The notes under the pieces: generated by a model
Told to the model about the DNA's origin: nothing
Database searches by the model: none
The model's input: only the letters and a program-made list of their open reading frames with translations
NCBI RefSeq assembly: GCF_000620065.1
Contig: NZ_JHVI01000027.1
Span: 1-42,664 of the forward strand
Reading direction: 5' to 3'
DNA length: 42,664 bases
Origin: Meiothermus cerbereus DSM 11376
GTDB taxonomy: Bacteria > Deinococcota > Deinococci > Deinococcales > Thermaceae
Program-made: the position numbers and the translations under genes
In this document: positions 1 to 42,664 of the stretch, one piece after another
Numbering within the stretch: the stretch's first letter is position 1
How the letters are laid out: each line of letters begins with the position of its first letter

Positions 1-329
1 CGCGCTTGCAGGGCCCGCCGGAGGGCTTGTTGCTCCTCCTGGTTCAGCAAGGCCCGCTTATCCCCTCCTGGGTTGTAGCGGTGCTTATCGATGAGCCCCT
101 GGGGTCCCTCGGCGTTGTAGCGCCGGATGAGCTTGTAGACCCAGTTCTGGCTAAACCCGGTGGCCTGGCTCACTGCCCGGGTGCTGGGGCGGTTCTCCCG
201 GGTCTGCTGGGCGTACAACCAGATCACCTGCCAGCGGGTCTTCTCCTTGGCATCCTTGCAGCTACGGTAGCGCTGTTCGAGTTCTTCCAGGCTCAGGTGG
301 GCGTGTAGGGCTATGGCTTTGCTTGGCAT
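1..329 (-). CDS. IS630-type transposase, N-terminal part, cut by window edge
   Basis: The minus strand reads an open frame from an ATG at 327-329 to the left edge with no stop, so the gene continues outside the window. The first ~109 residues are a helix-turn-helix/winged-helix region of the kind that opens IS630-family transposases: a Trp-rich stretch (WQVIWLYAQQTREN), then SQATGFSQNWVYKLIRRYN, then an EGPQGLIDKHRYNPGG linker. The family cuts and pastes DNA into TA dinucleotides using a DDE catalytic domain, which would lie beyond the edge. No inverted-repeat end can be verified because only one side is visible. Family assignment is from the motif pattern; whether the full gene is intact cannot be told. 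Confidence 0.72.
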   Translation of the reverse strand, partial: MPSKAIALHAHLSLEELEQRYRSCKDAKEKTRWQVIWLYAQQTRENRPSTRAVSQATGFSQNWVYKLIRRYNAEGPQGLIDKHRYNPGGDKRALLNQEEQQALRRALQA

Positions 330-686
330 GAGTTATTATCTACATAGATTTGGTATAATACGTGTGCATTCAGTGGGTATAAAAAGTGTACGGGCGCACA
401 AGTTAAAAATCAAGAGGCAAATTTATAAGAGGCGTCTTTTTAGCGCTCATATCGCCGCGCACACATCTGCTACCTCGCTGCAGGTGAATGTGCTAAACAC
501 CCCTCCGATCACGGGGTTGCATGCCCCACCTCAGGACTTTCTCTCAGCAAAAGCCTTGGTGCAAAGTCAGGGTAGGAGCCGCTTCCCTTGCCGCCAGAGG
601 AAGCGCCTCCAGGAACTTCTTCTGGCTCATTTGGGATGCTCACGGTCTGGTACAAGTGTTGTTGCACCAGCAACCAGCAAAGGTTA
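330..686. other. Intergenic, no gene recognised
   Basis: About 360 bases between the transposase fragment and the tRNA promoter. The part next to the transposase (331-400) is AT-rich and probably holds the end of the insertion sequence and its promoter. The remainder has only short frames without recognisable protein character. Confidence 0.5.
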
Positions 687-714
687 TTGTCAGATTACAC
701 ATAACGGCTAAACT
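687..714 (+). promoter_or_regulatory. Probable promoter of tRNA-Leu
   Basis: TTGTCA (687-692) and TAAACT (709-714) are separated by 16 bases. They end 13 bases before the first base of the mature tRNA, which fits a short 5' leader removed by RNase P. Confidence 0.5.
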
Positions 715-727
715 AAAGGTCGGGTCT

Positions 728-813
728 GCCGGGATGGCGGAATGGTAGACGCTACGGACTTAAAATCCGTTGCCCGCAAGGGCGTGTGGGTTCGAGTCCC
801 ATTCCCGGCACCA
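728..813 (+). tRNA. tRNA-Leu (anticodon UAA)
   Basis: The 86-base cloverleaf has acceptor arms GCCGGGA (728-734) and TCCCGGC (803-809), with the CCA end encoded (ACCA, 810-813). The anticodon stem is ACGGA/TCCGT (754-758/766-770) around a 7-base loop with TAA at 761-763, which reads UUA/UUG leucine codons. There is a long variable arm (TGCCCGCAAGGGCG) as expected of a class II tRNA, and a TTCGAGTCC T-loop. All parts pair, so the gene appears intact. Confidence 0.95.
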
Positions 814-827
814 GCAATAAGTTTTTT

Positions 828-857
828 GGCAGCTCGAGCCGCTTTACTCGAGCTGCC
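828..857. terminator. Strong hairpin between tRNA-Leu and acpS
   Basis: A perfect 11-bp stem, GGCAGCTCGAG (828-838) with CTCGAGCTGCC (847-857), has an 8-base loop and abuts the acpS stop codon. The T run (822-827) lies before the hairpin on the plus strand, so neither direction has a classical T tail. It probably separates the convergent tRNA and acpS transcripts, but a simple intrinsic terminator is not proven. Confidence 0.5.
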
Positions 858-2623
<1,766 letters not shown>

Positions 2624-2651
2624 ATAGCAACAATCCCCCTGAACAGCGTCT

Positions 2652-2873
2652 TTATTCTTCCTCGGCCTCGAGCCGCTTCAGCAGCTCTTTCAGCTCTGCT
2701 TTTTGCTGGCCTTCCTCCATCCCATCGGCCAGTTTTTCGATAGCCAGTCGCACCACCTCGGACTTGGAGACCAGCTGCTCGGGGCTAGAAAGCTCGTAGG
2801 CCAGCCTGGTCAGGAGCGCGTCCTGATCATCGCTGATGACTACCTGTAAACGCTTTTTCTCCTTCTTGGGCAT
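2652..2873 (-). CDS. Ribbon-helix-helix (CopG/Arc-like) regulator
   Basis: This 73-residue protein has the ribbon-helix-helix layout. A basic start (MPKKEKKR) is followed by the short beta strand LQVVISDD (~9-16), helix 1 (~17-28), a turn, and helix 2 beginning SKSEVVRLAIEKLA (~37-50). The C-terminal tail is acidic and likely coiled (KAELKELLKRLEAEEE). Such proteins bind DNA as dimers through the strand pair. No toxin gene lies next to it, so an antitoxin role is not supported. It points away from murA, and the 184 bases between the two genes hold four copies of the hexamer GAGTAT/ATACTC, which are candidate operators for this protein. Target and function are inferred. Confidence 0.8.
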   Translation of the reverse strand: MPKKEKKRLQVVISDDQDALLTRLAYELSSPEQLVSKSEVVRLAIEKLADGMEEGQQKAELKELLKRLEAEEE

Positions 2874-2897
2874 AACCTGTAAACCCTGGCGCCAGAC

Positions 2898-2921
2898 GAG
2901 TATGGTAACGGTAAAATACTC
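2898..2921. promoter_or_regulatory. Candidate operator 1 (GAGTAT-N12-ATACTC)
   Basis: An inverted pair of hexamers, GAGTAT (2898-2903) and ATACTC (2916-2921), extends to ACGAGTAT/ATACTCGT and lies 25 bases upstream of the RHH gene start. The same hexamers recur at the murA promoter, suggesting one regulator binds both. Inference from sequence symmetry only. Confidence 0.5.
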
Positions 2922-2962
2922 GTATGCGTTTCTGACTAAACTTTAGCACGTTACGTTTGTGC

Positions 2963-2991
2963 TTGACAATACGGCACTAACTTACTATACT
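2963..2991 (+). promoter_or_regulatory. murA promoter, near-consensus
   Basis: A perfect TTGACA (2963-2968), a 17-base spacer and TATACT (2986-2991) make this the best housekeeping-sigma promoter seen in the window. It would start a leader of about 60 bases ahead of murA. Confidence 0.85.
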
Positions 2992-3003
2992 CATAGTGAG
3001 TAT
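2987..3003. promoter_or_regulatory. Candidate operator 2 over the murA -10 box and start site
   Basis: A perfect 7-bp inverted repeat, ATACTCA-TAG-TGAGTAT, begins inside the -10 box and runs over the expected transcription start. A protein bound here would block murA transcription. The arms contain the same hexamer as operator 1, which lies 71 bp upstream measured from ATACTC to ATACTC. The likely binder is the adjacent RHH protein, by inference. Confidence 0.6.
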
Positions 3004-3057
3004 CATGTGTAAGATACGCAACGATAGCCAGATGCACCCAGGAGATGAGCCCTGCGT

Positions 3058-4341
3058 ATGAACAGAACCCTTACCATTCACGGCGGTGTCCCCCTTAGCG
3101 GTGAACTGCGCATTTTTCCTGCCAAAAATTCAGCGCTCAAACTCATGGCGGCCAGCATTCTGACCGAGGAGCCCGTTACCCTTACGGAGGTTCCCCGCTT
3201 GCGTGATATTGACGTCCTGCTCGAGCTTCTGGGCCACCTGGGCACCCGCCACGCCTGGGAAGGCCGTACCCTGCACCTCCACACGCCCGAAATTCGCTCT
3301 ACCCACGCGCCCTTCGAACTGGTCAGCAAGATGCGGGCCAGCTTCAACGTGCTGGGGGCCCTGGCTGCACGGGCTGGCGAAGGCACCGTACCCCTACCCG
3401 GGGGCTGCAATTTTGCCGAGCGTCCGGTAGACCAGCACATCAAGGCCCTGCGTGGCCTGGGCTTCGAGATCAGCACCGAGATTACCGAGCAAGGTGTGGC
3501 CTATACGGCCCGTCGCACCAAACCCGCCTCTGGCCGGGTGGTCTACGATCTGCCTACCCTGGGCGGCACCGAGCAGGCCCTGATGGCGGCAGCCCTGGGG
3601 GGTGAAGCCGTGCTGGTCAACACCCCACAGGAACCCGAAATTGTAGATCTTTGCAACTTCCTCACCATGATGGGGGCCGAGATTAGAGGCATCGGGAGCA
3701 GCATCCTGCATATCAAGGGCAAGCCCCGCCTGCGTGGAGGGCGCTACAGCGTAATCCCCGACCGCATCGAAGCGGGCACCTACCTGTTTGCCGCCGCGGC
3801 CACCCGGGGTTCCATCACCCTTACCAATGTGGAGCCGTTCCACATGGACGCCGTGCTGGACAAGCTCATTCAGTCGGGCCACAAAATCACCACCGGCAAA
3901 GACTGGATTACCCTGGAAGCCATCCCCAACCCCCAGCCCTTCAACCTCGAGGCCCGCGAGTACCCCGGCTTCATCACCGACCTGCAACCCCCTGCCACGG
4001 CCTACCTGGCTACCGTACACGGCACCTCGCTGGTCTCCGACCGGGTCTACCCCGACCGCTTTACCCACGCCAGTGAGCTGGCCCGCATGGGGGCCGAAGT
4101 TACCCTAAAAGACCGCACCCTGGTAATTCAGGGCCGCCGACTGACCGGCGCGGCAGTAGAAGCCCGCGACATTCGGGCCGGAGGGGGCCTGATTATCGCT
4201 GCCCTGGCGGCTGAGGGCGATAGCCACATCACCGGGTTGCAGTACATCGAACGCGGCTACGACGACATCGCAAACCGCCTGCGAAGCCTGGGCGCCCAGG
4301 TGGGGGTGCAGCACCCCGAGCTGGCGCTGGCGGCGGACTGA
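3058..4341 (+). CDS. murA: UDP-N-acetylglucosamine 1-carboxyvinyltransferase
   Basis: MurA transfers enolpyruvate from PEP to UDP-GlcNAc, the first committed step of peptidoglycan synthesis, in the cytoplasm. The 427-residue length fits the family. Lys23-Asn24 in PAKNSALKLMAAS form the substrate-binding motif. The catalytic loop PLPGGCNFAERPVDQHI carries Cys117, the residue attacked by fosfomycin. Later blocks include RIEAGTYLFAAAATRG and TDLQPPATAYLATVHGTS, and the C-terminal RAGGGLIIAALAAEG is also typical. An AGGAG lies 13 bases before the ATG, which is a long spacing. The gene has a strong promoter overlapped by a palindrome, so repression by the neighbouring RHH protein is plausible. A weak hairpin plus T run follows before prfB. 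Confidence 0.96.
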   Translation: MNRTLTIHGGVPLSGELRIFPAKNSALKLMAASILTEEPVTLTEVPRLRDIDVLLELLGHLGTRHAWEGRTLHLHTPEIRSTHAPFELVSKMRASFNVLGALAARAGEGTVPLPGGCNFAERPVDQHIKALRGLGFEISTEITEQGVAYTARRTKPASGRVVYDLPTLGGTEQALMAAALGGEAVLVNTPQEPEIVDLCNFLTMMGAEIRGIGSSILHIKGKPRLRGGRYSVIPDRIEAGTYLFAAAATRGSITLTNVEPFHMDAVLDKLIQSGHKITTGKDWITLEAIPNPQPFNLEAREYPGFITDLQPPATAYLATVHGTSLVSDRVYPDRFTHASELARMGAEVTLKDRTLVIQGRRLTGAAVEARDIRAGGGLIIAALAAEGDSHITGLQYIERGYDDIANRLRSLGAQVGVQHPELALAAD

Positions 4342-4352
4342 GTTTTTTCACA

Positions 4353-4390
4353 CACGGGTCGGAATACAGCGTTTTGGCCGTGGTTTTTTG
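4353..4390 (+). terminator. Possible murA terminator
   Basis: CACGG (4353-4357) can pair with CCGTG (4378-4382), and a run of six T follows (4384-4389). The stem is short and the loop long, so support is moderate. Confidence 0.35.
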
Positions 4391-4413
4391 CCCTGGCGAG
4401 GCAACAAACACAT

Positions 4414-4442
4414 TTGACGTTTGAGCCCGGACAGCCTAGACT
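4414..4442 (+). promoter_or_regulatory. prfB promoter, leaderless
   Basis: TTGACG (4414-4419), a 17-base spacer and TAGACT (4437-4442) lie 8 bases before the prfB ATG at 4451. The predicted start site falls at or next to the A of the ATG. Confidence 0.75.
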
Positions 4443-4450
4443 CAGGTGCT

Positions 4451-5552
<1,102 letters not shown>

Positions 5553-5626
5553 CCTAGATCGCTACAACGCCGTACCTGGCAGGCGAAAAGCTCCGTGAGG
5601 TCATCGCAACCTTGGACTCCGCCCAG

Positions 5627-5824
5627 CTACGGTAGCTGCGCTGTAGGCCGACGGTGCGGTGCTGCCAGAAGGCGGGGAGCCAGTCCCACAGCACCCGCTT
5701 CGACGGTGATGGTGGTGCCGTACTCGTCCACCACCGTATCGTTAGAGGCCCGCACCAGCACGACGCCCTGGCGTAGCTGGCGCAGTTGCAGCGGGATGCG
5801 GTGAGTGGCGGAGTGAATACGCAA
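5627..5824 (-). CDS. Small ORF of unknown origin, possible phage remnant
   Basis: This 65-codon minus-strand frame begins at a TTG (5822-5824). Its central part, VVLVRASNDTVVDEYGTTITVEAGAVGL, looks like real beta-rich protein sequence, while the C-terminal end (RRPTAQLP) does not. It starts just past the terminator of the phage-like genes upstream, so it is probably not transcribed with them. On the plus strand, a stretch after the prfB stop (about 5568-5628) reads PYLAGEKLREVIATLDSAQLR before a TAG and lacks any start. Both look like debris from an integrated element. I recognise no family, and it may not be a gene. Confidence 0.3.
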   Translation of the reverse strand: MRIHSATHRIPLQLRQLRQGVVLVRASNDTVVDEYGTTITVEAGAVGLAPRLLAAPHRRPTAQLP

Positions 5825-5826
5825 AG

Positions 5827-5873
5827 AAAAAATCCCCCTAGAAGGTGCCCGGTGGGCTTTCCCCTAGGGGGAT
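5827..5873 (-). terminator. Intrinsic terminator of the phage-remnant genes
   Basis: On the minus strand, ATCCCCCTAG (5873-5864) pairs perfectly with CTAGGGGGAT (5841-5832), with a 22-base loop. A run of T (5832-5827) follows. This is a classical rho-independent signal ending the two ORFs at 5885-6983. Confidence 0.85.
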
Positions 5874-5884
5874 GTCTGAGCGGA

Positions 5885-6103
5885 TTATAGCACAGCCTGC
5901 ATTATTTGGTCGTACCATGCAGGGTCGGCTTCGTGCAGCAACCAATCGCGAGCACCAGGAGCGCTGCCACCTGCAGCCACAGCTTCACGGTTGATCCGGC
6001 GGTACTCGTCTAGCGTCCATCGGCCCGAGGCCTTGAGCTGCTCGACCTCCGCGGCAAGCTGGCGCATCCGAACCCAATCGATTTTGGTTAACTTAGCAAC
6101 CAT
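5885..6103 (-). CDS. 72-residue ORF coupled to the MuF-like gene
   Basis: The protein is a small, Trp-containing, mostly helical sequence (KIDWVRMRQLAAEVEQLKASGRWTLDEYRRINREAV). Its ATG (6101-6103) lies one base after the stop of the larger gene (6105-6107), so translation is probably coupled. A strong terminator follows. Residues ~17-42 look like a helix-loop-helix. No family is recognised. Because the partner ends in a protease-like domain attached to a phage head domain, an immunity role is one possibility, as in MuF polymorphic toxins; a phage structural leftover is the alternative. The function is unproven. Confidence 0.5.
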   Translation of the reverse strand: MVAKLTKIDWVRMRQLAAEVEQLKASGRWTLDEYRRINREAVAAGGSAPGARDWLLHEADPAWYDQIMQAVL

Positions 6104-6104
6104 G

Positions 6105-6983
6105 TTAGTCCTCTATACTGACCATCTGGCGGATCTCCCTAATCAGATTATACCCCAAAGGGTCTCTCACCTGTAGTTCGTCCCGCAAGTAGACATACGC
6201 GCAATGCGTCTCGCAAAAGTATTCCTTCCAGCTCACGCTCGCTCGCCCCGACACATAATTGGCCCGGTTCCAAATATTACGGATTCTATCCTCGAGCACA
6301 GACCCCATTTGCCGCCCAAGCACAGTCAAGATATGGTGGCTGGTCTCGTGGATTAGGGTGATCTGCGCTGCGGCGTTGGGACTATTCGCAATTGCGGAAA
6401 CGGTTTCAATTTCGCCCCAGGTTGGTTGCTGGCGAATGTCTGGGCGCTCAAGGCTAAGCTTGATGCTCGCGTCAAGCGGGTTGTAGACCCCGTGAAACGG
6501 ACCGTACTCGTCATAGAGTCTTTTCACAACCCGAATTTCTCCAAGGGGATTATCCTTCAACCATTTGAGTAGGCCAGCCCGGCTGAGACCGCGCAGAACC
6601 ATTCTGCGGTCAGCTTCTGGTGTGGCTATCCACCGGCTGAAATGCACCCCCGCTTTGGGGCGCTCATACTCTAGCTGCCCCGTCAACTGGTCCTGCTTTG
6701 CCATGATTCCAATGATTGTACACCGGCAGTTCATCACCTCCCCCGCCGGAGCTCCCAGGCTGCGGTCGCCGGGGTATAGGAACCTCGAGCCTGCCGGGGT
6801 CACTAAAGGCTCGTCAATCGGCACCACCACACCGTCCATCTGGCGGTGGTCAAAACGCGACGAGCCCTGGGCCACCCGCACCCGGTTGTCCCGTGCGGTA
6901 AGCCAGCGCTTGTGGGTATAGCCCTGGTCTTTGAGGGTCTCGAGCTGAGCCGCATACGTGCTGGCAATACACGGCGCAAACAA
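6105..6983 (-). CDS. Truncated MuF-type phage head protein with C-terminal HExxH domain
   Basis: The frame has only a TTG start (6981-6983), and open reading continues upstream into the acs terminator, so the 5' end of the original gene is missing. Residues 1-90 are the end of a phage minor head/SPP1-gp7 type domain, with RWLTARDNRVR, PLVTPAGSRFLYPGD and the hallmark NCRC (85-88). Residues ~100-292 are a different domain. It contains HETSH (212-216), the HExxH zinc-protease motif, in a helix (AAQITLIHETSHHILTVLG), and a downstream YFCETHCAY whose Glu258 could be the third zinc ligand. In phage MuF proteins the C-terminal part is often a variable effector. A small coupled ORF and a terminator follow. 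It is likely a decayed prophage relic; activity is unknown. Confidence 0.6.
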   Translation of the reverse strand: MFAPCIASTYAAQLETLKDQGYTHKRWLTARDNRVRVAQGSSRFDHRQMDGVVVPIDEPLVTPAGSRFLYPGDRSLGAPAGEVMNCRCTIIGIMAKQDQLTGQLEYERPKAGVHFSRWIATPEADRRMVLRGLSRAGLLKWLKDNPLGEIRVVKRLYDEYGPFHGVYNPLDASIKLSLERPDIRQQPTWGEIETVSAIANSPNAAAQITLIHETSHHILTVLGRQMGSVLEDRIRNIWNRANYVSGRASVSWKEYFCETHCAYVYLRDELQVRDPLGYNLIREIRQMVSIED

Positions 6984-6985
6984 AG

Positions 6986-7018
6986 AGCTCCACGCTGCTC
7001 GAGTCGCCGCGTGGAGCT
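6986..7018 (-). terminator. acsA terminator
   Basis: AGCTCCACGC (6986-6995) pairs with GCGTGGAGCT (7009-7018), a perfect 10-bp stem with a 13-base loop. On the minus strand it is followed by CTTTGTTTG. It lies 15 bases after the acsA stop. Confidence 0.65.
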
Positions 7019-7032
7019 TTGGTTTTGCGGGG

Positions 7033-8985
<1,953 letters not shown>

Positions 8986-9033
8986 CTCTTGGGCTCGAGC
9001 CAGACTGCTGGCTATAGGGGTCTTTTGTTGGTG

Positions 9034-9062
9034 AGCATAGGCGGATACCTGGCGGGCGTCAA
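9034..9062 (-). promoter_or_regulatory. acsA promoter
   Basis: On the minus strand, TTGACG (9062-9057), 17 bases, then TATGCT (9039-9034). A start near 9027 would give a leader of about 40 bases with a Shine-Dalgarno before ATG 8985. Confidence 0.75.
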
Positions 9063-9103
9063 GAAAAAGCAGGCTTTGGCAAATGTAGGAATTGAACCAT
9101 TAC

Positions 9104-9132
9104 TTGACAGCAATAGCCTACCGGGCCATCAT
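9104..9132 (+). promoter_or_regulatory. Possible promoter of the IclR-ACS fusion
   Basis: A perfect TTGACA (9104-9109), a 17-base spacer and a weak -10 CATCAT (9127-9132). The weak -10 hints at activator dependence. It lies about 42 bp from the outward-facing acsA promoter. Confidence 0.45.
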
Positions 9133-9202
9133 AGCCCCAAAACCCAAGCAAGCCTGCGCCGGTCTTCTTTAGCGGCTGCTGGCGCACAAACCAACCTGGT
9201 CT

Positions 9203-11842
<2,640 letters not shown>

Positions 11843-11867
11843 GTGGGCAAAACATCAGGAGGCCCCG

Positions 11868-13751
11868 ATGGAACTCGAGCAACTACTAAAATCCAAGGTC
11901 AGCTACCGTGCCCCCCAAAGCCAGCAGCAGAGCGCCAACGTGCCCGACTTCTGGGCCGAATACAGCCGCAGCATTCAAGATCCCGAGGGGTTCTGGGGAG
12001 AGCAAGCCCGGAAGTTTCACTGGTTCCAGCCTTTCCAAAGCGTGCTGGATTGGAACTTCCCCGACCACCGCTGGTTTTTGGGCGGCCAGACCAACATCAC
12101 CTACAACGCCCTGGATCGCCATGCGCTGGGTTCCAAACGCAACCAGGTGGCGCTTTTGTATCTGGGGGAGGACGGCAGCGAGCAAAAGCTGACCTACGGC
12201 GAGCTTTTAGACCGGGTTTCGCGCCTGGCCACCGGGCTTAGAAGCCTGGGTGTGCAAAAAGGCGACCGGATCATCATTTACATGCCCCTGACCCTCGAGG
12301 GCGTTATGGCTATGCTGGCCTGTGCCCGCATTGGGGCCATTCACTCGGTGGTCTATGCCGGGCTGGGGGTTTCGGCGCTACGGGAGCGCATCATGGACGC
12401 CGGGGCCCGGCTGGTGATTGCCGGGGACGTAAGCTACCGCCGGGGGAAGACAGTGGACCTCGAGGCCATCGTGCTCCAGGCCATAGAAGACCTGGACGTG
12501 CACACGGTCTGGTTCTGCCGCAGCAAAGCAGTTCCAGAGGGGCCCCGCTTCCACGATTTCAACCAGCTGCTCTGGTCGCACAAACCCGAAGCCGAGGCCG
12601 TGCCGCTCGACAGCGAACACCCGCTGTTCATCCTCTACACCTCGGGCTCCACCGGCAAACCCAAGGGCGTGGTGCACGTGCACGGTGGCTACATGGTGGG
12701 CACGGCCTACCACCTGCGCTCTTTTTTCGACGTGAAGGACAACGATATCTTCTGGGCCACCTCGGACATCGGCTGGATTGTGGGGCATAGCTACATCGTG
12801 TATGCCCCTTTGCTGGAAGGCCTCACCAGCGTGTTGCGGGAGGGTGCCCCCGACTACCCCAACCCGGCGGCCATCTGGCAGGCGGTCGAGCGCTACCGGG
12901 TCAACGTGATGTTTACCGCCCCCACCGCCGTCCGGATGTTCATGAAGTTTGGGCCCGAGTGGCCCGCCCGGCACGACCTCTCCTCGCTGCGCTTCATTGG
13001 CGTGGCAGGCGAACCCCTCAACCCCGAGGCCTGGCAGTGGGCTGCCCAGCACCTCATGGACGGGGGACGGCGCGGCTTTGTGGCCGACAACTGGTGGCAG
13101 ACCGAGCTTGGCGGCCCCACCCTGGGTACCCCCCTCACCCTGGAGGGCCGACCTGGCTTTGTGGGGGTGCCCCTACCCGGCGTAGAAGCCAAAGTAGTGG
13201 ATGCCGACGGCAACGAAGTAGCCCCCGGCACGGGAGGCTTACTGGCCCTGGGACGCCCCTTCCCGCACATGATGCGCACCGTCTGGGGCAATCACGCCCG
13301 CTACACCCAGTACTGGACGGAAATCCCCGGTAACCTCTACGCCGCCGGCGACGTAGCCAGCAAAACCGCCGAGGGCTACTTTACGGTGCTGGGCCGCGCC
13401 GACGACGTGCTCAACGTAGCCGGACACCGCATTGGCACCGCGGATGTGGAAAGCGCTCTGGTCTCGCACCCCGCGGTAGCCGAGGCGGCTGTTATTGGCG
13501 TGCCTGACCCCATCAAGGGCGAAAACATCAAGGCTTTTGTGGTGTTGCGCATAGGTCACGAAAAAAGCGAGGCCCTCAAAAATGAAATCGTGCAGCACGT
13601 GCGTCTCGAGCTTGGCCCCATCGCCACCCCTGGTGAGCTGGTATTTCTGGACAAGCTCCCCAAAACCCGCAGCGGAAAAATCCTGCGAAGGCTGCTCAAA
13701 GCCCAGGAGATGGGACGCGACCCCGGTGACCTGAGCACGCTCGAGGAATAA
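11868..13751 (+). CDS. Acetyl-CoA synthetase paralogue
   Basis: This 627-residue AMP-forming acyl-CoA synthetase is co-transcribed with the fusion gene (25-base gap). AGGAGG lies 6 bases before the ATG. Residues ~25-60 match the ACS N-terminal domain (PDFWAEYSRSIQDPEGFWGEQARKFHWF is typical). The ATP loop [11 protein letters not shown] and the catalytic PKTRSGK (Lys604) are present. The AMP-contact motif reads WWQTELGG, where the other two copies in this locus have WWQTETGG. Together with other pocket differences (GPTLGTPLTLEGRPGF), this suggests a different acyl preference. It could act on acetate, propionate or another short acid; the sequence alone does not decide. Confidence 0.9.
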   Translation: MELEQLLKSKVSYRAPQSQQQSANVPDFWAEYSRSIQDPEGFWGEQARKFHWFQPFQSVLDWNFPDHRWFLGGQTNITYNALDRHALGSKRNQVALLYLGEDGSEQKLTYGELLDRVSRLATGLRSLGVQKGDRIIIYMPLTLEGVMAMLACARIGAIHSVVYAGLGVSALRERIMDAGARLVIAGDVSYRRGKTVDLEAIVLQAIEDLDVHTVWFCRSKAVPEGPRFHDFNQLLWSHKPEAEAVPLDSEHPLFILYTSGSTGKPKGVVHVHGGYMVGTAYHLRSFFDVKDNDIFWATSDIGWIVGHSYIVYAPLLEGLTSVLREGAPDYPNPAAIWQAVERYRVNVMFTAPTAVRMFMKFGPEWPARHDLSSLRFIGVAGEPLNPEAWQWAAQHLMDGGRRGFVADNWWQTELGGPTLGTPLTLEGRPGFVGVPLPGVEAKVVDADGNEVAPGTGGLLALGRPFPHMMRTVWGNHARYTQYWTEIPGNLYAAGDVASKTAEGYFTVLGRADDVLNVAGHRIGTADVESALVSHPAVAEAAVIGVPDPIKGENIKAFVVLRIGHEKSEALKNEIVQHVRLELGPIATPGELVFLDKLPKTRSGKILRRLLKAQEMGRDPGDLSTLEE

Positions 13752-13764
13752 GAAACGCTTATTC
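13746..13764 (+). terminator. Small hairpin at the end of the synthetase operon
   Basis: GAATAAG (13746-13752) pairs with CTTATTC (13758-13764) around AAACG, overlapping the stop codon. The stem is AT-rich and has no T tail, so it is a weak terminator candidate. The rest of 13765-13947 shows no gene. Confidence 0.25.
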
Positions 13765-13947
13765 AGGCAAAGGGTGTATTTATGATTTTCGCCCAATGCA
13801 GGCTGTGAGTTCTGAACCCCAAGCGATGATCAAACGCTGAATGTACACGTCTGCAACAGCTTTCCCACAGGGGCGGCGCAAGGTTCAAATTCTCATAAAA
13901 CAAACGATTGCGCTGCTTTTCGCAGATATACAAAAACAGCAAATTTC

Positions 13948-13976
13948 TTGCCAGGACACAATCTCGGTGTTAGATT
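13948..13976 (+). promoter_or_regulatory. Promoter of the symporter genes
   Basis: TTGCCA (13948-13953), a 17-base spacer and TAGATT (13971-13976). A leader of about 70 bases with GGAGGT follows before ATG 14056. Confidence 0.6.
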
Positions 13977-14055
13977 CATGGGGCAAGTCTGAAATGCGCT
14001 ACAGCACCCACCTAAACTACGCTGGTGGCTCGACTTGTGTTATATGGAGGTAGGC

Positions 14056-14310
14056 ATGGATAAAGCAAAGGCCGAGGCGTACTGGAAGGCCAACATCAGC
14101 CTGATCCGTAACCTGCTCATCGTCTGGGCATTGGTTTCTTACGGCTTCGGGATTTTGTTGGTTCAGCCGCTGAACAACATCAAGCTCGGAGCGGTTCCGC
14201 TGGGCTTCTGGTTTGCCCACCAAGGCTCCATCATCATCTTCGTAATCTTGATCTTCATCTACGTTTCGCAGATGAACAAGATCGACCAGCAGTTCGACGT
14301 CCACGAATAG
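14056..14310 (+). CDS. Sodium:solute symporter small subunit (DUF4212)
   Basis: This 84-residue membrane protein has two hydrophobic helices (residues ~17-36 and ~48-70), separated by PLNNIKLGAVPLGFWFAHQGS, and a conserved YWKANISLIRNLLIVWALVSYGFG opening. This is the DUF4212 small partner found directly ahead of VC_2705-type symporters. The start is ATG 14056 because GGAGGT lies 6 bases upstream; an upstream ATG at 14035 adds seven residues without a ribosome site. The gene ends 10 bases before the large subunit. The pair probably forms one transporter in the cytoplasmic membrane; acetate or a related carboxylate is the likely cargo given the synthetase neighbours. Confidence 0.9.
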   Translation: MDKAKAEAYWKANISLIRNLLIVWALVSYGFGILLVQPLNNIKLGAVPLGFWFAHQGSIIIFVILIFIYVSQMNKIDQQFDVHE

Positions 14311-14320
14311 GAGGAGCCCA

Positions 14321-16048
14321 ATGAGCGTAGAACTCTGGACCTGGATCATAGTGCTCCTGACTTTCGGCTTGTATGTAGGCATTGGAATCTGGGCTCGGGT
14401 GCGCGAAACCGAAGGCTTTTACGTGGCAGGTCGCGGCGTGCCCCCCATCGCCAACGGTATGGCTACCGCCGCCGATTGGATGAGTGCGGCCAGCTTTATC
14501 TCGATGGCCGGCCTGATCTCCACCCTGGGCTACGACGGCACCATCTACCTGATGGGCTGGACTGGCGGCTATGTGCTGCTGGCCTTGTTGCTGGCCCCCT
14601 ACCTGCGCAAGTTTGGCAAGTTTACCGTACCGGACTTCGTAGGTGACCGCTACTACTCCCAGACGGCGCGGGTGGTGGCGGTGATTGCAGCGGTGTTCGT
14701 CTCGTTTGTGTACGTCATCCCCCAGCTGGTCGGGGTGGGTACAGTCTTCGCTCGCTACCTGGGTGTGCCCAGCGTTACTGGTCTGTGGATTGGGGTAGCG
14801 GTAACGGCTATGTTCGCGGTGATTGGGGGCATGAAAGGCATTACCTGGACCCAGGCCGCACAGTATACGGTTCTGATCATCGCCTACTTGATCCCGGCTT
14901 TTGCCATCTCCAGCATCCTCACCGGTAACCCTATCCCCCAGCTGGCCCTCACCTTTAGCGATATCACCACCCGCCTCAATCAGCTACAGGTAGATTTGGG
15001 CTTTACCCAGTACACCCAGCCGTTCCAGCGCTTCGACATGCTGAACATATTCTTGATTACAGCATGTCTGATGTTTGGTACGGCTGGTTTGCCCCACGTG
15101 ATCATCCGCTTCTACACCGTACCCACGGTCAAGGACGCACGCGCCTCTGCCGGTTGGGCGTTGCTCTTCATCGCTCTGCTCTACACCACCGCACCGGCCA
15201 TCTCGGTCTTTGCCCGCTACAACCTGATCAACACCTTGCACGGCAAAACCTTCGAAGAAGTGCGACAGATTGACTGGGTGGCCAAGTGGGAGAAAACCGG
15301 CCTGCTGCGCTTTGTAGACAAGGATAACAACGGCACCATTACCATTGCCAAGGGCAACGCCTTCAAGTTCATCCCGGGCACCACCCGCCCCGATGTCAAC
15401 AACCCCGACACCACCAGCGCCAACGAGGTGTTCATCAACAACGACATCATCGTGCTCTCCACCCCCGAGGTTGCCAAGCTAGCCCCCTTCATCATCGCCC
15501 TGGTGGCAGCGGGCGGTCTGGCCGCGGCCCTCTCTACGGCCTCCGGCCTGCTGATCGTAATCTCCTCGGCGCTCTCGCACGACCTGTACTACCGGATCAT
15601 CAACCCACGGGCCACTGAGGGGCAGCGGCTGCTGGTAGCCCGTGTAGGCATTTTGCTGGCAGTGCTCATCGCAGGTTATTTTGGGCAAAACCCGCCCGGA
15701 TTTATTGCCCAGTTGGTCGCTTTTGCCTTCGGGCTAGCAGCCAGCAGTTTCTTCCCGGCCATTTTGCTGGGCATCTTCGATAAGCGCACCACCCGCGAGG
15801 GGGCCATCACTGGGATGGTGGTGGGGCTGGTCTTCACGGCGTTCTACATCATCGGGGTGAGCTACTTTGGCATGCCCCGCTGGTTCCTGGGTGTGAGCCC
15901 CGAGGGCATCGGCACGGTGGGGATGCTGCTCAACTTTGTGATTACCTATTTCGTTTCACGTATGACCCCCGAGCCGCCCAAAGAAGTACAGGAGCTGGTG
16001 GAGTCGGTGCGGATTCCGCGCGGTGCCAAGGACGCACACTACCACTGA
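14321..16048 (+). CDS. Sodium:solute symporter, VC_2705-type, probable acetate/short-carboxylate uptake
   Basis: This 575-residue member of the SSS family has about 13 membrane helices. Residues ~25-60 (FYVAGRGVPPIANGMATAADWMSAASFISMAG) contain the conserved family start, related to ActP acetate permeases. GGMKGITWTQAAQYTVLIIAYLIPA is another family block. A hydrophilic insertion at ~300-380 holds DKDNNGTITI (from Asp333), which has the Asp-x-Asp-x-Asn-Gly-x-Ile spacing of an EF-hand calcium loop. The ribosome site AGGAGGAG precedes the ATG, and a strong terminator follows. Sodium coupling is family knowledge, and acetate as cargo is inferred from the locus. Confidence 0.9.
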   Translation: MSVELWTWIIVLLTFGLYVGIGIWARVRETEGFYVAGRGVPPIANGMATAADWMSAASFISMAGLISTLGYDGTIYLMGWTGGYVLLALLLAPYLRKFGKFTVPDFVGDRYYSQTARVVAVIAAVFVSFVYVIPQLVGVGTVFARYLGVPSVTGLWIGVAVTAMFAVIGGMKGITWTQAAQYTVLIIAYLIPAFAISSILTGNPIPQLALTFSDITTRLNQLQVDLGFTQYTQPFQRFDMLNIFLITACLMFGTAGLPHVIIRFYTVPTVKDARASAGWALLFIALLYTTAPAISVFARYNLINTLHGKTFEEVRQIDWVAKWEKTGLLRFVDKDNNGTITIAKGNAFKFIPGTTRPDVNNPDTTSANEVFINNDIIVLSTPEVAKLAPFIIALVAAGGLAAALSTASGLLIVISSALSHDLYYRIINPRATEGQRLLVARVGILLAVLIAGYFGQNPPGFIAQLVAFAFGLAASSFFPAILLGIFDKRTTREGAITGMVVGLVFTAFYIIGVSYFGMPRWFLGVSPEGIGTVGMLLNFVITYFVSRMTPEPPKEVQELVESVRIPRGAKDAHYH

Positions 16049-16059
16049 TCCAAATCCTT

Positions 16060-16090
16060 GGGGTGGGCAGAAGCCCACCCCCCTTTTTTT
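16060..16090 (+). terminator. Symporter operon terminator
   Basis: GGGGTGGGC (16060-16068) pairs perfectly with GCCCACCCC (16073-16081) around AGAA, then CC and seven T (16084-16090). This is a textbook intrinsic terminator. Confidence 0.93.
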
Positions 16091-16093
16091 CGG

Positions 16094-16099
16094 TAATAT
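16094..16099 (+). promoter_or_regulatory. -10 box for a leaderless transcript
   Basis: TAATAT lies 6 bases before ATG 16106 and just after the symporter terminator, so a new transcript probably starts at the ATG. No convincing -35 is seen. Confidence 0.5.
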
Positions 16100-16105
16100 C
16101 GTGTT

Positions 16106-16549
16106 ATGGCCACCAATAAAAACCTGGAACCAGTCAAAAAAAGCAATGTTTTTGTACCCGCCGATCTAAGCCTGCGCTTGCTGCGACTTCTGGTTGGAAT
16201 TTCCGCTTTCTTGTTTTTGTTTTATGCGCTGGGCCATTATCTGACCGGTTGGCCCTTTCCCACTCCTTTTGACCTGTTGCGAATCGCTACGGCGGTGGTG
16301 CTGGGAGGGCTCCTGGGACTCATTTTTTCCCGTTTCTGGCCCTTGCCGCCCAAACCTGGTTTTGAACGGATTTTTCGGGTCTTTTTCTTGTTGCTTCCGG
16401 CCTTGCTTTTTGGGTATGCCCTGCAGGTAATTTCAGGTGCCAACCAGGCTTTGAGCCTCATTTTGCCACTTTCGGCCTGGCTGGGCTCCGGTTTGATTAT
16501 TCGACTGCCAGACGAGGGGCAAAACTCCCCGGCAAAGTCGGCAAAATAG
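16106..16549 (+). CDS. Small integral membrane protein, unknown
   Basis: The 147-residue protein has about four hydrophobic helices (residues ~27-47, ~58-78, ~90-110 and ~113-130), joined by short loops such as SRFWPLPPKPGFERIFR. Both ends are hydrophilic. No family is recognised and no catalytic motif is visible. It is the first gene of a transcript that continues into the DUF294 gene four bases downstream. The position next to the acetate symporter suggests an accessory role in that system, but this is only context. Confidence 0.75.
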   Translation: MATNKNLEPVKKSNVFVPADLSLRLLRLLVGISAFLFLFYALGHYLTGWPFPTPFDLLRIATAVVLGGLLGLIFSRFWPLPPKPGFERIFRVFFLLLPALLFGYALQVISGANQALSLILPLSAWLGSGLIIRLPDEGQNSPAKSAK

Positions 16550-16553
16550 GCTT

Positions 16554-18359
16554 GTGAATCCGGTTGATTTTATTCGTGAGCATGCCCCCTTCCACCTGTT
16601 GCCCCCAGAAGCCCTGGGCCAGGTGGAGCGGGGTCTGGAGATAACCTTTTATCCCAAGGGCAGCAAGGTATTGGAGCGCAACGGCCCCAAAAGCCAGCAC
16701 CTGTACATGATTCGAAAGGGTCTGGCCCGTCTCGAGCGCGATGGTCAAGCTATGGTTCATCTGGAAGAGGGGGACATTTTTGGCTATCCCTCCCTCATCG
16801 CACAAGACACACCGGCCTTCGATGTGATTGCCGAGGAAGACCTGCTGGTCTACCGCTGGCCTGAAAAGGTCTTCCATCAGCTAATGGAGTATCGCCCGTT
16901 TGCCGAGTTTTTTACCAAGGGCCTGGCGGAGCGCTTGCGTCTGGTAACGCAGCGCGAGGGCCTCGAGCTGACCAGCATTGACCTCAGCCTGCCCGTGGGC
17001 GAGCTGGTAACCCGGCCGCCGGTATTTGTAGCGCGCAATGCCACGGTGCAAAAAGCCGCAGAAGTCATGCGTGAACACCAGATCAGCTCGGTGCTGGTCG
17101 AGGGCAGTCCAATGGGTATCCTGACCGACCGCGACCTACGCAACCGGGTGCTGGCCGTGGGGAAAGGCCCCGATACCCCTTTGCTTGAGGTGATGAGCGC
17201 CCCTGCCAAAACCCTGCCCGCCAGCACCCCCTTATTTGAAGCCCTCTCCTTTATGGTGGCCCAGGGCATTCACCACCTGCCAGTCGAGCAAGACGGACAA
17301 ATTTTGGGGGTGGTAACCGATACCGTATTCATGCGACAGCAGGCCAGAAGCCCCTTGCACCTACTACGGCGGCTCGAGCGCACCCGCAGCCTGGATGACC
17401 TGAAAGGCTATGCCCAAGAGCTGAGCGGCATCGCCGAGTCGCTGCTGGCGGGGGGCCTGGGGGCCAGCGAAATTGGCCGCAGTGTCAGCTCGCTCAACGA
17501 TCAGTTAATTCACATCTTGCTTCAGATGGCCGAAGAGCGCCTGGGTGCGCCCCCTACGCCTTACGCCTGGATTGTCTTCGGCTCCGAAGGGCGCATGGAA
17601 CAGGCCTTGCTCACCGACCAGGACAATGCCCTGGCCTATGCCGAGGAAAGCCCCGAAGCGAGGCGCTACTTTGCCGAGCTAGCCGAGTATGTGGTGGGCG
17701 GCCTGATTCAGGCTGGCTTTCCTCCCTGCCCTGGCGGTTATATGGCCACCCACTGGCACAAACCCATCTCCGAGTGGCAAAAACTCTTCCAGCACTGGGT
17801 CGAGACCCCCACCCCGCAGGAGTTGCTCGAGGCCCAGATTTTCTTCGATTTCCGCAATGTTCACGGCGAGCTTTCGCTAGAAGCCCTGGACAAAATAGTG
17901 GCTACCAGCGGTGAGCAGGGAATCTTTTTGGCGCACCTGGCCCGGGCTTCTTTGCAGTTTCGGCCCCCCATCGGTTTTCTCCGTCGAATTAAGGAAGAAG
18001 ACGGTGGCGTGGATATCAAGAAGGGGGGTATCGCCCCCATCGTCAGCCTGGCCCGGGTATACGCCCTGGAAGCAGGCAGCCTCGCCAAAGGAACCGTTGA
18101 GCGCCTAAGGGCCGCAGCCCACAAGAACAAGCTGAGCCAGGAAGGGGCCGAGACCCTCATTGAAGCCTTCGGTTTTCTGATGCGCTTAAGGCTGCGTCAG
18201 CAGCTCGCGAGCATACGGCAGGGACTTCCCCCTAGCAACAAGATTCAACTGGATAACCTTTCCTCGCTCGAACGCCGTCACCTCAAGGAAGCCTTTTTAC
18301 AGATCCGCCAAATGCAGGAGTCCATGAGCCTCCGCTTCCAAACAGACCGGCTGGGCTAG
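16554..18359 (+). CDS. cNMP-binding / CBS / DUF294 nucleotidyltransferase protein
   Basis: This 601-residue soluble signalling protein has four parts. Residues ~10-125 are a cyclic-nucleotide-binding fold (YPKGSKVLERNGPKSQHLYM). Residues ~150-265 are two CBS motifs, which usually bind adenine nucleotides (EHQISSVLVEG, GILTDRDLR, GIHHLPVEQDGQILGVVTD). Residues ~285-430 are a nucleotidyltransferase-like domain with the hallmark FGSEGRMEQALLTDQDNA (342-359), including the two Asp of the active site. Residues ~450-601 are the DUF294 C-terminal helical domain. The GTG at 16554 lies 4 bases after the previous stop with no Shine-Dalgarno, so translation is probably coupled. Similar proteins sit beside acetate permease genes in other bacteria, which supports control of acetate use; the substrate is unknown. 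Confidence 0.9.
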   Translation: MNPVDFIREHAPFHLLPPEALGQVERGLEITFYPKGSKVLERNGPKSQHLYMIRKGLARLERDGQAMVHLEEGDIFGYPSLIAQDTPAFDVIAEEDLLVYRWPEKVFHQLMEYRPFAEFFTKGLAERLRLVTQREGLELTSIDLSLPVGELVTRPPVFVARNATVQKAAEVMREHQISSVLVEGSPMGILTDRDLRNRVLAVGKGPDTPLLEVMSAPAKTLPASTPLFEALSFMVAQGIHHLPVEQDGQILGVVTDTVFMRQQARSPLHLLRRLERTRSLDDLKGYAQELSGIAESLLAGGLGASEIGRSVSSLNDQLIHILLQMAEERLGAPPTPYAWIVFGSEGRMEQALLTDQDNALAYAEESPEARRYFAELAEYVVGGLIQAGFPPCPGGYMATHWHKPISEWQKLFQHWVETPTPQELLEAQIFFDFRNVHGELSLEALDKIVATSGEQGIFLAHLARASLQFRPPIGFLRRIKEEDGGVDIKKGGIAPIVSLARVYALEAGSLAKGTVERLRAAAHKNKLSQEGAETLIEAFGFLMRLRLRQQLASIRQGLPPSNKIQLDNLSSLERRHLKEAFLQIRQMQESMSLRFQTDRLG

Positions 18360-18385
18360 TAGCGCCAGCACCTGACAACCCCTCT

Positions 18386-18991
18386 ATGAACCTGTGGCCT
18401 TTTCGCAAAAGCCCCCCTTGGAACGAGGTTCACTACTGGGCTTTGGACCTGGAAACCAGCGGGCTGAACCCTTCTGATCAGATTCTATCGGTGGGGATGG
18501 TTCCCATCCGAAACGGGGTTATCGAGTTCGGTGCACACTTTTATAGCCTGGTGAGGCCAGCACACCCCGAGGCCCTTTCGACCGAGGGTATCAAGGCCCA
18601 TCACATCCTGCCCTGCGAGCTGGAGACTGCACCGCCCCTACCCGAAGTGCTTGAGGAAATACAACGACGCATCGGCCAGGACGTGCTGCTTTTGCACTTT
18701 AGCTCGGTAGATTTGGGGTTTCTGCGGCAAAGCTATAAGGCCCTGGGGCGACCCTGGATAAAACCCGTGGTGGTGGACACCGCAGTGCTGCTGACCAGAC
18801 TGAGCGAACGACGGCGGCGGCTCGAGCCCCACAGCAAGCCCTATCCCAGTGGGCTGGGAGCGGCCCGGGCCCTGTTCGGCCTGCCCCCCCACCTCGAGCA
18901 CCATGCCCTGTGGGACGCCCTGGCAACAGCCGAGCTGTTTCTGATGCTGCGGCACCAACTACAAGCACAAACCCTGCGCCAGCTCGTATGA
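18386..18991 (+). CDS. DnaQ-like 3'-5' exonuclease (DEDDh)
   Basis: The 201-residue protein matches the epsilon-subunit exonuclease family. The first metal ligands are in WALDLETSGLNPSDQILSVG (Asp21, Glu23). A GIKAHHI block at ~72-78 and LHFSSVDLGFL around the second Asp follow. The final His/Asp pair is in EHHALWDALATAELFL. It is the last gene after the cNMP/CBS/DUF294 gene, a pairing also known near acetate permeases elsewhere. No polymerase-interaction tail is obvious, so it is more likely a stand-alone nuclease than replicative epsilon. Its stop codon TGA is the first part of repeat A1, so the repeat may have replaced the original C-terminus. Confidence 0.85.
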   Translation: MNLWPFRKSPPWNEVHYWALDLETSGLNPSDQILSVGMVPIRNGVIEFGAHFYSLVRPAHPEALSTEGIKAHHILPCELETAPPLPEVLEEIQRRIGQDVLLLHFSSVDLGFLRQSYKALGRPWIKPVVVDTAVLLTRLSERRRRLEPHSKPYPSGLGAARALFGLPPHLEHHALWDALATAELFLMLRHQLQAQTLRQLV

Positions 18992-19107
18992 ACCCCGCCT
19001 GAATCGTTCCGCTAGGGATTGTTGGAGCACCATTGTATTTCAGGCTGTTGCTACACGCGCTTCAGGCGGGAGCCCCAGAAAAAGAACAAATCGAAGACAT
19101 CCCTTAT
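18987..19107 (+). repeat. Interspersed repeat family A, copy 1
   Basis: A ~120-base element starts TATGAACCCCGCCTGAATCG and ends near AGACATCCCTTAT. Internal arms CCCGCCTGAA and TTCAGGCGGG (19061-19070) form an inverted repeat, and a conserved tail reads CCCCAGAAAAAGAACAAATC. Other copies are at 25921-26036 (reverse), 35061-35181 and 39472-39594. The first bases provide the stop codon of the exonuclease gene. The stretch 19108-19178 holds nothing recognisable. Confidence 0.88.
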
Positions 19108-19178
19108 CACCTGATTTTCCGAAAAGCCTGAGCCAAACGACCAAAATTGGGCCAGCGGAAACCGCACTCTGCAAAACC

Positions 19179-20201
19179 CTACAGCACATCGCGGGTGGTG
19201 CCTCGAGTTCGGTAGTTAATCCAGCTTTTCCTCAGGCGCAAAGCCTTTTTAACAGGCCCATAAAGGGGCGACAGGGCCACATCATAGGACGGGAATCGCA
19301 CCCGCTGCCCACCAAAACCTTCTTTGAAGGCGTCGATGCCAGCGGCATGGCTGCCTTCGGTCTGGCGTGGCACACCCCATAAGTCGTAGATGCGGTAACC
19401 CTTCTCGATGCCCCACTGCATGGCTCCCCAGTGCATGCCATTGGGGGCCTTGGCGTTGGAGTTCTCGCGGCTGCTTCCGCCATAGAGGTAGTCCACCTTT
19501 CCCGCAAAGGCCACAAACAAGCCGGCTGCCAGGGCCCTGCCCTGCAAGCGGGCGATGGAAATAAAAGCCTCTCCCAGAGGCTGGTTCATCTCGCGCAAAA
19601 CGGTCTGATAGTAGACTTTGGCATGTTGCAGGAGCCTGGCCCGGCGGTTGGTCTCCTCGAACAACTGCCAGAACTCCTCGAAGGCCTCCATGCCCTCGAT
19701 GCTGGTAACCACGCGCTTTTCGGCCAGCTTGGTGTTGCGCCGGTGCATGTTGTCCATCTGTGCCAGCAGGCCTTCGCGGCCCTGCCTCAGGTCAAGCCAG
19801 ATGGAGTATTCGGGTTGAATGGTCTCTTCGATGTGGGCCTGGGGGAACTCTTTAACTGGCTGGCTAGCAGGAATTCCAACTTCGGGCTCGAGCTTCAGAT
19901 ACACCGCCCCATTTGCTTTTTGCTTCAGGGCCTCGACCACCCTGGGCAGGTCGTCCAGCTCCCGCAGGGCCGGCCCACGGGGGGCATAAAGCATCGAGAG
20001 TGGCCCCCCCAACCGCCGCCGAAAAAGCTGGGCCGCTGCAATTAGCTGCTCACCATCAAATACCGCCCAGCGCTCCGGCTGCCAGCCCGAAAGTTTTTTG
20101 ACCTCACCCCAGCCCCACGACTGTAAAGCGCTGGCAATAGGCAACGATGACACCATCTGGTTCCAGATGGCAGCCTGGGAAATGGGTTCCAATCTCAACA
20201 C
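19179..20201 (-). CDS. FemAB-like aminoacyltransferase
   Basis: Fem proteins add amino acids from charged tRNA to the peptidoglycan cross-bridge at the cytoplasmic membrane face. The 340-residue length and two GNAT-like halves fit. Key stretches are LQSWGWGEVKKLSGWQPERWAVFDG in the first half, the linker MDNMHRRNTKLAEKRVV, and the C-terminal LAAGLFVAFAGKVDYLYGGSSRENSNAKAPNGMHWGAMQWGIEKGYRIYDLWGVP. That last block is the FemX/FemAB signature. The long coiled-coil insert of staphylococcal FemA is short or absent. The start is GTG (20199-20201), with CATAAT 8 bases upstream, so it is probably leaderless. Which residue it adds is unknown; Gly or Ala is usual in the phylum. Confidence 0.85.
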   Translation of the reverse strand: MLRLEPISQAAIWNQMVSSLPIASALQSWGWGEVKKLSGWQPERWAVFDGEQLIAAAQLFRRRLGGPLSMLYAPRGPALRELDDLPRVVEALKQKANGAVYLKLEPEVGIPASQPVKEFPQAHIEETIQPEYSIWLDLRQGREGLLAQMDNMHRRNTKLAEKRVVTSIEGMEAFEEFWQLFEETNRRARLLQHAKVYYQTVLREMNQPLGEAFISIARLQGRALAAGLFVAFAGKVDYLYGGSSRENSNAKAPNGMHWGAMQWGIEKGYRIYDLWGVPRQTEGSHAAGIDAFKEGFGGQRVRFPSYDVALSPLYGPVKKALRLRKSWINYRTRGTTRDVL

Positions 20202-20209
20202 AGGCTACC

Positions 20210-20215
20210 ATTATG
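20210..20215 (-). promoter_or_regulatory. -10 box of the FemAB-like gene
   Basis: CATAAT on the minus strand lies 8 bases before the GTG start, as expected of a leaderless transcript. Confidence 0.45.
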
Positions 20216-20331
20216 CCCCACAAAAGGGGCGGATGGACAACGGTCGTGTTTTCTGCCGCAGCAGCTCTGATATAGCCCACCCCGGAGCGCTCCGTTTCCA
20301 CCACACCCTTTATGTGGGGTCGGGAAAAACC

Positions 20332-20337
20332 TATACT
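20332..20337 (+). promoter_or_regulatory. -10 box of pheA
   Basis: TATACT lies 10 bases before the pheA ATG, placing the transcription start within a few bases of the codon. No Shine-Dalgarno is present. Confidence 0.6.
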
Positions 20338-20347
20338 GGGCTAAGTT

Positions 20348-21190
20348 ATGCGTATTGCTTTCCAGGGAACCGAGGGTGCCTACAGCGAAGAAGCCTCGCT
20401 CAAAGCCTTCCCAAATGCCCAGACCATTGGCCTGCCCACCTTTCACCAGGTATTTTCGGCGGTATCCAATCACGAAGTAGACCTGGGGGTAGTTCCGGTA
20501 GAAAACACCACCGCCGGCATCATCAACCAGACCTACGATCTGCTGCTCGAGACCGACCTGCATGTGGTCGGCGAGCTGGTGCTGAAGGTCGAGCACTGCC
20601 TGCTGGCCCCGCCGGGAACCCGTCTGGAAGAGATTCGCAAGGTCAAGAGCCACCCCCAGGGCCTGGCCCAGTGCGACGGCTTTATTGCCCGCTACAAGCT
20701 CGAGGCCGAACCCGTCTACGACACCGCCGGAGCCGCCCGCGAGCTGGCCGAGCACCCCCAGCCCGGCCTGGCCGCCATTGCCAGCCGGCGCGCTGCCGAA
20801 CGCTACGGCCTGGCAGTGCTGGCCGAGGGCATTCAGGACTTTATTGGCAACTACACCCGCTTCTTTGTGCTTTCGCGGGAAGATATGCCCCGCCAGGAAG
20901 GCCCGTACAAAACCTCGGTGGTTTTTACCACCCGCCACCGACCGGGCGAGTTACTGGCGGCCTTACAGGCTTTTGCCGACCAGGGCATCAACCTGACCAA
21001 GCTCGAGTCACGTCCGCGCCGCGACCCCGACCGCCCTTTCTCCCCTATTTTCTATGCCGACTTCGAGGGCCACGCCGAAGACCCAGGGCCTTCCCAGGCT
21101 TTGCTAACCCTTTTGCGTCGGGCCTCGTTTGTCAAGGTGCTGGGCTCATACCCCGCCGTAACCAGCTGGGGCCTCCTCAAGGAGCCATAA
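20348..21190 (+). CDS. pheA: Prephenate dehydratase
   Basis: The enzyme converts prephenate to phenylpyruvate, the penultimate step of phenylalanine synthesis. It has 280 residues, the stand-alone form without chorismate mutase. The N-terminal GTEGAYSEEA (~7-16), VPVENTTAG and SHPQGLAQC blocks are family signatures. NYTRFFVL carries the Thr of the active site. The C-terminal ACT domain (~195-275) includes the phenylalanine-binding KLESRPRRD motif, so feedback inhibition by Phe is expected. The -10 box TATACT 10 bases upstream and the lack of a ribosome site indicate a leaderless mRNA. A stable hairpin follows the stop. Confidence 0.95.
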   Translation: MRIAFQGTEGAYSEEASLKAFPNAQTIGLPTFHQVFSAVSNHEVDLGVVPVENTTAGIINQTYDLLLETDLHVVGELVLKVEHCLLAPPGTRLEEIRKVKSHPQGLAQCDGFIARYKLEAEPVYDTAGAARELAEHPQPGLAAIASRRAAERYGLAVLAEGIQDFIGNYTRFFVLSREDMPRQEGPYKTSVVFTTRHRPGELLAALQAFADQGINLTKLESRPRRDPDRPFSPIFYADFEGHAEDPGPSQALLTLLRRASFVKVLGSYPAVTSWGLLKEP

Positions 21191-21192
21191 AA

Positions 21193-21217
21193 CAGGCGCC
21201 CCTCCTGTGGGCGCCTG
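21193..21217. terminator. Hairpin after pheA
   Basis: A perfect 9-bp stem, CAGGCGCCC (21193-21201) with GGGCGCCTG (21209-21217). On the plus strand an A run follows rather than T; on the minus strand TTTT follows. It may stop transcripts from both sides. Confidence 0.55.
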
Positions 21218-21302
21218 GCAAAAACAACTTGATTTTCACCTCCTACTGGGGCTGGCACTTGAGGAGCCGCAGGTTTCAGGTGGGGTTCATATGACTTGGG
21301 GC

Positions 21303-21404
21303 TAAGTTGCGCCAGGGTAGATTGGCAAAATCCGCGGAATGAGTCTATGCGTACCTGGCGCAATTCCTAAAGCGATCTTTCGGAACAGCATCTTGCATTT
21401 CAAC
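21303..21404 (+). repeat. Interspersed repeat family B, copy 1
   Basis: A ~100-base element contains a 10-bp inverted repeat, TTGCGCCAGG (21307-21316) with CCTGGCGCAA (21354-21363), and ends CATTTCAAC. The second copy is reversed at 39370-39471. Just upstream (21272-21297) TTTCAGGTGGGGTTCATATG is the reversed end of a family A element, the same A-B juxtaposition as at 39370-39594. Confidence 0.85.
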
Positions 21405-21415
21405 TATGCAGACAC

Positions 21416-21853
21416 TTAGCGGAAAGTAGCTCCAAGCAATACGCGCCCATACGGAGAACCGTTAAAGGGGAAAATGCTCTGGCCCCCAATAAACAGACCT
21501 GTATCGCGGTCGAGGGCAAACTCGAGCCCAGCGTCCAGGGTCAGGGCAAAGTTGGCATTGGGCAAGCGCAGGCCCAGGCCGCCGCCAAAGTAAGGCTTGA
21601 TGCCCCGTAGATCCCGGTCAAACTGGCCCAGGTCGGGCTTAAAAAGCACCTCACCCCCGATCAGGAAGGCGGGCCCCTGAAAAATCACATCGCCGTAGAT
21701 CAGGGCCACCAGGTCACGCTGAAGGTTGGCCTCGAGGCCAATCCCCAGGGCCGGCGAGGGCACCGAGATACGAAGCTGGAAAGACCTTTGGGCAAAGCCT
21801 GTAGAGGCAAACGCCAGCAACAACAAGGCTATCAGAACAGGTAAACGTTTCAT
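21416..21853 (-). CDS. Small exported beta-barrel-like protein
   Basis: From ATG 21853 the protein has 145 residues with a clear signal peptide (MKRLPVLIALLLLAFASTGFAQ). The mature part alternates hydrophobic and polar residues with many glycines and ends in an aromatic/basic strand (SPYGRVLLGATFR), like a small outer-membrane barrel. An upstream ATG would add 16 residues ahead of the signal peptide and is rejected; AGAGGTG lies close upstream of the chosen start. It resembles the protein at 40549-41007 in architecture. Specific function unknown. Confidence 0.7.
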   Translation of the reverse strand: MKRLPVLIALLLLAFASTGFAQRSFQLRISVPSPALGIGLEANLQRDLVALIYGDVIFQGPAFLIGGEVLFKPDLGQFDRDLRGIKPYFGGGLGLRLPNANFALTLDAGLEFALDRDTGLFIGGQSIFPFNGSPYGRVLLGATFR

Positions 21854-21962
21854 GACACACACCTCTGCTTTTGAGGTTTCAAACCTCATAGGCGATACCA
21901 TAGCCCAGCCTGGCCTAAATGACCAGTGGCCTAGCTCTCACGCTACGCTAAGGGCCTGCCCT

Positions 21963-21968
21963 TACAGT
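21963..21968 (+). promoter_or_regulatory. -10 box of the first skp gene
   Basis: TACAGT lies 9 bases before ATG 21978 and directly abuts an alternative ATG at 21969. This favours 21978 as the start of a leaderless mRNA. Confidence 0.5.
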
Positions 21969-21977
21969 ATGGCGCGT

Positions 21978-22469
21978 ATGAAGCGATTTTCACTGTTTGT
22001 GCCAATCCTGGCCGGATTACTCTTAAGCAGCCTGCTGGTGGCACAAACCCAGCCCACAGCCAACAAAATTGGCTACCTCAACGCCAGGGCTGTGGTAGAA
22101 GCCCATCCCCAGTTTGCTAAGGTGAAGGAAATTCAAACCAAAGCCGAAGCGGAACTCAAGCCCCTTCGCGAGCAGTTACAGTCCCTGGACACCAAACTTC
22201 GTGCTGGCAACGCAACCGCCCAGGAACAGCAAGCCTACCGTACCGCGGCCCAGAACCTGGAAGCGGCAGGCCAGAAGTGGACCGAGCAGCAAAACGCCGT
22301 CCTACGGCCCATCACAGAGGATATTGACAAGGTTATTAGCAAGGTGGCCAAGGAGCAAGGTTTTGCTATTGTGTTGGATCAGGAGGTTGCCGCCAGCAGT
22401 GGCCTGGTTGTTTATGCCGCCCAGGAGCTCGATCTGACCCAGGCCATCGTGCGGGCCTTACCCAAATAA
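21978..22469 (+). CDS. Skp/OmpH family periplasmic chaperone, copy 1
   Basis: The 163-residue protein starts with a signal peptide (MKRFSLFVPILAGLLLSSLLVAQ) and then the family start KIGYLNARAVVEAHPQF. The central ~55-130 region is a long charged helical hairpin (KVKEIQTKAEAELKPLREQLQSLDTKL), as in the tentacles of Skp. The C-terminal VLDQEVAASSGLVVYAAQELDLT returns to the body strand. Starting at 21978 gives exactly the same length as the downstream paralogue; the ATG at 21969 adds three residues. Skp binds unfolded outer-membrane proteins in the periplasm. The gene is followed 12 bases later by copy 2. Confidence 0.88.
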   Translation: MKRFSLFVPILAGLLLSSLLVAQTQPTANKIGYLNARAVVEAHPQFAKVKEIQTKAEAELKPLREQLQSLDTKLRAGNATAQEQQAYRTAAQNLEAAGQKWTEQQNAVLRPITEDIDKVISKVAKEQGFAIVLDQEVAASSGLVVYAAQELDLTQAIVRALPK

Positions 22470-22481
22470 CGGAGAAAACAT

Positions 22482-22973
22482 ATGAACAAGAACTGGTTGT
22501 TTGCTGTGGCACTTCTAAGCTTGCTGCTGGGTGGCTCCCTCATCGCGCAAAACCGCCCCACACCGAACCGCATTGGCTATGTGGATGCCGAGAAGGTGGT
22601 GCAAGCCCACAAGGACTTCAAAAAGGTGCAGGACATCCGCAATCAGGCCGAGCGTGAATTAAAGCCCATCCGCGACCAGCTTCAACCCCTCGAGGCCAAG
22701 CTGCGGGCCGGAAACGCCACCGCCAAAGAGCAGCAGGATTATCGTGTGCTGGCCCAAAGCCTGCAAGAAGCGGGCAAGAAATGGACTGACCGCACCAACG
22801 CTGCCCTGAAGCCGATCACTGAAGAAATTGACCAGGTCATCGCCCGGGTGGCCCAGCAGCAGGGCTTTGCCATGGTATTTGATAAGAAGGTGGCGGCCAC
22901 CAGTGGTCTGGTTGTTTATGCTGCCGACGAACTCGAGATCACCGATGCCGTGATCAAAGCCCTCCCCAAGTAA
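22482..22973 (+). CDS. Skp/OmpH family periplasmic chaperone, copy 2
   Basis: This 163-residue paralogue of the preceding gene has the same layout: signal peptide (MNKNWLFAVALLSLLLGGSLIAQ), RIGYVDAEKVVQAHKDFKKV, a charged helical hairpin, and KVAATSGLVVYAADELEIT at the end. GGAG lies 8-9 bases before the ATG, so unlike copy 1 it uses a ribosome site within the operon. It arose by tandem duplication and both copies look intact. They may form mixed trimers or serve different client proteins; that is inference. A hairpin follows. Confidence 0.9.
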   Translation: MNKNWLFAVALLSLLLGGSLIAQNRPTPNRIGYVDAEKVVQAHKDFKKVQDIRNQAERELKPIRDQLQPLEAKLRAGNATAKEQQDYRVLAQSLQEAGKKWTDRTNAALKPITEEIDQVIARVAQQQGFAMVFDKKVAATSGLVVYAADELEITDAVIKALPK

Positions 22974-22984
22974 GCTATACCTCG

Positions 22985-23019
22985 CAGGCCACAGGTTGCT
23001 ATAAAGCACCTGCGGCCTG
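22985..23019 (+). terminator. Hairpin after the skp pair
   Basis: CAGGCC-A-CAGGT (22985-22996) pairs with ACCTG-C-GGCCTG (23008-23019), making a long near-perfect stem. No T run follows, so termination is likely but not certain. Confidence 0.5.
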
Positions 23020-23101
23020 TAGCGTTGAGCAAGCTGATATACCGCCAACCACCAGAAATATAGCGTCTGCAACGCAACCCTTGTGCGCCCGGGCAATATG
23101 T

Positions 23102-23107
23102 TAGAAT
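23102..23107 (+). promoter_or_regulatory. -10 box of ftsK
   Basis: TAGAAT lies 8 bases before the ftsK ATG at 23116, consistent with a leaderless transcript. Confidence 0.55.
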
Positions 23108-23115
23108 CGTAAGCG

Positions 23116-25884
23116 ATGGCGAAGGGCAAATCCAAAGCAGGTAAAGCAGGCAAAGCCTCCCCCACGGAACGCAAGCGCGACCTCGAGGCTTTCGCTTTGC
23201 TGGTAATGGGACTGGCAGCGCTGCTGGCTGCCGCCATCTATTTTGGCTCCAATCTGGCTGGGCAGGTAGGCAGCAGTATTCAGGGGTTTTTCTGGGGCAA
23301 CCTGGGGTATCTGGCCTGGCTTATTCCCCCAACGCTGGCCTTGCTTAGCGTGTGGCTGCTGCTGGATCGGCCTCTGGGCGGTTTTGCCAGAACCACCGCC
23401 CTGGTATCGCTGGCAGGTGTAATCACCCTGCCACTGGTGGCCCATCTCTCCAGGCCTTCCGGGGGGCTGCTGGGCAGCAGCCTGCACGGTTTGTTGGTGG
23501 GCAATTTAGGCAATTTCGGCCTGCTCATTCCCCTGCTGGCCCTCAGTTTGGTGGCCGACCTGGCTCTACACCGGAAGCCTGGTTTCCTCCTCAGCAAGGG
23601 TTTTCGGCGCGTCGTGCTGGCAGGCAGGCGTTTGTACCAGGCCTTTCGCCTTTCCCAGGCGGCCAATCGGCTGCTTCAGGAGGTTCGGGCTCTGGCTATG
23701 CGCTACCCCGAACACAAGGCCTTGCTAACCCTACAAACAGACCTCGAGGCTTTTCGCCGCAATCCCCAAGACCGCGAGGCCATCGAGGGGCTGGCCCGGT
23801 TGCTGAACGACTTTAAAACCGAACGCAGCAAAGAGTTAGCGGGTAAGCTGGCCGCCGAGGCGCGTCCCCTTGCGGAACGCCTCGAGCGCCTGGCTGCTGC
23901 GCTGGCTGCGCCGCTACAAGGCGATGGTCTGGCCCAGACCTTGGAGGAACGCCGCGCAGCCCTGCTGCTGGAGATTGGCGCGCTGCTTAGCAAAACCCAG
24001 ACCCTCACCCGCCAGGCCGAGGCTGCCGCCAAAGTGCTGGCCAGCCCCAGCACGGCACGGGTTTTGCTAACGCTCTTAGACGAGCACCAAAACCGCCTGG
24101 CGGCCTGGCAGGAATGCGAAGCCCTTACACGGAACCTGGAACAGCGGGTAGACGGCTGGCTGCGCTGGGAAGAGTGGGTGGAGTCTGCGCCGCTGGAAGC
24201 CCATCCGGCTGGGCTACGGGTTTTGCTGGAAAAGGGCCTGCAGGCCGAACCACCCGCCTTCGAGGTGGCAACGGCCAGGCCCCCCGCCGAGCCGACCTTC
24301 GACTTCGATCTGATCTTCCCCGAACCCGACAGGGTGCAGACTGCCGGCAAAACGGCTGCGCCGGAAAACCCCATAAGCAAGAGCACAAGCACCCCCGTTT
24401 CTTCCGCTTCGGCCAGGTCTTCGACAGCCCTAAGGCTGCCAGGCTTCGATCTACTTGATCCCCCCGAGCCTCCTCGCTTCGACCCCAAGATTCTGGAATA
24501 CAACACCCAGCGGCAGGTTGAGCTCATCAACAACACGCTGAAGCATCACGGGGTGGAGGCCCGGGTGGTGAGCTGGTCCCGCGGGCCCACGGTTACGCGT
24601 TTCGAGCTCGAGCCCGCCCCCGGTGAAAAAATCAGCCGGGTGCAGAACCTCCACAACGACCTGGCCCTGGCCCTGGCCGCCGGCTCGGTGCGTATCGAGG
24701 CACCCATCCCGGGCAAAAGCGTGATTGGCCTCGAGGTGCCCAACACCGAGCGTGAGCTGGTGCGCTACAGCGAGGCCATCCAGTCCAGCGCCTTTACCCG
24801 CAGCAAAGACACCCTGCCGATGGTACTGGGCAAGAGCATCGACGGCGAGGTCTGGGTGAGGGATCTGGCCCGCATGCCGCACCTGCTGATTGCCGGCTCT
24901 ACTGGCTCGGGTAAGTCGGTGGCGGTCAATACCCTCATCACCAGCCTGCTCTTCAAGTACCTAGCCACCGAGCTGCGCTTCTTGATGATTGACCCCAAGA
25001 TGGTGGAGCTTACGCCCTACGAGGGTATCCCGCACCTGGTGCGGCCGGTGGTGACCAACCCCGCCGACGCCGCCGGGGTACTCCTGGGCGCAGTAGCCCA
25101 CATGGAGCGGCGCTACAAGATGATGAGCCAGGTGGGCGCGCGCAACCTCGAGCAGTTCAACCAAAAGATGCGGGCCGCAGGCGAGGCCACCCTGCCCTAT
25201 CTGGTCATCGTGATTGATGAGCTGGCCGACCTGATGATTACCGCCCCCAAGGAAGTGGAACAGGCCATTTTGCGCCTGGCCCAGATGGCCCGCGCCACCG
25301 GGATGCACCTGATCCTGGCTACCCAGCGCCCCTCGGTGGACATCCTGACCTCGCTCATCAAGGTTAATATCCCCGCCCGGATGGCCTTCGCGGTCTCGTC
25401 GGGCTTCGATTCCCGCACCATCCTGGATACCTACGGGGCCGAGCGGCTGGTAGGGCAGGGCGATATGCTCTTCCACCAGCCGGGTCTGCCCAAGCCAGTG
25501 CGCCTGCAAGGCCCCTTCCTATCCGAGACCGAGGTGCACCGCATCGCCGCCTTCTTGCGCGAACAGAGCTTCGAGGACGCCTTCGTGGTGCAGTACGGCA
25601 GCGATTTTGAAGGCCCCCTGAACCTGGGCGGGGGCGGGGGGGCTGATGCGGGTGAGATCGACTTTGGCGACCCCCTGCTCAAGAAAGCCGCCGAGATTGT
25701 GATTGAGGAGGGCTACGCCTCAGTCTCGAGGCTTCAGCGCCGACTCTCGGTGGGGCACGCCCGCGCCGGCAAGCTGGTAGACGCCCTCGAGGCCATGGGC
25801 ATCGTGGGGCCGCACCAGGGCAGCAAGCCCAGGGATGTGCTGATTACCCGCGACCAGCTACCGGAGTACTTTGGCGGAGGATAG
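23116..25884 (+). CDS. ftsK: DNA translocase FtsK/SpoIIIE
   Basis: FtsK is a septum-anchored hexameric ATPase that pumps chromosomal DNA during division. The 922-residue protein has about four to five membrane helices between residues ~28 and ~165. A charged helical linker (~170-380) and a Pro/Ser-rich segment (~390-450) follow. The motor has an alpha part, then Walker A GSTGSGKS (~594-601) and Walker [14 protein letters not shown] (~695-707). The C-terminal gamma winged helix (~855-922; [42 protein letters not shown]) normally reads KOPS-type orientation sites. All parts appear intact. A repeat of family A lies 36 bases downstream. Confidence 0.95.
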
Positions 25885-25920
25885 CCACAATACGTTATGG
25901 TGCCTCGAGCTACACCGTTA

Positions 25921-26036
25921 CAAATGTCTTTGATTTGTTCTTTTTCTAGGGCCCCCGCCTGAAGCGCAGCAGCAACAGTTCGAAAAACGATGGTGCTTCA
26001 ACCCGTTCCTAACGGAACGATTCAGGCGGGGTTGAT
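25921..26036 (-). repeat. Interspersed repeat family A, copy 4 (reverse)
   Basis: Reads as the reverse complement of the other copies: it starts CAAATGTCTTTGATTTGTTC and ends TTCAGGCGGGGTTGAT. The arms CCCGCCTGAA and TTCAGGCGGG are kept. It sits between ftsK and the convergent protease gene, where it may act as a transcript end. Confidence 0.88.
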
Positions 26037-26054
26037 ATCACGCCTTGCCAAAAC

Positions 26055-27968
26055 CTACGGCCCCACATATAGCGTCCCCAGGTCGAGGGTGCTTCGGCCA
26101 CTCACCTGCACCAGGCGTTCCACCCTGGGCTCGCCGTTATCGCATAGACCATTGCCCGAGTCGTCACGGCAGGCGGTCACCAGGTAGCTTCCCGGCACCA
26201 GATGGGTTTGAAACTGCCCATTCACCACCGGAACCTGCCTGGAGCTGGGACCACTGAAGCTGACTACAAAATCGCCTTTGGGCAAGGTCCAGGCAAAAGC
26301 GCCCGGCAGGTTGAGCAGGCCATGCCCATAGGCATCGTCGCGGCCAGGAGCGCCCAGGTCGGTCAGGTTGGCGCGAAGCAGGTTCCAGGCCTCGCTGGCC
26401 GTGCTGGCCCGGCCACTCGACAATAACATGGCCAGGGCCGCCGCTACCTGGGGGGTGGCCTGGGAAGTGCCCATATAGAAGGTGTAGTTGGGTAAGTTGG
26501 TGGTGTAATTCCAGGTGGTTGAAAGAATACCACCGCCGGGCTGGGTGGTGTTGCCACCCGGGGCTGCCACATCTACCCTGCTGTTTTGTTGGCTATAGAA
26601 GGTCACTTGATTGTTCTGATCGGTGGCCGCAACTGAGATAGCCCCTGGGCAAGAAGCTGGATAGACCATCGCACCAGGACTCCGGTTCTGAAAATTACCG
26701 GCAGCTGCCACTACCAGCACCCCCCGCGCAACCACATCCGCCACCGCCTCGCACATTATGTGAGAGAAGTTTGGCGCACCCAGCGAAAGATTGATGACCT
26801 GCACAGGCCGGGGGTTGAGCAGCGTCTGGCCGGCTTTCTGCACCGGAATGCCCGCGGCATAGCGGATGGCCAGGGCCACGTCCTCGAAAGTACCATTGCC
26901 ACTCGGGTCTAATACCCGCAGCGGCAGCACCTTGATGGGGGCATTGTAGGCCATCCCGACGATGCCCGAGTCGGTGCAGGTGGGGCAGGCCGGCGTAAAG
27001 GTACCGCTGGTCGCCACCATAATGCCGGTTACGTGGGTTCCGTGGCTGCCCCCGGTCGGGGCCTGCTGGTCGCACGGGTCGGTGGGGTCGGTGTCGCCGG
27101 GGTTGTTGGGGACGGGGGAACCACAGGGGCCGTCGGGAGGCGCGGCGTCGCCCACAAAATCGTAGGCGCCTTCCCCGGGATGCCAGAGCTTACCTGCAAG
27201 GTCGGGGTGGTCGTAGCGCACCCCGGTATCCACCACCGCTACCGTGATGGGGTTTGGGTAGGTTTGCAGGTACGTAAAGCGTGCGCCGGTGGTGCGCAGG
27301 TACCACTGCTGGGGGTAAAACTGGTCGGTGGGCTCGCCCTGGGCCGTTACGATGCCGTTTATTTCGGCCCACTCCACGCTGGGGTCGAGGCGCAGACGCT
27401 GCAACAACGCCGCTGGGCTCGAGGTAGAAAGCTTAGTTACACGGCCCACCTGGTCGTGCGAGAGCACCCGGACTCCCTGGGGCAAGGCCACTGCCCGCAG
27501 GTCTCGGCGGTACTTGACCAGGATCTCGGTTTGCTTCGCGCTTTGGGTTTCCGGCAGAGCCTGAGCGGACATTGCTCGAGTTCCCAGGCCTATGGTCTGG
27601 GCGTTGGGGGGCCCCCCCTCGGCCACCGCACCCACCACCCGCACCAGGGGCAGGCGCACTTCAACCGTGGCTTCCACGTCGCCCGAGACCATCAGGCGGC
27701 CAGTGTACTCCGGCTGGTCGGCAACCTCGCCGGCAAAATCGGCCTTGAGCTGAACCACTTTGGGGCCGATACCGCTGCTGGGGCTTACCCTGAACCAGTT
27801 GCTGAGTGCATCTACGCGCCAGGCCACGTTGGTACCCACCCGCAAGGCCAGGCTGCCCTCGAGGCCCTCCATAACCACCACGCCAGGAATGGTGTGGGCC
27901 GGGGCCAAAGCCCCCTGGGTCGAGCAGCCTGCCAGCACCAGCAAAACCGAAAGAATATAGAGGCGCAT
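26055..27968 (-). CDS. Subtilisin-like serine protease, lipoprotein (S8 family)
   Basis: The 637-residue protein begins with a lipoprotein signal (MRLYILSVLLVLAGC, Cys15), so it is probably anchored outside the cytoplasm. Residues ~30-115 form a beta-rich domain, and ~145-205 look like an inhibitor/propeptide region (EILVKYRRDLRAVALPQGVRV). The catalytic domain has Asp247 (VAVVDTGVRYDHPDL), His309 (GGSHGTHVTG), oxyanion Asn425 (AAAGNFQNRS) and Ser502 (YMGTSQATPQVAAALA). A C-terminal ~70-residue beta domain follows (YLVTACRDDSGNGLCDNGEPRVERLVQV), which has an Asp-rich calcium-like loop. Promoter TTGACT-16-TAGTGT ends 7 bases before the ATG, so the mRNA is leaderless. The catalytic set is complete. 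Confidence 0.93.
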   Translation of the reverse strand: MRLYILSVLLVLAGCSTQGALAPAHTIPGVVVMEGLEGSLALRVGTNVAWRVDALSNWFRVSPSSGIGPKVVQLKADFAGEVADQPEYTGRLMVSGDVEATVEVRLPLVRVVGAVAEGGPPNAQTIGLGTRAMSAQALPETQSAKQTEILVKYRRDLRAVALPQGVRVLSHDQVGRVTKLSTSSPAALLQRLRLDPSVEWAEINGIVTAQGEPTDQFYPQQWYLRTTGARFTYLQTYPNPITVAVVDTGVRYDHPDLAGKLWHPGEGAYDFVGDAAPPDGPCGSPVPNNPGDTDPTDPCDQQAPTGGSHGTHVTGIMVATSGTFTPACPTCTDSGIVGMAYNAPIKVLPLRVLDPSGNGTFEDVALAIRYAAGIPVQKAGQTLLNPRPVQVINLSLGAPNFSHIMCEAVADVVARGVLVVAAAGNFQNRSPGAMVYPASCPGAISVAATDQNNQVTFYSQQNSRVDVAAPGGNTTQPGGGILSTTWNYTTNLPNYTFYMGTSQATPQVAAALAMLLSSGRASTASEAWNLLRANLTDLGAPGRDDAYGHGLLNLPGAFAWTLPKGDFVVSFSGPSSRQVPVVNGQFQTHLVPGSYLVTACRDDSGNGLCDNGEPRVERLVQVSGRSTLDLGTLYVGP

Positions 27969-27975
27969 CTACTTC

Positions 27976-28003
27976 ACACTAGCGCCGTAGAGGCATAAGT
28001 CAA
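27976..28003 (-). promoter_or_regulatory. Protease promoter, leaderless
   Basis: On the minus strand, TTGACT (28003-27998), 16 bases, TAGTGT (27981-27976), then 7 bases to the ATG at 27968. Confidence 0.65.
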
Positions 28004-28042
28004 GCCAGTTTTGAACAATACCAACTGGTTGCGAAGAGCACT

Positions 28043-30301
28043 CTAGTCACCCGCAACCGCCGTAAATCGCCTGTGTTCCAGGTAACGCTCCAGCAAAAAC
28101 AACAGCAGCGCCAGGGCAAGGAGTGGCAGTTGCAGGTTCAGGGCTTTGCGGCCCTCCAGGCGGCGGAGTTCGTCGGTGCTGGCAAGCAACTGGCCTCCGC
28201 TGGCTTCCGCAAGCTGGCCCAGGTTGGCCCGGCCATCCTCCAGGCGCCACTCCGGCAGGCTGGGCAAGGCAAATCGCAAGCGCGGTTGTTCATTCTCGAA
28301 GACCACCGCCTGGCCCGTAGCTTCCTTGGGCAAGCGGGCCTCGAAGCGCAGGGGCCCGGTAGGGGCAAAGCTCTGTTCCAGCCCGCTTGCCCGCAGGCTC
28401 GGGCGTTCAAACTGGCCCTCGAGCAGCACCTTTACAAAATCGTCCTCCCGTATGGCCTGCACACGGGGGCGGGCCGGGGTCTGCGCAAGCCAGCGCACCA
28501 GCTCGGCCAGAAGGGCAGAGGCGCCTGGCCAGTCCTGCCAGGAGCGCGAAAGGTCGGTGGTCAGGGCCGCTACCCGGCCCCGCCCGCTCTCCCCCACCGC
28601 CAGTACGGCGCCCTCGCCCGAGCTGAGCAGGGTCTGGGCCCAGGGTTTGGTTCTGGCTGGCAGTATCACCCGCAGGGCAGAAGGGTTGGTGTCGCGGGTG
28701 ACAGGATGTGGCCGCACCGAAACCGGGAAGTTGCCCTCGAGGGCTTCCCGCTTGAAGGCCCGCTGGGCCTCCTCGAGGAAAAAGCGGGGCAGGTCTTGCG
28801 GGCTGGGCACATCCCAGAAGCTGCCGCCCCCAGCCTGGGCCAGCTCACGCAAAAACTGGCGGTCGGCGTCAGCTCCAATCGCCACCGTGCTGGTTTTGAT
28901 CTTGGGGCTGGCATCGCGGGCCGCATCGAACAGATCGGGGGTTACATCGGCGGCCAGCCCATCGGTCAGGGCGATGACCTGTTTGGATGCGGTAGGGACT
29001 TGCTCTAAAGCCTCCAGGGCCTCGAGGTAGGCCCGGCGAATCATGGTGCCTCCCCCTGCCGAGGTAGACAGCAACAGGCTCTCGGCCTCTTTGCGGCCCT
29101 GCTCGGTCATGGGCCGCGGGCGGAACAGCCAGCGCGGGCGGTCGGAGAAAATTACCACCCCGATGTAGTCCTGGGGGCGTGCCGAGCGGATTAGCTCGAG
29201 CGAACCCACCACCGCCAACCCCAGCTTGTCGGCCTCGAGCATGCTGCCCGAGACATCCAGCACCAACACGATCCCCACCCCACCTGGCTCTTCCAGCGGC
29301 TCCACCGGCAGGCTATCGGCCAGGCTGGTGCGCTCCCAGCCACCAAAAAACAATCCCCTGGGGGTGGCCGTCCACAAGAGGCTGCCGCCCTGGTTCAAAA
29401 AGCTTTGCAGGGCATCCAGCTCGGCAGCCGATAGATCCCGCGCCCCTACCCCCAGGGCCACCACCTCGGCCCGGATTGGCAGGGTAATTTCTTGCCGCTC
29501 CTCCACGGCGAAACCCTGGGCTTTGAGGTAGCGGGCCAGGGCCGCATCCCCCAGCACCCAGACCCGGGTGGCGTCGGAGGGGCTTAGCTCGAGGCGGGCT
29601 TGTTCGCTACCCAAGGAACTCTCCACCTGCGCCGTTACCACAGCAGGCCCGTCCAACTGAAAACGATACCCCAGGCTGGTGCGCCCAGGTTCAAGCTCGA
29701 GGTCGCGCTCGAGCCGCCCCGCTGGGCCGTTTATGGTCAGCCTGGCCCGTATGCGCTCGGGGGACGATCCCCTATCGGGACTCGCTGGCGCTCGTGCACC
29801 AACGGACGAACCCCTATCGGGACTCGCTGGCGCTTGTGCAAAGGTGGAATCCAACACCGCCCGCACCTCGATGGTTTCACCCTTAGCAGGCAGGGCCGGG
29901 GCCAGAAGCGATAGTGAGATGTGGGGGCTGGGGGGCAGATAAATGCCATAGATGGGAATGCCTACCGGCTCGGCCTTATCCTGAAAAAGGCCATCCGAGA
30001 CCAGCACAATGCGGTCTGGGTTCAGGGCCTGGGCTTTCCGCAGCGCCTCTTTAAGCAGCGTACCCTCACCCAGATCCAGCCTGCGGGCCGTGGGCGAGGC
30101 CACCTGAACCGCCCCGCTGGCAAAAGCCACGTACTGCGCGCCCGGCAGATTTAGCTGCGGTGCCACCTCCCACACCGCCGCGCGCACCGAGGGGCTTTGG
30201 TCGAGCAACACAACGGTTCGCACCGGCCGCACAGGCAGGCTGGGCCCCCAGAATGCCAGCAGCAGCAAGGCCATCACGGCAGCGCGAAGCCAGAACAACA
30301 T
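28043..30301 (-). CDS. Membrane protein with von Willebrand factor A domain
   Basis: From ATG 30301 the protein has 752 residues. It opens with a membrane helix ([20 protein letters not shown]). Residues ~25-110 are a first VWA-like region ([14 protein letters not shown]). A beta-sandwich region, a glutamine-amidotransferase-like segment ([31 protein letters not shown]), and then the main VWA domain with the metal site DVSGS ([17 protein letters not shown]) follow. A last helix near the C-terminus ([17 protein letters not shown]) anchors it. A longer start at 30487 would run through the oppositely oriented HMA-like gene and is rejected; GATAAT lies 6 bases before 30301. It contains an in-frame 42-base tandem repeat (29769-29840). 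Partners may include MoxR/DUF58 proteins; a DUF58 gene lies at 38639. Confidence 0.82.
29769..29840 (-). repeat. Two 30-base direct repeats, 42-base period, inside the VWA gene (family C)
   Basis: CCCCTATCGGGACTCGCTGG... occurs at 29769-29798 and again at 29811-29840 with one change (C to T). The 42-base period is 14 codons, so the frame is kept and the protein gains two copies of [10 protein letters not shown]. The flank GGGGACGATCCCC and the unit also resemble 41193-41235 inside a transposase gene. Confidence 0.85.
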
Positions 30302-30307
30302 GGGTTC

Positions 30308-30313
30308 ATTATC
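30308..30313 (-). promoter_or_regulatory. -10 box of the VWA gene
   Basis: GATAAT on the minus strand, 6 bases before the ATG. No clear -35 box is seen. Confidence 0.4.
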
Positions 30314-30355
30314 GAGTATCCCCCTTATGCAAAAGTAAACCGCAGATACCAGACC

Positions 30356-30384
30356 ATGACCAAGGGCCACGCATCCAATACAAT
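30356..30384 (+). promoter_or_regulatory. Promoter of the HMA-like gene
   Basis: ATGACC (30356-30361), 17 bases, TACAAT (30379-30384), then 10 bases to ATG 30395. Suggests a leaderless mRNA. Confidence 0.5.
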
Positions 30385-30394
30385 TAGAACCAGT

Positions 30395-30604
30395 ATGAAC
30401 CGAGTGTTGCTGGGTGTGCGGGGCATGGAGCGACCTGAGCAAGTAGCCAAGGTATCGGGCGCGATTAGAAGACTTGAAGGTGTGCACAGCGTCCAGCCTG
30501 CCGATAAAGGGCAGCTCGAGGTCGAGTACGACCCACAGCAGCTCACCGTGATGGACTTGATCCGGGTTGTGCGGGAGCAGGGCTTTCTAGCGGGCATGCT
30601 GTAG
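30395..30604 (+). CDS. Small HMA-fold-like protein lacking the metal-binding cysteines
   Basis: The 69-residue protein follows the heavy-metal-associated domain pattern: strand ([10 protein letters not shown]), helix ([14 protein letters not shown]), strand [23 protein letters not shown], then helix ([12 protein letters not shown]). Copper chaperones carry GMxCxxC at the first turn; here the sequence is GMERPEQ, so both cysteines are absent and copper binding is unlikely. The start at 30395 is chosen because a -10 box precedes it and upstream codons lack protein character. It diverges from the VWA gene. Function unknown; a regulatory or protein-binding role is one guess. Confidence 0.7.
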
Positions 30605-30722
30605 CACCCGATTCGGCCCACTAGAAACATCTAATTTTGGAAATCCCACTGGCTTGTTCCCTTGACCTAAAGAGTTTGTAAAAGACCACAGTGAACGTAT
30701 TTGAAGGGCTTTTTATCATTAA

Positions 30723-30745
30723 ACCCCCGGGTAGAACCCGGGGGT
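30723..30745 (-). terminator. Lipoprotein gene terminator
   Basis: ACCCCCGGG (30723-30731) pairs with CCCGGGGGT (30737-30745) around TAGAA. On the minus strand TTTAATGATAAAA follows. The stem is perfect and the T tail short. Confidence 0.65.
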
Positions 30746-30762
30746 AAGGGGGAAGCTGGCCT

Positions 30763-31923
30763 CTACCGGTTGTTGCAGGTAGAAGCCTCCATATGCTGGA
30801 TGAGATATTGCTCAAGAGACATGGTTTGCCCACTTGCAAAGGTCAAGGTGAGGTTCTCCCCAGGAACGCAGTTGCGGTTCTGGTCATTCAGCACACCCGT
30901 AAAGGTGACCGTTTGTCTATCCAAGGTCAGGTAGCCGCTCTGGATGGTAATGACTCCCGTGTTCTCGTCAACGTCTGTGATTTTGAAGTAAAGTCGGGCG
31001 GTGTGGTTCTGTGTGTCAAGTTTGACGTCCACCTCACCTGAGGAGGCGTTAAACTTCTCCAGGAGGCTACCGCACATTCCTGGGGTGCTTGAGCCGTTCA
31101 CTTGGAGTAAACCCTCGGTGTGAAGGGCGGAATCGTTGCCCTGGGTGAGTAGGTTTAGGTTCCAGCCAAAGGAGAGTTTTGTAGCGCTGGTGTTAAGGCT
31201 CAAATCTTGGAGATCCACCAAACGCCCCGTACCCGCAGGTCGATTGATGAATCCCTGAAGGGAGAGTCTCTCCGGCTCAAACAAGTACTTCCCAATCAAG
31301 CAGGTGCTGGAGCGCCACTGGGCTTGGAAGGTGGCCTCACCCTCGTTGGACCCGTTTTCACCCAGATCCAGCCGAGCAAAAGCCTTGGTAGGCATTTCCT
31401 CGAGGTATTGACCCTGCTGGTCATAGGGTTGGTGCAAGTAGACCGTAGGAGAAGCGGCTCCTTTAGTGGAGTAATTCCAGTCTACCAAGAGTTTGTTCCA
31501 CGCGCTTCCCTTCTGGTAGCGGATCTCCAGGTCGTCGCTTGAGCCAGCTAGAGTACAGCTACCACCGTTTGGACATTGCACCTGTCCTCTGGGCAGATCC
31601 CGCAGGTAGGCTTGAGGCAGAATGTTCCCGAGAAGGCTCTGGAAGCTGGGGAAGGGCTGCTGCAGATAAGTCAGGGGATCAATTTTCTGGACAAGAGGCT
31701 GCAGGCCCTGGCTGGATAACCCCACTTGAGGGAGTAGGCCTTGAAACTCCTGCTGCAGCTGTTGGATTGTTCCTTCAAGCTCCTGTCCAACGGCTCGGAA
31801 GTTTGCTGTTAGCTGGCCGGGTGTCGCAGAAGGAGTAGGCGTCCCACCACCACCACTTGTGCCACATGAAGCGAGGAGAATGCCTAAAACCAAAACGCTT
31901 ACAATCCTCCAATGGCCTTTCAT
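30763..31923 (-). CDS. Lipoprotein of unknown function
   Basis: The 386-residue protein has a lipoprotein signal (MKGHWRIVSVLVLGILLASC, Cys20), then a Gly/Thr/Ser/Pro linker (GTSGGGGTPTPSATPG). Residues ~40-75 are Gln-rich and helical (QELEGTIQQLQQEFQGLLPQVG). The remainder is beta-rich with several paired cysteines (QVQCPNGGSC, RSSTCLIG, PGMCGSLL, NRNCVPG, ASTCNNR) that could form disulfides outside the cytoplasm. GGAGGT lies 6 bases before the ATG, and a TTGACA promoter is present. I recognise no family. It is probably anchored in the envelope. Its GC content appears lower than in neighbouring genes, which may indicate a separate origin. Confidence 0.8.
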   Translation of the reverse strand: MKGHWRIVSVLVLGILLASCGTSGGGGTPTPSATPGQLTANFRAVGQELEGTIQQLQQEFQGLLPQVGLSSQGLQPLVQKIDPLTYLQQPFPSFQSLLGNILPQAYLRDLPRGQVQCPNGGSCTLAGSSDDLEIRYQKGSAWNKLLVDWNYSTKGAASPTVYLHQPYDQQGQYLEEMPTKAFARLDLGENGSNEGEATFQAQWRSSTCLIGKYLFEPERLSLQGFINRPAGTGRLVDLQDLSLNTSATKLSFGWNLNLLTQGNDSALHTEGLLQVNGSSTPGMCGSLLEKFNASSGEVDVKLDTQNHTARLYFKITDVDENTGVITIQSGYLTLDRQTVTFTGVLNDQNRNCVPGENLTLTFASGQTMSLEQYLIQHMEASTCNNR

Positions 31924-31941
31924 GTGTAGACCTCCACCTCA

Positions 31942-31970
31942 AGAGTATTTACTGTGTTGGGCGATGTCAA
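31942..31970 (-). promoter_or_regulatory. Promoter of the lipoprotein gene
   Basis: On the minus strand, a perfect TTGACA (31970-31965), 17 bases, and a poor -10 TACTCT (31947-31942). GGAGGT follows before the ATG. Confidence 0.55.
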
Positions 31971-32260
31971 CCTGATTCTAGAGAACCATAACACCATAAA
32001 CATCATTTACAGTTAGGCCCCCATGCAGGTAACATAGGGACGTCTGAGGCAGGGCGCACCCGCCCAGGCATGGAAACCAGCCCAAAACCAAAACGGAGCT
32101 GTCCGTTGTACACAACCCACTTTCTACATCAGGGTTGGAGTACGCTATGGTGTTTACACCAAGCCAATCGCAGTATTCTGTACAAGCACTTACTGCGTTC
32201 AGTTTGGCGGTGCTGGGGTTATGCCTGAACCACTAGACGGCTTGTCACAAAGGAGAAACT
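31971..32260. promoter_or_regulatory. acnA upstream region with two related palindromes
   Basis: No gene is seen here. GTTGTACACAAC (32105-32116) and GGTGTTTACACC (32149-32160) share the pattern G-K-TGT-NN-ACA-M-C with centres 44 bp apart. They could be sites for a dimeric regulator of acnA. A possible -10, TATTCT, lies at about 32174-32179. AAGGAG precedes the acnA ATG. Confidence 0.35.
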
Positions 32261-34999
<2,739 letters not shown>

Positions 35000-35011
35000 A
35001 ACCTACCCTAC

Positions 35012-35048
35012 AGCGATGGCGGGGGCTTTGCCTCTGCCGTCGCTTTTT
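35012..35048 (+). terminator. acnA terminator
   Basis: AGCGATGGC (35012-35020) pairs with GCCGTCGCT (35036-35044, one G-U pair), with five T at 35044-35048. It lies 12 bases after the stop codon. Confidence 0.88.
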
Positions 35049-35060
35049 AGGCACCCTTCA

Positions 35061-35181
35061 TATGAACCCCGCCTGAATCGTTCCGTTAGGGAGAGGTTAG
35101 GGCATCATCGTTTTCAGGCTGTTGCTACCCGCGCTTCAGGCGGGGGCCCCAGAAAAAGAACAAATCGAAGACATCTGTTAT
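35061..35181 (+). repeat. Interspersed repeat family A, copy 2
   Basis: Starts TATGAACCCCGCCTGAATCG and ends AGACATCTGTTAT, with arms CCCGCCTGAA and TTCAGGCGGG. It follows the acnA terminator by 12 bases. Bases 35182-35280 hold nothing recognisable. Confidence 0.9.
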
Positions 35182-35281
35182 CAATATTAGGAGCGCTCCA
35201 AGGAAACCCCTCAATTAGCTGCATTAGCCACTCGTTGGCAGCGCCAGGATTGCCAATCACTTGGGGGCGAGGTGGGCTGGG

Positions 35282-35352
35282 GGCTGTGCTAACATAGCAG
35301 CGTGCGCTTTAGAGGGGCCGGGTAGCCTGCCCCTGCAGGTTGCTGGCTTTTT
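35282..35352 (+). promoter_or_regulatory. Promoter and structured leader of the GT2 gene
   Basis: GGCTGTGCTAACATA (35282-35296) holds an extended -10 (TG-C-TAACAT) and is repeated exactly at 37376-37390 before the GT4 gene. The leader can form AGGGGC/GCCCCT (35313-35318/35329-35334) or CCTGC/GCAGG (35326-35330/35335-35339). These exclude each other and precede five T (35348-35352). An attenuator is possible but unproven. Confidence 0.4.
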
Positions 35353-35364
35353 ATTGGAGATTCG

Positions 35365-36075
35365 ATGAAACCTAGTGTCAGTGTCGTGGTACCGGCCCGC
35401 AACGAAGAAGAGATGATTGGGGCATGCCTGCAGTCGATATTAAAGCAGGAGCCTGCCCCCCACGAAGTCATCCTGGTTGACAACGGCTCCACCGACCGCA
35501 CCGGCGAAATCGGGCGCAGCCTGGGTGTGCGGGTCATCTACCAGCCCAAGCCCGGCCTGCACATTGCCCGCCAGACGGGCCTCGAGGCCGCTACCGGAGA
35601 GGTTGTGGCCGCCACCGATGCCGACTGCAGGGTAGAGCCCGGCTGGATCGCGGCCATCCAGGAGGCTTTTAGCGACCCGGAGGTGGTGGAAACCTACGGC
35701 CCGCTCGAGTTTTTCGATGGCCCCCTCTTCGACCGCATGCTCTCGCGCTACGGCTACCCGCTGTTTTTAGGCATCATGGCTAAGCTGGGCCAGCCCAACA
35801 CCGCAGGGGGCAACCACGCCGTTCGCCGAGCGGTGGCCCTCGAGGTCGGTGGCTACGACGTGCCATACGGCGAAGACTTGCGGTTGATGCTCAAGCTAAG
35901 AGCTCGCGGCAAAATCGTCTATACCCCCAAAGCCCGGGTGCTGACCTCGGGCCGCCGTCTGAGCAAAGGGCGTTGGAAGATGTACGGGGTGCACCTCAAA
36001 AATATCTGGGCGCGCTTGCGTGGAGCCCCGCAGGACTATGGCAACGACTATTACGCAGACCGAGAACGGCAGTAA
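35365..36075 (+). CDS. Glycosyltransferase family 2
   Basis: The 236-residue GT-A type enzyme begins with SVSVVVPARNEEEMIGACLQSI and has VDNGSTDRTGEI for nucleotide-sugar binding. The metal-binding acidic triad is in AATDADCRVEPGW. GYDVPYGEDLRLMLKLRARG carries the ED catalytic region. It has no membrane helix, so it is probably a cytoplasmic or peripheral enzyme. GGAG lies 6-7 bases before the ATG. It heads a set with a NodB-type deacetylase and a GT4, suggesting an envelope polysaccharide or glycolipid. The sugar and acceptor are not evident. Confidence 0.9.
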   Translation: MKPSVSVVVPARNEEEMIGACLQSILKQEPAPHEVILVDNGSTDRTGEIGRSLGVRVIYQPKPGLHIARQTGLEAATGEVVAATDADCRVEPGWIAAIQEAFSDPEVVETYGPLEFFDGPLFDRMLSRYGYPLFLGIMAKLGQPNTAGGNHAVRRAVALEVGGYDVPYGEDLRLMLKLRARGKIVYTPKARVLTSGRRLSKGRWKMYGVHLKNIWARLRGAPQDYGNDYYADRERQ

Positions 36076-36197
36076 ACCCGCCTGCCCCCTCACGTCCAGG
36101 GGGCTGGGGCTTCCGGCTCTGCGTGCTGGTGCGCTTTTAGCTTGCCAGGCGCCAGGCCCGAATCAAAGGTAACAGGGCCATCCCGAAGGAGGTTTTT

Positions 36198-37370
36198 GTG
36201 GAAATTCTCATTTTGCTTTTGCTGTTGCTGGCCCTCTATCTGGGCGCCGACATCGTCTACCGCTGGATGGGTGTGGGGGCAGTTGCCTGGGGCAGCCGCA
36301 GCAGTCCCAAAATCGCCCTGACCTTTGACGATGGCCCCAGCCTTCACACCGAGGCCATCCTGGAACGCTTGCGAGAGCACGGCATTAAAGCTACTTTTTT
36401 TGTGCTGCAGAGCCAGGTACAGCGGTATCCCCAGCTGCTGGACAAAATCCTGGCCGAAGGCCACCAGGTCGAAAGCCACGGCCAAGTACACCGTCCGGCC
36501 TTCTTGCTGTGGCCCTGGCAGGAGGCCCGTCAAATTCGGGCCATACCGGGCCGGTTCTATCGCCCGCCCCACGGCATCCACTCTCCCCTAACCCGCCTGC
36601 TGGCCAAAGCGGCTGGCAAACAGGTAGCGCTGTGGGATGTGGAGGCGCAGGACTGGACCAGCAAAGACCCCCAGGCCCTGGCCCAGCGCATCCTGGTCTG
36701 GTGCAGGCCGGGCTCTATTATCCTGCTGCACGACAACGACCGGTTTCCACAAACCCTGGCCATTCTCGACGAAATTTTGCCCCTGCTAAAAGAGCTGGGC
36801 TACCAGCCCGTGCGGCTGGATGAGCTCGAGGCCCGACCGCTCACCTGGCGCGAGGGCCTGATGCGGGCCAGCCAGGGCGGACATGAGCGGTACTTTATAA
36901 AGAACAAGGTACAGCGGCTGGGACTGGGGCCCTTCGATTACCTGGCGGTAAGCCCCTGTGCATTCCCTGGCCCCAGCCAGCCTGGTTTAAGGAAAGGTGA
37001 GCCCAGCCTCGAGGTGCACCTCGACTCGGTACGTACCCCTGCCATGACCCAGATGCAGCTTTTGCGTGAGGGACGCAAAGGCTTTACCCTGCTGGCCGAG
37101 TATGTGCAGTCCAGGCCGGAAATTCGGGGTGTATGGGGTATTTCCCAGGCAGCCACGGGGTTGCGTGTGTTTGGGTTTCACCTGGCCCCCGTTACGCTGC
37201 TGCAACGCTTGATTAGCGGCACGGCCAGCGCATGGTTTTTGTGGCTGTACCGGGGTGAGTTACCCAAGCGCTCACTGCCATTGGCGATTTTGGGATATAG
37301 CCCGAGGGACGAGTTTCTGGCCAAGTGGCTCAAGTCCGCAAAAGCGCCAGAAAACCTCCAGGAGCGGTAA
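36198..37370 (+). CDS. Polysaccharide deacetylase (NodB domain) with C-terminal YkoP-like domain
   Basis: The 390-residue protein starts at GTG 36198 (GGAGG 6-7 bases upstream) with a membrane anchor (ILILLLLLLALYLGADIV). The NodB domain runs ~38-225: KIALTFDDGPS gives Asp44/Asp45, and ESHGQVHR gives metal ligands His94 and His98. FYRPPHGIHSP and PGSIILLHDND are the later motifs. Residues ~235-390 form a second domain (ERYFIKNKVQRLGLGPFDYLAVSP), which resembles the YkoP domain often fused to such deacetylases. It likely removes acetyl groups from an envelope glycan. The 122 bases before it hold no gene. Confidence 0.87.
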   Translation: MEILILLLLLLALYLGADIVYRWMGVGAVAWGSRSSPKIALTFDDGPSLHTEAILERLREHGIKATFFVLQSQVQRYPQLLDKILAEGHQVESHGQVHRPAFLLWPWQEARQIRAIPGRFYRPPHGIHSPLTRLLAKAAGKQVALWDVEAQDWTSKDPQALAQRILVWCRPGSIILLHDNDRFPQTLAILDEILPLLKELGYQPVRLDELEARPLTWREGLMRASQGGHERYFIKNKVQRLGLGPFDYLAVSPCAFPGPSQPGLRKGEPSLEVHLDSVRTPAMTQMQLLREGRKGFTLLAEYVQSRPEIRGVWGISQAATGLRVFGFHLAPVTLLQRLISGTASAWFLWLYRGELPKRSLPLAILGYSPRDEFLAKWLKSAKAPENLQER

Positions 37371-37380
37371 TTGAAGGCTG

Positions 37381-37389
37381 TGCTAACAT
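37381..37389 (+). promoter_or_regulatory. Extended -10 of the GT4 gene
   Basis: TG-C-TAACAT lies within a 15-base block (37376-37390) identical to that before the GT2 gene. It ends 6 bases before the GTG start, so this transcript is probably leaderless. Confidence 0.5.
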
Positions 37390-37395
37390 ATACCC

Positions 37396-38595
37396 GTGCG
37401 TCTATACCGCATTGGCCTGTTTACCGACACCTATCTCCCGGCACCTAACGGTGTTGCCACCAGCGTTTACTTGCTTAATCGTGAGTTGCGCCGCATGGGC
37501 CACGAGGCCTGGGTGCTGGCCCCCGAAATGCCGGATGCCGAACCCCAGGAGGACTGGGTGGTACGGATACCCAGTGTGCCTTATCCCTTTTTCGAAAACC
37601 AACGGCTGGCCATGCCCAGCAGCCGCCTGTTGCCCACCGAATTCGAGATTTTTCATACCCACACACCATTGTTTATAGGTATCTGGGGAGCCCGGCTAGC
37701 CTACCGCAACCGCCTCCCGCACGTCTCAACCTTCCATACCCACCTGGAAAAATACGCCCACTATATCCCCGGCTTAGCTACCCTCGACAAGTATATGGGC
37801 ATCATGCAAAAGGTCTGCCAAGCCTTCTACAACCGGGCCGACGTGGTGATTGCTCCCACCGAGCCAGTAAAAAAACTGGCCGAAAGCTACGCTATAGAAC
37901 GTGAGATAAAGGTGATTCCCACGGGTATCGACACCGACATTTTGCAGTCAGCTCCGAACCCAGTCTCGCCCTGGCCTTCCGGCAAACGCCGGTTGCTGTA
38001 TACAGGACGACTGGGAAAGGAAAAAAGTGTGGATGTGGTGATTCGAGCCCTGGCCGAAATTCGCAAAGAGTCGGATGCTCATCTAGCTCTAGTGGGAATG
38101 GGGCCAGAACAAGAATCGCTCGAGCATCTGGTACAGCAACTTGGCCTTACCGAACACATCACCTTTGTGGGGCCGGTTTCTTACGACAAGATCGGCGGTT
38201 ACTACCGCATGGCCGAGCTTTTCCTGTTCGCTAGTGAGACCGAAACCCAGGGGTTGGTCATCTGGGAGGCCCAGGCCGTGGGCGTGCCCGTAGTTGCTGT
38301 AGGTGCGGAAGGTACGCTGCAAGGGGTGGAGGTGGGCAGCAGCGGCTACCTGGTACCACCCGGCGATTACCGTGCCATGGCCGAAAAGGCGCTCGAGCTA
38401 CTCCGAGACGAGTCTTTACGGCAACGCTTTAGCGAAGGCGCCCGTAAGTTTGCTGATCAACGCACGGCCCGCCGGGTGGCCGAGCAGATCGTGGCCGTCT
38501 ACGACGAGGCCACCCGGCTGGTGGAAGTCGAACCGCGCCGCCTCAAGATTCCGTTCCCCCGTCTACCCCAAAACAGCTTCAGCAGCTCCCGATAG
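37396..38595 (+). CDS. Glycosyltransferase family 4
   Basis: The 399-residue GT-B enzyme begins RIGLFTDTYLPAPNGVATSVYLLNRELRRMGHEA, the family 4 opening. HTHTPLFIGIWG and STFHTHLEKYAHYIPG mark the acceptor half. VIPTGIDTDI, LLYTGRLGKEKSVDVVIRAL and FLFASETETQGLVIWEAQAVGVPVVAVGAEG form the nucleotide-sugar half, with the Glu-x7-Glu motif in the last. The pattern resembles enzymes that build glucosyl- or galactosyl-diacylglycerols in Deinococcota and Firmicutes. Start is GTG 37396 and no Shine-Dalgarno is present. The product is inferred. Confidence 0.9.
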   Translation: MRLYRIGLFTDTYLPAPNGVATSVYLLNRELRRMGHEAWVLAPEMPDAEPQEDWVVRIPSVPYPFFENQRLAMPSSRLLPTEFEIFHTHTPLFIGIWGARLAYRNRLPHVSTFHTHLEKYAHYIPGLATLDKYMGIMQKVCQAFYNRADVVIAPTEPVKKLAESYAIEREIKVIPTGIDTDILQSAPNPVSPWPSGKRRLLYTGRLGKEKSVDVVIRALAEIRKESDAHLALVGMGPEQESLEHLVQQLGLTEHITFVGPVSYDKIGGYYRMAELFLFASETETQGLVIWEAQAVGVPVVAVGAEGTLQGVEVGSSGYLVPPGDYRAMAEKALELLRDESLRQRFSEGARKFADQRTARRVAEQIVAVYDEATRLVEVEPRRLKIPFPRLPQNSFSSSR

Positions 38596-38638
38596 CCGTG
38601 GTGAGCCCCAGGATTTATTCTCCCCCAAGACGAGCTCC

Positions 38639-39358
38639 GTGACCCGCTACCGCATCCGCACACGCCCCACCCAGCCCTTTGCGGGCGAGCGCACCCAGGC
38701 GGTGCCCGGGCGGGGCCTCGAGTTCTACGAGCTGCGCGGCTACACCCAGGGTGACGAACCCCGCTTTATCGACTGGCATGCCTATGCCCGTACTGGACGG
38801 TTATATACCCGCATCTTCCAGGCCGAAGCCCCGGCCCGCTTCACTTTTTTTCTGGATGGCTCTAAAAGCATGCTGCTCTATGGCAAGCAGGCCTATGCCG
38901 AGCGGGTAGCGCATATTCTGACAGGGCTGGCCAGGCCGGAAGGCGCTTTTTTGTGGGGTGGGGGCCGCTACCGGGGCCAGCTAGGCTGGGTGGAAGCGGG
39001 GCCTTCGGTGTTGCTCCAGCAGCCCCGGCCCAGGGGCGTAACGGTGCTGCTGACCGATGGTCTGGACGAGGCAGACTGGCCGCGCATGCTGCAAAAGCTC
39101 CGGCGTGTGGTGCTCATTCAGATCATGGCCCCCGAGGAGCTGGCCCCCCACTTTAGCGAGGCCCTGCTGCACGATGTGGAGGTAGACCAGCGTATGGAGG
39201 TAGGGCAGGCGGAAATACGGGGTTACCAGGAGGCGCTGGAAAAGCACCTGCTGCTTCTTAGAACCATCGCCCGTCGACTGGGAAGCTATGCGCTCTTACG
39301 CGTGGGCCAACCAATTGTACCGGCCTTGCTGCGGCAGGGCGTTCTGGAGGAGCGCTAA
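38639..39358 (+). CDS. DUF58 domain protein
   Basis: From GTG 38639 the protein has 239 residues. It carries the DUF58 signature YELRGYTQGDEPRFIDWHAYARTGRLYTRIFQAE (R-x-Y-x2-GD-x2-R-x-IDW-x3-AR). A VWA-like part follows, with FFLDGSKSMLLYGKQAYAERVAHIL (DxSxS-like) and VTVLLTDGLDEADW. Upstream in-frame codons lie inside the GT4 gene in another frame, so the later start is chosen. DUF58 proteins usually work with MoxR ATPases and VWA membrane proteins. No MoxR gene is in the window, but a VWA membrane protein is at 28043. Exact role unknown. Confidence 0.85.
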   Translation: MTRYRIRTRPTQPFAGERTQAVPGRGLEFYELRGYTQGDEPRFIDWHAYARTGRLYTRIFQAEAPARFTFFLDGSKSMLLYGKQAYAERVAHILTGLARPEGAFLWGGGRYRGQLGWVEAGPSVLLQQPRPRGVTVLLTDGLDEADWPRMLQKLRRVVLIQIMAPEELAPHFSEALLHDVEVDQRMEVGQAEIRGYQEALEKHLLLLRTIARRLGSYALLRVGQPIVPALLRQGVLEER

Positions 39359-39369
39359 GTTTCTCCAGA

Positions 39370-39471
39370 GTTGAAATGCAAGTTGCTGCTCCAAAATATC
39401 ACTGAGGCATTGCGCCAGGTAGGCATAGACTCATTCCGCGGGGTTTTGCCAATCTACCCTGGTGCAACTTA
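39370..39471 (-). repeat. Interspersed repeat family B, copy 2 (reverse)
   Basis: Reads GTTGAAATGCAAG... to ...TGCAACTTA, the reverse complement of 21303-21404, with the same TTGCGCCAGG-type end near 39410. It directly joins repeat A3. Confidence 0.85.
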
Positions 39472-39594
39472 TATGAACCCCGCCTGAATCGTTCCGTTAG
39501 GGATTGTCAGAGCATCCTGGCTTTTCGAGCTAATGCTATCCGCGCTTCAGGCAGGGGCCCCAGAAAAAAGAACAAATCAAAGACATCTCCTATT
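39472..39594 (+). repeat. Interspersed repeat family A, copy 3
   Basis: Starts TATGAACCCCGCCTGAATCG and ends AGACATCTCCTAT. The second arm has one change (TTCAGGCAGGG). It abuts repeat B2, making a composite of about 225 bases. Confidence 0.9.
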
Positions 39595-39611
39595 AGACCC
39601 ACCTGAACCTG

Positions 39612-40364
39612 CTATAGCGTAAATGCTTCTGGTGGGAGGGCATAGCCCAGAGGTTCCAGCAGGGCCGCTAGGTGGAACCTCTGGAACTCCTCTGGGGGCA
39701 CGTACTCGCCTATAAGGCGCAGGGCCTCGACAGGCAAAGGCTTGAGGGCAATTACGCAGTGGTAGGGTTGCAGCAAGGCCAGCGGCAGGTTTCCCCCCGC
39801 ATACACAATGAGGTCGGCCTGGCGGGCCACCACCGTGGCCTGCACCTCGGCGGCAGCCGCCACCCCCCGCTGGGGCAGCGGCAAAAGCTCCAAAAAGCCC
39901 TCGCCCTCGGGAAAACTCCGGCCAAGCACCGAGACTTTGGTCAGTCCGCGCAGACCCTGGGCCAGTTCCGGGCGAACAGGGCCCAGCCAGAGCGCTTTAT
40001 CGCCGAAGGCATAGCGGCGAATCAGGTTGGCCAGCGCGATGGGCTCGAGGTAAAACCCACGGGTTCCAGTAACCTCGGGCAGCACCAAGTCTACCCGCCG
40101 GGCTTGAAGCGCCTCGGGCTCGAGGTTTTGCACGGCATTCAGGGCCAGGGCCTGCAGGCCGGGGTCTTCCAGCACCGCACCCCGGAAGCCCAGAGGTTGA
40201 AGGCCCATGAGGGCGGCCTCGAGCCTCGCTCCCGGCTGGCTTGGGTAGACAAACAGGGGCAGGTGGTGGTGCAACGAGGCTGCCAGTAGCGGCTCGAACC
40301 AGCGGCTGTGGCCCTGGTGAAAGACCACCAGGGGGCGGGTTGCGGTGTAATCGCGGGCGTGCAT
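39612..40364 (-). CDS. Conserved-looking protein of unknown function
   Basis: The 250-residue soluble protein has two parts. Residues ~1-115 include PLVVFHQGHSRWFEPLLAASLHHHLPLFVYPS and LQPLGFRGAVLEDPGLQALALNAVQNL. Residues ~120-250 have a possible Rossmann-like stretch, with RQADLIVYAGGNLPLALLQPYHCVIALKP. The layout faintly resembles a degenerate shikimate dehydrogenase, but the Gly-rich nucleotide loop and the catalytic Lys/Asp pair are not visible. No activity is assigned. A TAGATT box lies 8 bases before ATG 40364, so the transcript is probably leaderless. Its codon use looks like neighbouring genes, which supports a real gene. Confidence 0.75.
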   Translation of the reverse strand: MHARDYTATRPLVVFHQGHSRWFEPLLAASLHHHLPLFVYPSQPGARLEAALMGLQPLGFRGAVLEDPGLQALALNAVQNLEPEALQARRVDLVLPEVTGTRGFYLEPIALANLIRRYAFGDKALWLGPVRPELAQGLRGLTKVSVLGRSFPEGEGFLELLPLPQRGVAAAAEVQATVVARQADLIVYAGGNLPLALLQPYHCVIALKPLPVEALRLIGEYVPPEEFQRFHLAALLEPLGYALPPEAFTL

Positions 40365-40372
40365 CGCCCCCT

Positions 40373-40378
40373 AATCTA
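40373..40378 (-). promoter_or_regulatory. -10 box of the 250-residue protein gene
   Basis: TAGATT on the minus strand, 8 bases before the ATG. The rest of 40379-40548 shows no recognisable gene. Confidence 0.45.
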
Positions 40379-40548
40379 CAATGCCTGCAGACCCTGGGCC
40401 ATCTTGGCAGGTTTTGTAGGTACCCCGCCCAAATCAGGCCAAAGCCAACCCGTAAGAAGTGTCCCTGGTTCGTCCGGTCTGCTGCACCGGAGCGATTCTT
40501 ATTCAACGCTTTTACTGAAGCAGACCTGTACTTAAAAAGCCACCGGTC

Positions 40549-41007
40549 TCAGAAGCCTTCTACAATAAAGCCCACCGTAAAGCGTTGAAAGCTCTCCGAG
40601 CCTATGATCTGGCTCACCTCGAGGTAAGGGCGGTAACCCCGGTCAGGAAACTGCACACCCGCCGAAAAAACGGCATAGAACCGCTCACCAAAGCGCAGCC
40701 GCAGCTCGTTTTGAGCGGTATAGCCCGTGACACCCAGCGCCAGCCCACCGGCCAGGTATGGCCGCACCAGCAAGAAGATGGGCAGCACATACACCACCTC
40801 GCCGCTCAGGTAAAGCCCGCCCGGAGAGCCCACCACCAGCTGGGAGCGGAAATCAATGGGGTAGCCGTCCAGGTAGAGTCCCAGATGACCCATGAAGTTG
40901 CCGCCCGGGCCATTTCGTACCGAAAAGCCAATATCGGCGCCGCTGGCAAATGCCAGGCCGAACAACAGCACAAATATTGCCCCAATGCGGCCAGTATGCT
41001 TTTTCAT
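40549..41007 (-). CDS. Small exported beta-barrel-like protein
   Basis: The 152-residue protein has a signal peptide (MKKHTGRIGAIFVLLFGLAFASG). The mature part is built of short amphipathic strands with many Gly and aromatic residues (GGNFMGHLGLYLDGYPIDFRSQLVVGSPGGLYLSGEVVYVLP) and ends in an aromatic strand (QRFTVGFIVEGF), as outer-membrane barrels do. It resembles the protein at 21416-21853 in length and design (QLVVGSPGGLYLSGEVVY compared with DLVALIYGDVIFQ...GGEVLF). Function unknown. The decayed insertion sequence begins just upstream of its start. Confidence 0.72.
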   Translation of the reverse strand: MKKHTGRIGAIFVLLFGLAFASGADIGFSVRNGPGGNFMGHLGLYLDGYPIDFRSQLVVGSPGGLYLSGEVVYVLPIFLLVRPYLAGGLALGVTGYTAQNELRLRFGERFYAVFSAGVQFPDRGYRPYLEVSQIIGSESFQRFTVGFIVEGF

Positions 41008-41016
41008 ACCCTTACC

Positions 41017-41953
41017 CTACTCGGCAGTGTGCAGATATTGCAAGCAACCCCAATTCGGAAAAGCCACCAGCCACATTCCCCCAAGCTGCGCCAACAGCAG
41101 ACGCCAAGCGGGGTTGTGCTCCATCAGCTTGAAGAGACCATAGCCCAGCAGCACCGCATAGAGGTGAAAGACCAGCCCCTGGGTTTTACGGTAGGGGACG
41201 ATCCCCTGTCGGGACAGGCTTTGCCTGTGCACCAGGGAGCGTTCGCTCAGCCCCAGCCGATCCAGGCTGGAAAACACGCTTTCCACCATCCGGTGCCCTT
41301 GCAAAAAGTACCGCTCCCGTCGAGTATGGGGCCGCATGTTCCGCTTGTGCCTGGCAATCAGATCCACCCCCTGCCGGGCCGCCTGTGCCTTGAGGGCCTG
41401 GCTCAGATAGCCTTTATCTCCCGTGACCACCACATAGCCCAACCCCTGTAGCAGCCGCGCGGCCACCACCACGTCATGTTTGTGGGCCGGACAGAGCAGC
41501 ACCCGTCGCAAGAAGCCCTGGTCATCAACCAGCGCGTGTAAGCGCAATCCGTAAAAGTACGTGCGGTTGGCATGATCCCGACCGGAGCCTGACCCGCTTA
41601 GCCCGCGCCAGGGCTGCGGTGGGCAGCTTCTTGGAATCCATACGCAGGCACGGTGCAGGGTTATAGAGACCGGCCAGGGCTTTGACCGCCAGAATCACCT
41701 AGCCGAGTAGCTGGGCTTTGCCTTCACAGAAGGTAGCGGGTGCGGGAACCTGGTGCCCATGCGTGCGCAGCCAGTACAAGACATCCTGGGCGTAACGGAA
41801 GCGCCAGAGGTGCTGGTAGACGGCCAGGGCGATGATGAGCTCATCGCTATAGCGGGGCTTACGTCCTTGCGGAGCCTTCTTGCGTCTGGGCAGCAGCAGC
41901 GCTTCTACGGCTGCTACAATCTCTGGTAGGGACGGGTAATGTCGCATAACCAA
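41017..41953 (-). pseudogene. Decayed IS982-like transposase
   Basis: The product is split by frame changes. The first piece (41953-41699) reads MRHYPSLPEIVAAVEALLLPRRKK... and YSDELIIALAVYQHLWRFRYAQDVLYWLRTHG, then stops. A middle stretch in another frame has MDSKKLPTAAL with the first catalytic Asp. The last piece (41547-41017) has RLHALVDDQGFLRRVLLCPAHKHD, the second Asp in VTGDKGYLSQ, and a final Glu in HRMVESVFSSLDRLGLSERSL. Order and spacing fit the DDE domain of IS982-like elements. A family C repeat is inserted after GLSERSL. The reading frame runs past the element's left inverted repeat before stopping. It is not expected to be active. Confidence 0.75.
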
Positions 41954-42001
41954 CCCCCGTCCCTTATTTTCTACTGGGTGTCAGGTTCTTTTCCGAATTG
42001 G
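41050..42001 (-). mobile_element. Insertion sequence, IS982-like, ends identified
   Basis: A 14-bp perfect terminal inverted repeat, CCAATTCGGAAAAG (41050-41063) and CTTTTCCGAATTGG (41988-42001), bounds a 952-bp element containing the decayed transposase. No target duplication is evident. The right end lies only one base before the IS605-type hairpin. Confidence 0.75.
41193..41235 (-). repeat. Family C repeat inside the transposase gene
   Basis: GGGGACGATCCCCTGTCGGG followed by AC-AGGCTTTGCCT-GTGCACCA matches the VWA-gene unit (29760-29800) outside the central stem bases. AGGC-TTT-GCCT can form a hairpin here. It is read in a different frame from that in the VWA gene. Confidence 0.7.
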
Positions 42002-42002
42002 C

Positions 42003-42024
42003 GTAGAGTTTTGGTCCACTCTAC
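42003..42024 (+). mobile_element. IS200/IS605-type subterminal hairpin
   Basis: GTAGAGT (42003-42009) pairs perfectly with ACTCTAC (42018-42024) with an 8-base loop, just before the tnpB frame. IS605 elements carry such hairpins near their ends for single-strand transposition. It suggests this is the element's left end. Confidence 0.55.
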
Positions 42025-42031
42025 AAACGTC

Positions 42032-42314
42032 GTGCGGCTCAGGGCGTACCGATACCGGCTGTACCCCGCTCCTGCTCAGGCCGAGTTCCTGGCCAGGCAG
42101 TTCGGGTGCGTCCGCTATGTGTACAACTGGGGCCTGGAGCAGAAATCCAGGCGTATCAGGAAAGCCAAAAGGGAATATCACGGTTTGCGCTGGACAAGCG
42201 GCTCACCTCCCTGAAGAAGGAGCTGCCCTGGCTCGCGGAGGTGAACTCTCAGCCCTTGCAGCAAGCCCTGATACACCTGGACAAAGCCTTCACCCGGTTC
42301 TTTCGGGAGAAGAG

Positions 42315-42318
<4 letters not shown>
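42032..42318 (+). pseudogene. TnpB-like gene (IS605 family), frameshifted and interrupted
   Basis: From a GTG at 42032 the frame reads VRLRAYRYRLYPAPAQAEFLARQFGCVRYVYNWGLEQK, the TnpB N-terminal helix-turn-helix opening. A frame change near 42140-42150 is needed to continue into YQESQKGISRFALDKRLTSLKKELPWLAEVNSQPLQQALIHLDKAFTRFFREK. This matches the next TnpB block, ending where a KxxxPRFK motif should come. Instead the reading frame meets TGA (42316-42318) inside the probable group II intron. The RuvC-like catalytic part is not in the window. TnpB is an RNA-guided nuclease when intact; this copy is not. Confidence 0.78.

Positions 42319-42664
<346 letters not shown>

Follow-up and report, generated by a model that had tools for sequence, protein, structure and literature searches.

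The ribbon-helix-helix (RHH) protein MetJ represses methionine biosynthesis from 8-bp met boxes, with S-adenosylmethionine as its ligand. In the peptidoglycan pathway, the first committed step is that of murA, D-Ala-D-Ala is the product of ddl, and murF joins this dipeptide to UDP-MurNAc-tripeptide; ddl and murF belong to the Sigma-M regulon. Most descriptions of how cytoplasmic peptidoglycan synthesis is controlled concern the enzymes or stress sigma factors. Sigma-M controls several stages of this synthesis in Bacillus subtilis, the GntR-family protein DdlR of Clostridioides difficile is a dedicated regulator that binds the ddl promoter, and CodY reaches murA, murC and murD in Lactococcus lactis (PMC13204101). 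The omega protein (ParB-pSM19035) recognizes short contiguous boxes in either orientation, several of which are needed in a row (PMC9499535). A search of the open-access literature found no RHH-type regulator described for murA, ddl or murF, and no dedicated regulator of these genes in the bacterial group studied here. A sequence-only reading of the present locus took murA to be usually constitutive, which is partly right but has to accommodate the effect of CodY on murA reported in L. lactis (PMC13204101).

The window analyzed here is a stretch of 42,664 nucleotides from Meiothermus cerbereus DSM 11376 in which murA is divergent from the gene of a 73-aa RHH-like regulator. The regulator gene stands alone, with a convergent RNA methyltransferase-like ORF on one side and the divergent murA on the other. 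A prfB-like gene lies 3' of murA and contains an apparent classic programmed +1 frameshift site at 4494-4503 (TATCTTTGAC). The features of the region are as follows.

2652-2873, minus strand: gene of the 73-aa RHH-like regulator, orthologue of TTHA0139 (PDB 5YTP/5YTQ), from the ORF, its orthologues, the PDB match and Foldseek
2897-2903, plus strand: arm 1 of the upstream pair, CGAGTAT, 20-bp spacing kept in most Meiothermus only
2916-2922, minus strand: arm 2 of the upstream pair, ATACTCG, 20-bp spacing kept in most Meiothermus only
2940-2969, minus strand: putative promoter of the RHH gene, TTGTCA-18-TAAAGT with a TG extension, from a consensus scan
2963-2968, plus strand: murA -35 box TTGACA, from a consensus scan, invariant in 18 Meiothermus-group loci
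2986-2991, plus strand: murA -10 box TATACT, overlapped by box E1, 91% mean column conservation
2988-2993, minus strand: array box E1, TACTCA (TGAGTA on the minus strand), 93% column conservation and matrix
2997-3002, plus strand: array box E2, TGAGTA, 93% column conservation
3006-3011, plus strand: array box E3, TGTGTA, missed by the sequence-only reading, 100% columns in Meiothermus and found in all five families
3015-3020, minus strand: array box E4, TACGCA (TGCGTA on the minus strand), 3-bp gap from E3, TRCNCA in most orthologues
3058-4341, plus strand: murA (UDP-GlcNAc 1-carboxyvinyltransferase), PF00275 at E 1.7e-76, divergent from the RHH-like gene

The murA promoter, TTGACA-17-TATACT at 2963-2991, agrees with the consensus at 11 of 12 positions (consensus scan). 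Within the putative promoter of the RHH gene, positions 2939-2948 are 91% conserved in the Meiothermus-group alignment. On the other strand the murA -35 sequence TTGACAA (2963-2969) is TTGTCAA, which would serve the RHH gene as its -35, so that the two divergent promoters would overlap. Four copies of GAGTAT/ATACTC had been noted within 106 bp and all are confirmed, at 2898-2903 (plus), 2916-2921 (minus), 2987-2992 (minus) and 2998-3003 (plus). As the 42.7-kb stretch holds 12 copies against 5.8 expected, four of them within 106 bp are far from chance. The motif ATACTCA-TAG-TGAGTAT, described as lying across the -10 box of the near-consensus murA promoter, is exact at 2987-3003, and elsewhere in the 3.03-Mb genome a single site was found at up to 3 mismatches, with 3 mismatches. 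These hexamers had been read as two inverted GAGTAT pairs. The hexamers are real, but two equivalent pairs were rejected since pitch and conservation differ between them, and the functional unit appears to be an array of two to four boxes at a 9-bp pitch. Of the two pairs, 2987/2998 has its boxes at this pitch and makes up one half of a longer array, and 2898/2916 faces the other way, with boxes 20 bp apart, inside the leader of the RHH gene.

What is conserved is a row of 6-bp boxes, TGNGYA on one strand or the other, that recur with a 9-bp period from the murA -10 box into the leader. In M. cerbereus the boxes start at 2988 (TACTCA), 2997 (TGAGTA), 3006 (TGTGTA) and 3015 (TACGCA), separated by gaps of 3 bp; the sequence-only reading had caught the first two. 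Among 18 Meiothermus-group sequences, the columns of E1-E3 are 93-100% conserved against 65-72% in the 3-bp gaps, and those of E4 stand at 72% because of drift among TRCNCA variants. The most widely conserved part is the E3-E4 core, TGTGTA-NNN-TRCNCA. The absence of conserved half-sites in relatives that keep the RHH-murA order had been named as the refuting observation; in these relatives the array boxes are conserved. When four boxes were scored at pitches of 6-15 bp, 174 positions exceeded 20 bits at a pitch of 9 bp, as against 0-3 at any other pitch. Because such sites had guided the choice of loci, some of them redundant, this count measures the pitch and not the frequency in genomes. One of 2.05 million simulated positions exceeded 20 bits in the same scoring. 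The murA promoter thus bears a tandem array in the usual sense (at least two short boxes at a fixed pitch at the target promoter), with two to four boxes every 9 bp. By its sequence the array is modular, and in murA arrays of the T. parvatiensis type precisely one 9-bp unit is missing.

The array is not confined to murA, which had been put forward as the sole target: ddl and murF carry it as well. In a blind test, a pattern derived from murA boxes E2-E4 only was searched in 50 genomes with a reversed control. It was present in 42 of the 50 genomes, with two matches in all for the control, and 18 of its places were away from murA, eight at ddl and three at murF. When ddl loci were fetched and their starts scored, the array was found in all 22 non-Thermus Thermaceae, in one of them (L097) ~226 bp upstream, and in none of the eight Thermus ddl loci. 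The murF start is the best-scoring place of its locus in 29 of 30 Thermaceae loci, 27 of the 30 being above 10 bits, and Thermus murF arrays are weak. Placement of the Thermus ddl in the murF operon was considered and rejected, as the two genes are far apart in Thermus. In M. cerbereus itself the murF boxes lie just before murF, which starts at 32435 (contig C18, 32392-32424), and the ddl array (L100) is weak, at 18.2 bits, and non-coding. In the other families, the ddl array tops its locus in 11 of 19 cases (9 of 10 in family f5 alone, mostly as non-coding TGTGTA-NNN-TACACA cores), and murF arrays exceed 14 bits in 14 of 20 genomes; family f2 has the array at neither gene and family f3 at murF only, with none at ddl.

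The ddl array covers the first ddl codons in many Meiothermus, from which one could argue that the boxes there arose by chance or under coding constraint. This is scarcely credible: the arrays are non-coding in the ddl loci of f5 and in L096 and L098-L101, so the ddl array is not a coding artefact, and the non-coding array of L097, the specificity for the 9-bp pitch and the nearly empty reversed-pattern control speak against it too. In L096 and L098-L101 the ddl start codon seems to have moved downstream, with the old start region and its boxes kept as non-coding DNA.

A sequence model of the array gave 76 matches at E < 0.04 in the 50 genomes, 75 of which are at murA, ddl or murF. The model had been trained on ddl and murF sites too, so it supports the narrowness of the regulon, and the blind evidence is that of the murA-only pattern. 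Several array-like matches were set aside: in the polA coding sequence (L075, L271, L273, L274), in a pilus gene (L079), in a sensor-like coding region (L082), at a signal-peptide start in Thermus (L267-L269) and at low-score sites with 2 mismatches in the M. cerbereus genome. A four-box array of 33 bits was seen at L078:2432-2464 (G011:C170), upstream of a DUF692-like ORF divergent from pyrD; this ORF is a possible further target, in one genome only. A three-box match at L080:2489-2512 (G002:C2), also in one genome only, lies between the genes of a glmS-like and an SLH-domain protein and is cell-wall related.

The upstream pair (2897-2922) reads CGAGTAT-N12-ATACTCG, its box starts are 20 bp apart, and it is situated downstream of the putative RHH promoter. 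It is not generally conserved: it is limited to a Meiothermus subclade, and the locus comparison showed that it is not kept in L011, L015-L018 or Thermus. To judge from its sequence and position it may serve autoregulation of the RHH gene, in that subclade alone. In L028/L064 both arms have changed to match (TGAGTAT-ATACTCA). Such joint changes, together with the inverted repeats in both leaders, are what would be expected if the conserved sequence acted as RNA, with the leaders of murA and the RHH gene forming a hairpin or riboswitch. This explanation is very improbable, given that Rfam returned no family match, that box 1 is reverse at murA and forward at murF, that conservation extends to the 9-bp pitch but not to pairing, and that E1 overlaps the -10 box and so falls outside the transcript. 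The change of orientation between genes is accounted for by the box matrix T-G-N-G-Y-A, which is near the palindrome TGYRCA and reads similarly from either strand.

The 73-aa protein matches the TTHA0139 structures of the PDB at E 2.3e-36 over 70 positions, and the top Foldseek matches of its predicted structure are the same entries (5ytq/5ytp, E 2.5e-5). The Foldseek match was obtained with a model built on a more diverse alignment; an earlier model (pLDDT 76) matched nothing. The full-length match and the murA neighborhood identify the protein as the orthologue of TTHA0139 of T. thermophilus HB8, Thermus members being ~74-83% identical and encoded at the same place beside murA. Structures 5YTP and 5YTQ are of the L34A variant only, and no paper on TTHA0139 was found in the open-access literature. 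The Pfam RHH_1 match, over residues 8-49, is sub-threshold (E 1.5, 9.3 bits against a cut-off of 20.5; E 0.055 for the best family member), as is the NCBIfam aCcr1 match. Since no profile matches above its curated threshold, the protein is called RHH-like or RHH-type, a tentative label drawn from weak profile matches and the sequence pattern. In the model, helices are predicted at residues 15-28 and 37-51, after an extended KRLQVVI; a monomer was modelled, and the ribbon strand forms only in the dimer. This predicted order of elements is consistent with RHH. Across the five families KRLQVVI and SKSEVVRL hardly vary. No ligand domain was recognized in the 73 residues. A type II antitoxin (ParD-like) was considered and rejected, as no toxin gene adjoins, and no homologue of the protein was found on plasmids.

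Orthologues of the protein are present in 49 of 50 Thermaceae genomes and, in the phylum set, in 106 of 111 genomes and 31 of 31 genera. Of the five phylum-set genomes in which it was not found, four are also without a murA match and one, 65% complete, shows just a fragment of murA, so that no genome truly lacking the regulator was found among the 111. The divergent neighbor of the RHH-like gene is murA throughout the Thermaceae loci compared and at nearly all of the loci taken from four further families; in the latter the core TGTGTA-NNN-TRCNCA is generally found 3' of the murA promoter. Sequence comparison thus bears out the proposal of a dedicated RHH-type regulator at the murA promoter, gene order and boxes being kept together in Thermaceae and related families. 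A few loci separate the pair: in G058 (L195) a transposon-like insertion of ~2.4 kb lies between the RHH gene and murA with the boxes intact on the murA side, and in G110 and G100 the two genes are on different contigs with arrays still upstream of murA. As the boxes stay with murA in these three genomes, murA is identified as the target.

The same loci indicate that linkage is not strictly required, and neither ddl nor murF is linked to the RHH gene. The arrays might therefore be bound by some other transcription factor with its gene elsewhere, the RHH gene being a linked neighbor. Such a factor is quite unlikely: in almost all genomes of the five families the RHH gene adjoins murA, the predicted DNA-contacting strand is nearly invariant, as expected for a fixed operator, and there is the precedent of an RHH protein, ParB-pSM19035, that binds tandem short boxes in either orientation (PMC9499535). 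It is nonetheless by linkage only that the boxes are provisionally assigned to the 73-aa protein.

We thus consider it probable, with good confidence, that murA, ddl and murF form a small peptidoglycan-precursor regulon repressed by the 73-aa protein, which would act as an RHH-type repressor on tandem arrays. The arrays, their 9-bp pitch and conservation, the target set and the gene linkage can be read from the compared sequences; from them we infer that the protein binds the boxes and represses, each 6-bp box probably being bound by one RHH dimer. At the 9-bp pitch, two to four such dimers would bind cooperatively side by side over the -10 box, the start site and the first ~25 transcribed bases, and RNA polymerase could then neither initiate nor leave. 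Entry into precursor synthesis (murA) and the D-Ala-D-Ala branch (ddl, murF) would in this way be set together. With no recognizable ligand domain, release could be guessed to proceed through the protein level or a partner of the C-terminal helix. About as likely as not is a broader version, an ancient, lineage-wide and dedicated repressor that couples murA with ddl/murF through the modular array and senses the state of wall precursors or wall stress through a partner.

Repression is plausible from box position: at murA and ddl the boxes overlap the -10 box and extend downstream, and at murF they follow a TANACT-like -10, positions at which repressors typically bind. An activator or dual regulator acting on the same regulon through the same protein is unlikely on this ground, and a murA promoter at 11/12 consensus needs no activator, even though the RHH protein AmrZ both activates and represses (PMC3325190) and murA expression is needed for growth.

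If the proposed repressor is real, a DNA-binding switch for murA, ddl and murF would offer a genetically simple handle on wall precursor supply, in Thermus and Meiothermus that are manipulable and with a regulator orthologue already crystallized. It would also assign a testable function to an uncharacterized, extremely conserved protein family whose hosts are mostly heat-loving bacteria.

Compared with regulators of the same genes, the proposed repressor differs from DdlR by its protein family and by its link to murA and murF, which is not reported for DdlR, from Sigma-M, a stress sigma factor that turns genes on and not an operator-binding protein, and from CodY, a global nutrient regulator and not a dedicated one. 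Its likeness to omega (ParB-pSM19035) would lie in a small RHH-type DNA-binding dimer and short boxes in either orientation; compared by box layout, omega uses contiguous 7-bp heptads and serves plasmid functions, whereas here 6-bp boxes at a 9-bp pitch lie at chromosomal cell-wall genes. With MetJ it would share RHH dimers on tandem near-palindromic boxes over the promoters of unlinked genes of one biosynthetic pathway, MetJ being a larger protein with a ligand and the present one a 73-aa protein without a recognized ligand site.
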